DNA of 64,000 bases. Origin: Fibrobacter succinogenes. Its GTDB lineage: Bacteria; Fibrobacterota; Fibrobacteria; Fibrobacterales; Fibrobacteraceae. Positions 1 to 64,000 of the stretch are shown one piece after another. Both the position numbers and the translations under genes were made by a program. The notes below the pieces were generated by a model. The model was not told where the DNA came from. It saw nothing but the letters and a program-made list of their open reading frames with translations, and did not search any database. Location: positions 62,001 through 126,000 of the forward strand of contig CACZAD010000002.1 in the NCBI GenBank assembly GCA_902779055.1, in the 5' to 3' direction. Each line of letters starts with the position of its first letter. The first letter of the stretch is position 1.

Positions 1-318
1 TTTTACCAGAACGACGAACTGTCCGGCATCGACATCGACATCATGTACACCATCGGCAACATGCTCAACAAGAACATCAAGTTTGCCGACATGAATTTTG
101 ACGTGCTGATCCCGTCCCTCGTCAACGAGAAGACCGACCTCTGCATCGCCGCGATGAGCATCACCGAAGAGCGCAGCAACTCCATCGACTTTTCGATTCC
201 ATACGACAAGAACGAATACGTCATCGTCGTGCGCACACCACAGAACATCCCGTCAAGCGACAGCGATTCGGGATTTTTCAGCAAGATTTTTCAGGGCATT
301 CAAAGCTGGTTTGACTAG
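1..318 (+). CDS. Solute-binding protein, family 3 (3' end only)
   Basis: Open from the window edge in frame 1 and ends at TAG. The visible 105 residues match lobe I of amino-acid ABC transporter binding proteins (SBP_bac_3): G-x-D-I-D-I-M-Y near the start, then the DFDVLIPSLVNEKTD and SITEERSNSIDFSIPY stretches. In this family a second lobe of roughly 100 residues follows. Here the chain instead goes into a Ser/Asp-rich linker (PSSDSDS) and a short amphipathic tail GFFSKIFQGIQSWFD, then stops. It is therefore truncated or an unusual single-lobe form. It converges with the SprT-like gene, leaving only 8 bases between stops. Family assignment is good; transport function is doubtful. Confidence 0.75.
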   Translation, partial: FYQNDELSGIDIDIMYTIGNMLNKNIKFADMNFDVLIPSLVNEKTDLCIAAMSITEERSNSIDFSIPYDKNEYVIVVRTPQNIPSSDSDSGFFSKIFQGIQSWFD

Positions 319-326
319 CTACCGAT

Positions 327-1151
327 TTACAGTTCCCGGTGATGCAACAAGGCACGGATATTGCGCGGCAAGACTTCCTTGTGCCACTTGATCCATTCAT
401 CATAATAGATGTAGCGCTTTTCGCGCTGGCGGAATTCACGACCGTGAACAACACGACGTCCCTGACGAACCTCGACAGGAATGACAATGTGCAGGCATTC
501 GTGGTAAACGACACCCGCAATCGCATACAAAGGACAGTTGGCGGCGTCATAGCCACGGCTGATGCTAATCAGGTGAAAGTCCTCTCCGGTCACCGGATCC
601 TTGCGCACCGTATGGAAGCTTAAGCCCCCCACGCGATTGCTCCAGGTGATGCGGCACGAGAGCGATCCATCAAAATAGGTATCGTTAATCGCCGCTAGGA
701 CATCCACCAAATTGTGGTACTTGCCTTGAGGACGGATTGGCGGCAGACGTCCCTTGCTCGCAAGCGGGGCTTCGCCTTTATCCGTAAAAATCTGATCGAC
801 GGTTTGCCAAAAACGGTTCACCAGATCCTTGACGATGGCCTTGTTCTTTTGCGTTTTACGGCGTACAGCATGTTCTGCCCACTCCGCAGCCAGTTCACGC
901 GCCGCAGCAAATTCCGGAGCCTTCATGTAGGCCGGCAACAAGACTTCCGGGTGCCCAAACAGGAACCCGCCCTTGCAGCGGATGCTCTTTTTCATCAAGG
1001 GGCTATACTTAAAATGGACAAGTCCGTTCGCAGAACATTCTGCTGACAGAGCCTTGACCTCGGGCGGCGTTTCCTTCGGAACAAAACCGAACAAGTCCAT
1101 CTGTCCATCAGGCGGGATCGATTGTTCTTCTTTTATTCCAAACAGGCTCAT
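327..1151 (-). CDS. SprT-like zinc metallopeptidase domain protein
   Basis: 274 residues. The C-terminal half (about 145-270) has the SprT-like pattern: a substrate-cleft segment ending in GGLSFHTV, then HECLH (217-221) as the HExxH zinc site, and a downstream His at 236 in VVHGREF as likely third ligand. The N-terminal 140 residues are not recognised. SprT-like proteins are zinc proteases; eukaryotic SPRTN removes DNA-protein crosslinks, but bacterial roles are mostly unknown. The ATG overlaps the TGA of the upstream YkgJ-like gene by four bases (ATGA), which fixes the start and implies translational coupling. Confidence 0.8.
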   Translation of the reverse strand: MSLFGIKEEQSIPPDGQMDLFGFVPKETPPEVKALSAECSANGLVHFKYSPLMKKSIRCKGGFLFGHPEVLLPAYMKAPEFAAARELAAEWAEHAVRRKTQKNKAIVKDLVNRFWQTVDQIFTDKGEAPLASKGRLPPIRPQGKYHNLVDVLAAINDTYFDGSLSCRITWSNRVGGLSFHTVRKDPVTGEDFHLISISRGYDAANCPLYAIAGVVYHECLHIVIPVEVRQGRRVVHGREFRQREKRYIYYDEWIKWHKEVLPRNIRALLHHREL

Positions 1152-1903
1152 TCGCCAAGGGCCCCTTCGTAACCGTTTACTGCCAGGAGCCCGCCAAAAA
1201 AGCTTTCGGGCAAATCCAAAGCGGCATAATGTTCCGAGATTCCATAAACAGCATCTTCCACGACATCGGGCATATAGACGATGTAGCTGTCGTTCTTTTC
1301 AGTCTGGAGCATGTCGGGAGTGCAGTACTTGGGATCGGTCTCGCTAAAGTACATCCGGCATGAAACCGTGCGCAACGGGTAGATGGTGCAATCGCCCACG
1401 GCGTTCGAGAACGGGCAGGATCTCCACCATGAAAAATAGTCGTGCAGCGCCCGGTCTTCGGCATCATCTTCCGAAAGTCCTTCGTCCTTGCGGGATTCAA
1501 AAAGCGATTCGAACTTGTCCGAACGCAACTGGCACGCTTCCATCAACGTGAGCAAGTCATCCCGCTTGCGCAGTTCGCTGTACATCGAAATCAGTTCAAA
1601 AGGTTCCACCGACATCGGGTAATGATGGCAACAGTTCCCGCAAGCCGGACGGCATTGGATTGGGCGTGGCTGCTGCACAAGGACCGCCTTCAGGTACTGG
1701 TCATACGCAGCGTGATAGGCTTTTGTGAACTTGAGTATTTCGGGTAACTGTTCCCGCAAATTGTCGGAACCAATGGCGCATTCGCGATGGAGCGAAGAGG
1801 CTATGGAATCAAGGCGATCCCTCTCGGCCCTGAGCAGGCTGGACAACCGCAGCTCCGCAATGCGATAAGATTTGGTAGGAAAATACTCTTTATAAGAATC
1901 CAT
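1148..1903 (-). CDS. YkgJ-family cysteine-cluster protein
   Basis: 251 residues from the ATG at 1903; further upstream the frame would run into the divergent lipoprotein gene. The cysteine pattern is that of the YkgJ/Zn-Fe cluster family: C84-x3-C88-x2-CC (91-92), then SCPF (163), DCTIYPLRTVSCRMY (C172, C182) and a last Cys at 194. These cysteines are thought to hold a metal or Fe-S centre; the cellular role is unknown. It is the first gene of a two-gene unit with the SprT-like protease and overlaps it by 4 bp. It diverges from the plus-strand lipoprotein over about 130 AT-rich bases that must hold both promoters. Confidence 0.85.
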   Translation of the reverse strand: MDSYKEYFPTKSYRIAELRLSSLLRAERDRLDSIASSLHRECAIGSDNLREQLPEILKFTKAYHAAYDQYLKAVLVQQPRPIQCRPACGNCCHHYPMSVEPFELISMYSELRKRDDLLTLMEACQLRSDKFESLFESRKDEGLSEDDAEDRALHDYFSWWRSCPFSNAVGDCTIYPLRTVSCRMYFSETDPKYCTPDMLQTEKNDSYIVYMPDVVEDAVYGISEHYAALDLPESFFGGLLAVNGYEGALGE

Positions 1904-2035
1904 CGAGCGCAAATATATTTTTTTATGGGAATACCGATAAAAAACGCTCTTTAAAAAGGAAACAAAATTTTCATTTCTTTTAGAATGATATATATTTTTT
2001 CTTGTAGAATAACGGATTTTTTCAGGATTAGCAAT

Positions 2036-3451
2036 ATGAGAAAAATTTCGCAAGGCAAATGGATGTGGTCTGCCGCAATCGCATTGTCTATGGGCTTTGC
2101 AGGCTGCAACCTGTTTCACCCGACCGGAAGTAACGATGCAGACAGCGACGATGCCGCCGCTCTGACACTCGAAGGCTACCAGGAGTTTCAAAAGGCAAAC
2201 TACGATGCCGCTCGTGCATTTTTTAATAAAGCTATCCGCGCTGACTCGGGACACTCCGAAGCGTGGATCGGACTCTGCAAGTCCGTCCTGAATACGCAAG
2301 AAGGTCTGAATGCGTTCGAACTCATCTCTTACGCCCGAAAGACCGAAAAGGATGACGAAAAGGGCACAGGGAAAAAGGTTGCGACATACGGATTCCTCGA
2401 AATGGACGACGCCAAGGCCGACTCCATTTCACGCGGTATCGACTCCGTCATGATTTACCTGAACAAGTTCGTCGATCGTGATACCACAGGCAAAACCGAC
2501 AAGAAGGTGCGGTTTAGCGACATTGCAGACAGCTACACAATCTTGCAGCTGACCAAGGCCGCCCTCCGCATCAGGGCGACCAATCAACAGATCACGTCGA
2601 TGGTCTCGGCAGACAACTCCGGGATGCAAATGAACCTGAGTTCGTTGAACGAACTCGGCGACAGCCTCAAGCCGTTCCTCAGCGACATGGCAGCCGCAGC
2701 AGAGGCCATCAAGGCATCGCCGGAAAGTGCCGCAGAAATCATCAAGGCGTACCTCCCCGATTCAACCCGTGAAGAACTTGGAGACGACTTCTACGCAGAC
2801 GCAACAGTCGGACTTGCAAACACTGTAATCCAGCTCAACGAGAGAGCGCAGACCATCGATGACGACCGCACATCCGTTTTCTTTGACTTTGGCAACGTTC
2901 TCGATGACGACGGTGACGGATGCATCGACGAAGAAATCCTCGACAACTACGACAACGATGGAGACGGCGAAGTTGATGAAGATGTCCGCGACAACCGTGT
3001 CGTTGTCCTCGTGAAAAATCCGAAGAACCTGATGGAACTTCTGGACCAGGGCAAGGACGCATCGACATACGACCTCACCAAGGCTCAAGTCGATTCGCTC
3101 AAGCTTATCGAAAAGTATGAACCCATCGACCTCGACATGAACGGAAAGAGCGGTAGCGAAGACCCCGACGAATGGCATTACGTCTATCGCGATCCGAACG
3201 AACGAGACGAAAAGGAAAACCACCTTCTCAAATTCGGAAATAAGTTGAGCTACACCTATGCGGTGAACTTCAAGTACACCGACAAGGATCTTGAAAAGCT
3301 GATCGAGAACAAGGAAAAGATCCGTTTAGATACAGACATAAACAACATAAAGTACGATTTGAAGAAGCGCCAGGAATTAGTCGGTGGCTGCTGGAACAAC
3401 TATACCGAAGATGATTTCAAGCAGTGGTTCGAAAGGAGGAATGCTAAATGA
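2036..3451 (+). CDS. TPR lipoprotein with EF-hand-like Ca-binding repeats
   Basis: 471 residues from MRKISQGKW; an upstream in-frame start would add a non-signal stretch. A lipoprotein signal peptide ends at FAGC (Cys24). Residues about 45-90 form a tetratricopeptide-type helix pair. Around residues 285-315 lie two DxDGDG loops (DDDGDGCIDEE and DNDGDGEVDED), the calcium-binding motif of EF-hand/thrombospondin type-3 repeats. The stop overlaps the start of the next gene by four bases (ATGA), so lipoprotein and outer-membrane barrel are made together. A role as periplasmic partner of that barrel is inferred. Confidence 0.75.
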   Translation: MRKISQGKWMWSAAIALSMGFAGCNLFHPTGSNDADSDDAAALTLEGYQEFQKANYDAARAFFNKAIRADSGHSEAWIGLCKSVLNTQEGLNAFELISYARKTEKDDEKGTGKKVATYGFLEMDDAKADSISRGIDSVMIYLNKFVDRDTTGKTDKKVRFSDIADSYTILQLTKAALRIRATNQQITSMVSADNSGMQMNLSSLNELGDSLKPFLSDMAAAAEAIKASPESAAEIIKAYLPDSTREELGDDFYADATVGLANTVIQLNERAQTIDDDRTSVFFDFGNVLDDDGDGCIDEEILDNYDNDGDGEVDEDVRDNRVVVLVKNPKNLMELLDQGKDASTYDLTKAQVDSLKLIEKYEPIDLDMNGKSGSEDPDEWHYVYRDPNERDEKENHLLKFGNKLSYTYAVNFKYTDKDLEKLIENKEKIRLDTDINNIKYDLKKRQELVGGCWNNYTEDDFKQWFERRNAK

Positions 3452-4701
3452 ATAAATTAACAGTTCTTGCAGTCCTCGCCTGTTCTTTCGGCATTGCTGT
3501 AGCAAAATCACCAACGCATTATTCGCTCCGCGCCGAATCCATGGGTGGCGCCCACGTGGCTGTTGTCGACGACAAAGAAGCCGTCCATTACAACTATGCC
3601 GGCTTAAGTCAAATCAACCGAATCGGTAACTACGAAAAGCGCCCCGAACAGGGCTACTATCCGCGCAACTGGTTTGGCGACATGCGCTTGACCGTCGGTG
3701 GTGCCGGTGAATTCAGCAAGTTCCTTTCGACGTTCGACGACGTGAAGGACATTCAGGACTTGTTCAAAAACGCCCAGAAAGATGCCGAAAAGAACGGCAC
3801 AAGCATCACAAACGCGAAGCTTGATTCTCTCATCAGCCATCCGAAATACATCAAGACCATCAACTCGTACGACCACAAAAATCTGGATGTACGATTGAAG
3901 ATTGATGCCGAAATGGCCTTCCACAACTTCGGTGCGGCTTTCTGGATGAGCGGAGGCGTGGCCCCCTACATTGATGGCGGCCTGATTATGCCTTATGTCG
4001 TAGTCGACACGTTCTACATCGATGCCGTGGCTCAGATGGGTGGCGCATACGAAATCATCAAAAACAAGCTTTCTGTAGGTCTTGGCGGTAAAATTGCAAA
4101 GCGCCATAAAGTGAACATGATTACGATCGGCCTTGCAAACTACAGCTCCATCAAGGATACTCTTGAAAACCAGCTGGACAACGCAACGGACGATTTCTTT
4201 GATGCCGAAACGTTCTCGCTCGGTATGGACATGGGTGTTCTTTACCAGCTCACCCGTGAAGTGCGCGTCGGTGCTTCGCTCCGCGACATCTACTTCAAGA
4301 AGCTTGCTGGCGAAACGCTTATACCGAACTTTACCATGGGCGTAAACTACAGTCCGAGATTTATGAACAGCAACACTGGATTCGGACGCAAGTTCAACGT
4401 GGCATTCGACTTTGCCGACGCATTCAACACCGAAAAGAACTACAAGTTCTGCACGCACCTGAATTTTGGTTTCGAACTGGAACAGACGTTGGCCGCCATT
4501 CCGGGGCTCAACAACGAAGTCCGCTTTATCGTGCTGCGACTCGCAGGTGGCTTTAGAGGCGGCTACCCCACTGCCGGTATCGGCGTCGAAGTGCTACGCT
4601 TCTTCTCATTCGAAGCGGCCACTTGGGGCGAAGAACGCGGCTACTACACCGGTCAGGACGAAAACCGAATCTACATGGTCCAGGCAAGCATAGGATTCTA
4701 G
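3448..4701 (+). CDS. Outer-membrane beta-barrel protein (PorV/FadL-like)
   Basis: 417 residues with a Sec signal peptide (cleavage near AVAKS) followed by SLRAESMGGAHVAVVDDKEAVHYN, the conserved opening of PorV/UPF0164-type barrels in which early strands follow a 'GGA...D' motif. The rest alternates aromatic and polar residues, and the protein ends in an aromatic residue (VQASIGF), typical of barrels inserted by the BAM machinery. Start ATG overlaps the TGA of the upstream lipoprotein. In Bacteroidota and Fibrobacterota such proteins act as secretion shuttles or porins; the exact function is not shown here. Confidence 0.7.
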   Translation: MNKLTVLAVLACSFGIAVAKSPTHYSLRAESMGGAHVAVVDDKEAVHYNYAGLSQINRIGNYEKRPEQGYYPRNWFGDMRLTVGGAGEFSKFLSTFDDVKDIQDLFKNAQKDAEKNGTSITNAKLDSLISHPKYIKTINSYDHKNLDVRLKIDAEMAFHNFGAAFWMSGGVAPYIDGGLIMPYVVVDTFYIDAVAQMGGAYEIIKNKLSVGLGGKIAKRHKVNMITIGLANYSSIKDTLENQLDNATDDFFDAETFSLGMDMGVLYQLTREVRVGASLRDIYFKKLAGETLIPNFTMGVNYSPRFMNSNTGFGRKFNVAFDFADAFNTEKNYKFCTHLNFGFELEQTLAAIPGLNNEVRFIVLRLAGGFRGGYPTAGIGVEVLRFFSFEAATWGEERGYYTGQDENRIYMVQASIGF

Positions 4702-4703
4702 TG

Positions 4704-4738
4704 TAGTAGGAAGTAGACAGTAGGAAGTAGGAAGGAAG
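4704..4738. repeat. Degenerate heptamer tandem repeat (AGTAGGA family)
   Basis: Runs of 7-base units of the type AGTAGGA/AGTAGAC directly after the stop codon of the barrel gene. The same repeat recurs in four other intergenic gaps of this window (near 33830, 37840, 43915 and 51580). Confidence 0.7.
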
Positions 4739-4789
4739 TCATCCAAGAAGGAGCCCAAGACGACCGACGGGATCCATTAAACATTGAAG

Positions 4790-4819
4790 AGTCGCGCATT
4801 TGAAAAGCGCGACTTTTTT
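4790..4819 (+). terminator. Rho-independent terminator after barrel gene
   Basis: Stem AGTCGCGC / GCGCGACT with a 9-base loop followed by six T. A second perfect 10-bp hairpin (AAAGGCGGAG, loop TTCAG, CTCCGCCTTT) follows at 4830-4854 and may stop transcription from the opposite side. Confidence 0.8.
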
Positions 4820-4886
4820 AATGACGAGAAAAGGCGGAGTTCAGCTCCGCCTTTGATGTGTGAGGTTAGGGACAACTTTTACATTT

Positions 4887-4914
4887 GTCACCCCGGACAC
4901 CGTTCCGGGGTCTA
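4887..4914. repeat. REP-like palindrome
   Basis: TGTCACCCCGGACACCGTTC followed by CGGGGTCTA: a CCCCGG/CCGGGG palindrome flanked by TGTCA, the same element found in at least six other gaps, here inverted. Confidence 0.6.
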
Positions 4915-6294
4915 CTATTTCTTGACTTTCACGACTCTTGCCTGCGGGTTCTGCTTGCCGAGCAAGTCATAAGTGCGGGAGGTGCGCAAACTGCGGGACG
5001 GCACCGGACGATTGCGCTTGAAAATGGAAATCGTTCCGTCATCAGTCTTGAAGTTTTCCACATGTGTAATACCGTTGTTCACGTAATCCGCAAGGCCATA
5101 AGCGTGACGCATGATGTTCAGAACTTCCATGTCGAACACGGAGCCGTCCGGAGCAGACTGCCTGCGGATAATAGTCATGTTGTTTTCGCCTTCGTGGCCC
5201 GTATCCCAAGCGATAGGCACCACCTTGTTTTGTTTTGCAAGTTTCATAACAGCATCGTAATAAGCGAGGCGGCCCTTGCGGTGTTTCGCATACTTGTCGC
5301 CCGTCAACACGCCCACGCGGTCATTAGCGCCGAACTCGCCGATAATCACAGGCACGCCCTTATCGACAAAATTTGTCTTCATCTTGCCAAACTGGTCCTG
5401 AATTTGGGCACTGGTGCACTTGTCACCCATAGCTCCCGCCCAGGCGTTGTAGCCGCAGTTATGCACGATATCCGCACCTGATGCAAGATCGTCACCCCAG
5501 TAATACTGCGGATAGACTTGAGCGCCCCAATCAACAACGTCATTCAACAGCGTGTAGGTATAAGGGTCATAGAAATGCACTTCGACCATCAGGCGGTTTG
5601 CAATCACATCCTTCGGGAGCTTGCTCACAGGCATCACTTCGCAACTGCGGTCCACACTTGTCGAAGGGCCCTGAATCACGAGCGTACGGCTTGCGTTATT
5701 ACCGCCTGTCGCGCGCACTGCATCCACGAACGTTTGGTGATACGTCATCAAGATTTCAGTTTCGTGCTTGTAATTGTCATCCGTTGTCGCAGGCTCGTTT
5801 GCGCTTGCAAAAAGCAAATTTTCGTTGTAGTTTTTGAAGTGCGTTGCGATTTGCGTCCAATAAGCCTTCTGCTTGGCGTTCACCTCGTCCTTCTTGGCGT
5901 CTTTCAAGTTTTCTTCGAGCCAGCCGCCATCCCAATGGATATTGAGAACCGTCACGAGCCCCGCGCGCATGCACATATCCACCACAGTCTGCACCGAATC
6001 CATCCAACTTTTGTTGATGACTCCGTTACTCGCATGGCTATCCCAAGCGCAAGGAATGCGAATCGTGCTGAAGCCCGCCGCCTTGACCGAATCAATATAC
6101 GCCTCGGTCGGGAACTTGTTGCCCCACCCCGTCGGATTCCCTGGAACTTCCATCGTGTTTCCAATGTTAATGCCAAAGCCCATCTTCGCAAACATTTCGT
6201 TTGCCGTCGGCAAATCAGCCGCGAAGGAATTTGACGCCAATGCAAAAGAGAACGCGCTGCAAAAAGCAGCAACGCGAATGTGCTGTTTCAACAT
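4915..6294 (-). CDS. Secreted GH5 family endoglucanase
   Basis: 459 residues. Start at MLKQHIRV with AAAGGA six bases upstream; signal peptide cleaves near SFAAD (26). The catalytic domain (about 30-400) has GINIGNTME, the RIPCAW strand end, NIHWDGGW, the acid/base Glu167 in FASANEP, the His/Tyr pair in EVHFYDPY (240-242) and the nucleophile Glu320 in VIIGEFGAN, all expected of GH5. The last 30 residues are a basic tail with RTYDLLGK and a Val-Lys-rich end, resembling C-terminal secretion/anchoring tails of Fibrobacter glycanases. It should cut internal beta-1,4-glucan bonds; substrate preference cannot be read here. Confidence 0.9.
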   Translation of the reverse strand: MLKQHIRVAAFCSAFSFALASNSFAADLPTANEMFAKMGFGINIGNTMEVPGNPTGWGNKFPTEAYIDSVKAAGFSTIRIPCAWDSHASNGVINKSWMDSVQTVVDMCMRAGLVTVLNIHWDGGWLEENLKDAKKDEVNAKQKAYWTQIATHFKNYNENLLFASANEPATTDDNYKHETEILMTYHQTFVDAVRATGGNNASRTLVIQGPSTSVDRSCEVMPVSKLPKDVIANRLMVEVHFYDPYTYTLLNDVVDWGAQVYPQYYWGDDLASGADIVHNCGYNAWAGAMGDKCTSAQIQDQFGKMKTNFVDKGVPVIIGEFGANDRVGVLTGDKYAKHRKGRLAYYDAVMKLAKQNKVVPIAWDTGHEGENNMTIIRRQSAPDGSVFDMEVLNIMRHAYGLADYVNNGITHVENFKTDDGTISIFKRNRPVPSRSLRTSRTYDLLGKQNPQARVVKVKK

Positions 6295-6480
6295 AGTTAA
6301 TCCTTTGGTTCTATGCCATTCGCGTTTTATCCCCAAACAACGAAAGACCATACACCAAAGTTAAATATATAACAAAGAACGGCGAAAGCCTAAATTCTGC
6401 CGTTAAAAGCGTTGACGATTTGTCAAATGAGAATCAGCCACGCCCGCAAAATCGGGTCATTACTTCCCATTTTAAGAGAA

Positions 6481-7722
6481 TTATTTTTCCGCTAAGCTTT
6501 CAAAAAGAGCGTAGCCTCGGGCAGCTTTCAACATATTCGTGGTGGTATCAACTTGAATACCAATAAAACCGGTATAAAGCCTCAAAGGAATCATTTCACC
6601 TAAATACTTCCATTCAATCCGTATCGAAGTCACACCTCTAGGAACATTATTAACATCCAGCTGTTCATTCCAATCCGGAGAATGCCTTTTATAAGCTCCA
6701 ATAGTTTCGTTTAAGTAATTGCTCTCGTTTATATCTAACCCTGTGTATGGGAAAAATCTAGAAATCCAACCGTTAAAGGTCACATTTCCACAAAATTCTG
6801 GAATGTAACGCTTGTATATTCCTCTCCAATGATCCATATTTATTTTGCCTTCAAAGACATTGATAAATTCATCAAGAACAGGATTAAGCCCAACAGCCCA
6901 CCAATCCATATCCAGACGCGATGCAAGTCTGTTAAAAGAATCCTTGAGCAAAATCCAGTCTTCTTTTTTACCATTTATCTTGATTTTGGGGATTCCGCAA
7001 AGCGTAGAAACCACATACTCGTAATATTCAGCAGCCACAGCCATGACCATCGCACTAGAAATGTTATAATCCACCGGACTTGTCGTCGAGAACTTTGTTT
7101 TCAATGGTAATCCAGTCTCTTCAGGCAACTTAGACTGCAATGCTTCAAACAAATTCGCAAGCGTCCAAAACCATTCATAATGCGTTGATTCGGTGGTCAG
7201 CGAATTGTCCTCAAAAGTAACTACAGTATCCGTTCCCGGAGTAACAAACTTATCTTTCAAAGCTTCGCGATTGCTTTTGACATGATAACGGAAACCATCC
7301 AAAATCATAAGCCAAATATCATCTGGATTTATTTCTAGGGAATAATGATTGGCAAACGCAAGTTCAACGACATCAAAGAATGATGATACATCAGAAGACA
7401 TTCCACTGATAAAGGGACTTATTGAATCAGAATACGCATAAAAAATCTTGCGTCCTCGTTCTTGTTTATTTTTAAAAAAATGTTCTGCAAAACCACCCTT
7501 TTCAACAGGAACAAGTTTCTCTTTAAAAGGTTTGCTTTGAACGCTAGAATCAACGATCATGACATACGCACTCGTATCGCGAACAAAGCCTTCGAAACCT
7601 TGCTTCACGTTCGAAGACAATTTGATGACATTTTCGTCTCCGCAAGAAGAGAGAACGCATGCGGTAAGGAGGAGGTAAAAGAATTTAGAAACGGAAATCT
7701 TCATTGTATTTTTCATCTTCAT
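6481..7722 (-). CDS. DUF4419 lipoprotein, short paralogue
   Basis: 413 residues from the ATG at 7722, chosen because GGAAG lies nine bases upstream; later in-frame ATGs are possible. Lipoprotein signal ends at LSSC. From about residue 95 it carries the DUF4419 core: NPDDIWLMILDGFRYHV, the TSPVDYN segment, and GIPKIKINGKKEDW followed by a WW...NPVLDEF helix. The start lies inside the 3' end of the larger paralogue (38-bp overlap), so the two are co-translated. Both share most of the core word for word, so this is a tandem duplication. DUF4419 function is unknown. Confidence 0.8.
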   Translation of the reverse strand: MKMKNTMKISVSKFFYLLLTACVLSSCGDENVIKLSSNVKQGFEGFVRDTSAYVMIVDSSVQSKPFKEKLVPVEKGGFAEHFFKNKQERGRKIFYAYSDSISPFISGMSSDVSSFFDVVELAFANHYSLEINPDDIWLMILDGFRYHVKSNREALKDKFVTPGTDTVVTFEDNSLTTESTHYEWFWTLANLFEALQSKLPEETGLPLKTKFSTTSPVDYNISSAMVMAVAAEYYEYVVSTLCGIPKIKINGKKEDWILLKDSFNRLASRLDMDWWAVGLNPVLDEFINVFEGKINMDHWRGIYKRYIPEFCGNVTFNGWISRFFPYTGLDINESNYLNETIGAYKRHSPDWNEQLDVNNVPRGVTSIRIEWKYLGEMIPLRLYTGFIGIQVDTTTNMLKAARGYALFESLAEK

Positions 7723-10108
7723 TGAGTTTTTCTTCCACAAAGCATGGCGGAATTTTAATCCTTACGACTTGCAATATCGAAAGGCGGCCATCATACATAG
7801 CGTCATACTTGTCAAAGCGGACGTTTGTATGTCTTGGCTCGATTTCTTCAGAGTGTACCCCGTACTTCACTTTTTTATTGTATTCAATACATTCATAACG
7901 GACAACGCCGCCAGTCGCAAGGTCTTTCGAGAACGTAATCTCGTTACAAAGATCTTTCTTTACATCTGGTCCGACAATATCGACAGAATCTTTAGCATTT
8001 CGCCCATTCTCCTTACAGACCATGCGGTAATTCCTTGTAAAAGTAAGATGAATCCAGACATAGTCGATAATATCTTGAGCGGTTTCTTCATTGCCGACAT
8101 CCGTACGAACTTTCGGCGGCATCCATCCGTAATACAAAATGTCACGAAGTTCTTTATCAAAAGCCTTATTTTTACTCTTACGAGACGCTGTACTCGCGGA
8201 CGGTAAAAATACAGAACCATCATCCTTATACGACAATGAGGCAAGACCAGATAAATTAAAATCTTCCTTATAATAGCGATACAACAACCTTTTGAGTCGC
8301 CAACCCATAGAATTATTCATTGCTCGGACAATTCCTGTTTTAAAAGCACGCATTTCTAGACCATCTCTAAGAGATTTTCCACTCTTAAGGAAAACTGAAT
8401 CCACAAAAATTTCGACATTCAATTTCGGGAGAGATTTTTCATTTTCAAATTCATTGACAGTCCCGCTTATAGGAATATCGCGTTCCTTAAAAAAATTCTT
8501 GATTGCAGCAGGCTTTTTCCATCGCCCAACGCCCTGCAACGAAAGCATAGCGCCATCATAATCCGAAGTTAAAAAATCGAGTACGCGCTCCTTGAATGTT
8601 TCCTTTCGAAGTTTCGCATAATAAAGCAAATGATCCACTAGCTTGCCATCTCGGTACAAATTGATAGATAGATTGGGTTCACCAACCCCGACCATTTCCC
8701 TACGCCACGATTCGGCTTCAGGATATTCTTCATCAAAGGAAGAAAATTCAGCAAATTCCTCTATTTCGTCAGCGTGATTAGTTGCATAAACCAAGCCTTT
8801 TTCCCCATAAATATTCATGGAATCCGAAAAGGCCAAAGATTCCACCAAGCGATATGCTTTTCCAGGAATATACTTTGTATTCCGAGCAACATTTTTTAAC
8901 TTTTGCATTTCATAAGAGACAAGAGCGTAACCTCTAGAAGCCTTCAACATATTATTTGTGGTATCCACCTGCATACCGATAAAACCGGTATAAAGTTTCA
9001 ATGGAATTATCTCCTGAAAGTATTCCCATCGGATATCTATAAAAGTAATTCCCCTAGGAACTTGTTTAAAATCTAATTTTTTATTCCAATCATTGCGTTT
9101 GATATATTTTTCCGTATCAGAATACAAATCTTTTGTATAAGGAAACAATCTTGAAATCCAGCCACTAAAATCAGGAGCGCCACAATCTTCAGGTTCGTAA
9201 TACTTATAAATATTTTTCCAATGTTTTAGATTTATTTTGCCATCATAAATATTGATAAACTCATCTAAAATAGGATTAAGTCCATCCGCCCACCATTTCA
9301 TATCCAACTGTGAAGCTAGTCTGTTAAAGGAATCCTTGAGTAAAGTCCAGTCCTCTTTTGTACCATTCACTTTTATTTTCGGAATTCCACAAAGCGTTGT
9401 AACCCTATACGAATAATATTCCGATGCCACAGCCATCGTCATCGTACGAGAAATATTTGCATCCACAGGGCTTGTCGTCGAAAATTTCGTTCGCAACGGA
9501 ACGCCCGTTTCTAGAGGCAACTTCGCCTGCAATGAATCAAACAGTTCCGAGAGCGTACAGAACCATTCCTTGTGCGTAGATTCTAGATTCAACGAATTAT
9601 CCATAACCGAGACCACAGTATCAGTACCCGGAGCTACAAAGCGGTCCTTGAGGGCTTTGCGATTGTTCTTGACATGTAGACGGAAGCCGTCTAAAATCAT
9701 AAGCCAGATATCGTCTGGATTTATTTCCATAGCATAGTGCTTAGCATATGCAAGAGCAACAAGATCAATGAAGGTCGGTTTTTCAGAAGAACCTTTAACA
9801 AACGGATTCACAGAATCGGAATACGCATAAAAAATTTTTTGCCCGTTCGTCCCCTTTTTCTCCGCTTCGTTTGCAAAATATTCTACGAAGCCACCTCTTT
9901 TTACATGAACAATTTTTTCGTTGAACACGCTATCACGAACGGTCGTATCGATGACCATAGCATAAGCACTTGTGTCGCGAACAAAGCCTTTGAAATTCCC
10001 AGTCGGTTTCGAAGAAATTTCAATCACCGGCTCATCACGTTTCTGTTCGCAAGAGAGCAGAACGCATACGGCAAGGAAAAAGAAAAATAATTTGTAAAGG
10101 CTATGCAT
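7685..10108 (-). CDS. DUF4419 lipoprotein, long paralogue
   Basis: 807 residues, lipobox LLSC at about 19-20. Residues 30-410 are a DUF4419 domain nearly collinear with the downstream short copy (NPDDIWLMILDGFRLHV, TSPVDAN, GIPKIKVNGTKEDW). Residues about 420-807 are an extra region absent from the short copy, Lys/Glu-rich, with no motif I recognise; it includes a predicted ETAQDIIDYVW helix and several isolated cysteines. Base composition is more AT-rich than in the housekeeping genes. Likely outer-surface or periplasmic. No function is assigned. Confidence 0.8.
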   Translation of the reverse strand: MHSLYKLFFFFLAVCVLLSCEQKRDEPVIEISSKPTGNFKGFVRDTSAYAMVIDTTVRDSVFNEKIVHVKRGGFVEYFANEAEKKGTNGQKIFYAYSDSVNPFVKGSSEKPTFIDLVALAYAKHYAMEINPDDIWLMILDGFRLHVKNNRKALKDRFVAPGTDTVVSVMDNSLNLESTHKEWFCTLSELFDSLQAKLPLETGVPLRTKFSTTSPVDANISRTMTMAVASEYYSYRVTTLCGIPKIKVNGTKEDWTLLKDSFNRLASQLDMKWWADGLNPILDEFINIYDGKINLKHWKNIYKYYEPEDCGAPDFSGWISRLFPYTKDLYSDTEKYIKRNDWNKKLDFKQVPRGITFIDIRWEYFQEIIPLKLYTGFIGMQVDTTNNMLKASRGYALVSYEMQKLKNVARNTKYIPGKAYRLVESLAFSDSMNIYGEKGLVYATNHADEIEEFAEFSSFDEEYPEAESWRREMVGVGEPNLSINLYRDGKLVDHLLYYAKLRKETFKERVLDFLTSDYDGAMLSLQGVGRWKKPAAIKNFFKERDIPISGTVNEFENEKSLPKLNVEIFVDSVFLKSGKSLRDGLEMRAFKTGIVRAMNNSMGWRLKRLLYRYYKEDFNLSGLASLSYKDDGSVFLPSASTASRKSKNKAFDKELRDILYYGWMPPKVRTDVGNEETAQDIIDYVWIHLTFTRNYRMVCKENGRNAKDSVDIVGPDVKKDLCNEITFSKDLATGGVVRYECIEYNKKVKYGVHSEEIEPRHTNVRFDKYDAMYDGRLSILQVVRIKIPPCFVEEKLNEDEKYNEDFRF

Positions 10109-10174
10109 ACCAACAATATAAAAACATAGCCTTACTGAGATTTAATAAGGGAACGTAAATTAAAGTAGATACGA

Positions 10175-10222
10175 GAAGGCGATCCCGGCACAAGGCCGGG
10201 ATGACAAAAAAGCCGGGATGAT
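10175..10222. repeat. REP-like palindrome with partial second copy
   Basis: AGGCGATCCCGGCACAAGGC palindrome (CCCGGC...GCCGGG) followed by ATGACA, then a half copy GCCGGGATGAT. It sits downstream of the M41-like gene. Confidence 0.65.
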
Positions 10223-10237
10223 ATGGTCGAAACAGGA

Positions 10238-10729
10238 TTACTTACCGCTCATGATGGCGGCCAGGTCGGCACCACTCAAGTTCGTCTTTTCGCATAAGGC
10301 GGCGACGATTGCGGTGAGCGACTTTTGGCAAGCCATCATCAGGTTGTAAACTTGTTCAACAACATTTACTTCGGAAAGTTGGTAATAATAGCAAGAAGCC
10401 TGGAAGCTCTGGAAATCAGGATCGTTCCTGTAAAGTTCCATCGGGAGTTCTTTCATGACGGTGTCGAGGTCGCAGGCAAAATTTTTGCGGATCAAAAAGT
10501 CCGACATATGGCCCGCAATGGCAATGTGGGCGGCACCATCGAGAGAGTTCCCAGGCATACGCGTGGCACTCGGCTTTTCCTTAGACTTATTGATTCTGAC
10601 GTAATCAATCTGGCGTTTAAACAAGAATGCGATTAAAGCGTGGCCCGCCTCGTGGCGGCAAAGTTTTTCATATTCCTGTTCACCGAAAAATTCAATTAAG
10701 GTTTCGCGAGTTAATGTTTGTTCTGACAT
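10238..10729 (-). CDS. Stand-alone M41 (FtsH-type) peptidase-like domain
   Basis: 163 residues. HEAGH at 26-30 is the M41 zinc motif, in the context KLCRHEAGHALIAFLF. A later AGHMSDFLI segment lines up with the GGRAAEELIF helix of FtsH, and CDLDTVM resembles the NDLxxAT helix that supplies FtsH's third zinc ligand (Asp). No AAA+ ATPase domain and no membrane segment is present, whereas FtsH has both. The start overlaps the 3' end of the upstream hydrolase gene by 19 bp. Proteolysis is plausible from the motif but the substrate is unknown. Confidence 0.7.
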   Translation of the reverse strand: MSEQTLTRETLIEFFGEQEYEKLCRHEAGHALIAFLFKRQIDYVRINKSKEKPSATRMPGNSLDGAAHIAIAGHMSDFLIRKNFACDLDTVMKELPMELYRNDPDFQSFQASCYYYQLSEVNVVEQVYNLMMACQKSLTAIVAALCEKTNLSGADLAAIMSGK

Positions 10730-11319
10730 TTTTCAATCCACCTGTCTAAAAAATCCATCTGTTCGTCGGTATGGAACCAATGTTCACCGCCTTGCATAAT
10801 CGTGAGCGACGAGCCAACCTTTTGAGCAAAATCTCGCATCGTTTCGAGGTAGGTCAAATTGTCATTGGAGCCGTACAAAATATGCGTCGGGATATTCCAC
10901 TTGATGGGATTTTCTCGCACGTAGCAAAGGTATTTCCAAGAAAGCGTCTCGCCAAAGTTCGTCGCAATTTCACCTTTTTCGCGGAGTTCATCTTCGGAGA
11001 CGTTCGCCCACAGCATCATATTGCAAATGAGCTTTTCCAAGTTCACCATCGGCGAAATGAAGAGCGCCTGCTTGATGCGTTTTTCGCCCAAAGCGTTCAT
11101 CGAGAAGAACGCGCCAATGCTATTTGCAATAAGCACGACTTCGTCGTAGTTTGCGGCAACCGAGTCAAAATAAGTCGAGAATTCCTGTTTGGCCTCCCAC
11201 GGAGTTTCTGCCTTGTAATCAAAACCGATGACATCAAAATCCGGGAATAAGGGCTTGTAATGATCGGCCTCGTCGGCGTTTCCGCCTTTCCCGTGAATGT
11301 AAATAACGAGCTTTTTCAT
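10711..11319 (-). CDS. Small alpha/beta hydrolase
   Basis: 202 residues with the alpha/beta-hydrolase layout: oxyanion HG at 9-10 (YIHGKGG), nucleophile Ser67 in ANSIG (a relaxed G-x-S-x-G with Ala/Asn at the first positions), acid Asp153 in YGSNDN and base His180 in GGEHWF. It resembles small cytosolic RBBP9/YdeN-like or YqiA-type esterases. No signal peptide. It precedes and overlaps the M41-like gene, suggesting a shared operon. The native substrate is not predictable. Confidence 0.75.
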   Translation of the reverse strand: MKKLVIYIHGKGGNADEADHYKPLFPDFDVIGFDYKAETPWEAKQEFSTYFDSVAANYDEVVLIANSIGAFFSMNALGEKRIKQALFISPMVNLEKLICNMMLWANVSEDELREKGEIATNFGETLSWKYLCYVRENPIKWNIPTHILYGSNDNLTYLETMRDFAQKVGSSLTIMQGGEHWFHTDEQMDFLDRWIEKCQNKH

Positions 11320-11381
11320 TTTTTTCGCCTTTTTCGCCTAGAAAATACAAAAATCTACACCAATCGGCTAGAGATAGGGAT

Positions 11382-12245
11382 TCACTTTACCAAAGCAAGC
11401 AACTGTTCCTTGGTCACAAGGTTCAGTACCGAAAACGCCGTCATTTTACAGCCTAAATCCATAATCGAGGCCCCAACATGATATACAGTTTCGTCAACAA
11501 TGATAAATCTGTCGTGAACATCACGCATTGTCCGCAATACAACAGTCGGAAATTGCCGATTTATGCGGTCAACTTCATCGTTCATCGCACGCGTAATTCG
11601 AGCGGAATAAATGACGGCATTGACACCAGCAACTCGTTTTGCAACAAGCGAAAGCGATGTATCATTAGCAAACGGATCTATGATTATGATTTCTTTTTTC
11701 GCGGAGCGAACTAATTGCACTGCAAATTCATAACCGCTCCAACGAGCATTAGCTGGTATAACGCCCTCGCTAGGTGGAAGATTTGCTTTGACAAAGAAGT
11801 CCACCTGTTTTTCAAGGTTAACAACACGAGAATCCAAATTCTCGAGTTTATTTTCTTGAGAAATCAATCGTTGGTTAACACTATACCCCTTAAGCAAATG
11901 CTCTTTGAGAACTTGGTTCGCCCACCGACGGAATTGTGTACCTTGGATAGATTTTACTCGATACCCGACAGAAATGATGACATCGAGATTGTAGAAATTT
12001 GTAGGTTTGGTAGAAAAATCGGAATTTCCGATTTTTCTTACCGATTCATTTTTCAATATTTCACCCTCAGATAGGGCATTTAATATATGCTCGTTTATAG
12101 TTGAACGAGATTTCCCAAAAAGAAGAGCCATTTGATCAATCGTCAGCCATACTGTTTCGTTTTCAACTCGTACAGGCAACTGAATAGCACCTTCAGGCTG
12201 GTACATGATAATTTCACCATCTAATGATAAATTCTTCTTATTCAT
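11382..12245 (-). CDS. RhuM-like protein with C-terminal PLD-like domain
   Basis: 287 residues with a strong GGAGG four bases before ATG. Residues 15-125 match the RhuM virulence family: VWLTIDQMALLFGKSRSTI, NFYNLDVIISVGYRV and FRRWANQVLKEH. A short coiled coil (130-155) leads into a C-terminal domain with IIIIDPFAN and HDRFIIVD (244-251), a phospholipase-D-type HxRx4D motif, then YHVGASIMDLG. The RhuM part resembles phage/antirepressor DNA-binding domains; the PLD-like part could be a nuclease. A defence or selfish-element role is inferred, not shown. It is isolated, with a terminator just upstream. Confidence 0.75.
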   Translation of the reverse strand: MNKKNLSLDGEIIMYQPEGAIQLPVRVENETVWLTIDQMALLFGKSRSTINEHILNALSEGEILKNESVRKIGNSDFSTKPTNFYNLDVIISVGYRVKSIQGTQFRRWANQVLKEHLLKGYSVNQRLISQENKLENLDSRVVNLEKQVDFFVKANLPPSEGVIPANARWSGYEFAVQLVRSAKKEIIIIDPFANDTSLSLVAKRVAGVNAVIYSARITRAMNDEVDRINRQFPTVVLRTMRDVHDRFIIVDETVYHVGASIMDLGCKMTAFSVLNLVTKEQLLALVK

Positions 12246-12349
12246 AATACCTCCAGCCGACTACATACAAAAAAAGACGGCATAAAATCGTTCAAGAATT
12301 AAAACAGATTTTCAGAATGTCATATTATGACATTGCAGTTTATTTTTAT

Positions 12350-12387
12350 AAAAAAAAGCCGCCCCCGCGGTAAAGCAGGAAGCGGAT
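12350..12387 (-). terminator. Terminator after the radical SAM gene
   Basis: On the minus strand ATCCGC(TT)CCTGC-TTTAC-CGCGG-GGGCGG forms a nested stem followed by seven T. The arrangement is nearly the same as the terminator at 15038-15079, so the RiPP-like cassette is bracketed by related hairpins in the same orientation. Confidence 0.75.
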
Positions 12388-12412
12388 TTACTACATAACG
12401 CAACAAAGCTAT

Positions 12413-13873
12413 TTACTTGCTTGCGTATGCAGCTTTTGCAGCCATGTCTGATGTCATATATCTGAGATCTTGTATAAGATTCGGATCCTGACCTCCGGAC
12501 AGCGAAACGGCCTCTTGCATAACGCGCAAGCCTTCTTCAGCCTGCCCGAGTCGATACAAGGCCAAAGCACGACCACCCATAGCATAAGTATCCATGCTAT
12601 TGATGTTCAAGGCCTTCTCGTTTGCTTCAAGGCACGATTCATAGTTGCCGCACATGAATTCGCTGTAGCCAATCGCCCTGTAAACATCGGCGTTATTGGG
12701 TTCCAGTTCTTGCGCACGCTTCAAAGCAAAGGAGGCTTCTTGGTAATTGCCCTGAGGAATCAATGCTTCGGCCAGTTTGAGCAAAGCAGAAGCACTGTCG
12801 CACTTGCCATACTTTGTTTCCTTTTCCTTTAGAGAAAGGTTGTATGCGCAATATTCATTTTCCTCATAAATGCTACCCTTCATCGTAAGACGCGTATTCG
12901 GGCAGCCGCCAAGGCACTTGGAACCATAAATACACTTTTTGCAAGAGCCAGAAAGTTTATCCTTTGTCATCTGGCGACGCCACAAGAAAGCATTTTCATC
13001 TTCCCAAATTTCACGTAGCTTTCTTTCGCGGATATTCCCTTCGATGAATTCCTTGGAACGAATCGAAGTACAGCCCAGAATATCACCGTTATGCAAAATT
13101 CCAAAACCGCGAATGCCCGCATTGCAGCCATTCCACAAGGAATAACCATTTGTCTTGTAGGACATACGCCTTGTTTCGAGGTCCTTCATTGAATAGTATC
13201 CAATACAATCCGCAGGATAGATATCGATCCTACCCTCTTTTGCCGTATCGTAGCAAAAATCAATGATATCCCTGACCTGTCTCGGTTCAAGGAGCCAATC
13301 AGGGCGTTCCTTTAAATTGCCCATAGGCAAACCGAGTTGAACCTGCCACGTGTCAACACCCATACGGATAAGTTCTTCCTTCAATTGCGGAAGAATATCC
13401 ATATTCTGCTTCGTAATCGTCGTGACGGCACCGGTCTTTATTCCCAATTCCTTCATCGCGGCGAAGGCCTGCCTTGCATGTTCAAAGGCACCTTTTTTCC
13501 TGATCTTATCATGGATTTCGGGCGTTCCGTCAATGCTTATCGCAACCGTGGCAATCCCATTCTCTTTTAACTTTTTTGCCATTTTTGCGTCAAGGAGCCA
13601 ACCGTTCGTGATCATATTCACGATGACGCCATTGCCAGAAAGACGTTTCACCAGTTCAGGCGTATCCTGTCTCGTAAGAGGTTCGCCTCCAGACAAGGTA
13701 ATCCATTTCAGTCCAATTTCAGCAATCTGATCACACAAATCAAGAGCTTCCTCGGTACTCAACTGTCCCGGGAGAGCGCCTTCACAAGAAGAACCACAAT
13801 GCCCACAGCGAAAGTTGCAGCCCATCGTTACTTCCCAGACTGCAGTGATGGGCTGATACCCAATATTTGCCAT
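12413..13873 (-). CDS. Radical SAM/SPASM enzyme with C-terminal TPRs (peptide maturase candidate)
   Basis: 486 residues. The radical SAM cluster site is C19-x3-C23-x2-C26, with SGGEP (61-64 region) for SAM binding. A full SPASM domain follows: C250, C268 (after G-x4), then C311-x2-C314-x5-C320-x3-C324, and C342, sites for auxiliary 4Fe-4S clusters. Residues 360-460 form about three TPRs, unusual for this class. No PqqD/RRE-like leader-binding domain is seen at the N-terminus, so the TPRs may hold the substrate (inference). It is 69 bp downstream of the KYGYPC repeat gene, its likely substrate, and has its own ribosome site (AGAGG, six T, ATG). Confidence 0.85.
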   Translation of the reverse strand: MANIGYQPITAVWEVTMGCNFRCGHCGSSCEGALPGQLSTEEALDLCDQIAEIGLKWITLSGGEPLTRQDTPELVKRLSGNGVIVNMITNGWLLDAKMAKKLKENGIATVAISIDGTPEIHDKIRKKGAFEHARQAFAAMKELGIKTGAVTTITKQNMDILPQLKEELIRMGVDTWQVQLGLPMGNLKERPDWLLEPRQVRDIIDFCYDTAKEGRIDIYPADCIGYYSMKDLETRRMSYKTNGYSLWNGCNAGIRGFGILHNGDILGCTSIRSKEFIEGNIRERKLREIWEDENAFLWRRQMTKDKLSGSCKKCIYGSKCLGGCPNTRLTMKGSIYEENEYCAYNLSLKEKETKYGKCDSASALLKLAEALIPQGNYQEASFALKRAQELEPNNADVYRAIGYSEFMCGNYESCLEANEKALNINSMDTYAMGGRALALYRLGQAEEGLRVMQEAVSLSGGQDPNLIQDLRYMTSDMAAKAAYASK

Positions 13874-13885
13874 AAAAAACCTCTA

Positions 13886-13920
13886 AACAGCCTGCCAGCA
13901 TTCATGGCCAGCAGGCTGTT
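13886..13920 (-). promoter_or_regulatory. Intercistronic hairpin between precursor and maturase
   Basis: Perfect 10-bp stem AACAGCCTGC / GCAGGCTGTT with a 15-base loop, just after the precursor stop codon. On the minus strand it is followed by TAGAGG and six T, so the U-run overlaps the ribosome site of the next gene. It looks like a leaky terminator or 3' mRNA stabiliser that would make much more precursor than enzyme, as in many RiPP operons. Confidence 0.7.
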
Positions 13921-13942
13921 TTGATTATGTATTCTGATTTAT

Positions 13943-14887
13943 TTAACAGTCAGACTTCTGCGAATCGCACTTGAAGCCGTACATAAAAGCAGCGTCTTTT
14001 TTCGACGTAGCATCTTGAACGCCGCAAGGATAACCATACTTCATCAAAGCCTGATCATTAGTGCCACAGGGATAGCCGTACTTCAAGGCTGCATCCTGCA
14101 CACCGCACGGGTAACCATACTTCAAGGCTGCGTCATTTGTGCAGCTCTTGAAACCGTATGCCATGGCAGCTTCCCTATTCGATGCAGCATCCTGAACGCC
14201 GCAAGGATAGCCGTACTTCATCAAAGGCAGTTCGCTTGTACCGCAGGGATAGCCGTACTTCAAAGCAGCTTCTCGATTCAAAGATGCGTCATTTGCGCCA
14301 CAGGGGTAACCATACTTCAAAGCGACATCCTGAACGCCACAAGGATACCCATACTTCACTACAGGAACTTCGCTTGTGTTGCAGGGATAACCGTACTTCA
14401 TCAAGGGAGCGTCATTTACACCACAAGGATAGCCATACTTCATCAGGGGAACTTCACTTGTGCTGCAAGGATAACCGTACTTCACAACAGCTTCTTGCGA
14501 ACCGAGAACAAGGCCATAAGGCATAGCCGGGCTGCTGACAGCTCTGATTGTTGCGTCAGTGTTTTCGCTAAACTTTGCAAATTCTTCGGAATCGCTCGGA
14601 ATCACATTCAGAAGCACGGTGTGCGTCTTTTTCGTAGCGGACATATCCGTCAAGTTTACCAGCGTGAATTCAAGTTCGGACTTGTCTTCCGTTGCGGAAA
14701 CAGCACCAAACCAGAATTTCTGGATAACGGGCGCAACCCCTGCTGCGGTCGGAGTAGTTTCTGTACTCAGCAGAGCAATTCCCTGCGGGAGCTTGGTCAG
14801 AGTCCAACCATAATTTGTGGAACCAAACATTGATTGCAGTTCAATCGAGAAGGATTGACCCTGTAATACAACCATTTCTTTTGCCAT
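13943..14887 (-). CDS. Multi-core precursor-like protein with ten KYGYPC repeats
   Basis: 314 residues, no signal peptide; AGAGG six bases before ATG. Residues 1-100 contain no Cys and resemble a chagasin/I42 beta-sandwich (GQSFSIELQSMFG, NYGWTL, QKFWFGAV), although the protease-binding loops are poor matches. Residues 136-307 hold ten KYGYPC copies at 136, 150, 164, 178, 191, 210, 224, 256, 269 and 283, plus variants AYGFKSC (243), MYGFKC (302) and a degenerate PYG (123). Spacing is 13-14, or 19 where NREAA is inserted. All 13 cysteines are in the repeats, and each KYGYPC Cys is followed by Asp/Glu at +4. Most likely a RiPP precursor for the adjacent radical SAM enzyme; a structural repeat protein is the alternative. 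Confidence 0.75.
   Translation of the reverse strand: MAKEMVVLQGQSFSIELQSMFGSTNYGWTLTKLPQGIALLSTETTPTAAGVAPVIQKFWFGAVSATEDKSELEFTLVNLTDMSATKKTHTVLLNVIPSDSEEFAKFSENTDATIRAVSSPAMPYGLVLGSQEAVVKYGYPCSTSEVPLMKYGYPCGVNDAPLMKYGYPCNTSEVPVVKYGYPCGVQDVALKYGYPCGANDASLNREAALKYGYPCGTSELPLMKYGYPCGVQDAASNREAAMAYGFKSCTNDAALKYGYPCGVQDAALKYGYPCGTNDQALMKYGYPCGVQDATSKKDAAFMYGFKCDSQKSDC
13967..14482 (-). repeat. Tandem 13-14-codon repeats encoding KYGYPC units
   Basis: Twelve tandem units of 39-42 bases (57 where an insert occurs). Lys is always AAG, but the Tyr, Gly, Tyr, Pro and Cys codons vary (TAT/TAC, GGT/GGC/GGG, CCT/CCC/CCG, TGC/TGT) so that all ten copies of the hexapeptide have a different DNA sequence and the same protein sequence. 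Confidence 0.9.
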
Positions 14888-14988
14888 AAAATACCTCTTT
14901 TTGGTGAATTATTGGAAATTCATCATTTATGTTAAAAATTTATTCTATGGTTAGCTAATTGTAATAAAAATATAACATAACTTTGTAG

Positions 14989-15017
14989 AAAATACTTTGT
15001 TAAGCAAAACATGTAAA
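14989..15017 (-). promoter_or_regulatory. Candidate promoter of the KYGYPC cassette
   Basis: Minus-strand TTTACA (15017-15012) and TATTTT (14994-14989) separated by exactly 17 bases in an AT-rich stretch, giving a 5' leader of roughly 95 bases before the precursor ATG. It lies between the upstream terminator and the gene, so the cassette seems to have its own transcription start. Confidence 0.5.
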
Positions 15018-15037
15018 GTATTAATAACAAGCTATAT

Positions 15038-15079
15038 AAAAAAAATCCGCCCCTGCGTAAAGCAGAAAGCGGATTTTTC
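15038..15079 (-). terminator. Terminator after purL
   Basis: AAAAATCCGC / GCGGATTTTT outer stem with a nested CTGC-TTTAC-GCAG inner stem and a run of eight T on the minus strand. It insulates the KYGYPC cassette from purL and is homologous to the terminator at the other end of that cassette. Confidence 0.8.
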
Positions 15080-15087
15080 AAACGTGT

Positions 15088-15165
15088 AAGGCGATCCCGG
15101 CACAAGGCCGGGATGACAGCCAAGATGACTCAATGCACACCCGGCACAAGGCCGGGATGACACGC
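15088..15165. repeat. Two REP-like palindromes
   Basis: Two copies of CCCGGCACAAGGCCGGGATG ending in ACA, the first preceded by GGCGAT, about 45 bases apart, between purL and its terminator. Confidence 0.7.
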
Positions 15166-15172
15166 AAAGGGA

Positions 15173-18100
15173 TTAGCCGACGAAAATGCGGCCGTTGCGG
15201 AAGAGCTGCATCCACGGGCCATCTTCGCCCCATTCTGCCGGGTGCCAGGAGTACTGGCAGGTACGGAACACGCGTTCCGGGTGCGGCATCATCACGAGAG
15301 CACGACCATCTTCGGAGCAGAGGCCGTTGATGCCGAACGGAGAGCCGTTCGGGTTCAGCGGATAGCGTTCAGTGTATTCGTGCTTGCCATCGACATAGCG
15401 GAGAGCCACGAGACCTGTCTTGAGGCAGGCTTCGGCAGCTTCGCGGCTTGCGAATTCGGCACGGCCTTCACCGTGAGCAACAGCGATCGGGAGGACAGAA
15501 CCTGCCATACCCTTGAGGAGCACAGCCGGCGTATCTTCCACCTTCAAAGAGCAGTAGCGAGCTTCGAAACGTTCGGAGATGTTCTGCACAAAGCGCGGCC
15601 AGTGCTTAGCGCCCGGAATCAAATCCTTGAGGTTCGAGACCATCTGGCAGCCGTTGCAAACGCCGAGCGTGAAGGTATCCTTGCGGTTGAAGTATGCTTC
15701 GAATTCAGCACGAGCCTTCGGGTTGAACAAGATGCTCTTGGCCCAGCCTTCGCCAGCACCGAGAACGTCACCGTAGCTAAAGCCACCGCAAGCGACGAGA
15801 CCGTTAAAGTCCTTGAGGCTTACGCGACCGGAGAGGATGTCCGTCATGTGAACGTCGATGGATTCGAAGCCGGCCTTTGCAAATGCAGCAGCCATTTCGA
15901 GTTCGCCGTTGACGCCCTGTTCACGAAGTATTGCCATCTTCGGGCGGCTTGCGTAATCCTTAATGACCTTGGCGCTAGCAGCGAGATCGAACGTGACCTT
16001 CGGCGTGATACCCGGATCGTCCTGTTCGAGCTTGAGCTTGTATTCGCTTTCGGCACATTCCGGATTGTCACGGAGAGCGGCAATGCGGCGAGTCGTATCA
16101 CTCCAGATGGCGCGGAGGTCAGAGAGGCCTTCGGCGTAGTCGCCAATCACAATGTTGTAAGTATCGTTGAGCTTACCGATTTCAGAAACGGTATCGCCGA
16201 GGCCGGCAGCTTCGAACGCAGCCTTCACGGCAGCAACATCCGAATTTGCAACCTGAAGAACGGCACCGAGTTCTTCGTTGAACAAAGCGTCAATCACATT
16301 GCCCTTGAGAGCAGTAGCGTCGAGCGTCACACCCACGTGGCCAGCAAATGCCATTTCGACAACCGTCGTGAAGAGGCCGCCATCGCTCTTGTCGTGGTAA
16401 GCCATGATTTTGCCATCAGCGTTGAGCTTCTGGATGGTTTCGAAGAAGGCGCGGAGTTCCTTAGCGGAATCGACATCCGGAGCGTGAGCGCCAAGGAGGT
16501 TGTAAACCTGAGCGGCAATGGATGCGCCCATGCGGTTCTTGCCACGAGCGAGGTCCACGAGCACAAGCGTCGTGTCCTTCTTCTGCAAGAGCTGCGGCGT
16601 GAGCGTCTTGCGAACGTCAGCGCACGGAGCAAAGGCACTAATCACAAGAGAAATCGGAGCGGTCACGCGGTGGCTACCCTTTTCGTCCTGCCACACGGTG
16701 CTCATGCTCATGGAGTCCTTACCGACCGGAATCGTAATACCAAGTTCCGGGCAGAGTTTCATACCGATGGACTTCACGGCTTCATAAAGGTCAGCGCCAT
16801 CGCCTTCGTAGTTCGGCGTAGCCATCCAGTTTGCGGACAAGTTTACGCGGCCCATATCCGGGACGCAAGCGGCAGCCATATTCGTGAGGGATTCAGCAAC
16901 CGTCATGCGGGCTGCAGCAGCCGGAGAAATGAGAGCAATCGGAGCGCGTTCGCCCATACTCATGACTTCGCCTTCGTAAGTGTCGAGCGTTGCACTCGTC
17001 ACAGCGCAGTCAGCAACCGGCACCTGCCACGGACCAACCATCTGGTCGCGGCAAATCATACCCGTCACGGAACGGTCACCGATAGAAATCAAGAACGTCT
17101 TATCTGCAACGGTCGGGTTAGCAAGTACGCGATGTGCAAGGTCCTTCACTGTCACGCCAGCCGGCACCACCTGAGAAGAGAGCGGGCGCTTCTGGGACTT
17201 TTCATTGCGGATCATGCGAGGCGGCTTACCGAGGAGCACACCGAGCGGCATGTCAATCGGAGTCGTACCGAAGTGCTTGTCCGTAAGGGTCAAGTGCTTT
17301 TCAGGGATAGCCTCGCCCACTACAGCGTACGGGCAGCGTTCACGCTTACAGATAGCGTCGAACACATCGAGTTTGTCACCAGCAATAGCGATAACATAAC
17401 GTTCCTGGGATTCGTTACTCCAGATTTCGAACGGGCTCATGCCCGGTTCGTCGTTCGGAACGTTGCGGAGTTCAAACTTACCGCCGAGGCCGCCATCGTT
17501 CACGAGTTCCGGGAAGGCGTTCGAAAGTCCACCTGCACCCACGTCATGAATAAATGTAATCGGGTTTTCTTCGTTCATCGCCCAGCAGCGGTCGATGACT
17601 TCCTGGCAGCGGCGTTCCATTTCCGGGTTTTCACGCTGCACAGAAGCAAAGTCGAGAGATTCATTACCGGCACCGTTAGCAACAGAGCTAGCTGCACCGC
17701 CACCAAGACCGATCAACATGGCCGGACCACCGAGAACGATCAAGTGGTCACCCGGGTCGATGTGGCCCTTTTCAATGTGCTGGTGCTTGATGTTGCCAAG
17801 ACCGCCAGCAAGCATAATCGGCTTGTGGTAACCGCGAACTTCGGTACCCTTTTCAGAAGAAACTTCCTGTTCGAACGTACGGAAGTAACCGAGGATGTTC
17901 GGACGGCCGTATTCGTTGTTGAACGCAGCGCCACCAAGTGGACCTTCGATCATGATATCGAGAGCAGAGGCGATGCGGGACGGGCTACCAAAGTCCTTTT
18001 CCCACGGCTGAACTGCACCCGGAAGCTTGAGGTTCGAAACGCTGAAGCCCGTAAGGCCAGCCTTCGGCTTGGAACCCTTACCCGTTGCACCTTCGTCACG

Positions 18101-19048
18101 GATTTCACCACCACTACCCGTAGCGGCACCCGGGAACGGAGAAATTGCAGTCGGATGGTTGTGGGTTTCGACCTTCATGAGGATGTCGACTTCTTCGTTG
18201 TGGAAGTCGTACTTGTTGTTGCGCGGGTCAGCGTAGAAGCGGCCAGCCGTTGCACCTTTCATCACAGCGGCGTTATCCTTGTAAGCGCTGAAGATGTTGG
18301 AATTGTGGAGCTGGTAGGTGTTCTTGATCATCTGGAACAAGGACTTGTCCTGCTTCACGCCGTCGATGGTCCATTCGGCACCGAACACCTTGTGGCGGCA
18401 GTGTTCCGAGTTGGCCTGAGCGAACATGTAAAGTTCAACGTCGGTCGGATTGCGCTTGAGTTCGGTGAAGTTCTTGACGAGGTAATCAATTTCGTCAGCG
18501 GAGAGGGCAAGGCCCATTTCCTTGTCAGCCTTCACGAGAGCGTTGCGACCTTCGGTAAGCACCGGAATCACATTGAGCGGACGCGGTTCTTCCTTGCTGA
18601 AGAGCACTTCGAGAGCGGCAGTATCAGCAAACACGGCCTGAGTCATGCGGTCGTGAATCTTGGCAGAAATCTTTTCACGTGCGCCAGCTGGAGCTGCACC
18701 TTCAAACTTCACGTAGTAAGCAATAGCGCGTTCGATGCGCTTGATCGCCGGGAGGCCGCAAATGTGAGCGATATCGGTAGCCTTCGAGCTCCACGGACTG
18801 ATCGTACCCGGACGCGGGCAGACCACAAAGAGTTCACCTTCGAGCGCCTTGACTTCGCGCATCGGGCCGTAATGAAGGACCTTTTCAAGCGTTTCCTTTT
18901 CGGAAGCGGTCAGGTCGGCGGACAGATCCACCACATGGAGGAATTCGGCATACACAGATGCAACCGGAATCCCAGCGGCCTTAAAATCAGATGAAAGCTT
19001 TTGCAGACGGAAATCCGACAGAGCCGGAGTACCACGAAGAATGAGCAT
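15173..19048 (-). CDS. purL: Phosphoribosylformylglycinamidine synthase (large, single-chain)
   Basis: 1291 residues, the length of the one-chain PurL of proteobacterial type. It converts FGAR, glutamine and ATP to FGAM in purine synthesis. Visible parts: N-terminal domain, ATP-binding synthetase halves ([20 protein letters not shown], then the second half with GKDSMSMST and [16 protein letters not shown]), and a C-terminal class I glutaminase with nucleophile Cys in LGVCNGCQM and [11 protein letters not shown] at 19048 follows AGAGG. Nothing looks broken. The 617-base region upstream carries three dyad repeats. Confidence 0.97.
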
Positions 19049-19196
19049 TTTGACCTCTTTTAGCCTAAATATTTACCGCCCCAAATATAGCAATTTAGAG
19101 GAGAGATTAAAGAGTAGAAAGACGAAGACAAGAAAGCAATGAAGGTGGCTAAAAAAGAGGGTTGAGGCAATCGAACAGACTTTTTTTTGCGTTTTT

Positions 19197-19414
19197 ATGC
19201 TACTAAACATTCATTTTCAGCAATTTAGTAGCACGTTTTTTACTTTGTTCAATAGATTTTTGAAAATGAAAGAGTGTCATATGCTATTAAATCAGCATTT
19301 TAACAATTTTAGTAGCATAATTACAGCGTTAATTCTGAAAAAAAAACGTCCAACTTGGTTAATTTATTCAAAAATTATGCTACTAAATCCGGATTTTTAA
19401 GCATTTAGTAGCAC
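19197..19414. repeat. Three 38-base inverted-repeat elements
   Basis: Copies at 19197-19234, 19281-19318 and 19377-19414. Each has arms of the type ATGCTACTAAAT and ATTTAGTAGCAC around a 14-15-base centre (CATTTT/ATTTTT-rich), so each is a perfect-length dyad of 38 bases. Start-to-start distances are 84 and 96 bases. Copy 2 has one arm mismatch (CTATTAAA). Confidence 0.85.
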
Positions 19415-19463
19415 ATTTTCGCATTATGACCACTTTCAGCGAGCGAAAAACGCTTTTTCAGCA

Positions 19464-19488
19464 AAAAAAAGCTCCGCAAAATGCGGAG
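19464..19488 (-). terminator. Terminator after hisD
   Basis: CTCCGC-ATTTT-GCGGAG stem followed by C and eight T on the minus strand, downstream of hisD. Confidence 0.85.
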
Positions 19489-19516
19489 TTGTTTCATAAA
19501 ATGCAAATGGAACTGT

Positions 19517-19655
19517 ATAAGGAGATTCCGGCTCGGAGGCCGGAATGACAATTCGCATCATAGGCGCCCCCGCAACAAGTCCGGGGAGACATCGAGGCCG
19601 GAATGGCATCACAACCGAAGAGGCCGGGGTGACAACCCTTCGGCAAGCTCAGGGA
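19517..19655. repeat. Cluster of REP-like palindromes
   Basis: AGGAGATTCCGGCTCGGAGG followed by CCGGAATGACA, then partial copies ending AGTCCGGGGAGACA, GAGGCCGGAATGGCA and GAGGCCGGGGTGACA. These are diverged members of the dispersed family. Confidence 0.6.
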
Positions 19656-19665
19656 CCGAATCCAA

Positions 19666-20955
19666 TTACAGTCTCTTGAGAACTGCGGCGGCGTGGTGGA
19701 TGAAGCCTTCTTCATTAGCCACGACAGCGATTGCCTTTGCGTTCTTCTTGATAGCCTTTTCGGAGTACTTGATGATGCTCATGCGCTTGAGGAAGTCATA
19801 GACGCCGAGCGGGCTGAAGAAGCGACCCGTGCCGTTCGTTGGGAGAACGTGGTTGGGGCCTGCAAAGTAGTCGCCCACCGGTTCAGAAGACCACGGACCG
19901 ATAAACACGGCACCCGCATTTTCGATCTGGGCAGCCATCGATTCGGCTTCGTCCGTCATGATTTCCATGTGTTCCGGAGCAATGGCGTTAGCAATGGCCA
20001 CACCGTCGAACCAATCCTTCACCACGAGGATGCGACCGAAGTTATCGAGCACCTTCGTCAAAAGTTCCTTCTTCGGGGAGTTTTCAACCTGGATGTCCAC
20101 ACATTCGCTAATCATCTGTGCGGTTTCCATGTTGTCCGTAATGCAGATAGCGGCTTCAAAGCCAGAACCGTGTTCTGCCTGGCTCAAGAGGTCAGCAGCG
20201 ACAAAGTCCGGATCGCAGGTGTTGTCTGCAAGCACGAGCACTTCGGACGGGCCTGCCACCATGTCGATATCGACAATGCCAAAGACTTCCTTCTTCGCGA
20301 CTGCGGCAAAGACGTTACCCGGGCCCACAATCTTGTCGACGCGTTCCACGACAACCTTGCCCTTGCCATCCTTGGCACCGTAAGCGAGGAGGCCGATAGC
20401 CTGAGCGCCACCAATGTGGTAAACTTCGGTAATGCCGAGTTCGCAAAGCACAAAAGCCACAGCACGGTTGATTTCGCCCTTGATCGGAGTCACGACAACG
20501 ATGTCCTTAACGCCAGCGACAATGGCCGGAACCGCATTCATAATGACCGTGCTCGGGTAAATGCCAGCACCACCCGGAACATAAAGGCCAACGCGCTTCA
20601 TCGGACGAATACGCTGACCGAGAACCACGCCATCCTTGCCTTCCATAAGCCAGGAATCTTCCATCTGGTTCACGTGGAAATCGTGAACATTCTTGATAGC
20701 CTGCTTAAGTGCGCGCTGCATTTCGGGCGGGCACTTGGCGGCAGACTTCTTGATTTCGGCTTCGGAGACGCGGAGGTTCTTGCCCTTGAGGCCATCGAAC
20801 TTCTGAGCGTATTCCACAGCCTTGGCATAACCGCCGTTTTTGATGTCGGCGAGAATGTCCATGACCTTGTCATGAATTTCCTTGCTCGGAGCAACTTCAC
20901 GACCACAAATTCTGTCAATCTCTTGAGACTTCGGAGTGACTTTTACGATTTTCAT
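19666..20955 (-). CDS. hisD: Histidinol dehydrogenase
   Basis: 429 residues, the usual length. Oxidises L-histidinol to L-histidine with two NAD. Family signatures include VPGGAGIYPSTVIMNAVPA, the GGAQAIGLLAYG loop, IDMVAGPSEVLVLAD with the nearby PDFVAADLLSQAEHG (zinc and catalytic Glu/His region) and GPNHVLPTNGTGRF. It lies 32 bases after cimA on the same strand and is probably cotranscribed with it, joining His and Ile synthesis. No other his genes are in the window. Confidence 0.97.
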   Translation of the reverse strand: MKIVKVTPKSQEIDRICGREVAPSKEIHDKVMDILADIKNGGYAKAVEYAQKFDGLKGKNLRVSEAEIKKSAAKCPPEMQRALKQAIKNVHDFHVNQMEDSWLMEGKDGVVLGQRIRPMKRVGLYVPGGAGIYPSTVIMNAVPAIVAGVKDIVVVTPIKGEINRAVAFVLCELGITEVYHIGGAQAIGLLAYGAKDGKGKVVVERVDKIVGPGNVFAAVAKKEVFGIVDIDMVAGPSEVLVLADNTCDPDFVAADLLSQAEHGSGFEAAICITDNMETAQMISECVDIQVENSPKKELLTKVLDNFGRILVVKDWFDGVAIANAIAPEHMEIMTDEAESMAAQIENAGAVFIGPWSSEPVGDYFAGPNHVLPTNGTGRFFSPLGVYDFLKRMSIIKYSEKAIKKNAKAIAVVANEEGFIHHAAAVLKRL

Positions 20956-20987
20956 TTTAACAGACCTTCTATTTTTAAAACTCTTGC

Positions 20988-22628
20988 CTACTTCTTGGAC
21001 GAAGCCTTGTCAGCATCAACGCTCGGAGACCCCACATCAATGTGCTTGTAAGCGTTCGAAATGACCTTGTCTTCAATCAGAATCTTGTACGTAAGGCCAT
21101 CGACAAAAGCCGTCCAGCAGGCTTCAATGATGTTGCTCGAAACACCGACCATGTTCCAGTAGCCGTGTTCGTCGCCAAAAGTCGTCCACACGCGAACCGT
21201 CGCATCGGACGCCACATTGGAACCGAGCACGCGCACCTTGAAGTCGTCCAGGCGCACACTCCCCATACACGGGAAGAACGGCAAAAGCGCCTTGCGGAGA
21301 GCGGCATCGAGAGCGTTCACCGGACCGTCACCTTCGCTCACCTGATGGCTGATCTGATTGCCCACCTGGAGCTTGACCGTCGCCTGAGACACGGAAACAC
21401 CCTGCGGAGTCTTGTCTTCAATCACGCGGTAGTTGAGTACCTTGAACGGTTCCTTGACCATACCCAAGTGGCGGTACACGAGCAACTTGAAGCTTGCTTC
21501 GGCGCTGTCAAAATGCCAGCCGGCATTTTCGCGTTCCTTGATTTCCTTGAGGAGGCTTGCCACCAACGGATCCTTCTTGTCGATGCCCGGCTTGATGGCC
21601 TTGAGCTTTTCGACAACGAGAGAACCACCGGCCTGGTCGCTTGTCACGAACACGCGGTCGTTACCCACCGTATGCGGGTCGATATGTTCAAAACTGCGGC
21701 TGACCTTCATGACGCCATCGATGTGCGCACCACCCTTATGAGCAAATGCGGCATCGCCCACGTACGGGGCATGCACGTCGCTCGGCAAGTTCACAATTTG
21801 GTCGATATTGCTACTCAGCTGGCGCAAGTGCGAGAGCTTCTTTGCAGCCGTAAAATCGCAGTCCATCTTGAACTTCAAATCGGCAGCAATCGTCGTGAGG
21901 TTTGCGTTACCGCAGCGTTCGCCGTAGCCATTCACTACGCCCTGCACCATCACGCAGCCCGCCTTCACAGCGTAAATCGAGTTTGCCACGGCAAGTCCAC
22001 TGTCGTTATGGACGTGGATGCCAAGCGGCGTCGAAATTTTTTCCTGCACCTTCTTTACGATTTCTTCGATTTCCCACGGCATCGTTCCGCCGTTCGTATC
22101 GCAAAGCACGATGCAATCGGCATGGCCAAGTTCGGCCGCCTTGAGCGTTTCGAGCGCATATTCCGGATTAGCCTTGTAGCCATCGAAGAAATGTTCCGCA
22201 TCGTAAATCACCTCTTCGGAATGTTCCTTGAGGTATGCGACAGAAGACTCGATCATGTCGAGGTTTTCTTCGAGAGTCGTGCGGATAACGTCCGTCACAT
22301 GCAAGTCCCAGCTCTTACCAAAAATCGTCTTGACCGGAGCTTCGGACTTGATGAGCGCCTGCAAAAGCGGGTCGTTCTCGGGCAAAATGCCCGGACGGCG
22401 CGTGCTGCCAAACGCGGCAATCTTTGCATGCTTGAGCTTTACGTCCTTGATGAGCTTGAAAAATTCCTCATCGGTCGGATTGCTGGGGTTCGGCCAACCG
22501 CCTTCAATATAGTCAAATCCAAAGTGGTCCAAAATTCGAGCGATCTGGACCTTATCAGCTAAGGAGAGACTTATTTTACGGTCTTGGTTACCGTCACGGA
22601 GCGTTGTATCGTATAAAAGGACTTTCAT
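20988..22628 (-). CDS. cimA: (R)-citramalate synthase
   Basis: 546 residues. HMGL-like TIM barrel with YDTTLRDGNQ at the N-terminus, DYIEGGWPNPSNPTDEEFF (the CimA rather than LeuA form), CDTNGGTMPWEI and HVHNDSGLAVANS with metal-binding His, then the LeuA-type regulatory domain at the C-terminus (about 400-530). It condenses pyruvate and acetyl-CoA to citramalate, the threonine-independent entry to isoleucine. The regulatory domain suggests isoleucine feedback. ATG at 22628; REP-like repeats lie just upstream. Confidence 0.93.
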   Translation of the reverse strand: MKVLLYDTTLRDGNQDRKISLSLADKVQIARILDHFGFDYIEGGWPNPSNPTDEEFFKLIKDVKLKHAKIAAFGSTRRPGILPENDPLLQALIKSEAPVKTIFGKSWDLHVTDVIRTTLEENLDMIESSVAYLKEHSEEVIYDAEHFFDGYKANPEYALETLKAAELGHADCIVLCDTNGGTMPWEIEEIVKKVQEKISTPLGIHVHNDSGLAVANSIYAVKAGCVMVQGVVNGYGERCGNANLTTIAADLKFKMDCDFTAAKKLSHLRQLSSNIDQIVNLPSDVHAPYVGDAAFAHKGGAHIDGVMKVSRSFEHIDPHTVGNDRVFVTSDQAGGSLVVEKLKAIKPGIDKKDPLVASLLKEIKERENAGWHFDSAEASFKLLVYRHLGMVKEPFKVLNYRVIEDKTPQGVSVSQATVKLQVGNQISHQVSEGDGPVNALDAALRKALLPFFPCMGSVRLDDFKVRVLGSNVASDATVRVWTTFGDEHGYWNMVGVSSNIIEACWTAFVDGLTYKILIEDKVISNAYKHIDVGSPSVDADKASSKK

Positions 22629-22654
22629 GAGTACAAAAGTAGAAAATTATAAAA

Positions 22655-22765
22655 AAGGCGATGCCGGAATAAATCCGGCATGACAGTTTAAAAGGTGATG
22701 CAGGAATAGATCCGACAAGACTGCTTAATAGGCTAAGTCAGAACTAATCCGGCATGACAGCATAA
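22655..22765. repeat. REP-like repeats with GGCTAAGTCAGAAC duplication
   Basis: A complete palindrome GATGCCGGAATAAATCCGGC followed by ATGACA, a degraded second copy and a third half copy. The word GGCTAAGTCAGAAC occurs twice in the same stretch. Confidence 0.6.
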
Positions 22766-22827
22766 TGGGCTAAGTCAGAACGCCTTACTTCGGCAAGCTT
22801 ATGCTTCGCCGCAGTTACAAGCTATTC

Positions 22828-23940
22828 CTATTCGCGGTCGTCGAGGGGTTCGGCGTCTTCGGGTTCTTCGACAGTCCATTCGCGGATATGTTCTGCAAGA
22901 GCCTTTTCGCCCGCACGTTCCACTTCATCCGAAACCGCATTCAGCTCAGAAGCTTCGAGGCCCGGCAATTCCTTTTCGAAGTGATCGACGTATTTGCCCA
23001 GCAAGTCAAACTTCTTGAGGTTCGCAAGGAGCATCATGAAGCTCGTGTCGCAAGTGCTGCTACGGTACTTGACATAGTCAATCAAAAGTTTGTCGACTTC
23101 GGAACCGTTCTTGAGCATGCAAAGTCTCGAAAGGTTCATGACCTTCGGATAGCATTCGTACAAACGCGTAGCGTACTTGAGGCAATCCGTCTTGCGGCCT
23201 TCGCGGTCGGCAATGGCGGCCTGCAAATCGAGGAACGCTTCTTCGTCTTCGGCACCCGGGTCCTTCACGTCACCGAGCCACTGCTTGGCCATGGCAATAT
23301 CGCCTGCGACAAAGTAAGAGTTTGCAATGTCGATGAGCGTAGCATTGCTCTTGTCCGGATCCTTGTAAAGCGAGGCCTTCGCAAAGTTTTCGGTATCCTT
23401 GATGGCATCGGCCATATCGCAAATGGCATCGAGAACGTCTTCGCGGTTTTCAAGTTCAGTCGCATCGATCACGCCCAGGAGTTCTTCAATCAAGGCCTTG
23501 GCGCGCTGCACCGGCATGACGTCCTCAATCGAGAGGAACACGACTTCGCGGCCTTCCCCACCTACGTGGCGCACAGCCAAATCGTGAATCAGGTCGGCAA
23601 TGTAATCCTTGTCATCATAAGTCTTGGCAACTTCGATAAAGAACGTTCCGGCATCGTAGAACAAGTCGTTCCACGTATCCATTTCTTCGTCGTCCGCCTT
23701 GAACGCCAAGAAGTCGCAGCGAAGCGTCCAGGCCAAAAGTTCAAGCTGGAGCTTCACATCCTTGATTTTTTCAATATCGTCAAGACCGTTCGCAATGGCC
23801 TCGTACAGTTCGTCCGGGCGGTGCAACAAACGGCTTTGTCCGTTCACAATTTCGCAAAGGGTCTTGCGAAGACGGTCTTCTTTACCACGAAAAGCCGCCT
23901 CAGCAGAAGGCGACTTCCAAAATTTTTTCTTTTTCGTCAT
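22828..23940 (-). CDS. Hypothetical helical (TPR-like) cytosolic protein
   Basis: 370 residues, no signal peptide, acidic. Begins with a basic stretch (MTKKKKFWKSPSAEAAFRGKE). The body is almost entirely predicted helix with repeat-like segments (ANSYFVAGDIAMAKQWL, ATRLYECYPKVMNLSRLC) that resemble degenerate TPRs, and two Asp/Glu-rich helices. It is similar in style to the DUF6880 group, but I cannot assign it. It has its own gap on each side (REP elements downstream, 16 bases to the GLUG lipoprotein upstream, same strand). Confidence 0.65.
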   Translation of the reverse strand: MTKKKKFWKSPSAEAAFRGKEDRLRKTLCEIVNGQSRLLHRPDELYEAIANGLDDIEKIKDVKLQLELLAWTLRCDFLAFKADDEEMDTWNDLFYDAGTFFIEVAKTYDDKDYIADLIHDLAVRHVGGEGREVVFLSIEDVMPVQRAKALIEELLGVIDATELENREDVLDAICDMADAIKDTENFAKASLYKDPDKSNATLIDIANSYFVAGDIAMAKQWLGDVKDPGAEDEEAFLDLQAAIADREGRKTDCLKYATRLYECYPKVMNLSRLCMLKNGSEVDKLLIDYVKYRSSTCDTSFMMLLANLKKFDLLGKYVDHFEKELPGLEASELNAVSDEVERAGEKALAEHIREWTVEEPEDAEPLDDRE

Positions 23941-23956
23941 GTCTTAAATGTAGAAA

Positions 23957-25477
23957 TTACTTGAACCAAGCAAAGACGGGATACCCATCATTCTTGGTCG
24001 CATCAATGGTCCAGACGCCTTCGGCACTGCCAAGTTGCGTAATGAATGCGGCTGACTTCATATCGGCAGAAGCTGTACCGGACGGAATATTGATGTCAAA
24101 TGGAGCGTCACCGCCAAACACCTTGCATTCACCGCCAATGTCCTTATCAAAGTACACATTGTTCAGGACAATCGTAGAAACACCCTTGCCCGCAATGGTA
24201 CCAGCATAGTTTTCATTCGGGATGACACCCTTGTTGTAGCTGGATTCGAGCTTGGCTTCGCTTTCAATGCTACCCACAATACCGCCCAGATAAGTTGCAA
24301 CACCAGCGACTTCGCCACTGTTGAACAAATTCGTCGCCACGACATTGGTCTTTGCGTTACCAATGACGCCACCAGCCGTCGGAAGCTTCTGGACAGTTAC
24401 TTTGCCCAGATTATAGACTTGATCCATGCTGGACTTGGTAGACAACACAGCTACAGCACCGCCCACGGAACCCATCGCGCGTTCTTCGCCGCTGGCATCA
24501 GCAGTCACATCACCATGGTTTCCGCCCATTTCGAGCTTGGTATTCGAGAGCGTCGCAAAGAGCCCGCCAACACCTGTAGTACCCGTCACCGAGCTATAGT
24601 TAAAGACCTTCTGGGCAAAGCCTTCGCCTTCGGCAATGGTGCCGTCGCTCTTAGAAGATGTCGCAAACGAACCGGCAATGCCACCCACAGTGGACTTACC
24701 CTTCACAGAAGCGTTATTCGACAAATCGTCCATAGAGCCATCCTGCAAGCGACCAATAATGCCACCCACAGAATTTTCTCCTGTTACACTCCCCGAAACC
24801 ATAACGGCTTTCAGGGAAACATGGGCACCTTCGCCAACAACGCCTGCAACACGGTCTCGACCCGTGATGGAGACATCCTGGGCGCCACAAGACTCAATAA
24901 CAGTCGAATCGGCCATACCCACAAGGGCACCCGCATAAGATCCAACGTTCATCGTGGCACCAACAACTACAAGATTACTGATGGTTGCGCCACGGACAAG
25001 GCCGAACAAGCCGCTATAGCTCGCCGTATCACTAATGGTCAAATTCGATATAGTATGGAGACCGCCATCGTACTTTCCACTAAAGGGGCGGTTGCCCAGG
25101 CCATTGGGATTAGAACCGAAAATGCCGATCGGTTTCCAGGCATCAGAAAGGACAATGTCAGCAGTCTGCTTAAAATACTTGTCCCTAAAATTCATCGAAG
25201 AATCGTTCACATAGAACGCAAGATTCTTAAGATCCTGTTCCGTCGCAATCTGGTACGGATTTTCAACAGAACCATCGCCTGCGGACCAGACCGTGGAAAA
25301 ATCTCTTGTAATCGGCTTCAAGAGACTATCAGGAGTATTTTCGGGAATTTCTTCCTTGGGCTGTTCCTCTGGAGTTTCAGAACTTGAACTGACCGGAACA
25401 CTACTCGGATTGCTATCGCTACAGGCGAAAAGGAACATCGGCAATGTAGCCACAGACAAAATTTTTGCAAATTGCAT
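23957..25477 (-). CDS. GLUG-repeat surface lipoprotein
   Basis: 506 residues from ATG 25477, preceded by AGAGG at six bases; an in-frame TTG two codons earlier is less likely. Lipobox FACS, then a Ser/Pro/Glu-rich linker to about residue 50. IATEQDLKNLAFYVN opens the repeat domain, followed by many GLUG-like beta-helix turns (YSGLFGLVRGATISNLVV, VGGIIGRLQDGSMDDL, AGGVIGNAKTNVVA, LGGIVGSIESEAKLESSYN). Such proteins are extracellular and often linked with adhesion. Function is not known. Confidence 0.8.
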   Translation of the reverse strand: MQFAKILSVATLPMFLFACSDSNPSSVPVSSSSETPEEQPKEEIPENTPDSLLKPITRDFSTVWSAGDGSVENPYQIATEQDLKNLAFYVNDSSMNFRDKYFKQTADIVLSDAWKPIGIFGSNPNGLGNRPFSGKYDGGLHTISNLTISDTASYSGLFGLVRGATISNLVVVGATMNVGSYAGALVGMADSTVIESCGAQDVSITGRDRVAGVVGEGAHVSLKAVMVSGSVTGENSVGGIIGRLQDGSMDDLSNNASVKGKSTVGGIAGSFATSSKSDGTIAEGEGFAQKVFNYSSVTGTTGVGGLFATLSNTKLEMGGNHGDVTADASGEERAMGSVGGAVAVLSTKSSMDQVYNLGKVTVQKLPTAGGVIGNAKTNVVATNLFNSGEVAGVATYLGGIVGSIESEAKLESSYNKGVIPNENYAGTIAGKGVSTIVLNNVYFDKDIGGECKVFGGDAPFDINIPSGTASADMKSAAFITQLGSAEGVWTIDATKNDGYPVFAWFK

Positions 25478-25525
25478 ATCCAACCTCTTGGGAAATTATT
25501 CCACACTCCTCTAGCTTAAATTAAA

Positions 25526-25566
25526 TAAAAAAAGACCGGAACGTACAAAGAGTTCCAGCCTTTTTT
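25526..25566 (-). terminator. Terminator after slyD
   Basis: Imperfect stem with GGAAC / GTTCC core and flanking A- and T-runs on both sides, so it could work in either direction. Confidence 0.65.
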
Positions 25567-25606
25567 CAAATTTTTTGAGGGTTATCCGCAGGACTTGCGC
25601 TAAACC

Positions 25607-26188
25607 TTACTTGCCGTGGTGTTCAGCGTGGTGTTCGCAGCCGCAGCCGCCGTTACCATCGCAGTTTTCCTTGTTGCCATGGCCACCGCATTCGCATTCG
25701 TGGTCACCATCGTGGCCACCGCAGCAGCAGTGGTGTTCGAACGGCTTGAGGTCATCTTCGGTAGCGTCACGCACGGCAACGACTTCGATGGAGAAGTTGA
25801 GGTTCTTACCGGCGAGTTCGTGGTTAGCGTCGATAATAGCCGTCTTTTCGCCAACGGACTTGATGCGGATCTGCATCGGACCACCCGGAGTCTGGGCATA
25901 GAAAGCCATACCGGCTTCGACCTTGTCGACACCCTGGAAAACGTTCAGCGGAACTTCCTGAGTCATACGTTCATCGTATTCACCGTAACCTTCTGCCGGA
26001 ATCACGACGACGTCAAACTTGTCGCCCACATCGTGACCGACCATAGCCTTTTCGAGACCCGGAACGATCATGTGCATGCCCTGGATGTACTGGAGCGGTT
26101 CACGGCCTTCGGAGGAATCGATCACGGCACCTTCGTCAGACTTGAGGGTGTAATGCATCTGGACGACTGTTTTTTCAGCAATTTTCAT
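25607..26188 (-). CDS. slyD: FKBP-type prolyl isomerase with metal-binding tail
   Basis: 193 residues. FKBP domain with IDSSEGREPLQYIQG, the IF (insert-in-flap) chaperone domain around 70-125, and NHELAGKNLNFSIEVVAVR closing the fold, as in SlyD. From about residue 150 a His/Cys/Gly-rich tail (HHCCCGGHDGDHECECGGHG and further) binds nickel or zinc in the family. It catalyses prolyl isomerisation, assists folding and can store or deliver nickel. Single gene with its own terminator. Confidence 0.93.
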   Translation of the reverse strand: MKIAEKTVVQMHYTLKSDEGAVIDSSEGREPLQYIQGMHMIVPGLEKAMVGHDVGDKFDVVVIPAEGYGEYDERMTQEVPLNVFQGVDKVEAGMAFYAQTPGGPMQIRIKSVGEKTAIIDANHELAGKNLNFSIEVVAVRDATEDDLKPFEHHCCCGGHDGDHECECGGHGNKENCDGNGGCGCEHHAEHHGK

Positions 26189-26255
26189 AAATATCCCTTA
26201 TAATCGCGAGCGCACCCGCGGTTGAATTCAGCGGACCAAATGTAGAAAAAAGAGA

Positions 26256-27731
26256 CTAACCACTTATTTGGCTTTCACGGTATTCGCCGCCAAAAGCGTG
26301 TCCGCTTACCGAAAGAATCGGCGGGAACTGGATACGCTTTGCCAAGGCCAGCCCCTTGAACCTACGGTACCAGAATCGCATATCCTCGAGAGCGGCTTCG
26401 GTCGTCGGCAAGTGAGCCTTGAAGTAGGCAGCATCCACGCCAAGCATTTCGCAAAGAGTCCCCTCCAGCAAAAGCTTTTCTGTGAATTCACGGCTCACGC
26501 CCTTTTCGACCCACATCGCAAAGAGCTTATCGTGGTACGGGTAAAGAATCGGGTCGCCCTTGCCTTCGTCGACGTTCATCGCGTCACTGAGTTCAGCGCT
26601 CGCCGGGATGTCCAGCGACGCCTTCGGGATAACTTCTGAGTCGCGGTTGATGTAACGAGCAAGCGCATAGACCTGCGTCTTCCACAAGTCGCCAAGAGCG
26701 CACATCACGCCGCAAGTATCGCCGTACAATGTGCAGTAACCGACCATCGCCTCGCTCTTGTTGCCGTTGCACGTCACGCCAGCCCCCACCACAGAAGCGA
26801 CCGTCGAAAGGATCGATGCCGAGCGGGTCCTCGCCTGCAAGTTCTCGTGGTTGATTCCAACGACTTTCATCACGGTATCGTTGCGCACAAAGGAGCAACG
26901 TTCAAGCGTATGGCAGACCGATTCGATAATGTCCGAGATCGGAGCAACCATGTACGGCGTTCCCAGGTTTTCGGCCAGGTCACGGGCTGCATTCTTTGTC
27001 GTATCCGAATTGAAGCGCGTCGGCATGTTCACGAGGTAAACATTCTCAGGTCCAATCGCTTCGGCATAAAGTGCCGCAGAAACAGCGCTGTCGATACCGC
27101 CACTCGCACCGATGACCATACGCGAGATATGGAACATCTTCAAGTTTTCGCGGATCATGAACACAAGCGCATCGTGGATTTCGGCAATTTCACTCGTGTA
27201 AGGCTTTGCAGATTCTGCATAAACCTGCACCTGCCCATCGACAAATTCAACAACAGCCTCGGCTTCGCTAAAGAGAGGCATTTCAAAAACGATCTTGCCA
27301 TCGCAATCAAAAACGCGGCTACCACCGGCAAGGGCATAGATGTTCTTTCCGGTATTGTCAGTCCCGACACCGTTCAGGCAAACGACCGGCATGGCACAGT
27401 CTTTTGCCAAGTGCGACAGTTCCTTGTTTTCGACTTCACGACGACCGACTACGTAAAAGTCACTGCCATGGGTCACGTGTACCACATTCAAAAGCGGCGT
27501 ATCGTCGAGTACATCGCCGCACAAGAAGAACGGCATATTACCTGCATACTTACGGATTTCGGCCCAGTCTACAGGAAGAGCCTTATTCGAAGGCCCCGTC
27601 AAAGCATTTCGTGGAAACACAACGCAATCTACTTCGGCAGCCTTAGCGCGGTCAAAAGCGGCCTTCATCGTTTGCACATTCGCCGAAACATTGCCCGGCA
27701 AAATCTTCATCTGTACCACATAAAGTTTCAT
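26256..27731 (-). CDS. nadE: NAD synthetase with degenerate glutaminase domain
   Basis: 491 residues from MKLYVVQMK (AGAGG eight bases upstream); the upstream frame is not coding-like. The C-terminal synthetase (about 200-491) is complete: GASGGIDSAVSAALYAEAIG as the ATP pyrophosphatase loop, and conserved CTLYGDTCG and KASLDIPASAEL. The N-terminal nitrilase-like domain (1-170) is short: FPE of the family is FPR (Arg41), and the segment that would carry the catalytic Lys and the CEDIW Cys is missing between VVGRREVEN and LAKDCAMP. It therefore probably uses free ammonia. NaAD to NAD is the reaction. Confidence 0.9.
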   Translation of the reverse strand: MKLYVVQMKILPGNVSANVQTMKAAFDRAKAAEVDCVVFPRNALTGPSNKALPVDWAEIRKYAGNMPFFLCGDVLDDTPLLNVVHVTHGSDFYVVGRREVENKELSHLAKDCAMPVVCLNGVGTDNTGKNIYALAGGSRVFDCDGKIVFEMPLFSEAEAVVEFVDGQVQVYAESAKPYTSEIAEIHDALVFMIRENLKMFHISRMVIGASGGIDSAVSAALYAEAIGPENVYLVNMPTRFNSDTTKNAARDLAENLGTPYMVAPISDIIESVCHTLERCSFVRNDTVMKVVGINHENLQARTRSASILSTVASVVGAGVTCNGNKSEAMVGYCTLYGDTCGVMCALGDLWKTQVYALARYINRDSEVIPKASLDIPASAELSDAMNVDEGKGDPILYPYHDKLFAMWVEKGVSREFTEKLLLEGTLCEMLGVDAAYFKAHLPTTEAALEDMRFWYRRFKGLALAKRIQFPPILSVSGHAFGGEYRESQISG

Positions 27732-27756
27732 TTGAATATCCTCTGCTCTAGAAAAT

Positions 27757-27785
27757 AAAAAAAAGCACCGCCCATAAGGCGATGC
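27757..27785 (-). terminator. Terminator after Ser-rich lipoprotein gene
   Basis: GCATCGCC-TTAT-GGGCGGTGC stem (one T-G pair) followed by eight T on the minus strand. Confidence 0.75.
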
Positions 27786-27811
27786 CATTTTGAAAAGATG
27801 TATGCTAAGCT

Positions 27812-29170
27812 CTATTCGTACTGCGGAGCATCGAAAGAGGTCGGGACCTTCGGGGTATCCGTGCCATTATGGATGAACGAGAATCCACTGATCTTGCCTG
27901 TATCACGATCGATGGGCCCCGTCTGGAGCTGACCATGAACATCAGAACAAGCCTTCGGATTCAAGCAACCTTCGTTATGCAACATCATATGATAACCATA
28001 AATTTCCCAGATGCCTCTCTTGACTTCGACATTCTTGTTGCCTTCGAACGCAAGAAGCTCAAACGTACCATCAGCCTTGAGCGAGAATTCCCAATCAATG
28101 CCGTTATTGGAAGCCTGCCATTCACCGACAAAATCGCTAGCCTTTTCGTATTCATATTCGCTAGACTCGACCTTGCAGTTCATAGCCTTCCCATTATCCG
28201 AAGTAATGGTGTTGTCCGTTCCAACAGAATAGAGATACATAGAAGAATGACTCGGCAAGGTTGTGTAACCCGGACGCATCAACAGCACGCTACGCTGGAT
28301 ATCATAATGACCGCCAATCCAATAAGCGAGTTTTTTACCTGCCGAAACATCAATGAAATACGAATTATCGAAGAACGTAAACGTTCTCGTCGTATCGCCA
28401 TCGGTGCATTCGTAAATTTTGTCCTTAATGTCTTCGGCCTTGGAGACCTTGCCCTTCTGGACTGCGACACTTGCCTTTACCGCTTCGCTATAATCCTTCG
28501 AATCGTTGACGGCATACTTGACCACGCCATCCTTATCGACGATGAACGAAAGCTTTAGTCCCTTTTCAACTTCTTCCTTGATCTTTTTAGCAGCGTCCGT
28601 ATCGGCATACTGCATACCGGTATTTTCATCGGTAAACGTCACCACGCCATTTGCAAAACCCGTATAGGTCACCACCCACAATTCATCAGGAATACGGAGC
28701 GCCACAACGCCTTGCTTGCTACCCGTAGAAAGATAAACTGTATGGCCGAACAACTTGAGTTCAACGTTCTTTTCGAGATCCGTAAGCTTTGCAGCATGGG
28801 TTCCTTCCGGAACGTCAATAGCTTCTTCGCTGCTCGAAGAAGACTTTTCATCCTTGGCAGAAGAAGAAGAAGAATTTCCCTTATCCGCCGAGCTAGAAGA
28901 ACTCTTTGCGTCCTTGGAATCCGAGGACTTGTCATCACCCTTCTTAGAAGAGGAAGACTTATCATTACCTTTTGAATCTGAGGAATTCTTTTCACTCTTC
29001 TTGGACGAAGAGGACTTTTCGTCGCATTCATCAGAATCGCAATCATCTTCTTCGGAAGAAGACGAAATTTCTGTTTCGTTATTGTTTGGAGAAACCGGAT
29101 CATCCTCACCGCATGCTGCAAACAGGAATGCGGAGGAAACTAAAAGGGCAAGCAATTTTTTCTTATTCAT
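27812..29170 (-). CDS. Ser-rich-linker lipoprotein
   Basis: 452 residues. Lipobox FAACGED, then a low-complexity Ser/Lys/Asp linker (about 35-115) built of SSSSKK and DEKSSSSSE units, a pattern common in Fibrobacter exported proteins. The C-terminal 330 residues are a beta-rich domain with no family I recognise. It includes a calycin-like end segment (DFVGEWQASNNGIDWEFSLK...GTFELLAF...GIWEIYG), which reads like a lipocalin-type/'extracellular endo' module. Function unknown. Confidence 0.75.
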   Translation of the reverse strand: MNKKKLLALLVSSAFLFAACGEDDPVSPNNNETEISSSSEEDDCDSDECDEKSSSSKKSEKNSSDSKGNDKSSSSKKGDDKSSDSKDAKSSSSSADKGNSSSSSAKDEKSSSSSEEAIDVPEGTHAAKLTDLEKNVELKLFGHTVYLSTGSKQGVVALRIPDELWVVTYTGFANGVVTFTDENTGMQYADTDAAKKIKEEVEKGLKLSFIVDKDGVVKYAVNDSKDYSEAVKASVAVQKGKVSKAEDIKDKIYECTDGDTTRTFTFFDNSYFIDVSAGKKLAYWIGGHYDIQRSVLLMRPGYTTLPSHSSMYLYSVGTDNTITSDNGKAMNCKVESSEYEYEKASDFVGEWQASNNGIDWEFSLKADGTFELLAFEGNKNVEVKRGIWEIYGYHMMLHNEGCLNPKACSDVHGQLQTGPIDRDTGKISGFSFIHNGTDTPKVPTSFDAPQYE

Positions 29171-29230
29171 ACTAAGTAATATAACATATTTAGTCCAACT
29201 TAGACCAATAAATGTTTACCATTTAAACGA

Positions 29231-29258
29231 AAAAGGTCGCACAACGACCCTCTTTTTT
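29231..29258. terminator. Bidirectional terminator
   Basis: AAAAAGGTCG-CACAA-CGACCCTCTTTTTT: short GGTCG/CGACC stem with A-run and T-run on the two sides, serving the SDR gene on the minus strand. Confidence 0.65.
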
Positions 29259-29297
29259 CATTGACGCGTATTATATAGATGAATAATAGCCCGTTTT

Positions 29298-30170
29298 TCA
29301 CAGCCCCAAAGGGCAGCCCGGATGGTAATCGAGGTCGCGTTCGGCATCTTCGATGGAAGGGGCGGCATCGTACAGAAAACCCGCCAAAGCCTGTTGGGCA
29401 GACACTCGCTTGCCCCCGATCCAGTTTTTAAGAACGGCAAGCCGCTTGGAAATCCACCACGGAAGCGGAACCATCAGGTGATGCATCCCGGCGTCGGTCA
29501 GCACATGCTCAGCCATTTCCGCCATCGTCATCACGGTCGACCCCGCAAGGGCATAAGTCTTACCCACGGCACTCGGTAAAAGCCCCGCCACGGCAATTCC
29601 CTTGACCAGATCCACACTGCGGACCGGACGTTTGAGGCACTTGCCGCCACCCGGCATAAAATAGAGCGGGAATCGCTTGACATAGTCGCGGAACATATTG
29701 AACTCGACACCGCCCCCATCACCAATCACGAGCGTCGGACGCACAATCGTCCAGTCAAGTCCGGAGGCCTGCACAAGAGACTCCCCCTTCTTTTTGCTTT
29801 CGCCATACGGCGTGAGTACCGGGTACGTCACCGAAATGCTGGAGACATAGAGGAAACGGCGAACGCCCGCAAGCTTGCTAGCCTCGAGCACATTACGTGT
29901 GCCGTCCGTATTCACATGCTCAAAAGCACCCTTTTTTGTAGATAAAAGAATTGCCGCCAGGTGATAGACGACATCGACGTTTTCGAACGCCCCCCGGATA
30001 GAATCAAAATCGGTCACATCGCCGTAACGGACATCCACCTCGCTCGGTAAGGACTTCGCCAAAGAATCGCCCGGAAGGGTCAAGACGCGGACACACACTC
30101 CCCGTGCTATAAGCTCCCGGCACAACGCCTTCCCTACGACGCCGGCGCCACCCGTCAACAAAGCAACCAT
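29298..30170 (-). CDS. NAD(P)-dependent SDR/epimerase-like protein
   Basis: 290 residues. Rossmann fold N-terminus TGGAGVVGKALCREL, DVRYGDVTDFDSIRGAF, VYHLAAILLSTKKGAFEHVN, then SSISVTYP...YGESKKKGE (Ser, Tyr and Lys of the SDR active site, Y-x3-K as YGESK). It resembles the extended SDR group (sugar epimerase/NmrA-like). The ATG is one base after the dnaA stop codon, so it is cotranscribed with dnaA, which is an unusual neighbour. Substrate unknown. Confidence 0.85.
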   Translation of the reverse strand: MVALLTGGAGVVGKALCRELIARGVCVRVLTLPGDSLAKSLPSEVDVRYGDVTDFDSIRGAFENVDVVYHLAAILLSTKKGAFEHVNTDGTRNVLEASKLAGVRRFLYVSSISVTYPVLTPYGESKKKGESLVQASGLDWTIVRPTLVIGDGGGVEFNMFRDYVKRFPLYFMPGGGKCLKRPVRSVDLVKGIAVAGLLPSAVGKTYALAGSTVMTMAEMAEHVLTDAGMHHLMVPLPWWISKRLAVLKNWIGGKRVSAQQALAGFLYDAAPSIEDAERDLDYHPGCPLGL

Positions 30171-30171
30171 G

Positions 30172-31635
30172 CTAGGCTTCCAGCATATAACGGATATCCT
30201 GAACGCGTCTTGCGAGCGATGCGTCCTTTTCCATCTGCTTTTTAAGGGAATTTATGGCGGCGATTACAGTGGCATAGTCCCTGCAGAACATCGCACCGAT
30301 ATTCTGGAGCGAATCCATCGTGAGTTCGCGGCAAAGGAACATCGCCACCTTACGAGGCATCGAAATAGCGGCCGACTGGCGCTTGGACGAAAGTTCGCAG
30401 ACTTCAACGTGGTATTCGAGCGCCACCGCTTCAATGATGTTCTTGGCAGTCAGTTCGACATGGCCGCCGTGTTCAGACGGAGCCACAAGACGCTTGACGC
30501 CATTCAAGTTCAACTCGGCCTTGCAGAACAGGTTCATAGCACCGAGGAAGTTCAAAAGACCTTCGATCAGGCGCACGTTCTTGCGCGGAGGGATCGAGAG
30601 GTAACGGCAGATTTCGTCACGGTCGGACTTAGCAAACGGAATATCGGCCGAAAGCTTGCTGATGAGGTGCATGCGGGTCACCAAGTCCGGTTCGTCAAGG
30701 CCCACGGCCACGCAGGATTCCAGCGGAGCAAGGAGCTTCTTGGAAATGCAAGGGATCGAGGACTTCGAAATGCCACGGGCTTCGTTTTCCATATCGACTG
30801 CCTTGAACTTGGACGGATGGCGGTCGCAAGAAATCACGACCTGCTTGCCTTCGGCGCGCAAATGCCTGATCAAGATGGCAAGACGTTCCTGGGTCCACGG
30901 GCCCTTTTCCAAAAGCTGCACGTCATCAAGCAAAAGGATGTCGCAAAGTTCATAACGTTCGCGGAACTTTTGAGCAAGCTCGCGAACCTCGCCCGTCCTG
31001 TTGCGGAGAGCCGTCGCCATGGCGGTCGCATCACGCAAGAAGTCGTAAGCGTGGCAATACATGATCGAATAATCCGGATGGCTCTTTTGCATCTTGGCTG
31101 CGATTGCCTGGAGCAAATGAGTCTTGCCAAGACCGCTTTCACCATAGACGAACAGCGGATTCAGCGACGGGTCGCCAGGATTTTCGGCAACAGCCTGGCA
31201 AGCGCGAAGCGCGGTAGAATTGCACTCCCCTTCTACAAAAGTTTCAAAAGTATAGCGGGCATAAAGGGATAAAGGCTGTTTCGGACGCTTCACCACCTTC
31301 GGAGCTTCAACGGCACGCGGAATGACAGGCATCGTGAGCTTGATTTCGGGAATCGGTTCCGAAGGAGCTATCTGGCGAATGCGGTAATCAACAAAATCGG
31401 GACCATACACATCGGAGAACGACTTGCGGATCAAGTCGCCATAGTGGGAATTGATCCAATTCTCACGCAGTTCGTCCGGTACAGTAAGGAATGCATAGCC
31501 ATCGCAGAATCCCTCGAAGCCAAGAGCGTCTAGAATGACGGATCCAAAAAAGTCCTTGCATTCCGAACGCACGCGGTCGAGCACCCGTTGCCAGGGCGAC
31601 TCCGCAATATCTAATAAAGAAACAGTATTATCCAC
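30172..31635 (-). CDS. dnaA: DnaA-like replication initiator (divergent)
   Basis: 487 residues, starting at GTG (31635); an in-frame ATG is not available. Domain I (15-75) is recognisable (FLTVPDELRENWI). AAA+ has Walker A GESGLGKT (165-172), Walker B LLLDDVQ (234-240) and sensor 2 NVRLIEGLL (353-362). Two key places differ: the box VII Arg finger (canonical LxSRF) reads KKLLAPLES (299-307), and the domain IV DNA-contact signature GGRDHTTV reads CRDYATV (451-457). ATP binding is likely, but ordinary oligomerisation and DnaA-box reading are in doubt. It may be a paralogue or an altered main initiator. Confidence 0.88.
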   Translation of the reverse strand: MDNTVSLLDIAESPWQRVLDRVRSECKDFFGSVILDALGFEGFCDGYAFLTVPDELRENWINSHYGDLIRKSFSDVYGPDFVDYRIRQIAPSEPIPEIKLTMPVIPRAVEAPKVVKRPKQPLSLYARYTFETFVEGECNSTALRACQAVAENPGDPSLNPLFVYGESGLGKTHLLQAIAAKMQKSHPDYSIMYCHAYDFLRDATAMATALRNRTGEVRELAQKFRERYELCDILLLDDVQLLEKGPWTQERLAILIRHLRAEGKQVVISCDRHPSKFKAVDMENEARGISKSSIPCISKKLLAPLESCVAVGLDEPDLVTRMHLISKLSADIPFAKSDRDEICRYLSIPPRKNVRLIEGLLNFLGAMNLFCKAELNLNGVKRLVAPSEHGGHVELTAKNIIEAVALEYHVEVCELSSKRQSAAISMPRKVAMFLCRELTMDSLQNIGAMFCRDYATVIAAINSLKKQMEKDASLARRVQDIRYMLEA

Positions 31636-32038
31636 GATCTAAAAAACCAGTAGGTAGTATAAAAGAGGCAAGCAAAAAATAAGAAAGGATTCCGGGAGAA
31701 CAAGCACATTTTCCGAAAATTTTTTCAAATGGCTTTTTTTACACCAAAAAGGGCAAAAAAATTTTAGAAACATTTTTTATCACCATTTTTCCAATTTACT
31801 CCATCCTTACGAACGTATCAGCAAAACAAATATCACTCTACATCAACACAATTTATCAACAGGAATTTTTTCAAACATCCCTTGACAAGAAAAAACTGTT
31901 TTTATTCATACAAAAAGTTATACAAACGCCGTTTTTGAGCGAAAAACGGCGTTTTTTAATTTCACTAAAATTGTAAGTTGTTGATTTTCATCAAGTTACA
32001 CGAGCAAAAAAAAGTGCAAAATGATGATGGAACAACCG
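31636..32038. other. AT-rich 403-base gap upstream of dnaA
   Basis: No gene seen. Very AT-rich with T- and A-runs. It holds TTATCAACA (31853-31861) and TTATACAAA (31918-31926), each one base off a DnaA box, and the start codon region overlaps TTATCCACG (31628-31636). An oriC is possible but gene strand does not switch here, which argues against it. It also carries a hairpin at 31924-31957. Confidence 0.4.
31924..31957 (-). terminator. Hairpin after the 154-residue gene
   Basis: 13-bp perfect stem AAACGCCGTTTTT / AAAAACGGCGTTT with loop GAGCG, and a T-run on the plus strand; on the minus strand the T-run is short. Probably a bidirectional terminator. Confidence 0.65.
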
Positions 32039-32503
32039 TCATTTCGGGGATGACGGATCGTCGTTTGCTGGGTTTTCGGAAAGCTTATCCTGCAGGTGGT
32101 CGATGCGGTTCTCGAGCATCCTTTCGATTTCCGGGAGGAGCTGCTCCTTGACCCTGTCGAGGTACAGGCACTGCAGCTGGATCATGCGGTTGCGATGGCG
32201 TCCGGCAAATTCCTGAATCCAGTGGCTCACGGCGAGCTGACGGTCCTGAATCTTGTCGTGCAAGGAACGCTGGATGAACGTTCTCTGGACGTCCATGTAA
32301 CGCTGCATATTGAACGGCATACGGTATGTGCGAATAAACTGCTTCAGCAGAACCAGCAAGCAAAGATGGTCGCGTTGCTGATGATTACGAATGAACTCAC
32401 GCAATTCTTCCAGATGTTTCTGGAAGAACGGGACTATAGCTTTATCATCAATCTGATAAAGTTCCAGTTCATCTTGTTCTTTTGTCGCTTTATCGACGGC
32501 CAT
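32039..32503 (-). CDS. Hypothetical helical protein
   Basis: 154 residues, no signal peptide, largely predicted helix with charged residues (LEELREFIRNHQQRDHL, DRQLAVSHWIQEFAGRHRNRM, LPEIERMLENRIDHLQDKL). Not recognised. It lies 27 bases after the U32-protease gene in the same direction, so probably the last gene of that unit. No further function can be read. Confidence 0.55.
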   Translation of the reverse strand: MAVDKATKEQDELELYQIDDKAIVPFFQKHLEELREFIRNHQQRDHLCLLVLLKQFIRTYRMPFNMQRYMDVQRTFIQRSLHDKIQDRQLAVSHWIQEFAGRHRNRMIQLQCLYLDRVKEQLLPEIERMLENRIDHLQDKLSENPANDDPSSPK

Positions 32504-32530
32504 ATTCCAAATCTATTTTTTTACCGATTC

Positions 32531-33820
32531 CTATGCTTTAGCATGCTTCACAAGGAAGCCGAATTTGGCATTTTTTTCGCTATTCAAGGTACTTTTTCCC
32601 AGAAAAACGCGTCCTTCCGTTCCCGGATTCAAGCGGTCGGCGGCAGCGCCGCGGAAATCTAGCATTTCCTCGACTTCGCACTTCCGCATGCCATCGGGAG
32701 TCATCAGTTCCAAAGTATCGTCCATGGAGAACGGATTCTTCACGTTCACAAGGCATGCGCCCGTAGCTTCATCATAGTCCTTCACCTGGGCGGCAACGCA
32801 GCCCCCGGCGGCATCCACGTGCGTCGCTTCGTAGTTTTGCGGCAAAGGTCCACGCAAGAATCCCGGCATAAAGCCACGGCCATCGACAAAGCTAATGGCA
32901 CGGCGGCTTTCATCGGGAACAGGTTTACCTTCGGCAACGGCGTCTATCGCCATACGGTATGCGCGAACCACCTGGCTCAAGTAGTAGACCGAGCGTGTGC
33001 GTCCTTCGATTTTGAAGGAGTCCAGCCCGCCAGCCACAAGTTCCGGAATCACGTCCAAGGCACAAAGGTCGCGGCTGCTCATAAAGTAGGTGCCCCACGT
33101 ATCTTCGTCGAGCGCAATCGGATCGAGTTCCGGGCGGTCGGTGCGCTGCAAGGAGAACGAACCCTCGTGTTCACGATAATCCTCGACCTGAGGACCGGAG
33201 TTCGCATACAAGCGATAAGGCATACGGCAACTGTTATCACAGGCGCCCTGGTTGGCGTCGCGATGCGTCACCCAGTTCGAAAGCATGCAACGTCCTGACA
33301 TGGCCATACAAACGGCACCATGGACGAACACTTCAAGTTCAAGGTCCGGAACTTGTTTCTTTATCTCCAAAATTTCGGACAGGCGAAGTTCGCGGCTCAA
33401 GATGATGCGGCGAACGCCCAAGTTCTTCCAAAATGAGGCGGCAAGGTAGTTGGTGGTATTCGCCTGTACAGACAAATGCACTTCCGTTTCGGGATGTTCC
33501 TTCAAAAGCCAGCCCACAAAGCCCGGGTCTGCAACAATAAGCGCATCGGGTTTCAGTTCCAGAGCCGCATTCAAAGCCCTCTGGAAGGATTCCACCTTGA
33601 CATTACGCGGAATCACGTTACTCGTGAGGTAGAACTTTTTGCCGTGTTCGTGAGCGTAGGCAATGCCTTCGGCCAAGTCGTCCAGATTTTTGAAACCATT
33701 TTCACGGGCGCGCAACGAGAACGCAGGCTGCCCCGCATAAACCGCATCTGCTCCATAGGCAAAAGCATACTTCATTCGTACAAGGTCACCAGCAGGTGCT
33801 AAGAGTTCAGGCTTTTTCAT
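32531..33820 (-). CDS. trhP: U32-family peptidase-like tRNA hydroxylation protein
   Basis: 429 residues from ATG 33820 (an earlier TTG two codons upstream is the alternative). It has the U32 signature: PELLAPAGDLVRMKYAFAYGADAVYAG, EVFVHGAVCMAMSGRCMLSNWV with clustered Cys, and ACDNSCRMPYRLY, which in the family likely bind Fe-S. Length and layout match YegQ/TrhP, which is needed for 5-hydroxyuridine in tRNA; RlhA is a larger relative. The protease name is historical. The gene name is inferred from the family. Confidence 0.8.
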   Translation of the reverse strand: MKKPELLAPAGDLVRMKYAFAYGADAVYAGQPAFSLRARENGFKNLDDLAEGIAYAHEHGKKFYLTSNVIPRNVKVESFQRALNAALELKPDALIVADPGFVGWLLKEHPETEVHLSVQANTTNYLAASFWKNLGVRRIILSRELRLSEILEIKKQVPDLELEVFVHGAVCMAMSGRCMLSNWVTHRDANQGACDNSCRMPYRLYANSGPQVEDYREHEGSFSLQRTDRPELDPIALDEDTWGTYFMSSRDLCALDVIPELVAGGLDSFKIEGRTRSVYYLSQVVRAYRMAIDAVAEGKPVPDESRRAISFVDGRGFMPGFLRGPLPQNYEATHVDAAGGCVAAQVKDYDEATGACLVNVKNPFSMDDTLELMTPDGMRKCEVEEMLDFRGAAADRLNPGTEGRVFLGKSTLNSEKNAKFGFLVKHAKA

Positions 33821-33826
33821 AGTCAA

Positions 33827-33860
33827 CAGTGGTTAGTGGTTAGTAAACAGTAGGCAGTTC
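33827..33860. repeat. Heptamer tandem repeat
   Basis: Degenerate AGTGGTT/AGTAAAC/AGTAGGC units, the same family as at 4704, directly after the barrel gene. Confidence 0.5.
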
Positions 33861-33861
33861 T

Positions 33862-35448
33862 TTAAAATTTGAATCCAGCGCGGATGTAGGCTTTGCGGTC
33901 ATCAATCAACGTCAGTTCACCCAAGAAAGAGAATCTTTGACCTTCGTAGCTGATGGCCGGAGTCAGCGAGTACTGAAGCTTTGATCCAGCAAGGAACTTT
34001 TTGGAGGTTCTCAAATGGTTGTCCGGCGTGGTATCATTCATGGCGCTACCATAATCCGTCCCCTTCCAGAACCAAGTCTGTCGAACCGAGGCGAAAATAT
34101 GACCATCTAGGCGCGCAAAGACATTCCAGTCAATCGTACGGCTGTTCGGCCCACCCTGGTTACCCAACGGATACCCCAAATGAGCTAGTTGAGCCGTGAT
34201 CTTCTTGAAGTGCGTATAGACATAAGGTTCTACACGGGCGTATTCAAAAATCGTACCCGCCTCGATCTTGTGTCCCTTGTAATAAAAGTCGCGACCCGCC
34301 TGGAAACCCGCCATCCAAGCCCATTTGGCTTCGATGTTGTCGTTACGGATAAGACTAATCGGAGATTCCATATCGTCCAGGAAAAATTCCGTATAAAGGC
34401 GCACGGCGTTAAACAAGCGGTAGTTAAAATCAAAAGAAATAGAGCCGTTATTGCTGGGTTCCGAGAAGTTCCCCTTTTCCATAAAAAGCGGAGCCGTCGG
34501 GACAAACAGCCAGGGCTTCATATCGTCATAAAGTACCGTCAGTTCGCTGATACCGAACGTCGCATTCCCTACGGCAAGTTCATAACGGTGGCCAAACAAG
34601 TTACGCGAATGATCCTTGTTCGACGGATTCATACTGTTAAAGATACGCAAGTCCGCATAAAAGCTCATCACACGGAAAGGACCGATCAACAAGTCCAGAC
34701 TCAGCATATTGTACGGGATGGCAAACTGGTTCAACGTGAGGTTGTTGTAGTAACCCGGTCCCCAGTGCATCACGTCGCGGCCAAAATCGAGGCGCAGCCA
34801 ATCATGGTTAAATGCAAAGTGCGTACGGTAGCGGGAGTAACTCGTGTATTCCACGCCGGAATTATCCCCTTCCCTCTGGACTTCCAAAAACTCGCGGTCA
34901 AAAGACTTCGGATTCTTTGCAGAATGGCCTTCGCTATAAATGCGGGCATCCAAGACGAAGTCGACGGAATCGGCAAAACCACGCAAGTAAAGACCGCCAT
35001 CAATGCCCGGCCAGATCGTATCGCCAAGAGTTTCACCGCCACGGTAGTCAATACCGCCGACAATGCTTGCGGCAATCGCCACACGGGGAATTAAGGCTTC
35101 TTGTTCACGGGCCTTGGCCACACAAGCAGAGTCCCCCTGTTCGCATTTGTATTCCAGACCTTTTCCCAGGATTCCGGCCCCACGAACGTTGTCAAAATAG
35201 AGAAGGGCGTCGCCTTCGGTCTTCGTGAAGTTCTTGCGGAAAGTCGTATCCCTACGCGGATAGGTAAAATACTGGCGTTCGGCCCCTACAGTCTGGCGAT
35301 GGTATTCGAAAAGCATCGGAGCAGTTTCGAGCGTGCGCAAATTGCGGGAATGTTCAGATTCAATGACCGGCGATGCGGCAAAAGCTTCACAAGCGCTAGC
35401 AACAAAAAGGAAACCGAAAAAAATCGAGGAGAATCTCTTAAAAGTCAT
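33862..35448 (-). CDS. Wzi-like outer-membrane beta-barrel
   Basis: 528 residues, signal peptide ending near EAFAASP. The region GRDVMHWGPGYYNNLTLNQFAIPYN matches the conserved 'WGPG...NLLLS...P' segment of capsule-assembly Wzi-type barrels. Many later strands alternate aromatics, and the end is AYIRAGFKF with terminal Phe. Wzi helps attach capsule in Escherichia; here the role is only suggested. Divergent from the plus-strand beta-helix lipoprotein across a 213-base gap. Confidence 0.65.
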   Translation of the reverse strand: MTFKRFSSIFFGFLFVASACEAFAASPVIESEHSRNLRTLETAPMLFEYHRQTVGAERQYFTYPRRDTTFRKNFTKTEGDALLYFDNVRGAGILGKGLEYKCEQGDSACVAKAREQEALIPRVAIAASIVGGIDYRGGETLGDTIWPGIDGGLYLRGFADSVDFVLDARIYSEGHSAKNPKSFDREFLEVQREGDNSGVEYTSYSRYRTHFAFNHDWLRLDFGRDVMHWGPGYYNNLTLNQFAIPYNMLSLDLLIGPFRVMSFYADLRIFNSMNPSNKDHSRNLFGHRYELAVGNATFGISELTVLYDDMKPWLFVPTAPLFMEKGNFSEPSNNGSISFDFNYRLFNAVRLYTEFFLDDMESPISLIRNDNIEAKWAWMAGFQAGRDFYYKGHKIEAGTIFEYARVEPYVYTHFKKITAQLAHLGYPLGNQGGPNSRTIDWNVFARLDGHIFASVRQTWFWKGTDYGSAMNDTTPDNHLRTSKKFLAGSKLQYSLTPAISYEGQRFSFLGELTLIDDRKAYIRAGFKF

Positions 35449-35661
35449 TTGAAAAATTTAGCATTTTCAGGGCGTTTCTTCAAATGGGACATTTTTTGTA
35501 GACATTTGTTCCGCACGGAACTTTTCGTTCCACTTAAATTGGCGTTTTTAAGCAAAAAAAGCAATATTTCATAGTTATAGCTCCGTTCTAAATCTAGGTT
35601 TACAAGAAAAATGTTGGCTCATCATATCGATGGATGAGTATAAGAATGGGAGATATAATTT

Positions 35662-37773
35662 ATGAACAAAAAGAAGATCATTACGCTTGGCTGTTTATCA
35701 AGCCTGTCCATAGCGTTGCTCACGAACTGCTCTGACGCCACCTCCGCCGATGGTGAATTCTACAACAATTCCCCGGCCGAAGTAAACGGAGACGAATCCT
35801 CATCATCATTTACGGATGATCCTTACAACGAAGGAATCTACTCCAGCGATTCCCAGCTTTCTCCGGAAAGCAGCGCCACGGTCAACCCGACCAGCAGCGC
35901 GACCGCATCCTCTTCCAATAGCGTCTCCCCCACATCGAGCGCCACAGATTCTCCGAACAGCAGTACCACGACGGCCTCGTCGAGCAGCGCCACGGTTTCG
36001 CCGATTGCTAACTCCTCGAGTAGCGCAACAGTCCTGCCGATCAGTTCTTCGAGCAGCAACGGGAACCCGGTCATCAACAGCTCTTCTAGCGCCACCACCC
36101 AGCAGCCAGAACAGAACAGCGGCGAACGCCCGGCCATCACCTATGCCGCAAGCGGCGCCATGGTCACAAACGGCGGCAACTGCGTAACATCAAACGGCGG
36201 TACCGTCACGATCAGCTGCGGTGGCGAATACGACTTTAGCGGTAGCTACAGCGGAAGCGACGCCCAGATTTTGGTGAACACGGCAAAGACGGACTCCTCT
36301 GTTTACCTGAATATGAGAGGCCTCACGCTCACCAACACGGCCGACGCCCCGATTTACGTGCAGAAGGCCAGCAAGGCATTCGTCGTCGCCAAGAACGGCA
36401 CGACCAACACCTTCAGCGACGCTTCTTCGCGCACCAAGACTTACAACTACACCAACGATAACGGCGAAGCCAAGACCGATACGACAGGCGCCTGCATTTA
36501 TGCCAAGGACGACCTCACCATCAAGGGCGAAGGCACGCTCATTATCAAGGGCAACTACAACAACGGCATCCACACCAGCAACGACTTGAAGGTCAAAAAC
36601 GGCCTCATCACCGTGAACGCCAAGAACAACGGCCTCAAGGGTAAAGGTTCCGTCGAAATCAGCGGCGGCACCCTCAACATCACGGCCACAAACGGCGACG
36701 GCATCAAGAGCGATACCGACGATGCCACCGATTTGGCAAACGGCAAGGGGTCCATCGAAATCACGGGCGGTGAAATCACCATTACGTCGGCATACGACGG
36801 CATTACCGCAAACAACGCCGTGACGATTGCCAACGGAGAATCGGCCTCCCCGACCGTCAAGATTACAACAGGCGGCGGCCAGAATTGCCTGAGCCTCACC
36901 TCCTCCGGTAACGGTGGTGGATTCGGTGGCGGCGGATTCAACCCTGGTGGCGGAAGCTCCTGCTCCCCGAGCGAAAGTATGAAGGGCATCAAGGGCGATT
37001 CGAGCATCACCATCAGCGGTGGCGTCATTGACATCAACAGCCGAGACGACGGCATCCACAGTGGTGGCACCATCACGCTCAGCGGTGGTTCCATGACCAT
37101 CGCCACAGACGACGACGGTGTCCACGCCGAAAAAGCGCTCTACGTCAAGGACAATGCCAACGTGAGCGTCACCATCGCTTACGAAGGTATGGAATCTCCG
37201 GACATGAACTTTGAAGGCGGCATCACAAGCGTCATCACTACAGACGATGGCTGGAATGCCGCTGGTGGCACGAGCACAACGACCGGGAACAACGGTGGCA
37301 ACACGGGTCGCGGCGGTCCTGGTGGATTTGGAGGCGGTGGATTCGGCGGCATGGGCGGTAGCACAGGTTCGCTCAAGGTCACAGGCGGCTACCACTACAT
37401 TTACGTGGGCACAGGCGACACGGACGGCATCGATAGTAACGGCAACATCGACATTTCCGCCGGCGTCATCGTTATCGAATGCCGTATGAACGGCGGCATG
37501 GGCGGCATGGTCGACTCCGACGGCAACACCACCATCTCCAGCAACGCCAAGCTTCTCGGCTTTGGAACGAACAACTCCGAAGAAGGCACGCAGTATAGCG
37601 TCAGCTTCAACACCAACAGCTACTACGGAACCTCTTCGATTGCGTTCAAGCCGAGCTTCTCCGGAAGCAAGATGGTTTCGAGCGTGGGCCAGCCGAGCGC
37701 CATCAGCAACGTGAGCGGCATGACCAAGACCTGCTTCGGGAACAGCACCGACCGTTGCGTTTATACTAAATAA
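35662..37773 (+). CDS. Cthe_2159-type beta-helix carbohydrate-binding lipoprotein
   Basis: 703 residues; GGGAG nine bases before ATG. Lipobox LTNCS (about 22-24), then a Ser/Thr/Pro linker of SSSATV-type units to about residue 155. From there on it is a right-handed parallel beta-helix of the Cthe_2159/PF14262 type with repeated turns such as GKGSVEISGGTLNI, GKGSIEITGGEITI and DDGIHSGGTITLSGGS, and Gly-rich loops (FGGGGF). The Clostridium thermocellum member binds polygalacturonate. It is likely displayed on the cell surface for plant cell wall binding. Its own terminator follows. Confidence 0.85.
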   Translation: MNKKKIITLGCLSSLSIALLTNCSDATSADGEFYNNSPAEVNGDESSSSFTDDPYNEGIYSSDSQLSPESSATVNPTSSATASSSNSVSPTSSATDSPNSSTTTASSSSATVSPIANSSSSATVLPISSSSSNGNPVINSSSSATTQQPEQNSGERPAITYAASGAMVTNGGNCVTSNGGTVTISCGGEYDFSGSYSGSDAQILVNTAKTDSSVYLNMRGLTLTNTADAPIYVQKASKAFVVAKNGTTNTFSDASSRTKTYNYTNDNGEAKTDTTGACIYAKDDLTIKGEGTLIIKGNYNNGIHTSNDLKVKNGLITVNAKNNGLKGKGSVEISGGTLNITATNGDGIKSDTDDATDLANGKGSIEITGGEITITSAYDGITANNAVTIANGESASPTVKITTGGGQNCLSLTSSGNGGGFGGGGFNPGGGSSCSPSESMKGIKGDSSITISGGVIDINSRDDGIHSGGTITLSGGSMTIATDDDGVHAEKALYVKDNANVSVTIAYEGMESPDMNFEGGITSVITTDDGWNAAGGTSTTTGNNGGNTGRGGPGGFGGGGFGGMGGSTGSLKVTGGYHYIYVGTGDTDGIDSNGNIDISAGVIVIECRMNGGMGGMVDSDGNTTISSNAKLLGFGTNNSEEGTQYSVSFNTNSYYGTSSIAFKPSFSGSKMVSSVGQPSAISNVSGMTKTCFGNSTDRCVYTK

Positions 37774-37794
37774 TTCATCATCATAGGTACACAA

Positions 37795-37824
37795 AAGCCT
37801 CGCGACTCCATCGCGAGGCTTATT
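37795..37824 (+). terminator. Terminator after beta-helix lipoprotein
   Basis: AAGCCTCGCGA-CTCCA-TCGCGAGGCTT perfect 11-bp stem followed by ATTCATT; the A-run on the left also serves the minus strand. Confidence 0.8.
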
Positions 37825-37836
37825 CATTGCAATTTC

Positions 37837-37868
37837 CTGCCTACTGCCTACCGCCTACTGTCTACTAA
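37837..37868. repeat. Heptamer tandem repeat (inverted orientation)
   Basis: CCTACTG/CCTACCG/CTACTGT units, the complement of AGTAGGA, immediately before the end of pilT. Confidence 0.65.
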
Positions 37869-38969
37869 CTACATCCAGCCGCGGTCAGAAGTGCCAGAAA
37901 TACCACGAATCTTAAGATCAAAGTCATCGCGGTTCGTCGCAGCGTTCATGGCCGTTTCAAGCGAAATCTGTTCGTTCTGATAAAGTTCCAACAGAGCCTG
38001 GTCAAACGTTTGGCTGTGATATTGAATGTGGCCTTCGGCAACGGCCTGTTCCACCATGTCAATCTTGTTCTTGTCCTGGATGTATTCCTTGATGGCGCCC
38101 GTATTCACGAGAATTTCGGCAGCCGGCACTCGTCCCTTGCCATCCTTTGTCGGCAAAAGACGGAGCGAAATGATGCCCGCCAGGACTTCGGCAAGCAACA
38201 GACGAATTTCGTCATGCTGGTGCGGCGGATACATCGAAAGGATACGGTGGATCGTTTCTACGGCATTCGTCGTATGGATGGTCGCAAATACCATGTGGCC
38301 CGTATCAGCTGCGGTAAGCGCAATCTGCATCGTTTCGAGGTCACGGATTTCGCCCACGAGAAGCACGTCCGGGTCCTGACGGAGAGCGGCACGGAGCGCA
38401 TTAGCATAAGAAAGCGTATCCACGCCAATTTCGCGCTGCGAAATAATCGCCACGTTATCCTTATAAAGGTATTCAATCGGGTCTTCGACGGTAATGACGT
38501 TCACAGATTCTTTCTGGTTGATGTAGTCAATCATCGAAGCAAGCGTTGTCGACTTACCGGAACCCGTCGTACCCGTCACAAGCACAAGCCCACGCTTGGT
38601 CAAGGCGAGATCGCGAATGATTTCGGGCAAATGAAGTTCTTCGAACGGAGGAATCACGGCCTTGATATGACGAATCACAACAGCCACCGTTCCACGCTGG
38701 CGGAACACGTTCACACGGAAACGGCCCATATCGCGGGCACCCACGGCAAAGTCGCATTCCTTGTTCGCTTCAAAGCGCTGCTTTTGGTCACGGTTCATGA
38801 TATCGTCCAAGAAGGAGTCCATCATAGCGCTGTCGATGCGCACGTCAAAAAGTCTTTGCAAGGCACCGTTAATGCGATAGACCGGCGGAACGCCAACTCG
38901 AAGGTGCAAGTCAGACGCCTTGCGGTTTACCATTTCACGCAAGAGCTGTTCAATGCGAAGTTCAGCCAT
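37869..38969 (-). CDS. pilT: Twitching-motility ATPase PilT
   Basis: 366 residues from ATG 38969 (GGAG nine bases upstream; the longer frame begins at TTG). Secretion-type ATPase with VTGTTGSGKST Walker A, the Asp box (VITVEDPIEYL), EIRDLETMQIALTAADTGHMVFATIHTTNA, and GIISLRLLP. PilT retracts type IV pili and also powers gliding-like motion. No pilin, PilB or PilC genes are in the window. It follows the giant acidic TPR gene by one base, so the two are cotranscribed. Confidence 0.92.
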   Translation of the reverse strand: MAELRIEQLLREMVNRKASDLHLRVGVPPVYRINGALQRLFDVRIDSAMMDSFLDDIMNRDQKQRFEANKECDFAVGARDMGRFRVNVFRQRGTVAVVIRHIKAVIPPFEELHLPEIIRDLALTKRGLVLVTGTTGSGKSTTLASMIDYINQKESVNVITVEDPIEYLYKDNVAIISQREIGVDTLSYANALRAALRQDPDVLLVGEIRDLETMQIALTAADTGHMVFATIHTTNAVETIHRILSMYPPHQHDEIRLLLAEVLAGIISLRLLPTKDGKGRVPAAEILVNTGAIKEYIQDKNKIDMVEQAVAEGHIQYHSQTFDQALLELYQNEQISLETAMNAATNRDDFDLKIRGISGTSDRGWM

Positions 38970-38970
38970 T

Positions 38971-41910
38971 TTAGTTTTCTCCAAACTTTTCGCGGCAGAG
39001 TTTTTGGACTTCTTCCAGACGAGATTTTATTTCTTCGTTGTCCGGATTCTTCTTGGCGAGATCCGAATAAATTTCGAGAGCCTTGTTGTAAACGCCCTGT
39101 TCCATATAAATGTCAGCAAGCGTGCGCGTGTTCAGACTGTCGTCCAAATCAGCGGCACCACGGGAAAGCGGAGCATCGGCATCGTTTACAAGACTTGCAG
39201 AAACTTCGTCATCGGAATCGCCGGACATCAGGTAGTCCACGCCCTTGTTGCTCGGTTCATCGGATTCCGGCAAGGAATCGTCTTCGTCAAACAAGCCCTT
39301 GAATGCATTGGAAACTTCAGAATCGATGGAATCGAGTTCAGCAGACGGAACTTCGGCCTTTTCGGCAGGTTCATCCGAAGAATCATTCAAAGTGAAGTCT
39401 GCATCAGCGGACTTTTCGAACAGGCTCGAAGAACTTTCCGATTCATTTGCAACAAAGTCCGAAGCCGATTCAAGCTTGAATTCGCTGTCCTTGACGGACT
39501 GTTCTTCGAGTTCGGCACTTGTCGATTCCTGGCTCAACGGTTCTTCTGCAGAGGGCTCAGTCAACTCAGCCGTATCGGTCGTGGTTTCGGACTTTTCTTC
39601 GGGCAAATCCAGATCATCATCGTCGCCGAACATAGAGGCGAATGCGCCCCCCATTTCCTTAGCGAGATTATCTTCGGCGGACTCAGCGCTGTTAGATTCT
39701 TCAGTCTTTTCTTCGGCAGGTTCCGCGTCGGCAGGAGCTTCGGCGACAGGTTCTTCCTGTACCGGAGTTTCTTCAACTTTTTCTTCTACCGGAACATCAA
39801 CTGGAGTTTCTTCGACAGGAGCAGTCTCAGTCGATTCCGCAGGAGCATCATCTTCATCGTCGCCAAAGAGTGCATCAAAGGCGCCATCGACGCTAACGGA
39901 CAAGTCTTCCGAGATACTCGGCTTTTCGGCGGTCTCTTCAACAGAGGCTTCAGCCGGAGTTTCATCTACCGGGGATTCCTCCGCAGGAGCCTGTTCTTCT
40001 ACAGGCGTTTCTTCGACCGGAGCGTCATCGTCCAAAGTCAGCGGAGTGTTGTCAATCTTGAACTCCGGATCGTGTTCTTCCGGCATCAAATCTTCATCGG
40101 AGAAGTCCATGTGGTCCGAAGGAACAGAACCGTTACCGCGTTCGTCATCAGACAATTCAAGAGAAACCTCTTCAGCCGGAGCTTCTTCTACAGGAGCAAC
40201 CGCTTCGGATTCCGCCGGAGCCTCTTCAACTGGAGCTTCAGCAAGTTCTTCTTCAACAGGCTTTTCTTCTGCAGGTGCTTCAGCAGGTTCTTCGTCCAAA
40301 GTCAAATCGATATCGGCAGCATCAGATTTTTTTTCGGCAGGCGGTTCTTCCAAATCAAAAACTTTATCATCGCTCGGCAAATCTTCTTCGTCCGAGAAGT
40401 CCATATGCGTCGTCGGAATCGAGCCATCGCCAATCACAGTTTCCTGTTTTTCAGCAGGCTGTTCTTCTACAGCCTGTTCGTCTGCGGGCTGATCTTCTGC
40501 AACAAGTTCTTCAGCAACAGGTTCTTCGGACTTTTCTTCCGTAAATTCAGAATCCGGTTCCATGAGAATCACATCAGACGGAGCAGGTTCTTCGGTATGT
40601 TCTTCGACCGGTTCTGCCGGAGCTTCGTCCAGGCTAAAGTCCGCATTGGCAGACTTTTCGAACAGGCCCGCAGAGCTTTCCGATTCTTCTTCGGTCTTCG
40701 GTTCTTCGGACTTTTCTACAGGTTCTTCCGGAAGTTCATCGTCACCGAAAATCGAGGAGAAGGCATCATCAACATTCGTCGCCTTGTCTTCTTCGGCTTC
40801 GACCTTTTCTTCAGAATTTCCGTCCAAGCTAAAGTCCGCATCGGCAGACTTTTCGAACAGGCCACCCTGGCTTTCGGATTCCTCTTCGGTCTTCGGTTCT
40901 TCGGACTTTTCTACAGGTTCTTCCGGGAGTTCATCATCGCCCAAAAGCGAAGAGAAGGCATCGTCAACATTCGTAGAATGTTCATCCGCGTCGATATCAT
41001 CCAAGGAAAGGATGTCGTCATCCGACGAGGTAGCTTCGGACTGTTGTGCGTTTTCTTCGGCCGGTGCAGCAGGTTCAGCCGAAGTATCATCCAAACTAAA
41101 TATGGACTCGTCCGCCTTAGGCGCATCGTCCTCATCCGAGAAGTCCATATGCGAGAACGGAGACGGGTTTGCCGCACCATCATTAGAAGATTCAGACGTT
41201 TCGAGATCGTCGTCACCGCCCAAAATATCAGAAATTGCAGACGAAACTTCGGACGAGTTCAGCGCATGGCCATCGAAACCGGCATCCTGAACCGCATCAA
41301 AATTCGTGGAATTTTCATCCGAAGCAGAATCCAAAGAACTGCGCAATGCATCCATTGCCGAATTGTCTTCCTCATCGCTATTCGGGAGCGAAGCCGCAAG
41401 ATTAGCAAAGATATTGTCTTCGCCATTCGATTCGGCATTTTCAGATTCGGAATCCACGTCCATCGTGAACGAGCTATCGTCCATCGGAGGAGCGACCAAG
41501 CCGTCCTGCTGTTCTTCCGGAAGCACATCGTATTCGTCCTTCCAGAACGGGTCCAGCGGATCCATATCGTGAACACGACGGAAACAAGCGTTACGCTCGG
41601 CGACCTTGCCAAGCTTATCGAAGGATTCTCCCATTCTCTTATGGGCCGACAGGCAGAACGGATCCTTGGAAAGGATCTTCTTATATTCAGCAATGCTCCC
41701 GGCAAAGTCCTGCATTCCAGCAAGAACCTTTGCACGGACCAACATTGCAGGAACATCGGACGGGAACGCCGCAAGAGCATCGTCCACAAGCTTCAAGGCG
41801 GCTTCATAATAGCCCGAAGCACGTTCCATATCGGCAAGCCAGGCCAGCGCCTGAGAACGGCCTTTATTCTTTTTAATAGCCTTTTTGAGAGAATCCAACG
41901 TTACAGCCAT
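38971..41910 (-). CDS. Giant acidic TPR protein with repeat linker
   Basis: 979 residues (ATG 41910 with GGAG five bases upstream; an ATG one codon earlier is possible). TPRs at the N-terminus (about 1-120) and C-terminus (about 920-975, RTLADIYMEQGVYNKALEIY). In between lie about 800 residues of Asp/Glu/Ser/Pro with recurring short motifs: SHMDFSDEDD or THMDFSDEED or DHMDFSDEDL, NVDDAFSSxxGDDELPEEP or VDGAFDALFGDDED, and GLFEKSADADFSLD or SLFEKSADADFTLN. No membrane segment or signal peptide. It resembles a flexible scaffold that presents motifs for protein binding. The operon with pilT suggests a motility-linked role (inference). Confidence 0.8.
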   Translation of the reverse strand: MAVTLDSLKKAIKKNKGRSQALAWLADMERASGYYEAALKLVDDALAAFPSDVPAMLVRAKVLAGMQDFAGSIAEYKKILSKDPFCLSAHKRMGESFDKLGKVAERNACFRRVHDMDPLDPFWKDEYDVLPEEQQDGLVAPPMDDSSFTMDVDSESENAESNGEDNIFANLAASLPNSDEEDNSAMDALRSSLDSASDENSTNFDAVQDAGFDGHALNSSEVSSAISDILGGDDDLETSESSNDGAANPSPFSHMDFSDEDDAPKADESIFSLDDTSAEPAAPAEENAQQSEATSSDDDILSLDDIDADEHSTNVDDAFSSLLGDDELPEEPVEKSEEPKTEEESESQGGLFEKSADADFSLDGNSEEKVEAEEDKATNVDDAFSSIFGDDELPEEPVEKSEEPKTEEESESSAGLFEKSANADFSLDEAPAEPVEEHTEEPAPSDVILMEPDSEFTEEKSEEPVAEELVAEDQPADEQAVEEQPAEKQETVIGDGSIPTTHMDFSDEEDLPSDDKVFDLEEPPAEKKSDAADIDLTLDEEPAEAPAEEKPVEEELAEAPVEEAPAESEAVAPVEEAPAEEVSLELSDDERGNGSVPSDHMDFSDEDLMPEEHDPEFKIDNTPLTLDDDAPVEETPVEEQAPAEESPVDETPAEASVEETAEKPSISEDLSVSVDGAFDALFGDDEDDAPAESTETAPVEETPVDVPVEEKVEETPVQEEPVAEAPADAEPAEEKTEESNSAESAEDNLAKEMGGAFASMFGDDDDLDLPEEKSETTTDTAELTEPSAEEPLSQESTSAELEEQSVKDSEFKLESASDFVANESESSSSLFEKSADADFTLNDSSDEPAEKAEVPSAELDSIDSEVSNAFKGLFDEDDSLPESDEPSNKGVDYLMSGDSDDEVSASLVNDADAPLSRGAADLDDSLNTRTLADIYMEQGVYNKALEIYSDLAKKNPDNEEIKSRLEEVQKLCREKFGEN

Positions 41911-42167
41911 CATTTCTCCAATGGAAGAAGAATAGCTTCATCCGCCAAAAGTACAGGAATTCCTTCGCGAACCGGATAAAGGCGAGAACCGTCCGGAGTC
42001 ACAAGGGCTTCAGTTAAAATATCAGTCACACTTTCGCCAGCCACGTTCTTGACCGAACCCGCCTGGATGGCGCTGTTCACAAGAGCGATGGTACCTGCAT
42101 CCGCCTGAGAAAGCGGTTGACGGGTTTCCGGGCAGCATAGAATACTTAACAATTTAGAATCGAGCAT
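41910..42167 (-). CDS. Trm112-family small protein
   Basis: 85 residues. LLSILCCPETRQPLS at the N-terminus and LYPVREGIPVLLADEAI at the end are Trm112-like. In eukaryotes and archaea Trm112 activates methyltransferases; bacterial members often sit near glycan or methyltransferase genes. The usual zinc-ribbon Cys pairs are only partly present (the N-terminal Cys pair CC is there, but the C-terminal pair is absent). Its TGA overlaps the start of the giant TPR gene by one to four bases. Confidence 0.75.
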   Translation of the reverse strand: MLDSKLLSILCCPETRQPLSQADAGTIALVNSAIQAGSVKNVAGESVTDILTEALVTPDGSRLYPVREGIPVLLADEAILLPLEK

Positions 42168-42230
42168 AAGACCTTATAATTCTGTTATTTCATCAAAAAA
42201 ATAACACAATTTTTACAAAAAAGAGCGTTT

Positions 42231-43907
42231 TTAGCGAAGATATTTGAGGTTTACGAGGGCAAAATTGCCGTTTTTGCCATTTCCAATGAGCAAATACACG
42301 CACATACCCAATTTATCGAGCCAATTGATGTCGAAATTTTCGCGGTAACCCGAGAAATTCGAGACCACCAAGAGTTCGCGGCAGCCCGTACGGTTGCAGA
42401 TGGATTCCATCTCCGAGAGGTTACCCAGGAGGTGCTTGCGGTTTTCTTCGCTGATGTTTTCGGGTTCGGAGCTCACGCAGCCGAGGATTTCAATTCCCGG
42501 GATTACGTTGTAGCTATCGAACCAGTTGTTGAGGGAATCTTCGCGGCCACCAAGCAAGATGGAACGGTGGCGTTTTTTCGCAAAGATACGGTAAAAATAG
42601 TTTATCCAGAATGCAATCCAGAATGCAACGCGGCGCCAGGCAAGGAGCGCAAGCGGGATAAAGAGACTGGAGAAAATCGTAATGAACAACCAGTCCCTAC
42701 CAATATACGGTAAGGAGCTAGCGCTGTTTTCAAGAACGGGAACCTGGGTAAAGTAACGGAACGCAGCGTACCCGCCGACAGCAAGCAGATTCAGCGGAAT
42801 CAGAAAACGAAGGAACTTTTCGCCCTTGAGGCTCGACACGGTGTATTCACCACGGAACATGAGGAACACAAGATTCACGATGACGACAAGTCCCACAAGC
42901 CACCAATCCTCAAAATGCACCAAGTCCAGAATGCTATGCACGGCAGCATAACCTTCGGTAGGGCTATCATTAAAATCAACTTCAATCCCTTCGTTCAAGC
43001 TAACAAGCGCCCACACGGCAATGACGCCCAAGTCGAGGAACATTTTCCAGAACTTCGGGATAAGGCGCGAGAACATGCCCACGAAGGCTGCAAAAAGGAT
43101 ACCGAATGACACGAGGAAGTTCGGAACAAAATAAAGGTCCTTGTGCTTGCGGACAAAGATAAGCATTGCCTTGTAGAAGTCTACATACGAGCCCCAACGG
43201 CGCGTGCGGCAGCTCTGGCCCTTAAAGTGCAAAATGTTCGTCACCGGTGTGTAGTAGTTGTGGAGCCCCATTTCCTTAGTGCGGAAACAGAGGTCCAGGT
43301 CTTCGCCGTACATGAAGAAGTCTTCGTCAAAGCCGTTCAGCTTTTCGTAAACATCGCGGCGAATGCAGAAGAACGAACCGCTCACGGCATCGACTTCGAT
43401 CATCTCGTTCGGATCGGCATACGTCATATTGTAACTTGCGAGCGTCTTGTTCTTCGGGAAAAGTGCAGCAAGCCCAATGGTCTTTGAAACTGCAGAAACG
43501 ATCGTCGGGAACGAGCGGCGGCAAGCCCACTGGATAGTCCCATCTTCGTTCAGGATGCGGCAACCGACGGTACCTGCGTCCGGATGTTCCTCCATGAACT
43601 TGAGCATTTCACGGAAGGCGTTCTTCGAAATGATCGTATCCGGATTGATGAAGAACAGGTACGGCTTGGTTGCATGCTTTTCGGCGAGGTTACAGCCTTT
43701 ACCAAAGCCCAGATTTTCCTTGGAGTCAATCCATTCTACTTCGGGGAAGAAGTTCTTGATTTCGGGAATGATCGGCTCATTGGAGCCGTTGTCCAGAACG
43801 ATTATCTGCGAATCGATTCCTTCGCACGCGTCACGGACGGACTTGAGGCATGCCGGAATGAAGTCGCAAGAATTATAAGCAATGATAATGACGGAACAGG
43901 AAAGCAT
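42231..43907 (-). CDS. GT2 glycosyltransferase fused to membrane and CoA-binding-like domains
   Basis: 558 residues. Residues 1-245 are a GT2 domain with SVIIIAYNS, NPDT, and EDLDLCFR (rhamnosyltransferase type). Five or so hydrophobic helices follow (about 255-435). The last 110 residues (from RHRSILLGGREDSL) look like the CoA_binding_3 domain found at the N-terminus of WcaJ-type phosphoglycosyltransferases, here at the C-terminus without the transferase. Probably builds cell-surface polysaccharide. It sits in the glycan part of the long operon. Confidence 0.75.
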   Translation of the reverse strand: MLSCSVIIIAYNSCDFIPACLKSVRDACEGIDSQIIVLDNGSNEPIIPEIKNFFPEVEWIDSKENLGFGKGCNLAEKHATKPYLFFINPDTIISKNAFREMLKFMEEHPDAGTVGCRILNEDGTIQWACRRSFPTIVSAVSKTIGLAALFPKNKTLASYNMTYADPNEMIEVDAVSGSFFCIRRDVYEKLNGFDEDFFMYGEDLDLCFRTKEMGLHNYYTPVTNILHFKGQSCRTRRWGSYVDFYKAMLIFVRKHKDLYFVPNFLVSFGILFAAFVGMFSRLIPKFWKMFLDLGVIAVWALVSLNEGIEVDFNDSPTEGYAAVHSILDLVHFEDWWLVGLVVIVNLVFLMFRGEYTVSSLKGEKFLRFLIPLNLLAVGGYAAFRYFTQVPVLENSASSLPYIGRDWLFITIFSSLFIPLALLAWRRVAFWIAFWINYFYRIFAKKRHRSILLGGREDSLNNWFDSYNVIPGIEILGCVSSEPENISEENRKHLLGNLSEMESICNRTGCRELLVVSNFSGYRENFDINWLDKLGMCVYLLIGNGKNGNFALVNLKYLR

Positions 43908-43912
43908 AGGCT

Positions 43913-43946
43913 AGTTGGAAGTAGGAAGTAGACGGTAGGAAGTGGG
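43913..43946. repeat. Heptamer tandem repeat between glycosyltransferase genes
   Basis: AGTTGGA, AGTAGGA, AGTAGAC, GGTAGGA and AGTGGGC units in register, filling nearly all of the 41-base gap. Confidence 0.75.
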
Positions 43947-43948
43947 CG

Positions 43949-44662
43949 TTAAGCCAATCCCAATCGCAGTTTCAGCACAAGGAAGAATGCTTCGGAGATG
44001 ATTCCGCCGCTCATCTTGGAGGTGCCACGGGTACGATCCGTAAAGATGATGGGGATTTCCTTGACACGGAGACCCTTCTTCCAAATCTTGAAGGTCGTCT
44101 CGATCTGGAAGCAGTATCCGTCGCTCTTCATCTTGTCAAGGTTCAATGCCTGCAAGGCTTCACGGCGGAAGCACTTGAAGCCACCCGTCGCATCGCTGAT
44201 CGGGAGACCCGTGACAAGTCGCGTATAGACGTTAGCACCATAGCTGAGGATTAGGCGGCGAAGGTCCCAGTTCACCACGCTAATGCGGTGATCCTGATAA
44301 CGGCTGCCCAGCACGAGGTCGGCATCTTCGGCTGTTTCCAAAAAACGGTTCAAGTCGGTCGGCGAATGGCTGAAGTCGGCATCCATTTCGAACACACGTT
44401 CGTAATCACGTTCGAGAGCCCACTTGAAGCCCATCACGTAGGCGGAGCCAAGCCCCATCTTGCCCTTGCGACGAATCAAATGGATTCGAGGATTCTTGTC
44501 GGCTTCGGCTTGAACCAAGTCTCCCGTTCCATCTGGAGAGCCATCATCGACCACCAGAATTTCCAAGCACTCATTCTGCTCAAGAATAGCAGACATGATC
44601 AGAAGGATGTTTTCCTTCTCGTTGTAGGTAGGAACAATCACCAAGCTCTTAGGAAACGCCAT
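43949..44662 (-). CDS. Polyprenol-phosphate mannosyltransferase (Dpm1-like)
   Basis: 237 residues, a soluble GT2 enzyme. LVIVPTYNEKENI, VVDDGSPDGTGD, DADFSHSPTDLNRF (DxD variant) and SDATGGFKCFRREAL are typical of the Dpm1/Ppm1 family, which transfers mannose from GDP-mannose to polyprenyl phosphate. The donor sugar is inferred from the family. Next to two other GT2 genes and the DUF2723 membrane transferase that could use the lipid-linked sugar. Confidence 0.85.
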   Translation of the reverse strand: MAFPKSLVIVPTYNEKENILLIMSAILEQNECLEILVVDDGSPDGTGDLVQAEADKNPRIHLIRRKGKMGLGSAYVMGFKWALERDYERVFEMDADFSHSPTDLNRFLETAEDADLVLGSRYQDHRISVVNWDLRRLILSYGANVYTRLVTGLPISDATGGFKCFRREALQALNLDKMKSDGYCFQIETTFKIWKKGLRVKEIPIIFTDRTRGTSKMSGGIISEAFFLVLKLRLGLA

Positions 44663-44694
44663 TACAATACCTCCACTCTCATAAATTTACACAA

Positions 44695-45633
44695 TTACAA
44701 ATTACCAATCGTATCAGAAACAGGATAAGTGCGCTTTTTACTGCCGTTCATCATTTCGCCAAGGAGTCCGAGCGAAAAGAACTGGACACTCATGACAAGA
44801 GAGAAGGCGCCTGCCAACAGGAGCGGACGCACATGCATAGCCCCGGTCTGCACCCATTCATAGCCAAAATAGCCACAAACGCCAAGGCCAAAAAGCATAA
44901 ACAGGAGCCCGATCAGCCCAAAGAAATGGAGCGGCTTCGAGGAGAAGCTACGCATAAACATAAGCGAAATGAGATCCAGGAAACCGCTCACCAGGCGGGA
45001 AACGCCATATTTTGAAACGCCGTGAACGCGGGCGCGGTGGGCCACCGGCATTTCGGTAATGCGGAAGCCCTGCCACCTGGCCATCACCGGGATAAAGCGG
45101 TGGTAGTCACCGTAAAGCTGGATAAAGCGCACCACGGAACTGCGGTAAGCCTTGATGCCGCAGTTAAAGTCGTGGAGACGCTTGCCACAAACGATCGAAA
45201 CCGTCAAGTTGAAAAGCTTGGACGGAAGCGTCTTGTGCCACGGATCCAGGCGGCGGATCTTCCAGCCCGACACGAGATCGTAGCCGCTTTCGAGAATCTT
45301 GATCATCTTCGGGATTTCGAGCGGGTCATCCTGCAGGTCGCCGTCAAGTGTCGCCACATACCGGCCCTTAGCATGCGAAAAACCAAGAGCAAGAGCTGCA
45401 GCCTTGCCACAGTTGAACTGGAAACGGTAGGCGCTCACCGAAGAACCCGGACGGATGCCGTAATCCTTGGCAAGATCCTCGACCACGTCCCAAGTATTGT
45501 CGCGGCTACCATCATCAATGACGATAACCTCGAATTCCATACCGGTCGGTTCGATGGCGGCCCAAATTTCCTTAAACAACTCGGGAAGATTTTCACTTTC
45601 TTCCTTAACAGGGATAACCAAGCTCAAATCCAT
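44695..45633 (-). CDS. GT2 polyprenyl-phosphate glycosyltransferase (GtrB/ArnC-like)
   Basis: 312 residues. LSLVIPVKEESENLPELF, VIDDGSRDNTWD, DGDLQDDPLEIPKM and DFNCGIKAYR are GtrB/ArnC family signatures, followed by two transmembrane helices (about 230-285) that hold the enzyme in the inner membrane. It likely charges undecaprenyl phosphate with a sugar for surface glycan or protein modification. 16 bases separate it from DUF2723 upstream. Confidence 0.85.
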   Translation of the reverse strand: MDLSLVIPVKEESENLPELFKEIWAAIEPTGMEFEVIVIDDGSRDNTWDVVEDLAKDYGIRPGSSVSAYRFQFNCGKAAALALGFSHAKGRYVATLDGDLQDDPLEIPKMIKILESGYDLVSGWKIRRLDPWHKTLPSKLFNLTVSIVCGKRLHDFNCGIKAYRSSVVRFIQLYGDYHRFIPVMARWQGFRITEMPVAHRARVHGVSKYGVSRLVSGFLDLISLMFMRSFSSKPLHFFGLIGLLFMLFGLGVCGYFGYEWVQTGAMHVRPLLLAGAFSLVMSVQFFSLGLLGEMMNGSKKRTYPVSDTIGNL

Positions 45634-45649
45634 GACAAAACCTCAAAAA

Positions 45650-48600
45650 TTAGTTTGCAGCAGGAACAGACTCTGTTGCCGGAGCGGGCGCCGGATCGGC
45701 ATCCACCTTCAGCATATCATCCGTGATAGCCTCGATCTGCTGGAGGCTCACCGTAAGACGGCTCTTGCCCGGAGCATCGTAAGACGGAATGTTCTTAAGG
45801 CCACGGTTCACGACGTCAAGCGCCTTTTCCTTCATGCCGGCAGAGGCGTAGACGTAAGAAGCGGCCCAGTAGTTGCGCCATTCTCTCGGGAACTGGTACA
45901 TGCCGAGTTCAAGATACTTGGCGGCTTCCGTCGCAATGCGTTCCACTTCGGCCTTGTCAGCCTGGCGGAAGGGTTTCTTGGAAACGAGCGCTGCAATCTT
46001 TTCGCGGGCGTCAAACGAAATCTGGAGGTAGAGCGAAACGTAGCTGCTGAGGAGGCGTTCCGTTTCGGCATTGATGTAGGCCGAACCGTCACCAAGTCCG
46101 CGGAACTTGTAAACGGTGTCGATCATGGCAGCCGTCACCTTGGCGTCAAAGGCGTTCTGCTTCGGAGTGAGGTCGCCCTTCACAAGGTTATAGACCATAC
46201 CTTCCTGGACCATGTACTTTTCGAGGCCCATGAAGTTCGAAGTTCCAACAGTCGTCGAGATTTCGATCGGGCGGTCCATATTCTGGAGAGCAAGATCAAT
46301 GACGAGCTTGTACTGCGTGAGCATCATGCTGGAGCGGTATCTCTTGGCCCAATCCGTAAAGGCGTCCCAAACCTGGTAGTTCACCTTGAACTGGAGGAGC
46401 TTTGCAGAATCAGCGTCAGAGAGGTAGCCCTTGGCTTCCATCTGGTCAATGCGTTCCTTGAGCTTCGGCTTGAGCGTTTCGGCACGACGGACCCACGTCG
46501 AAACGAGGTGGTTCGGATTCGAGGCACTGCCGTTATCGAGGACCATGTCGCTGTCGATCGTTTCCTTGTTGTAAGAAAGCTTGAGGATCGGCTCGTTGGT
46601 AAGCATCTGCTTGATGTACCAGTCGGTGTTACCCAGAGAAAGGTTCACCACGCGGACGTCCTTACGGATACCAGCAACTTCCTGAGCGAACCACAGCGGG
46701 AACGTGTCGTTATCGCCATTCGTGAAGAGTATGGCGTTCGGACGGCAGCTGTTGAGGAGGTTGTAGGCATAATCCCACGGCACCCAGAGACCGGAACGGT
46801 CATGTTCCTTGTAGTTCGAGATGCACGGAACGAGGAACGAAACAAGCACGAGAGCGGCAGCAATCGGAGCTGCAAATGTAGCCGTCGAAGCAGTCGTTGC
46901 GGCAAGCAGCACGAGGATGCCGGCACCGATGCCGTAAATCATACTCATGAAAATGAATGCCGGCGTATAGAAGTAGTCACGTTCACGAACTTCCATGTGG
47001 ACAGCTTCCGGGAACGGCGCACGCTGGCCAAAGCGGGCAAAGCTATCTTCGATCTTCTGCCAGTTCTTCCATGCGGCAGAATTTTCGGCGTCGCTGAGCT
47101 TCTTTTCGAATTCAGCAATACGTGAAGCCGAAGCGTTACGAGCGCGGAGACGTTCGACAGCAATCTTGGACGTTTCGATGGTCTGGCGAAGGTCGATAAG
47201 TTCGTTCGGATCCGGGAGAGCCGTAATGCCGGCGCCAGCGTTGTTCAAGTCGGCCACATTGCGGGTCATCGCGCTTACCCAGTAATCGCGGTCGCGCTGT
47301 TCCATGCGGGAGCCATCGGCAAAGTTGATGTAGAACAGAAGTCCCAAGGAGCAAAGTGCATAAAGGGCAGAGATAAAGATGCCCATATGCTTATTGCGCT
47401 TGTAGATGTAGACACAGACAGCAATCAGCAAGCCGTTAAAGAGCAAGAAGAAGGCAAGCTGCATCAAGGTGTTGTCGCCCATGAACGACATCTGCGTCGG
47501 GAAACTGAATCCCAAACGTTCGACAGGTTCGTTCTCGGAAGCGTCAAACGTATAGACACCGTTGGCGTAGTTCACCCCACCCACCTTGGTCGGCAGGTAC
47601 TGGGCCATCTGGTAGCCACCGTAGCTCATGCTCGGGAAAGAAAGCACCTGGTGAGCCAAGCGGGAACGGCGGTAGAAGGCACGGGAAATCATACTTTCGG
47701 AACCGTACTGCTTACGTTCGATAAAGGCGTTGAAGGCGTCCCAGTTTTCGGACTTGAAGAGGTTGCCCAGCTGGAGGTTGCCCTGGTCGTCGCGGATGTT
47801 GATTTCCGGATCGTTTTCGTCAATCGTCGGATTGAGTTCCGAACGGATCGGGATGTAAAGGTGCGTGCTGTAGCCGACCAATGCAAAGAACGAGAAAGCG
47901 AGAGAAAGCTTGAAAGCCTTGTTCACGTTCGGTCTGAACTTGGACGAAATGGCTGGCACAAAGACGATGATGGAAAGGACAATAAGGCAGAGGAGGGAGA
48001 TTTCGATGAAAGCCGAAACCATGTAAATCACGGAGCAAAGGAGCGTACCCGTGATCCAGATAGGAATGCGTTCGACAATCTTTTTCGGCTGAGCCACAAG
48101 AAGAAGCGCAAACACGGCCGGAACCGTGAGCATCGTGTAGAGGTGAGCTCCCACGCCGAGGAATGCGATGTAGCAAATGAAGATGAGGATTTTCTCGTTA
48201 CCCGGTTCTTCGCGCTTGTTGTACCACACCAAGCCGAGGTAAGAGACGAGCATAAGGATAAGCATGGCGATGCCGTAAACTTCGGCTTCGACCGCATTGA
48301 ACCAGAACGTATCGGAGAACGTAAGGAGGAAGCCTGCCACGAGAGCGGCCGTTCCCAGCACGAACGTGCGCATCTTTTCGGAGATCTTTTCGGCCAAGGC
48401 GTCCGTCTTGAGGACCGTAGCCAAGAGTTCCCAGGCAAAGAGGGCCGTCACATAGACCGTCGCAGCAGAACTCACCACGGAGATGTAGTTCACGCGCTTT
48501 GCAATTTCGCCCACAAACGGCAAAAGGAGGATGACCGCACGGGCAAGGAACACGAAGAACGGAGTTCCAGGAGGATGCGGAATGCCAAGTGTATTTGCAC

Positions 48601-48727
48601 AAGCGACGAATTCACCGCAGTCCCAGAAAGAGACCGTCGGAGCCATCGTCATCATGTAGACGATCAAAGCAATAAAGCCAGCGATACCGGCAAAAATATG
48701 CTTATGCCATTTCTCGTTAATCTTCAT
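45650..48727 (-). CDS. DUF2723 multi-pass membrane glycosyltransferase-like protein
   Basis: 1025 residues. The first 120 residues have MMTMAPTVSFWDCGEFVACA and LGIPHPPGTPFFVFLARA, the hallmark of DUF2723 (related to the GT-C O-mannosyltransferases; TMEM260 in animals). About twelve hydrophobic helices lie in 1-700, with an external/periplasmic loop; the C-terminal 320 residues are helical, with a TPR-like end (NYWAASYVYASAGMKEKALDVVNRG). Probably transfers lipid-linked sugars to proteins (family knowledge). Translationally close to nusB (5 bases). Confidence 0.85.
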   Translation of the reverse strand: MKINEKWHKHIFAGIAGFIALIVYMMTMAPTVSFWDCGEFVACANTLGIPHPPGTPFFVFLARAVILLLPFVGEIAKRVNYISVVSSAATVYVTALFAWELLATVLKTDALAEKISEKMRTFVLGTAALVAGFLLTFSDTFWFNAVEAEVYGIAMLILMLVSYLGLVWYNKREEPGNEKILIFICYIAFLGVGAHLYTMLTVPAVFALLLVAQPKKIVERIPIWITGTLLCSVIYMVSAFIEISLLCLIVLSIIVFVPAISSKFRPNVNKAFKLSLAFSFFALVGYSTHLYIPIRSELNPTIDENDPEINIRDDQGNLQLGNLFKSENWDAFNAFIERKQYGSESMISRAFYRRSRLAHQVLSFPSMSYGGYQMAQYLPTKVGGVNYANGVYTFDASENEPVERLGFSFPTQMSFMGDNTLMQLAFFLLFNGLLIAVCVYIYKRNKHMGIFISALYALCSLGLLFYINFADGSRMEQRDRDYWVSAMTRNVADLNNAGAGITALPDPNELIDLRQTIETSKIAVERLRARNASASRIAEFEKKLSDAENSAAWKNWQKIEDSFARFGQRAPFPEAVHMEVRERDYFYTPAFIFMSMIYGIGAGILVLLAATTASTATFAAPIAAALVLVSFLVPCISNYKEHDRSGLWVPWDYAYNLLNSCRPNAILFTNGDNDTFPLWFAQEVAGIRKDVRVVNLSLGNTDWYIKQMLTNEPILKLSYNKETIDSDMVLDNGSASNPNHLVSTWVRRAETLKPKLKERIDQMEAKGYLSDADSAKLLQFKVNYQVWDAFTDWAKRYRSSMMLTQYKLVIDLALQNMDRPIEISTTVGTSNFMGLEKYMVQEGMVYNLVKGDLTPKQNAFDAKVTAAMIDTVYKFRGLGDGSAYINAETERLLSSYVSLYLQISFDAREKIAALVSKKPFRQADKAEVERIATEAAKYLELGMYQFPREWRNYWAASYVYASAGMKEKALDVVNRGLKNIPSYDAPGKSRLTVSLQQIEAITDDMLKVDADPAPAPATESVPAAN

Positions 48728-48732
48728 AAAAA

Positions 48733-49173
48733 TTAAGCATCCTTCTTAGTATTGTTAGCGACCATGCCACGCTTCTGCATGAACCCAGCCAAGAGCCCGT
48801 TGACGAACGTGCCCGAGGAATCCGTGCTGAACTTTGCCGCGATCTGAACCGCTTCGGAAACAACCACCTTCATCGGGACTTCGGTAACATACAAAAGTTC
48901 GACCATCGCGATGCGGAGGATAATGCGGTCGAGCGTTGCCATACGTTCAATTCCCCAATGAACGGAGCAAGCTTCGATTTCGGCATCAAGTTCTGCCTTG
49001 TGAGCCTGAACCAGGTCCACAAGCTTCATGCCATACTTTTTCATGGCATCCTGAAGCGGCTGGGCTTCGAGAACGCCCGGCAGGGACTCGCCCGCCGTTG
49101 CACCAGAGATTTCCATTGCATAAAGCAGCTGCATCGCAAAGACGCGAGCCGGTCTAAAACTGATCTGTGCCAT
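48733..49173 (-). CDS. nusB: Transcription antitermination factor NusB
   Basis: 146 residues. RPARVFAMQLLYAMEI at the start, ERMATLDRIILRIAMVELLY and VVVSEAVQIAAKFSTDSSGTFVNGLLA are NusB signatures. With NusE it binds BoxA RNA for rRNA antitermination. Downstream of ribH by 2 bases, a common ribH-nusB arrangement. Confidence 0.95.
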   Translation of the reverse strand: MAQISFRPARVFAMQLLYAMEISGATAGESLPGVLEAQPLQDAMKKYGMKLVDLVQAHKAELDAEIEACSVHWGIERMATLDRIILRIAMVELLYVTEVPMKVVVSEAVQIAAKFSTDSSGTFVNGLLAGFMQKRGMVANNTKKDA

Positions 49174-49175
49174 AA

Positions 49176-49643
49176 TTACTTTCCAATCTGTTTGTAAAGA
49201 TTAACCATTTCAACTGCGGTTCTTGCCCAGTTGCAACCGAGGTTGCCAGCCTTGAGGCCAGCGCGGTTCATCGCCTGGTCGACCGTATCGGTCGTGAGGA
49301 TACCAAGAATTACCGGAACCTTGCCTTCGGCAGCGAGGGACGCAATCCCGCTCGTGGAGTTGTTCACGACAACGTCGTAGTGACCCGTTTCGCCACGGAT
49401 AACGGCACCGAGAGCCATCACGGCATCGTACTTGCCGGAATCGACAAACTTGCGGCAAACACCCGGCAATTCAAAAGCACCCGGGACATGGGCGACGAAA
49501 ATGTCATCGCTATCGACGCCGAGCGTTTCGAGTTCGCGAACGGCACCTTCAAGGAGCTTGTCCGTCACCACTTCATTGAAGCGGGCAACGGCAATCGCCA
49601 CTTTCATATTAGAACCATTGAGGGAATTTTTGAATTCTTTCAT
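49176..49643 (-). CDS. ribH: 6,7-dimethyl-8-ribityllumazine synthase
   Basis: 155 residues from ATG 49643, chosen for AAGGA seven bases upstream and position right after the ribBA stop; an ATG five codons earlier is possible. VARFNEVVTDKLLEGA, VPGAFELPGVC, ALGAVIRGETGHYDVV with the catalytic His, and GILTTDTVDQAMNRAG are family signatures. Condenses ribitylaminouracil with dihydroxybutanone phosphate, forming a 60-mer or pentamer. Confidence 0.95.
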   Translation of the reverse strand: MKEFKNSLNGSNMKVAIAVARFNEVVTDKLLEGAVRELETLGVDSDDIFVAHVPGAFELPGVCRKFVDSGKYDAVMALGAVIRGETGHYDVVVNNSTSGIASLAAEGKVPVILGILTTDTVDQAMNRAGLKAGNLGCNWARTAVEMVNLYKQIGK

Positions 49644-49644
49644 C

Positions 49645-50886
49645 TTATTTTCCTTCATCTAAAACTTCGGCTGCGCCATGATCTGCATTGTCGAGATGGA
49701 GTTCGTGGCCCATCTTTTCTTTCTTGGTGCGCAGGTAAAAACGGTTGATTTCATTGGGCTTGATTTCGATAGGCACACGTTCCACGATCTTGAGACCGTA
49801 AGCGGAAATGCCAGAAATCTTGCTCGGGTTGTTCGTGAGGAGCCGCATTTCCTTCACGCCGAGGTCCGCCAAAATCTGGGCGCCCGTACCGTACTGGCGC
49901 AAGTCGGACTTGAACCCAAGGTGGAGGTTCGCCTCGACCGTGTCGAGTCCCTTTTCTTGGAGTTCGTAAGCGCGGAGCTTGTTGCAAAGACCAATGCCAC
50001 GGCCTTCCTGACCGCGCATATAAAGGAGCACGCCACCGTGTTCGCCAATGAACTTCATGGCTGCGGCAAGCTGGTCACCGCAATCGCAACGGAGGCTACC
50101 AAAAATGTCGCCCGTGAGGCATTCGCTGTGAACGCGCACATAAACCGGCTTGCTGAAGTCCGGATTACCGGCAACCCAGGCCACATGTTCGACGCCATCG
50201 GTCTTGCTGCGGTAGGCATAAGCGGTAAAGTCGCCGTACTTGGTCGAAACGTGCGGAGCAGCCACGCGCTGCACCAGCTTTTCGTTTCTCAGGCGGTAGT
50301 CGATCAAGTCACGGATCGAAATAATCTTGAGGCCGAACTTCTTTGCGACTTCCTGGAGCTGCGGCATACGGGCCATCGTGCCGTCTTCGTTCATGATTTC
50401 GATGAGGGCGGCTGCCGGGCGGAGACCGGCGAGCTTGGCGAGGTCCACAGCGGCTTCGGTGTGGCCTGCACGGCGCAAAACGCCTTCTTCCTGGGCGTAA
50501 AGCGGAGAAATGTGACCCGGACGGCCAAAGTCCGAGGGTTTGGAATTCGGATCGGCGAGAGCCTGGATCGTTGCGGCACGGTCGTGGGCAGAAACACCCG
50601 TAGTGCAGCCTTCGAGCTTATCGACCATGATGGTGAACGGAGTGCCGAGCATGGAGGTATTTTCGGCAGTCTGACGCGTGAGATTCAATTCGCGGCAGCG
50701 AGAAATCGGAAGCGGGCAGCAAAGCACGCCACGCCCCTCGTGGAGCATGAAGTTCACCTTTTCGGGAGTAATCTTTTCGGCGGCGATAATGAAATCGCCC
50801 TCATTTTCACGGTCTTCGTCATCAACCACGACCAAGAACTTACCGTTCTTGAAATCTTCAATGGCCTCTTCAATCGTATTAAGCAA
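49645..50886 (-). CDS. ribBA: Bifunctional DHBP synthase / GTP cyclohydrolase II
   Basis: 413 residues. I start at the TTG 50886 because AAGGA is eight bases away; the GTG at 50892 is only two bases from it. N-terminal RibB ([39 protein letters not shown]) makes dihydroxybutanone phosphate. C-terminal RibA has the zinc Cys triad in [19 protein letters not shown] and [10 protein letters not shown]. Overlaps ribE by a few bases, so they are coupled. Confidence 0.93.
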
Positions 50887-51478
50887 GGTCACGTTCCTTT
50901 AGATAGTTTTCAATATATTTGCCGAGCATATCGACTTCCACATTCACCACGGTGCCAGGCACCCAGTTCCTGAGATTCGTGCGGGCTAAGGTCTCGGGGA
51001 TAATGCAGACGCGGATGTAATCCTCCCCTTTTTCGGCCACCGTAAGGCTAATGCCGTTCAAGGTGATGGATCCACGACGGATGACATAGCGGCGCAAGTC
51101 AGCTGGCAGAGCCAAATCGACTTCCACTCCCGTTTCGCGCGGAGTGACGCGCATGACTTCGGTGGTACAGTCCACATGCCCCATCACAAAGTGACCGCCC
51201 ATAAAGCTATCGGCACGGCAAGGATACTCGAGATTCACGAGATCCCCGACTTTTGCCTGCTGAAAAGACGTATTCACGACGGTCTGGTGCATGAGACAGA
51301 ACGTAGCTTCGTCATCGGTACAGTTTTCAACGGAGAGACACACGCCGTTATTGGCAATGCTGTCGCCCAGTTTGCTGTTTTTGAAGAATCCCGGCGACTT
51401 CATGCGCATGGTAAGCGCGTCTCCCCTATTTTCGAGGGAAATGATTTCGCCGGTTGCTTGAATTATACCCGTAAACAT
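50879..51478 (-). CDS. ribE: Riboflavin synthase alpha subunit
   Basis: 199 residues, [12 protein letters not shown] at the start as in nearly all family members, two lumazine-binding halves each with an [18 protein letters not shown] motif and the [19 protein letters not shown] segment. Dismutates lumazine to riboflavin. The stop overlaps the start of ribBA. 163 bases separate it from ribD. Confidence 0.96.
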
Positions 51479-51575
51479 ACGGGGGCAAATATAGAAAAAG
51501 CATGCAAGGCGAATAATGCGGGGCCGCTTGCGGACCCATATTTGAGCCGAAGCTGCGGACGCCGTAAGGCGTCAA

Positions 51576-51598
51576 AGTAGGAAGTAGGAAGTAGGAAG
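51576..51598. repeat. Heptamer tandem repeat between ribD and ribE
   Basis: Three exact AGTAGGA units in register, the cleanest copy of the family. The rest of the 163-base gap holds a short CGGAC/CGTAAGGCG-type hairpin but no recognisable FMN riboswitch. Confidence 0.75.
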
Positions 51599-51641
51599 GG
51601 AAACGCAGGTTATAGGCGGGGTAAAAGAAGCGTTCTTTCGA

Positions 51642-52868
51642 CTAGTTCGGATAATATACCGTCAGTACATCGGGGCCGATGACGGCGGATTCTTTGGCAA
51701 CGATGTTAGCGGGCAATTCGGGGTATTCTATGCCAGCCTTTATGGCTCCTTGTTCAATTAACCGATCCAGTTTTTCATCAACAAGGGTATCTGTCGAACG
51801 CCACAAATCAAGGCGATTCCAGAGCGATTCACCATTGAACAGTTCACGGGCAAGAGCTGCGCCCGGCTCCACCATCAAGCGGTGCATTCCGCGGGCAGAC
51901 AAGTCATCAACCATCGCACGCCAATTTTCGGCAAACGATTCATGCGGCAAAAGCACAAAATCGGCGATGTTCGGCTGCGGAACGCACGAATATACAAGCG
52001 TTTTAGCATCCTTTGACGAGAAAGCCACCAGATGCGTGATTTCTTCGGCAGAAAATTCGTGATGTCCCGCCCAAACAACTTTAACAGGATTATTACCACT
52101 AACGTAACGCACGTTGAGGCTCGGATTGTCGGCAAGGAGAGTCCCCGCCCCAACAAGCACGGCATCGCTCATCGCACGGAGTTCGTGATTCCAGCAATTC
52201 GCACCCTGCTTTGTAATCGTTAACGGCAAATGGTTCCCAGCCGTATCCACGCACCCCATGAAGCCATCCTGCGAAACCGCAGACTTGACTTCGACAAAAG
52301 TGCGCTTGGTGCGTACAAAATAATCATACCCCTCGAAATAGCGTTCCACTTCGGCAAAGACATCACGGCCTTCGGCTTCGTGTTCCGCCTTTTCCTGGGA
52401 GTTCAAGGGCATAAATTCAAAAACGCGGCATTCCCCGGCCGATTCACCATTCGGGCATTCTTCGACACAAGCCCTTATGCAAGCGTCCACACCTTCGTGA
52501 ACTTCAATCCCCGCAGCCTCGAGAATCTGGCGAGATTTACCATGCACAACAGGGTTCGGATCAGAATGGGCAAAAAAGACCTTCTTGATTCCGGCTTCGA
52601 TAATCGCCTTGGTGCAAGGTGGCGTTCTTCCGTAATGGCAGCACGGTTCAAGCGTCACATAGATCGAGGCCCCCTGCGCAAACACACCTGCATCGCGCAA
52701 CGCCATGACTTCGGCATGGGCACTTCCAGGACGTTGGGTATGCCCCTTCCCCACAATAATTCCATCTTTCACAACGACAGCACCGACCGCCGGATTCGGG
52801 CGGCTAAAGCCAATCGCAAGGAACGCTTGCTGCAAGGCGTACTGCATGTAGTTCGTGATTTCTTGCAT
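51642..52868 (-). CDS. ribD: Riboflavin biosynthesis deaminase/reductase
   Basis: 408 residues. The N-terminal cytidine-deaminase-like domain has HAEVMAL and PCCHYGRTPPC for zinc. The C-terminal reductase has KSAVSQDGFMGC, DAVLVGAGTLLADNPSLNVR and MVEPGAALARELF. An acidic insert of about 35 residues (NSQEKAEHEAEGRDVFAEVE) lies between domains. First gene of the rib-nusB run; no FMN riboswitch is seen in the 120 bases upstream, which are filled by a REP-like repeat. Confidence 0.95.
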   Translation of the reverse strand: MQEITNYMQYALQQAFLAIGFSRPNPAVGAVVVKDGIIVGKGHTQRPGSAHAEVMALRDAGVFAQGASIYVTLEPCCHYGRTPPCTKAIIEAGIKKVFFAHSDPNPVVHGKSRQILEAAGIEVHEGVDACIRACVEECPNGESAGECRVFEFMPLNSQEKAEHEAEGRDVFAEVERYFEGYDYFVRTKRTFVEVKSAVSQDGFMGCVDTAGNHLPLTITKQGANCWNHELRAMSDAVLVGAGTLLADNPSLNVRYVSGNNPVKVVWAGHHEFSAEEITHLVAFSSKDAKTLVYSCVPQPNIADFVLLPHESFAENWRAMVDDLSARGMHRLMVEPGAALARELFNGESLWNRLDLWRSTDTLVDEKLDRLIEQGAIKAGIEYPELPANIVAKESAVIGPDVLTVYYPN

Positions 52869-52904
52869 TATGGAGATATGGGGAGACGTTATAGGTTGTT
52901 AAAG

Positions 52905-52965
52905 GTGATCCCGCCCCGGAACAAGTCCGGGGTGACAAAGTGGCCGGGATGACAAATCAGGGTGA
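52905..52965. repeat. REP-like palindrome pair
   Basis: CCCCGGAACAAGTCCGGGGT followed by GACA, then a half copy GGCCGGGATGACA, upstream of ribD. Confidence 0.6.
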
Positions 52966-52988
52966 CAAGCCAAGAGGCCCATTAAAGG

Positions 52989-53426
52989 TTACTTCTGCGG
53001 GAGAGCGAGAATGCCACCTTCGATGTTGAACACGCGGGTGTAGCCATTTTCGACGAGGAACCTGGATGCAGCCATACTGCGCTTGCCACTGCGGCAGTAA
53101 ATCAACAAGTCCTTGTCCTTCGGGAATTCGCTCAAGCGCTGCGGCATTTCCTGAAGAGGAATGTTGATTGCAGTTGCAGCAGCCATACCCTTCGCGACTT
53201 CGGCCGGAGTGCGCACATCGACTAAGACTGCACCAGCCTTGTGCATTTCCAAAGCCTTTTCCCAATCAATCGTCGTCACTTCAGCCACCTTCTGTTCTAC
53301 AACAGCAGCAGCCGGCTGTACATTTTCAACAACCTTCGGAGCGGTCTGCACCTTCTTTTCTTCGTTTGATTCGCAAGCTGTGGTAAGCAACATCGCCAAG
53401 CAAGAAATAGCCAAAATACTCTTCAT
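52989..53426 (-). CDS. Rhodanese-domain lipoprotein
   Basis: 145 residues. Lipoprotein signal peptide ends at TTACES (Cys18), then a short Ala/Val/Glu linker. Rhodanese domain about 50-145 with VLVDVRTPAEVAKG, and the active-site loop CRSGKRS with the catalytic Cys. It may move sulfane sulfur in the periplasm or outer membrane. Single gene; terminator not obvious. Confidence 0.9.
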   Translation of the reverse strand: MKSILAISCLAMLLTTACESNEEKKVQTAPKVVENVQPAAAVVEQKVAEVTTIDWEKALEMHKAGAVLVDVRTPAEVAKGMAAATAINIPLQEMPQRLSEFPKDKDLLIYCRSGKRSMAASRFLVENGYTRVFNIEGGILALPQK

Positions 53427-53480
53427 TTAAAGAACTCCTTAATATTTTCCTTTGTTAAATATAACACAAATAAATTCATA

Positions 53481-54641
53481 CTACTTGACGACACCATCAA
53501 TGAATCTGAAAATTTCATAATAAGCGTTGTCACGCACGTCCTTACGGGAAAGCAACAAGTCATGAAGACCGTCCGTGATTACCTTAGTCGTCACGTTTTC
53601 GCCAAGATTCGGAGCCCACTGTTGAATATGCTCCACATTCAAGACGCCATCGCAATGCAAGTAATCGTCCGTCCACTCATCGCCTTCGGCCGAGCAGCCG
53701 CTATGCAGCACAAGCACCGGCGACTTGATATCGAGCCCTGAATGGACTCGGCTCTGAGCCTTGATGATAGCCCTCGCCCAGCCCAAATACTGCTTCGGGC
53801 GAGTTTCGCTTTTCCACTCTTCAATATATTCCCATTCACCCTTTTCACGTTTCAAAAGGGAATAGGCGTAGTTCGGATCCCCTGTCGAACCAATCGCAAA
53901 ATCCGGCAAGAACAAGGCAATTTCGGAGAGAAGCGGGAACACGATTTTACGCATCGGCCAATTAAAGTTCATATCCAGGAACGGGCTGTTCAGAACAAGA
54001 GCCGCAAACTGTTCCGCCTTGCGGTCATTCACGTAAGACGAAGTAATCAAGCCGCCCTGAGAATGTCCAAGGATAATGAACGGAGTGCGTTCCGCTTCTT
54101 CGTAATCGTCCACAGCAATTTTCTTGCTGAGTTCCACGGCCACATCCAGTTCCGCATAGAACTCCTTGACGCTACGCATATCGGCACGGGCTTCTCCAGC
54201 CCTCAAAGAACGACCGCAGCGATGCAGGTCTATGGCAAAAAAGGCAAAACCCGCAGAGTCCGCCTTTTCGGCCAGTTCCGTCTGGAAAAAGTAATCGTTG
54301 AAACCGTGTACATAGAGGATAATCCCGCGCAAGCTCGTGCTACGCGATTCCGAACGCGGCGAACTCCCGAACGGATACTCAATAAGTGTCGAATGGAATA
54401 CCTGTTCGCTATCCGGACTCGTTTCAATCGGATAGACTTTATACGGTTCACCGAGAACCTTATCCACAGATTCCTTGGACAACGAAAATTCCATGACGTC
54501 AGGGTGGACATCTATCTCGGACGAAGGATCTAGCAGCACTTCGTGCATCGCTTCGGCGTTTACAAAATACACATAGACCACCGACACCACAAAAAACAGC
54601 ACCAGCGGAATAATAAAGAAGACAATCTTTCCCTTTCTCAT
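53481..54641 (-). CDS. Membrane-anchored serine hydrolase (lysophospholipase-like)
   Basis: 386 residues. One N-terminal transmembrane helix (about 8-27) as an anchor. Alpha/beta hydrolase with ILYVHGFNDYFF (oxyanion), AIDLHRCGRSL, nucleophile in ILGHSQGGL, Asp in VLVLHSGCSAEGDEW and His in ITDGLHDLLL. Matches the S33/monoacylglycerol-lipase type (serine aminopeptidase family). Probably acts on a lipid or short ester in the periplasm. 37 bases after it is the dxs gene, same strand. Confidence 0.85.
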   Translation of the reverse strand: MRKGKIVFFIIPLVLFFVVSVVYVYFVNAEAMHEVLLDPSSEIDVHPDVMEFSLSKESVDKVLGEPYKVYPIETSPDSEQVFHSTLIEYPFGSSPRSESRSTSLRGIILYVHGFNDYFFQTELAEKADSAGFAFFAIDLHRCGRSLRAGEARADMRSVKEFYAELDVAVELSKKIAVDDYEEAERTPFIILGHSQGGLITSSYVNDRKAEQFAALVLNSPFLDMNFNWPMRKIVFPLLSEIALFLPDFAIGSTGDPNYAYSLLKREKGEWEYIEEWKSETRPKQYLGWARAIIKAQSRVHSGLDIKSPVLVLHSGCSAEGDEWTDDYLHCDGVLNVEHIQQWAPNLGENVTTKVITDGLHDLLLSRKDVRDNAYYEIFRFIDGVVK

Positions 54642-54678
54642 ATCCTATATAATACAAAATTTCAAAGGGGCCTATCGT

Positions 54679-56427
54679 TTACGCAAGCAGGGCCACAACG
54701 TCTTTTGCAATTTGGGCAGGAGTCAGGCGGTTCTTTTCACACAAATCGGCAAAGCTCACCTTGTCATAGAAGTCCTTCGAGAGTCCACGCACAAGCACTT
54801 TCGCGCGGGTTGCGCCAAGGGCGGTCGCCACCTTTTGACCAAAGCCACCTTCGACAACGCCATTCTCGAGAGTCACGAACACATCGTGCGTCTTGGAAAG
54901 TTCATACAGCAAGTCGCTATCGACACCGCTGGCATAACGCGGATTCACAAGCGTCGCATCAATCCCTTCACGACGTAGTTCAAGCGCCACCGCCACTGCG
55001 CGCTGGTAAAAGTCGCCAAGACCGATCAAGGCCACACGATCTCCACGATGGACGACCTTGAACTTGTTAAGGCTAGAATAATCCTTTTCAAATATATCAC
55101 TGCGGTGATGGACGGCATTCGGAATGCGAATTGCCACCGGATGATCCGTCTGGTCTATCGCCCAGTCCGCCATCGTCTTGAATTCTTCGACACACGTCGG
55201 GCAAAGGTAAACCAAGTTCGGAATGTTCGAAAGCATCGGAATGTCGAAAATGCAGAGGTGCGTCGTGTCGTTCATGCCGTCGGCACCCGACATCGTCACC
55301 AACAGCGTTGCCGGATTATTGTTCACGCACAGATCCTGCGAAAGCTGGTCATAAGTGCGCTGGAGGAACGTTCCGTGAGTGCTGTAGACAGGCTTAGCGC
55401 CACCTTTTGCAAGGCCAGAAGCCAAGGCCACGGCATGTTCTTCGGCAATGCCCACATCGATGTACTGCTTGCCCGCTTCCTTACGGCGAGCCGCATGGAA
55501 ACCGATACCCGCAGGAACCGCCGAATGGATGACGACCACCTTCGGGTCGCTCTTGATTTTCGCCATAAGGTAAAGGCCGATAATTTCGCTATAGCTTTCG
55601 CCGCTTCCCCAGTTGATCACGCCCGTTTCGACGTTGAACGGAGCCGCCCAATGCCAGCCTTCGCGATTCTGTTCGGCATAAGAATAACCGCGCCCCTTTT
55701 GCGTATGGATATGCACGACAACCGGATGCGTAGAATCCTTCACGGACTTAAACGTTTCGACTAGCGCCGCGACGTCATTACCTTGTTCCAAATACTTGTA
55801 GTCAAAGCCAAGAGTTTTGAAGTAATTATTTTCGGACTTGCCCCCCGTGGCACGGAGTTCTGCCAAGGACTTGTAAAGGCCTCCGTGATTTTCGGCAATG
55901 GACATTTCGTTGTCGTTCACCACCACGATAAAGTTCGTCGCATATTCGCCTGCATTGTCAAGACCTTCAAAAGCCTCGCCACCGCTCAAGGAACCGTCAC
56001 CGATCACGGCAACCACATTCCCCGATTCACGCAAAACGTCACGAGCGGTCGCAAGCCCAAGCGCAAGACTTACCGACGTTGAAGTATGCCCCACCATAAA
56101 ATGGTCGTGTTCGCTTTCGGTCGGTTCCGTATACCCCGTCACATCGCCGTAATGGTCTGCATCCAAAAACGCCTGGGCACGCCCCGTAAGCATCTTGTGA
56201 CTGTAGCTCTGGTGACTCACGTCATAGACAATTTTATCTTTTGGGGATTCAAAAACGTAATGGAGCGCGATCGTCGCTTCGACAAAACCGAGGTTCGGAG
56301 CCACGTGCCCGCCACGTTGCGAAAGCTTCTTGATAAGGGCGGAACGCATTTCTGCGGCAAGCTGTTCAAGGCATTGGACGTCTAACGCTTTGACATCGGC
56401 AGGAGACTTGATTTTTTCCAGGAGCAT
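54679..56427 (-). CDS. dxs: 1-deoxy-D-xylulose-5-phosphate synthase, short variant
   Basis: 582 residues from MLLEKIKSPADVKAL (AGAGG before ATG); the upstream frame is not coding-like. TPP enzyme with GDGSLSGGEAFEGLDNA (GDG...N), HTSTSVSLALGLA and EEHAVALASGLA. The later motif usually read as DRAGLVGxDGxTHHGxFD is VTMSGADGMNDTTHLCIFD, and GHQxYxHK is SHQSYSHK, as in the clostridial/Bacteroides-type short Dxs. Pyruvate plus GAP gives DXP for isoprenoids. Confidence 0.85.
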   Translation of the reverse strand: MLLEKIKSPADVKALDVQCLEQLAAEMRSALIKKLSQRGGHVAPNLGFVEATIALHYVFESPKDKIVYDVSHQSYSHKMLTGRAQAFLDADHYGDVTGYTEPTESEHDHFMVGHTSTSVSLALGLATARDVLRESGNVVAVIGDGSLSGGEAFEGLDNAGEYATNFIVVVNDNEMSIAENHGGLYKSLAELRATGGKSENNYFKTLGFDYKYLEQGNDVAALVETFKSVKDSTHPVVVHIHTQKGRGYSYAEQNREGWHWAAPFNVETGVINWGSGESYSEIIGLYLMAKIKSDPKVVVIHSAVPAGIGFHAARRKEAGKQYIDVGIAEEHAVALASGLAKGGAKPVYSTHGTFLQRTYDQLSQDLCVNNNPATLLVTMSGADGMNDTTHLCIFDIPMLSNIPNLVYLCPTCVEEFKTMADWAIDQTDHPVAIRIPNAVHHRSDIFEKDYSSLNKFKVVHRGDRVALIGLGDFYQRAVAVALELRREGIDATLVNPRYASGVDSDLLYELSKTHDVFVTLENGVVEGGFGQKVATALGATRAKVLVRGLSKDFYDKVSFADLCEKNRLTPAQIAKDVVALLA

Positions 56428-56450
56428 AGGACCTCTGTTTTTTGGGGTGG

Positions 56451-56717
56451 TTACAGCACAAACAGTGCGAGAGCTACAATCAGTACGATAAAAGGTATCG
56501 CAAACAGCGAAAGGAATCGCAGGCAATAAAGCGCAACCTTCACATTCCAAAAGAAGAGGTACCGCCTCCCCTGCTTGGTCTTGCGGATTTCGGCCTGACA
56601 ATCGGGGCAGATGTTACCGACCTTGTTACGGTAGCGGATGGCCAGGTTGCTTTCCATCGGGGACATCCCGACTTTGTCGTTAAAATCTTTGTGGCAAATA
56701 GAACATGTGGACTGCAT
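56451..56717 (-). CDS. Small membrane protein with zinc-ribbon-like Cys pairs
   Basis: 88 residues from ATG 56717; upstream frame runs through REP repeats and is not coding. Cys5-x2-Cys8 and Cys38-x2-Cys41 (CSIC, CPDC) form a likely zinc ribbon, followed by a hydrophobic helix (about 63-86) at the end. Located 23 bases upstream of dxs in the same direction. Function unknown. Confidence 0.7.
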   Translation of the reverse strand: MQSTCSICHKDFNDKVGMSPMESNLAIRYRNKVGNICPDCQAEIRKTKQGRRYLFFWNVKVALYCLRFLSLFAIPFIVLIVALALFVL

Positions 56718-56734
56718 ACTTTGAATATAGTATA

Positions 56735-56925
56735 AAACCGTGTAAGGCGATCCCGGAACGGAGTCCGGGATGACAAGCTGAATAAACCGTGTAAGGAGAC
56801 CCCGGCACGGTGGCCGGGGTGACAAGCTGAATAAACCGTGTAAGGCGATCCCGGCAAGGTGGCCGGGGTGACAAGCTGAATAAACCGTGTAAGGAGATCC
56901 CGGCACGGTGGCCGGGGTGACAAAA
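56735..56925. repeat. Four-copy REP tandem array, 49-base period
   Basis: Copies begin at 56735, 56784, 56833 and 56882. Each is AAACCGTGTAAGGCGATCCC or AAACCGTGTAAGGAGACCCC with CCGG.../...CCGG palindrome, then GTGACAAGCTGAATA. Palindrome centres differ (GAACGGAGT, GCACGGTGG, GCAAGGTGG). The period is exactly 49 bases. Confidence 0.9.
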
Positions 56926-56957
56926 AAAAAATCTCGCGATAAAATCGCGAGATTTTT
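56926..56957 (-). terminator. Terminator after tRNA-Glu
   Basis: AAAAATCTCGCGA-TTTTA-TCGCGAGATTTTT perfect stem on the minus strand followed by a run of nine T. Confidence 0.85.
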
Positions 56958-56959
56958 AG

Positions 56960-57032
56960 TACCCCTAAGCGGACTCGAACCGCTGTTGCGGGAATGAGAA
57001 TCCCGAGTCCTAGGCCACTAGACGATGGGGGC
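56960..57032 (-). tRNA. tRNA-Glu (anticodon CTC)
   Basis: 73 bases without encoded CCA. Cloverleaf: D arm with GTCTAGTGGCCTAGGAC, anticodon stem CGGGA / TCCCG around loop TTCTCAT (anticodon CTC, reads GAG), T arm AGCGG-TTCGAGT-CCGCT, discriminator A. The acceptor stem GCCCCCA / TAGGGGT has a C6-A67 mismatch and a G1-U72 wobble. Other identity features (U-C at 8-9, extended D arm) match tRNA-Glu. Followed at once by the terminator. Confidence 0.9.
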
Positions 57033-57147
57033 GAGTGCGGCACATTATAGCAATTTTAGCTACACCCGTCAACCAATAATTGAGTTTATTTGCTGACGGG
57101 ATTTTTGCCGCAGCTAGCGAGAGTAAGCCTCCCGCAAGCCCTATGTC

Positions 57148-59082
57148 TTAGTCTCTGTAATAGAGGTCGAGATTGCTCTTGACCGGCGTAGAAGCTTCGA
57201 GAGTCGTGACGTAGTCGTTGAATGCGGTCATCGAAGCAAAACGGTTGGTGTTGTCGATATCCTGCTTGATGGCTTCTTCGACTTCTTCAACCTTCGGCGT
57301 CTTCTTGGAAACAACCTTGAGCATAACGGCACCGTTTTCAGCCACAACCGGAGCAGTCCATTCGCCAACCTTAGCCTTGTTCACGACACGTGCAAGCTGG
57401 GCGCTGCCGTAGCCAAAGCCCGGAACGAAACCGTCAACAGAAGAATTCTTGGATTCGATTTCGACCTTTTCGATCTTTGCTGCAGCCGTATCAGCCGGGT
57501 TGAAAGCCTTCACCTGGGCAGCAACAGAATTCAAGTAGATTTCAGCAGCCTTGGCAGCCTTCTGCTTGAGGAGCGTTTCCTTGATGTCGTTGTAGTAGAG
57601 CGGGAGGCTACGTTCGCCAGCCTTGAAGGAACCCACCTTCTTGGCGATGGCAACATACTTGTTGTTTCTGAGGACGTTAGAAATGTCGCTATCTTCATCC
57701 GGAAGGTTTTCATTCGGCCAGCCGAAGGAGGTAAGACCCTTGATGTAACCGAGAGCGGCAATGTTAGCATCGCGAGCGACCCATTCAGAAGTCTTGACTT
57801 CGAGGCCACGAGCGTTGGCTTCCGTCACGAGGTCAGAACCAGCGTCGACATCCTTCTTGATGCCAGTGAGAATCTTTTCGAGGCTATCGATCGTGTTGGA
57901 AGAAGCCGTCACCGTGAGGAGGATGTGGCCGACCTTCACCTTTTCAACTTCGCCCTTGGCATTCTTCACATTGCCGTAGGACTTGATGATGTGGTAACCA
58001 AACTGAGTGCGGACCGGTTCAGAGATCTTGCCGGAATCGAGAGCGAATGCGGCTTCTTCGAACGGCTTCACATAAGTGCCACGGCCAACAAAGTCTTCGC
58101 TCAAGATGCCACCCTTTTCAGCACTGCCCTGGTCTTCAGAAGAAACGCGAGCCATGTCTTCGAAAGTCGTCGTAGCAGAAGAATCGGTGAGCTGGTAGTA
58201 GAGCGTCAAAGCGTATTCACGGATGCTAGCGTCATCAGCGGCGGTAGCTTCGACCGGGAGAGACACATACTGGAACTGGGCAACTTCCTTCTGCACAAAG
58301 AAGCTATCGATGTGGGCATTGAAGTAACCAGCCACCATCACGCTATCCACGGAGTTGGAATCAACAACAAAGTTGGAGCTCGGGGCAACTGCCACCTGCA
58401 GTTCGTAGTCCGTCAAACGACGTTCCACAGTCCACTTGGCTTCGAGGGCAGTCGGATGAATGGAGGCACCGACCAGAGCCTGAAGTTGGCGAGCCGGAAT
58501 AGTGTTGTTCTTCATTTCGTCTTCGAGAACGAGCATAGCGTTCCAACGGTATGCAGCCGGAGTTTCGATCCAGGCATCGTAATCAGCCTTGTTGAAGGTC
58601 GTGTCCGTGAGGAACTTCGGGAGAGAAGAGAGGTAAGCCTGAGAACGCTGGATCAGGTCTTCCTGGGAGGTAGCCTGCTGCTGGATGGCATAGAGGCGAG
58701 CCTGAGCTTCTTGCACCAAACGGGCGCGAACAGCGTCAGAATTGCGCTTGAACTCGTTCTTGAGTTCGGCGACCGAGGCTCTAAGTTCGGCCTTTTCGAA
58801 CTGTTCAGCAAAGAGGGCCTGACGAACGAAGCTCGAGAACACCTGGGCGCGGAGCTGGGAGTACTGTTCGTCTTCCAAGTGCTGGTTCTGGTATTGGTTC
58901 TGCACGATCATCTTCACGCGAGAATCAAAATCGCTATAGGAGATCTTCGTATCGTTGACGACGCCGATAGGATAGCTATGTCCTTGGTTCGGAACACGGT
59001 CCATCGCAAGAAGACCGATGGCGATACCGGCGGCAAAGATCACAATTACCCACTTGGCTTTTTCATTAATCCACGTTAACAT
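57148..59082 (-). CDS. ppiD: PpiD/SurA-like periplasmic parvulin foldase
   Basis: 644 residues from ATG 59082 (GGAG eight bases upstream). N-terminal signal anchor (about 9-26, WVIVIFAAGIAIGLLAM), SurA-type helical N-domain, and a parvulin domain (about 290-400) with AEKGGILSEDFVGRGTYVKPF and FGYHIIKSYG. A second half (VGHILLTVTAS onward) looks like another parvulin-like domain. Assists folding of outer-membrane proteins. Divergent from nadB across 155 bases. Confidence 0.88.
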   Translation of the reverse strand: MLTWINEKAKWVIVIFAAGIAIGLLAMDRVPNQGHSYPIGVVNDTKISYSDFDSRVKMIVQNQYQNQHLEDEQYSQLRAQVFSSFVRQALFAEQFEKAELRASVAELKNEFKRNSDAVRARLVQEAQARLYAIQQQATSQEDLIQRSQAYLSSLPKFLTDTTFNKADYDAWIETPAAYRWNAMLVLEDEMKNNTIPARQLQALVGASIHPTALEAKWTVERRLTDYELQVAVAPSSNFVVDSNSVDSVMVAGYFNAHIDSFFVQKEVAQFQYVSLPVEATAADDASIREYALTLYYQLTDSSATTTFEDMARVSSEDQGSAEKGGILSEDFVGRGTYVKPFEEAAFALDSGKISEPVRTQFGYHIIKSYGNVKNAKGEVEKVKVGHILLTVTASSNTIDSLEKILTGIKKDVDAGSDLVTEANARGLEVKTSEWVARDANIAALGYIKGLTSFGWPNENLPDEDSDISNVLRNNKYVAIAKKVGSFKAGERSLPLYYNDIKETLLKQKAAKAAEIYLNSVAAQVKAFNPADTAAAKIEKVEIESKNSSVDGFVPGFGYGSAQLARVVNKAKVGEWTAPVVAENGAVMLKVVSKKTPKVEEVEEAIKQDIDNTNRFASMTAFNDYVTTLEASTPVKSNLDLYYRD

Positions 59083-59167
59083 AGGGACAACTCCATTAAA
59101 ATTTTGTCGCTCGAAAAATAGCAAAAAAAAATATTAGCATTTTATTTTATCGCAATTATAAGCCAAT

Positions 59168-59173
59168 TATAAT
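59168..59173 (+). promoter_or_regulatory. Candidate -10 of nadB
   Basis: TATAAT at 59168-59173, about 65 bases before the nadB ATG, in an AT-rich divergent gap. No good -35 at 17 bases (TTTTAT). Confidence 0.35.
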
Positions 59174-59237
59174 GCCGAAAAGCCCTATTTTTTCTATTTA
59201 TGGGATATACAAATAAAAATTCCTTTGGAGTTCTATT

Positions 59238-60818
59238 ATGTACGATATTTTGGTTTTGGGCGCAGGCATTTCTGGATTAAGCGCCGCCCTCCACGCAGCG
59301 GAAAAAGGTTTTCACGTTGTCATCTTGACCAAAGGAGCAAAGCCGGACGGCTCATCAAACTACGCTCAGGGTGGTATTGCCACCGTTACCGAAAAGTCCG
59401 ACAAGTTTGAGTTCCACATTGCAGACACGCTCGAAGCTGGCGCAGGCCTTTGCAAAAAAGAACCCGTCAACATCTTGACCAAGAGCGGACCTGCCACGAT
59501 CAAGCAGCTCGTCAAGTGGGGCGTCCAGTTCACACCGTCCCCCGAGGACAAAACGCAGTTCGACCTCCACCTCGAAGGCGGACACAGCCACCATCGCATT
59601 TTGCATGCCGCAGACCTCACCGGTAAGGAGATCATGCGTGCCCTCCTCTGCAAGCTTCACGAACAGAAAAACATCGACTACCTCGAAAACTGCTACATCA
59701 AGGATTTGATTTGCGAAGGCGAAGGCAAGAACAAGCGCTGCGTCGGCGCCAAGATCATTCACCAGAAGACTGGCGAAGTCGAAAGCATCTTTGCAAAAGC
59801 CACCATTCTCTCGACCGGTGGAGCAGGCCGCATTTGGCAGTACACCGTCTGCCCACCCGATAGCTGTGGCGACGGCATGGCCATTGCCGCCCGTGCAGGT
59901 GCCGCCCTCCAGGACATCGAATTTATGCAGTTCCACCCCACGAGCTTGTACGCCCCCAAGTTCAAGAAGCCGTTCCTCATTTCCGAAGCGGTTCGCGGTT
60001 TTGGCGGCATCCTCAAGAATGACAAGGGTGAAGAATTCATGAACCAGGTTCACCCGCTCCACTCGCTTGCTCCCCGCGATATTGTCGCACGAGCCATCCA
60101 CAGCGAAATGCAGCGCCTCGGCAAGGACCACATGTTCATCGACCTCTCCGGCCGTACCCCCAAGGACATCAAGAGCCACTTCCCGCACATTTATTCTAAA
60201 TGCCTGGATGCAGGCATCGACATCACCAAGGAATGGATCCCGGTCGTCCCGGCCGCACACTATATGTGCGGTGGCGTTCTCGTCGATACCTGGTCCCGCA
60301 CCGAAATCAAGGGCCTCTATGCATGCGGCGAAGTTGCCGCAACGGGTGTTCACGGAGCAAACCGCCTCGCCTCCAACTCTCTCCTGGAAAGCGTCGTGTT
60401 TGCCATCCGCGCCGTCGACGACATCGAAAAGAGCGGCATCGCCAAGGAAAAGTTGAACGTCGGCAAGTCCAAGAAGGAATCCGTCAGCTTTGCCAAGGCC
60501 GCCTACTGGCGCAAGCGCAAGAAGATGCTCCAGGATATGATGTGGACGCACTGCGGCATCGTGCGCACGGTCGCTGGCCTCAACCAAGGTCTCAAGGTCA
60601 TCGAAGGACTCGAGGCCGACGTTGCAGCAGCCATCAAGAACAAAGAGACTGAAAATTTGCACTTCCTTGAATTCCTGAACGCCCTTCAGGTTTCCAAGAT
60701 GATTCTCATCGCAGCCCTCCGCCGCAAGGAATCTCGCGGACTTCACTACATCCTCGATTACCCCAATCAGGACCCGAAGACGAAGCACCAGAGCATTTAC
60801 CTGAGCGACAAGAAGTAA
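59238..60818 (+). CDS. nadB: L-aspartate oxidase
   Basis: 526 residues; GGAG seven bases upstream. FAD-binding VLGAGISGLSAALHAAEKG, the SNYAQGGIATV segment, HHRILHAADLTGKEI, HPTSLYAP, and the substrate-loop RGFGGILKNDKGE with active-site Arg; C-terminal helical domain. Oxidises aspartate to iminoaspartate for quinolinate/NAD. nadA and nadC are not in the window; nadE is 32 kb away. First gene of a three-gene plus-strand unit. Confidence 0.93.
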   Translation: MYDILVLGAGISGLSAALHAAEKGFHVVILTKGAKPDGSSNYAQGGIATVTEKSDKFEFHIADTLEAGAGLCKKEPVNILTKSGPATIKQLVKWGVQFTPSPEDKTQFDLHLEGGHSHHRILHAADLTGKEIMRALLCKLHEQKNIDYLENCYIKDLICEGEGKNKRCVGAKIIHQKTGEVESIFAKATILSTGGAGRIWQYTVCPPDSCGDGMAIAARAGAALQDIEFMQFHPTSLYAPKFKKPFLISEAVRGFGGILKNDKGEEFMNQVHPLHSLAPRDIVARAIHSEMQRLGKDHMFIDLSGRTPKDIKSHFPHIYSKCLDAGIDITKEWIPVVPAAHYMCGGVLVDTWSRTEIKGLYACGEVAATGVHGANRLASNSLLESVVFAIRAVDDIEKSGIAKEKLNVGKSKKESVSFAKAAYWRKRKKMLQDMMWTHCGIVRTVAGLNQGLKVIEGLEADVAAAIKNKETENLHFLEFLNALQVSKMILIAALRRKESRGLHYILDYPNQDPKTKHQSIYLSDKK

Positions 60819-60837
60819 TTTATCTACATAGGGCAAT

Positions 60838-61887
60838 ATGGAAGAGGTCAAGGCAACACAGTCTCGAAAGAAAGTCAAGGATCAACTTCCGTCGAAGATC
60901 GGCGGATACAAGCCCATCCAGTCCCTGAACAGCGGGGCCATGGGGAGTTTGTGGCTTTGCCGTGATCCATCGCTCGACCGACTTGTCGTCGCCAAGAGGC
61001 TCCATTCGAACCTGAACCAGCAAGACTCATACATCAAGAGGTTCTTGCAAGAAGGTAGCATCCTCGCCCACCTGAACCATCCAAACATCATCCAGCCGTA
61101 TGCCCTCTGGAAAGACAGCGACGGCAACTACACGATGTCGATGGAGTACGTTCAAGGTTCGAGCCTCAAGGATTTGCTTCTCCGTAACAAGCGACCGCCC
61201 GTCTGGGTTGTCATGACTATTTTGTACGAACTTTTGAGCGCACTGAGCCATGCCCACCGAAACGGCGTGACCCACCGCGACTTGAAGCCCGCAAACATGA
61301 TGATCGACAAGGACGGACGCGTACGTCTTTTGGACTTTGGCATTGCGCACACCGAGACCCCGCTCGAAATCGGCAAGGAACTCACGCAGACCGGTTGCAT
61401 CATCGGAACCGCCGCCTACATGAGCCCGGAACAGATTATGGGCGAAAAGGTCAATTACGCAAGTGACCTTTTTAGCGTCGGCATCATCGCGAGCGAAATG
61501 CTCATTGGCGAGAACCTTTTCCGCGGCAAGGACTTCGAAGAAACCCGCGAAAACATTCTCAAGATGAAGTTCAAGCTTGAAGTGTTCCCGAACGACGTCC
61601 CCAAGCCTCTCCGCAAGTTCGTGCTGAAGCTCCTGAACAAGCGCGCGAGCAAGCGCCCCTCCTCGGCCTGCGATGCCGCAAACGAGCTTGCCGACATCAT
61701 GAAGGAATACCCGCGCGACATGACGCCCTACATTGCAGAATGGGCCGATACCGTAAACGAAGACCAACCAATAGATTCGATCATATCACCGAAGCCGCAA
61801 AAAACTACATTTAAGTATGGAATAGGATTTATACTTGGAGTTTTAGTCGCGGTGGCAACATCTGTTGTCATCCAACTAGCGACCTAG
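60838..61887 (+). CDS. Hanks-type Ser/Thr protein kinase with C-terminal TM helix
   Basis: 349 residues. Gly-rich loop SLNSGAMGSLWLC, Lys53 in VVAKRL, catalytic HRDLKPAN (146-153), LDFGIA (165-170, DFG) and AAYMSPEQ (APE-like). Kinase domain about 22-290; a single transmembrane helix near 325-345 leaves almost nothing outside. Substrates unknown. Overlaps none; 19 bases after nadB and 12 bases before cvpA. Confidence 0.9.
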   Translation: MEEVKATQSRKKVKDQLPSKIGGYKPIQSLNSGAMGSLWLCRDPSLDRLVVAKRLHSNLNQQDSYIKRFLQEGSILAHLNHPNIIQPYALWKDSDGNYTMSMEYVQGSSLKDLLLRNKRPPVWVVMTILYELLSALSHAHRNGVTHRDLKPANMMIDKDGRVRLLDFGIAHTETPLEIGKELTQTGCIIGTAAYMSPEQIMGEKVNYASDLFSVGIIASEMLIGENLFRGKDFEETRENILKMKFKLEVFPNDVPKPLRKFVLKLLNKRASKRPSSACDAANELADIMKEYPRDMTPYIAEWADTVNEDQPIDSIISPKPQKTTFKYGIGFILGVLVAVATSVVIQLAT

Positions 61888-61899
61888 AGGATTGGTCCA

Positions 61900-62637
61900 A
61901 TGAATTGGATAGACATTGCATGCATTGCGTGCTTGCTCATCTTTAGCGCTATTGGGTTATGGCGTGGATTGCTGAGCAGCATATTCAGGCTGTGCGCATG
62001 GGTGGCCGCAATTCTTGGGGCGTATTTTGCCCAGGATCTTTTTGGCGACTTCGTCATGCGGAATTTTGCCTTTGGCGAATTCGCAGCACACCTCATTTGC
62101 ACCTGTGTGGGCTTTTTAGTTCCATTCCTGCTATTCTCCTTGATCGGGCACCTTGTCGGTGAATCCATCTCAAGCACTGTCGTCGGAAAGGCGAACCGCA
62201 TTTGCGGATTTTTGTTCGGGCTTCTCAAGGCTTCGCTGATTTGCTTTGTGTTTCTCACCATTATGCATTTGCTCCCCGTAGAAGGGAACCTCCGCAACCT
62301 GAGGAACGATGCCGTTTCATACAACCTTTACAAGGCCGCACTCGAAACGATGGGGTACCCCTCTGATGAAGTGAACCTCCGCAAGATGGCCAAGGAAAAA
62401 GCAAGCGAGCTTACCAAGACGATTACGGACAAAGCGACCGACAAAGCCAAAGGTACGGCAGAAGAAGCCGCAGACAGCGCCAAAGCAGCCGTCAAGAATG
62501 CGGCCGACAGTGTTGCAAATAAAGTTAGCGAAGCTGCCGAAAAAGCAAAAGACGCAGCCATTGCCGCTAAGGATGCGGCCGTAAAGACGCTTGAAAACGG
62601 AAAGCAAGATTCGTCTTCAAGCGCCGCTAAGAAATAA
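61900..62637 (+). CDS. CvpA-family membrane protein with LEA-like tail
   Basis: 245 residues. Four transmembrane helices in 1-115 (IDIACIACLLIFSAIGLWRGLLSSI is CvpA-typical, R/G/L end). From about 165 a long Ala/Lys/Asp/Glu helix of 11-residue-like repeats (KATDKAKGTAEEAADSAKAA, VSEAAEKAKDAAIAAKDAAV) resembles LEA/apolipoprotein coil. CvpA is linked with colicin V production and envelope homeostasis; the tail is extra. Confidence 0.8.
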   Translation: MNWIDIACIACLLIFSAIGLWRGLLSSIFRLCAWVAAILGAYFAQDLFGDFVMRNFAFGEFAAHLICTCVGFLVPFLLFSLIGHLVGESISSTVVGKANRICGFLFGLLKASLICFVFLTIMHLLPVEGNLRNLRNDAVSYNLYKAALETMGYPSDEVNLRKMAKEKASELTKTITDKATDKAKGTAEEAADSAKAAVKNAADSVANKVSEAAEKAKDAAIAAKDAAVKTLENGKQDSSSSAAKK

Positions 62638-62640
62638 GTG

Positions 62641-63897
62641 CTATTTTGAAGCGAGGCGTGCGGCGCATTCACGAGCGTCACGGAGAATTTCTTCTTCCCC
62701 ATCGACGTGACGGCCACGCATCACGAACTTGCCATTGCACATCACAGAGTCAATGGCACTTGAATTTGCAGAATAGACCCAGTTGCTATAAATGTTGTAG
62801 CACGGCACCATACGTTCGTTGTTCATGTCTATGAGCAAGCAATCCGCAAGATAGCCTTCCGCAATGCGGCCCGCATTGATGCCAAAGAACTGCGCAACAT
62901 TAGACGTCGCCATCTTGAGAGCCTCTTCTGCCGGAAGCGTTTCAGCCGTACCAAGATACTTTGCCAAGAGTGCAATCGTCTTCATATCCTCTTGCATATC
63001 GAGGTTGTTGTTCGAAGATGCACCATCCGTCCCAAGCCCAAGTTTCATACCGTCCTTGAGCATTTCGGCAACCTGCGGAATGCCGCTATTCAGCTTCATA
63101 TTGGAACACGGATTCAAAATCGCCGTCGCGCCCGATTCTGCAAAGATTTTGCGGTCAGATGCGTTGAAATGCGTACAGTGTGCTGCAGAGAAGTTCGAAT
63201 TCAAGCCGCCCAAGCGCTTCCAGAATTCCACCGGAGTACACTTGTACTGTTCCTCGCAATTTTTGACTTCGGTTGTCGTTTCGGACAAATGCGTATGAAT
63301 CTTGTAGTTTTCAGTATGCGCAAGCTCAATTAGTTCGGCCGTCTTCTCCTCGCCCACCGTATAAACGGCATGCGGCATCACAACAAGCTGCACTCGTTCT
63401 GATTCGCCCGTGTGATTCTTCAAAAAATCGACATTCGCCGCCCAGGCTTCCGGCGACATCAGCGGTTCCGCAAACGTAACGCCTATCGCCGCACGAATTC
63501 CCATTTCTTCGACAATGCGCATCGTCTGTTCACGATGCCAGTACATATCCGCAAAGAAAACCGATCCCGACTTGATCATTTCGAGGATCGCCAAGCGGCT
63601 TCCAATGGCAATATCTTCATCCGTGAGTTTCGCTTCTGTCGGCCAAATGTATTCGTTGAGCCACTTGCCAAGTTCCATATCGTCAGCAAAGCCGCGCAAC
63701 AGCGTCATTGCAGCATGCGTATGGCCGTTATAGAAAGCGGGCATAATCGCAAAATTCGAGCAATCGACAATTTCGGCATTTTCGTAATCAGCAGGTTCAA
63801 GCGGACGCATCACCTTTTCAAAGAGATTACCGACAATCAAGATGTCGCGCTTTGCGCCATCAAAAAAAACATTTTTTAAAACAGTCTTTTTGTCCAT
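62641..63897 (-). CDS. Amidohydrolase, MTA/SAH deaminase-like
   Basis: 418 residues. Metal-binding NGHTHAAMTLLRGFADD (HxH), the LNEYIWPTEAKLTDEDI segment of the Ado/MTA deaminase group, TH-LSETTTEV, AAHCTHF and LGTDGASSNNNLDM with metal Asp. Closest to MtaD/SsnA type enzymes that deaminate methylthioadenosine, SAH or adenosine. Convergent with cvpA, only 3 bases apart. Confidence 0.85.
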   Translation of the reverse strand: MDKKTVLKNVFFDGAKRDILIVGNLFEKVMRPLEPADYENAEIVDCSNFAIMPAFYNGHTHAAMTLLRGFADDMELGKWLNEYIWPTEAKLTDEDIAIGSRLAILEMIKSGSVFFADMYWHREQTMRIVEEMGIRAAIGVTFAEPLMSPEAWAANVDFLKNHTGESERVQLVVMPHAVYTVGEEKTAELIELAHTENYKIHTHLSETTTEVKNCEEQYKCTPVEFWKRLGGLNSNFSAAHCTHFNASDRKIFAESGATAILNPCSNMKLNSGIPQVAEMLKDGMKLGLGTDGASSNNNLDMQEDMKTIALLAKYLGTAETLPAEEALKMATSNVAQFFGINAGRIAEGYLADCLLIDMNNERMVPCYNIYSNWVYSANSSAIDSVMCNGKFVMRGRHVDGEEEILRDARECAARLASK

Positions 63898-63931
63898 TGC
63901 TACTTTCCCCTATTCATGCAGATAAAACGGA

Positions 63932-64000
63932 CTATCGATTTTCAAGCAACGCTTTCACGGAGAAGGCGAAATCCTGCAAGCTGGGGTCGCGAGCGCCCAT
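63932..64000 (-). CDS. C-terminal end of an unidentified protein
   Basis: Open to the window edge; the last 22 residues read GARDPSLQDFAFSVKALLENR before TAG. Too short to identify. It would be the gene just upstream of the amidohydrolase on the same strand. Confidence 0.5.
   Translation of the reverse strand: MGARDPSLQDFAFSVKALLENR

Follow-up and report, generated by a model that had tools for sequence, protein, structure and literature searches.

Spliceases of the PlpX type, which work with PlpY, act by tyramine excision, with the loss of 135.07 Da (C8H9NO) per site, and products of PlpX have been shown to undergo tetrazine ligation. PlpX substrates are nif11/NHLP peptides with one or few sites. 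The family IPR026482 presumably corresponds to TIGR04103, the nif11-class peptide radical SAM maturase 3 family. Spliceotides are known and, according to the splicease survey by Scott et al. 2022 (Chem), reportedly widespread. PlpX belongs to IPR026482 (PMC11002830), and PlpXY splices at MYG and LYG sites as well as at engineered GYG sites; it can perform several splicings per precursor, and it is independent of the leader (PMC10533398, PMC10373908). Spliceotides have been described as protease inhibitors. In the texts consulted we found no published example of KYG splicing, and nothing that brings chagasin or YGYP together with a radical SAM enzyme.

Here we describe a two-gene unit within a 64,000-nucleotide stretch of DNA from a rumen Fibrobacter, Fibrobacter succinogenes (the window; GCA_902779055.1, contig CACZAD010000002.1, positions 62,001 to 126,000). 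Judging from sequence, the enzyme that it encodes is probably a splicease-type radical SAM/SPASM enzyme that makes multi-ketoamide proteins. Open reading frames and domain searches confirmed the initial annotation of this DNA in that a precursor with ten KYGYPC units is followed by a radical SAM/SPASM gene, and the view that the two form a RiPP-like substrate/enzyme pair is supported. The features of the unit are as follows.

13943..14887, minus strand: gene for the precursor, or substrate protein (ORF, 314 aa); homologues lie next to an enzyme gene in ten genomes of Fibrobacter and in 33 of 47 wider loci.
14600..14887, minus strand: N-terminal domain of the precursor, residues 1-96, predicted seven-strand chagasin (I42) fold (AlphaFold2 model, PDB matches, Pfam I42).
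13976..14521, minus strand: array of 13 XYG sites (PYG124, ten KYGYPC, AYG244, MYG303), precursor residues 123-304.
13885..13921, minus strand: strong hairpin (15 pairs) and U-rich tail between the precursor and enzyme genes, likely an attenuator.
12413..13873, minus strand: gene for the radical SAM/SPASM enzyme with TPR tail, the proposed TPR-tailed splicease (ORF, 486 aa).
13391..13834, minus strand: radical SAM domain, enzyme residues 14-161, CxxxCxxC at 19/23/26 (Pfam PF04055, E 6.9e-27; invariant Cys).
13316..13348, minus strand: signature WQVQLGLPMGN, enzyme residues 176-186, common to PlpX-type and GDL maturases (alignment).
12839..13135, minus strand: SPASM auxiliary-cluster domain, enzyme residues 247-345, seven Cys (Pfam PF13186, E 1.6e-8; invariant Cys).
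12500..12793, minus strand: TPR tail, enzyme residues 361-458 (Pfam TPR_2/TPR_14 above cut-off; all-helical in the model).
12362..12381, minus strand: terminator-like hairpin that follows the enzyme gene and closes the two-gene unit.

The unit contains no exporter, protease or regulator. The RNA between the precursor and enzyme genes is predicted to fold at -26.1 kcal/mol, and hairpins of differing sequence occupy the same place in other Fibrobacter loci, as one would expect if an attenuator kept the substrate in excess over the enzyme; the intergenic hairpin likely holds expression of the enzyme below that of the precursor.

The exact KYGYPC units lie at precursor residues 136, 150, 164, 178, 191, 210, 224, 256, 269 and 283. 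They are written in ten distinct DNA spellings that differ solely by synonymous changes, which argues that it is the peptide that is under selection and that the array did not arise by recent DNA slippage. The repeat unit is, moreover, broader than KYGYPC, the 13 XYG sites comprising a PYG (Tyr 124), ten KYG, an AYG (244) and an MYG (303); the 13 YG pairs in the 192-residue core compare with 2.6 expected from shuffles (maximum 9 in 2000). The initial annotation had the KYGYPC units, their variants and the placement of Cys right (all 13 Cys fall within residues 141-314, with none upstream of 141) and missed the wider 13-site unit, in which two of the three non-KYG sites lack Cys at the KYGYPC-equivalent position. 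Pro, Cys and Asp/Glu frequently follow YGY in many of the repeats; splicing does not require them, which is a point against the splicease reading. A Pfam match of the precursor to XylR_N proved to be an artefact that covers 23 residues of a single repeat, the score against the ACGX repeat peptide family (TIGR04341; 9.4 bits, E 1.6) is that of chance, and a tblastn search of 50,697 phage records with the precursor as query gave no match that would point to a phage origin.

A natural reading of these repeats, and the one first proposed for them, is that a PapB-like enzyme of the ranthipeptide kind links each KYGYPC Cys by a thioether to the Asp or Glu four residues later. Indeed, Asp or Glu stands at +4 of the Cys in all ten KYGYPC units of the window's precursor, the CX3[DE] pattern occurs 10 times against 1.2 in shuffles, and the enzyme has the radical SAM/SPASM architecture of PapB, the maturase of the freyrasin type, with a full set of auxiliary Cys. 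This pattern is nevertheless lost in relatives. The ten Fibrobacter precursors contain 140 YG units (10-20 per relative), in which X is Lys in 74% and Cys stands at Y+4 in 70%, and the precursors of two congeneric loci nearly dispense with Cys: it is found in 2 of 10 units of L007, with CX3D/E in 2 of 10, and in 1 of 12 units of L009, with CX3D/E in none of the 12. The enzymes of these two loci are 85-86% identical to that of the window. Since the scan for units was anchored on YG, the informative results include this near-absence of Cys and the observation that nearly all Tyr residues in the cores of the ten precursors lie within YG or YGY.

The wider set points the same way. X-Tyr-Gly sites near the enzyme, as in PlpX-type substrates, number 13 in the window, and YG units are present in 36 precursors that adjoin an enzyme gene. 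Across the 316 units of these 36 precursors the constant element is Tyr-Gly (XYG). Cys at Y+4 is found in 56% of them (178), with Asp or Glu at +4 of the Cys in 117 of the 178; 8 of the 36 precursors are without any YG..C unit, and Cys is wholly absent from L102, L104 and L093, which keep Tyr-Gly. The residue at +2 after Tyr is hydrophobic and varies among Y, F, V, L and I, and the Pro at +3 is frequent but variable. An exception to the YG type is the precursor of L110, which has mostly YAYP repeats in its place.

Family models agree with this pattern of conservation. The best NCBIfam model of the enzyme, among 93 families matched, is TIGR04103, which covers residues 10-344 and scores 228.6 bits, below its cut-off of 725; none of the 111 Fibrobacteraceae genomes reaches that cut-off, and a Nostoc enzyme that served as a positive control scores 853 bits. 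The model for PapB (NF047865) gives 74.3 bits against a cut-off of 340. On the combined evidence of conservation and family scores we rejected the thioether reading, which we now regard as very improbable. Membership in the FibroRumin system (TIGR04136), also raised initially and alike only in host group, is excluded, in that this model does not list the enzyme even at E 10; the search of the window's own genome lists four other genes.

The Radical_SAM and SPASM Pfam matches of the enzyme exceed their cut-offs, and C19/C23/C26 together with the SPASM residues C250, C268, C311, C314, C320, C324 and C342 are invariant in 28 homologues; a radical SAM CxxxCxxC and SPASM cluster Cys are what would be expected of a PlpX-type splicease. 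The second NCBIfam model, TIGR03913 (199.8 bits), describes the GDL motif peptide-associated radical SAM/SPASM maturases, whose substrates are DUF1843 peptides. An alignment revealed that the window's clade, the Nostoc/PlpX-type group and the GDL group have in common the motifs W-Q-x-Q-x3-(P/A)-M-G-N and G-Y-(Y/F). The WQxQ..MGN signature is present in all extracted members of the clade (as an MGS variant in two), and it and the GYY motif are absent from 20 other Fibrobacteraceae radical SAM/SPASM proteins matched by the same model, one of which was scanned and belongs to TIGR04133. A tree joins the clade with the PlpX-type and GDL enzymes, apart from the other Fibrobacteraceae radical SAM/SPASM proteins (100/100); caution is called for, in that long branches, those of the Nostoc/GDL group and of the outgroup, meet at this place. 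The substrates in the related groups are also alike: on the Nostoc plasmid, the true TIGR04103 enzyme accompanies a nif11 precursor that ends in ...IALYGLPPELF, as well as a 71-aa gene that is possibly PlpY, and among the GDL peptides that of Azospirillum carries MLYGG and that of Aureibacter VLYAA, with LYA instead of LYG. The GDL maturases differ from the window's enzyme in their C-terminal tail, and their substrates are short and non-repetitive.

The window's enzyme group is nonetheless a clade separate from PlpX with a long branch between them, and this branch, together with 228 of 725 bits, means that its chemistry may have diverged. Tyr-Gly constancy would suit any Tyr-directed reaction, for instance a cyclophane or ether cross-link or a decarboxylation of Tyr in an XYG(Y/F/V)P unit, in which no tyramine would be excised; the hydrophobic +2 residue (Y/F/V/L) and the frequent Pro at +3 also fit such a reaction. 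Against this, three related clades all keep X-Tyr-Gly, with an occasional YA, as PlpX requires, and variation at both +2 and +3 leaves no constant partner for a cross-link. We thus consider other Tyr chemistry unlikely, and favor splicing of the PlpX type, for which the signature motifs, the X-Tyr-Gly substrate and the possibility of several sites per precursor are points of likeness.

Points of difference from PlpX/PlpY are, besides the score, the C-terminal tail and the partner. AlphaFold2 modelled the enzyme (mean pLDDT 91.9) as a barrel, a SPASM domain and a helical TPR tail; its PDB neighbours (PqqE, SkfB, SuiB and anSME) are those to be expected of radical SAM/SPASM enzymes in general. 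The TPRs, annotated from the outset, thus have the backing of both Pfam matches above cut-off and a helical model. TPR_2 matches 22 of the 28 members of the enzyme family, and the tail is shorter in L095, L097, L103 and L105 and absent in an Agathobacter relative. In line with the initial view that TPRs and the N-terminal fold stand in for a leader and RRE, no RRE was found: the loci have no conserved small partner gene of the PlpY or RRE kind, the candidate PlpY from Nostoc used as a query returned noise (E 0.8-7.5), and in the model the only thing after the SPASM domain is the helical TPR tail. The TPR tail may replace the PlpY/RRE partner, although to go by sequence a partner could still be very divergent or encoded elsewhere.

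The substrate differs as well, the Fibrobacter precursors being proteins of predicted I42 fold with 10-20 XYG units. In the AlphaFold2 model of the window's precursor (mean pLDDT 77.6), residues 1-96 form seven strands, and blocks of residues 11-100 have mean pLDDT of about 80-92. The best PDB match of this head is EhICP2 (3m88, E 2.6e-5), followed by amebosin (8.8e-4), these two alone lying below E 0.001; chagasin entries match at E 0.006-0.009. Pfam I42 (PF09394) gives the head 19.9 bits against a cut-off of 27.2 and, with E values of 0.1 or lower accepted, matches 8 of the 30 heads of orthologues, and the head of the Thiodiazotropha orthologue (L096), 42% identical, scores 34.8 bits, above the cut-off. 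The head is thus predicted to be a chagasin (I42) fold, which bears out the chagasin-like N-part of the initial annotation. Of the inhibitory loops sought by eye (NPTTGY, GxGG and RPW), only a BC-loop-like GSTNYGW is recognisable; unlike in the I42 cysteine peptidase inhibitors, GxGG and RPW appear not to be kept in the Fibrobacter protein, where the head is fused to an XYG array, and L096 has APW. Because no classical RPW loop can be seen, inhibition of papain by the Fibrobacter head itself is doubtful.

Clear relatives of the precursor occur in 10 of 111 Fibrobacteraceae genomes, and a further weak match (L011, E 8e-4) shows no XYG array. Orthologues of the enzyme, 84-100% identical, occur in the identical 10 genomes and in none of the others, always adjacent to the precursor, and a search across the phylum (168 genomes) recovered the same 10. 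A scan of GTDB genomes yielded 47 related loci, mainly in Lachnospiraceae; the hosts are Fibrobacter, Butyrivibrio, Kineothrix, Faecalicatena, other Lachnospiraceae, Oscillospiraceae, Defluviitaleaceae, Bacteroides ihuae and Thiodiazotropha. Co-occurrence of the pair in other genomes, the check suggested at the start, is therefore established. Among the 2022 ORFs of the 47 loci, just 41 contain at least two YG[VFYIL][PAV] motifs, and such ORFs adjoin the enzyme in 39 loci. The scaffolds that keep the XYG motif are of at least four unrelated kinds: I42-like proteins, SLH proteins (L092 and L093), the dockerin protein of L091, and short peptides with Gly-Gly leaders, such as L102, a Cys-free peptide of the ComC type that has KYG/MYG repeats; the motif is also kept in the precursors of L104, L095, L099 and L103, on other scaffolds. 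Cys-rich tandem repeats behind an I42-fold head that is a complete domain, in a unit that encodes neither exporter nor protease nor regulator, might have been taken for a structural or metal-binding protein whose neighbouring enzyme acts elsewhere. The two genes, however, occur together without exception in 10 of 111 genomes, and XYG persists beside the enzyme on unrelated scaffolds in other phyla, Cys-free ones included, which leaves this explanation hardly credible.

In the enzyme tree, the Fibrobacter sequences nest within Lachnospiraceae beside Butyrivibrio (100/100), whose enzymes are 80-82% identical, which suggests that part of the genus Fibrobacter acquired the gene pair horizontally, probably from gut Lachnospiraceae. 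About 11 Lachnospiraceae loci have a LytTR/GHKL two-component pair upstream in the opposite direction, and also an upstream opposite-direction protein that weakly resembles permuted papain-like amidases of the C92 type (best E 0.00045, which is below the cut-off). The latter may serve as a target or as a processing enzyme in those loci; as a general partner it was rejected, since it is confined to Lachnospiraceae loci and no match to C92 was found in the Fibrobacter genome.

Taken as a splicease, the enzyme would cut a piece from the backbone at X-Tyr-Gly sites, up to 13 in the window's strain, so that the chagasin-fold head would carry a tail of up to 13 ketoamides, mostly derived from Lys. 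We infer that the head and/or the TPR tail would guide the enzyme in place of an RRE, and that the product would be a multi-warhead protease inhibitor with Lys in a P1-like position. In Fibrobacter, where inspection of the precursor by eye revealed no signal peptide, it would be located inside the cell; in members with SLH or dockerin proteins it would be at the surface. More broadly, and tentatively, a large TPR-tailed, RRE-independent clade of spliceases in gut and rumen bacteria may install up to about 20 alpha-ketoamides per chagasin-headed carrier and also modify S-layer-anchored or dockerin surface proteins, to give multi-warhead inhibitors or reactive surface proteins.

With its TPR-tailed clade that has no recognisable PlpY and its I42-fold, multi-XYG substrate, the system looks different from known spliceotides, and the splicease reading puts right the understandable mistake of taking the repeats for thioether units. 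If it is true, a rumen and gut clade makes backbone-spliced beta-amino acid proteins, with many sites per protein and without the usual RRE partner, which would offer single-gene tools with which many ketoamides could be introduced into proteins. It would also make testable whether the products are cellular protease inhibitors, a question raised by the cysteine-protease inhibitor fold of the carrier and by the possible C92 protein of the Lachnospiraceae loci.

In the window, the precursor and enzyme genes are separated by a hairpin, and a RhuM-family gene adjoins the system. The window also contains two adjacent, overlapping DUF4419 genes (6481-10108 overall), the longer of which has a lipoprotein-like start.

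6481-7740, minus strand: DUF4419 gene
7685-10108, minus strand: adjoining DUF4419 gene
11382-12245, minus strand: RhuM-family (PF13310) protein, adjoining the system
13885-13921, minus strand: strong hairpin with a T-run

Because other Fibrobacter loci carry hairpins of different sequence at the equivalent position, the intergenic hairpin suggests a conserved attenuator.

Loci in other genomes encode regulators, variant relatives and candidate substrates.

L072:975-3965, minus strand: LytTR/GHKL two-component pair (response regulator and kinase) and a putative permuted papain-like protein of the C92 family
L110:6515-7231: precursor-like protein, IYAYP repeats replacing most XYG repeats
L111:4986-6140: relative (49% identical) lacking the TPR, Agathobacter rectalis plasmid
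L113:3037-3222 (Azospirillum) and L112:3159-3329 (Aureibacter): GDL/DUF1843 peptides adjoining TIGR03913-type maturases
L091:4397-4999, L092:4026-4973 and L093:4195-4983: XYG(F)P-motif proteins, one dockerin-bearing (L091) and two with SLH domains (L092, L093), adjoining the same enzyme

Ten further Lachnospiraceae loci resemble L072, with these genes upstream of, and divergent from, the pair. The TPR-less relative lies downstream of rpsG, fusA and tuf, and no XYG peptide was seen near it. The GDL/DUF1843 peptides contain MLYGG (Azospirillum) or VLYAA (Aureibacter) close to the N-terminus, and GDL maturases may therefore also be Tyr-directed and splicease-like. The dockerin and SLH proteins, from Defluviitaleaceae/Oscillospiraceae MAGs, raise the possibility that secreted surface proteins are targets of backbone modification.

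Follow-up and report, generated by a model that had tools for sequence, protein, structure and literature searches.

Known spliceases turn the residue X of XYG motifs into a ketoamide, C8H9NO being lost in net terms. MYG and LYG sites are substrates of PlpXY, and one of the tags tested contains RPLYGLPI (PMC10533398). One precursor may contain several splice sites (PMC10373908), and spliceotide products have been described as inhibitors of proteases (PMC10373908, PMC11117315). PMC10533398 also quotes a prediction of 939 systems by Scott 2022.

The gene pair described here lies within 64,000 nucleotides of Fibrobacter succinogenes DNA, referred to as the window. It consists of a gene for a repeat-bearing precursor protein and, directly downstream on the same strand, a gene for a radical SAM/SPASM protein (Table 1). 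The first-pass annotation had described the repeat array and had not tied it to the adjoining radical-SAM gene. The locus resembles the spliceotide systems typified by PlpXY of Pleurocapsa (PMC10533398, PMC11002830, PMC10373908) in that the XYG motifs have a variable X and often a Pro two residues past the Gly, that the radical-SAM/SPASM enzyme gene adjoins the substrate gene and that multiple sites per precursor are possible. It differs in that the leader has a predicted chagasin fold whereas those of plp are of the Nif11 or nitrile-hydratase type, that the enzyme has a TPR tail and no PlpY-like RRE partner (among ORFs of at least 80 aa in ten loci), and that tails of this type carry 6 to 20 sites with mostly Lys at X. 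Because splice tags function without a leader (PMC10533398), it is doubtful that a Nif11- or nitrile-hydratase-type leader defines the spliceotide class. By analogy with the known systems the pair is probably a spliceotide-type cassette in which a leader of predicted chagasin fold and a multi-site array are combined with an enzyme fused to TPR. The 939 predicted systems may already include this chagasin-type subgroup. Among the papers searched, none contained the string YGYPC and none 'chagasin' together with 'radical SAM'.

Table 1. Features of the cassette and their positions in the window.
Feature	Position	Strand	Basis
Precursor (putative substrate) protein, 314 aa	13943..14887	-	ORF; orthologues in 9 further Fibrobacter genomes
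Predicted chagasin-fold (I42-like) leader/carrier domain, residues 1 to about 115	14543..14887	-	PF09394, AlphaFold2, Foldseek
PYG within PYGLVLG, first of the XYG sites in the tail	14513..14521	-	sequence
Ten-unit KYGYPC array, KYG = predicted splice sites	14024..14482	-	codon and pS/pN comparison, genome-wide pattern search
AYGFKSC, variant XYG site	14141..14161	-	sequence
MYGFKC, variant XYG site close to the C-terminal end	13967..13984	-	sequence
Predicted splicease of 486 aa (radical SAM/SPASM protein, TPR region at the C terminus)	12413..13873	-	profile matches, orthologue alignment

Selection on the repeat units

The tail of the window precursor contains 13 Cys and thirteen XYG sites, comprising ten KYG, one AYG, one MYG and one PYG. 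The inventory of the first-pass annotation, ten KYGYPC units and two variants, was correct as far as it went and missed PYGLVLG. Its coordinates for the units, 13967-14482, were right at the upper limit, while 13967 is the end of MYGFKC. AYGFKSC and MYGFKC had been set apart as variants without Lys and Pro; a Lys is in fact present, at the Pro position, and both belong with the KYG units as additional sites of that kind.

A codon table confirmed that the ten identical hexapeptides are encoded by ten different codon strings, with Lys as AAG in all ten and the other five codons variable as claimed. The codons observed permit 2x3x2x3x2 = 72 combinations, so that ten different sets among ten are not very surprising alone; the contrast between pS and pN is. 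Over the 45 pairs of units there were no nonsynonymous differences, giving pN 0.000 against pS 0.82, which supports the suggestion of purifying selection on each unit. By comparison, pN in the flanks was 0.38 for the four codons after the unit and 0.44 for the four before. A degenerate DNA pattern for KYGYPC occurred at 10 places in the 3,876,278-base genome, all inside the precursor gene, and the reversed control at none. Thus the peptide has been retained while the DNA drifted to near saturation. No exact internal DNA repeat of at least 25 nt was found in the window gene, and the earlier exclusion of recent duplication holds for this copy, though duplication acts in its relatives.

No signal peptide was visible by eye in the window precursor. 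A match of the precursor to PF06505 XylR_N (E 4.9e-8), in which no stretch passes alone, lies on residues 148-170, which are repeat units, and was set aside.

XYG as the conserved core

The array was compared with those of related precursors having the same leader type. A leader motif picked 42 rows, from which five duplicates (L063-L067; loci carry L numbers and genomes G numbers) and two rows with runs of N (L082, L094) were removed to give 35 distinct precursors, 10 from Fibrobacter and 25 from other loci. The motif missed L087, and neither member of L068/L069 or of L071/L072, two near-identical pairs, was removed. When each letter was left out in turn with the other five fixed, Y2 and G3 were found at 195/195 sites each, whereas K1 and Y4 were each found at 195/202, P5 at 195/223 and C6 at 195/216. 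For the Fibrobacter precursors alone the same procedure gave Lys at 83/83, though AYG, IYG, MYG and PYG sites are present. At the 377 tail YG sites X was K in 267 cases, P in 47, A in 18, I in 15, M in 10, D in 8 and a rarer residue (L, V, E, N) in 12. Degenerate sites without the Gly were rare, KYRYFC in L071 being an example. Because Tyr-2 and Gly-3 never vary in this comparison while Lys, Tyr-4, Pro and Cys do, the unit, as judged from the alignments, is XYG with flanking preferences and not KYGYPC. The proposal that KYGYPC is the functional unit is accordingly not supported; even orthologues of the same genus use KYGFPC, KYGYPV, KYGIPS and KYGYPD as well, and across the 35 precursors Y-G alone is unchanged.

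Exact internal DNA repeats of at least 35 nt were present in 14/35 precursors, extending up to 101 nt in L035. Codon sets were all different in only 10 of the 27 genes with at least two KYGYPC units. These figures and the spread in the number of sites per tail indicate that XYG arrays expand by duplication and then diverge silently.

The adjoining enzyme

Pfam PF04055 and PF13186 matched the window enzyme over cut-off. C19, C23 and C26 of the radical-SAM CxxxCxxC motif and C250, C268, C311, C314, C320, C324 and C342 of the SPASM region were invariant in 10 orthologues, and omega against eight orthologues was 0.03 to 0.06. The AlphaFold2 model had a mean pLDDT of 57 and was usable for the TPR helices only. 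Among ten enzymes scanned, TPR were found in L088, L090, L097 and weakly in L103; they were not found in L096, L098, L100, L104, L105 and L115, which accompany short peptides.

The top NCBIfam match was TIGR04103, which we take to be IPR026482, with 228.6 bits, far below the equivalog cut-off of 725. It was followed by TIGR03913 with 199.8 bits and AhbD, which carries out other chemistry, with 194.6; PapB gave 74 bits (1e-20). As a positive control a plasmid-encoded protein of Nostoc (L114), the one TIGR04103 protein over cut-off in the comparison, scored 853 bits. Its gene adjoins a Nif11 precursor ending in LYGLPPELF, which fits the X-Y-G-hydrophobic-Pro pattern of the window units, and a 71-aa gene follows the enzyme gene. 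The window enzyme, by its score, is a relative and not a member of TIGR04103. In a tree of 58 enzymes (L063-L067, L069, L072, L109, L110 and L054 excluded as duplicates, near-duplicates or fragments) the window clade lay beside and not inside the TIGR04103/GDL group, with 13/55 inner branches open by the quick method used.

TIGR03913, a GDL-motif maturase found with DUF1843 peptides, is also alike in that two of the three peptides in Azospirillum L117 have an XYG close to their N-terminal end (MLYGG, KPYGV). In contrast to the window system, its peptides are short with at most one site each, the enzyme has another C-terminal region and the identity is 33%.

Five residues, Q177, Q179, M184, Y226 and G258, were found in 41/41 members of the window clade and 4/4 PlpX/GDL-like rows but in at most 1/7 other radical-SAM rows. 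They are compatible with a common chemistry without being specific to it, and they are no proof of tyramine excision because the enzymes of a sister clade, which accompany YAGP repeats, have most of them too.

The leader domain

PF09394 matched the window leader with E 0.00099, below the Pfam cut-off, and matched 8/31 leaders at E up to 0.1, the best being 4.4e-9. AlphaFold2 predicted a beta sandwich for the leader (133-residue model, mean pLDDT 79). The closest PDB structure found by Foldseek was the chagasin-family inhibitor EhICP2 (3m88); TMt values to EhICP2 and chagasin were 0.66-0.71, with chagasin 2h7w lower in the list at up to 0.70. The leader therefore resembles chagasin (I42) inhibitors in its predicted immunoglobulin-like fold, whereas it differs from them in its loops. 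The inhibitory loops of chagasin have the motifs NPTTG, GxGG and RPW/F, each of which was found in 0/31 leaders. Omega for the leader against eight orthologues was 0.09 to 0.22, higher than that of the enzyme. We read the domain as an inhibitor fold taken over to act as leader or carrier.

Proposed chemistry and its alternatives

The precursor would be a substrate protein in which the chagasin-fold leader is followed by 13 XYG sites, and the radical-SAM/SPASM-TPR enzyme would most likely be its splicease, binding it perhaps via the leader and the TPR tail. At each X-Tyr-Gly the tyramine part of the Tyr would be cut out and X joined via an alpha-keto amide to the Gly. The product would contain up to ten alpha-keto-beta-lysine residues from the KYG sites, with at most three of other kinds, and its tail would thus be one of keto-amides bearing Lys side chains. 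Keto-amide groups are protease-inhibitor warheads, so its likely role would be to inhibit proteases with a preference for Lys in the rumen or gut. This second step is less sure than the assignment as a spliceotide-type cassette, and we put it forward tentatively, at somewhat under an even chance. In favour of a splicease are the invariant Y-G with its variable X, the relationship of the enzyme to TIGR04103 and the LYGLPPELF neighbour of the Nostoc protein, the joint occurrence of the two genes, the XYG-bearing ORFs at most loci of related enzymes and the five shared residues. Several observations stand against it: the TIGR04103 score relative to its cut-off with AhbD not far behind, the place of the clade outside the TIGR04103/GDL group, the lack of a PlpY-like RRE among the ORFs covered, a Tyr without Gly in L105 (see below) and the sister clade with YAGP.

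The foremost alternative is that the enzyme performs other chemistry on the Tyr, such as a C-C or ether cross-link, cyclophane formation or oxidation, with Y-G serving for recognition. Radical-SAM/SPASM enzymes catalyse many such reactions (PMC8326336), and the sister clade has its YAGP repeats. Nevertheless, a variable X with a fixed Y-G is the published splicease motif (PMC10533398, PMC11002830, PMC10373908). Since the leave-one-out comparison also yielded no second fixed functional side chain for a cross-link, we consider other Tyr chemistry improbable.

The idea first entertained was a thioether array like that of the ranthipeptides, in which the radical-SAM enzyme would link the Cys of C-x3-D/E units to Asp or Glu, the pattern being that of PapA/freyrasin. 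All ten window units read C-x3-D/E, as do 179/256 Cys units across the 35 precursors, and PapB is itself a radical-SAM/SPASM maturase whose model matches the enzyme. Against this, Cys is missing at the corresponding place in 121 of the 377 YG sites; Y-G persists without Cys in most units of L040 and L042 and at the sites found in Cellulosilyticum (L103) and Ruminococcus (L096, L100); and the PapB score is well short of the 229 bits for TIGR04103. The pattern thus holds in the window but not across the family, and we judge a thioether array a little less probable again than other Tyr chemistry.

A structural or cell-surface repeat protein in which KYGYPC matters as such, through metal or thiol binding, and the neighbouring gene is coincidental would suit the number of Cys in the tail and the strong selection on the unit, but is very improbable given that Cys and Pro are dispensable and that the two genes are adjacent in 10/10 Fibrobacter genomes bearing the pair, in differing contexts, and likewise in distant phyla.

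If the proposed splicing is correct, the ten units would be the places where reactive keto groups are put into the backbone, and the density of beta-amino acids in one protein would be exceptional. Rumen fibre degraders and gut Lachnospiraceae would be able to make protease inhibitors ribosomally, a leader class would have been built on a protease-inhibitor fold, and the TPR-fused enzyme would be of use for many-site protein labelling. An odd codon pattern has in this way led to a testable enzyme-substrate pair. A more speculative picture, which we think unlikely as a whole, is that the entire protein is a poly-warhead inhibitor: the inhibitor fold would be the handle for an enzyme installing ten Lys-type alpha-ketoamides, the TPR tail a processive substrate holder replacing the RRE, and duplication the means of adjusting the repeat number. 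Fibrobacter and Butyrivibrio would then have exchanged the cassette in the rumen, where it would act against Lys-specific proteases as a weapon or a shield.

Distribution and neighbourhood of the cassette

Precursor and enzyme co-occurred in the same 10 of the 111 Fibrobacteraceae genomes searched. An eleventh, weak precursor match in G098 (E 7.9e-4) was rejected as a chance frame among simple-sequence Cys-rich repeats. Among ORFs of at least 80 aa in ten loci, none near the cassette was a conserved gene for a transporter, a protease or an RRE. When the phylum was searched with the enzyme alignment, two distant matches emerged, G149 and G129, the latter with 2 internal stops. YG was found near G149 in just two ORFs, once in each, and near G129 in none.

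Related enzymes were encoded at 51 loci in a single scan of species genomes, mostly in Lachnospiraceae, with Butyrivibrio relatives up to 82% identical and further loci in Bacteroides ihuae, Thiodiazotropha and others. The two-gene cassette itself is present in Lachnospiraceae, Bacteroides and Thiodiazotropha. Its transfer across phyla is likely because the Fibrobacter enzymes group in the tree with those of Butyrivibrio and one uncultured member of the Lachnospiraceae (SH-aLRT 100, quick method). An XYG-bearing ORF lay near the enzyme gene in 43/51 loci, a count that includes the single-site short peptides of L089, L098 and L104, which are weak evidence taken alone. The remaining eight were L077, which begins at a contig edge, L110 with none, L105 with PLYDIPP, and L106, L107, L108, L112 and L113, which belong to the clade with YAGP repeats. 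The proteins carrying XYG vary and include chagasin-fold proteins and, as labelled by eye, dockerin-like (L090), SLH-like (L091, L092) and short GG-leader types (L098, L100, L103, L104). In the Defluviitaleaceae/Oscillospiraceae loci L090:4441-4999, L091:4025-4973 and L092:4212-4983 the motifs are on secreted-looking dockerin-like or SLH-like proteins, which would place predicted splice sites on surface proteins.

At L105:4488-4634 a GG-leader-like peptide ending in PLYDIPPII, with Tyr-Asp replacing Tyr-Gly, was found near a related radical-SAM enzyme. Repeat proteins of the [V/I]YAGP type with 3 to 7 copies were seen at L106:4258-4969, L107:4471-4969, L108:4345-4969, L112:4311-4965 and L113:1961-2558, directly upstream of radical-SAM genes whose products are related to the window enzyme and form a clade of their own (VWEITLACCFSCKYCGS type). 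These are possibly another Tyr-modifying peptide system; the strings VYAGP and YAGPE matched just three papers, all unrelated by title.

In the window (11382-12245) and in G064 the cassette is followed downstream by a gene for a RhuM-family protein. This gene was not seen in the eight other loci, although the sequence of some of them stops shortly beyond the cassette. The sequence GGCCGGG[A/G]TGACA recurs in the window, always on the + strand, at 10194, 15106, 15150, 19622, 52942, 56812, 56861 and 56910, and there is a 49-base tandem array at 56735-56923.
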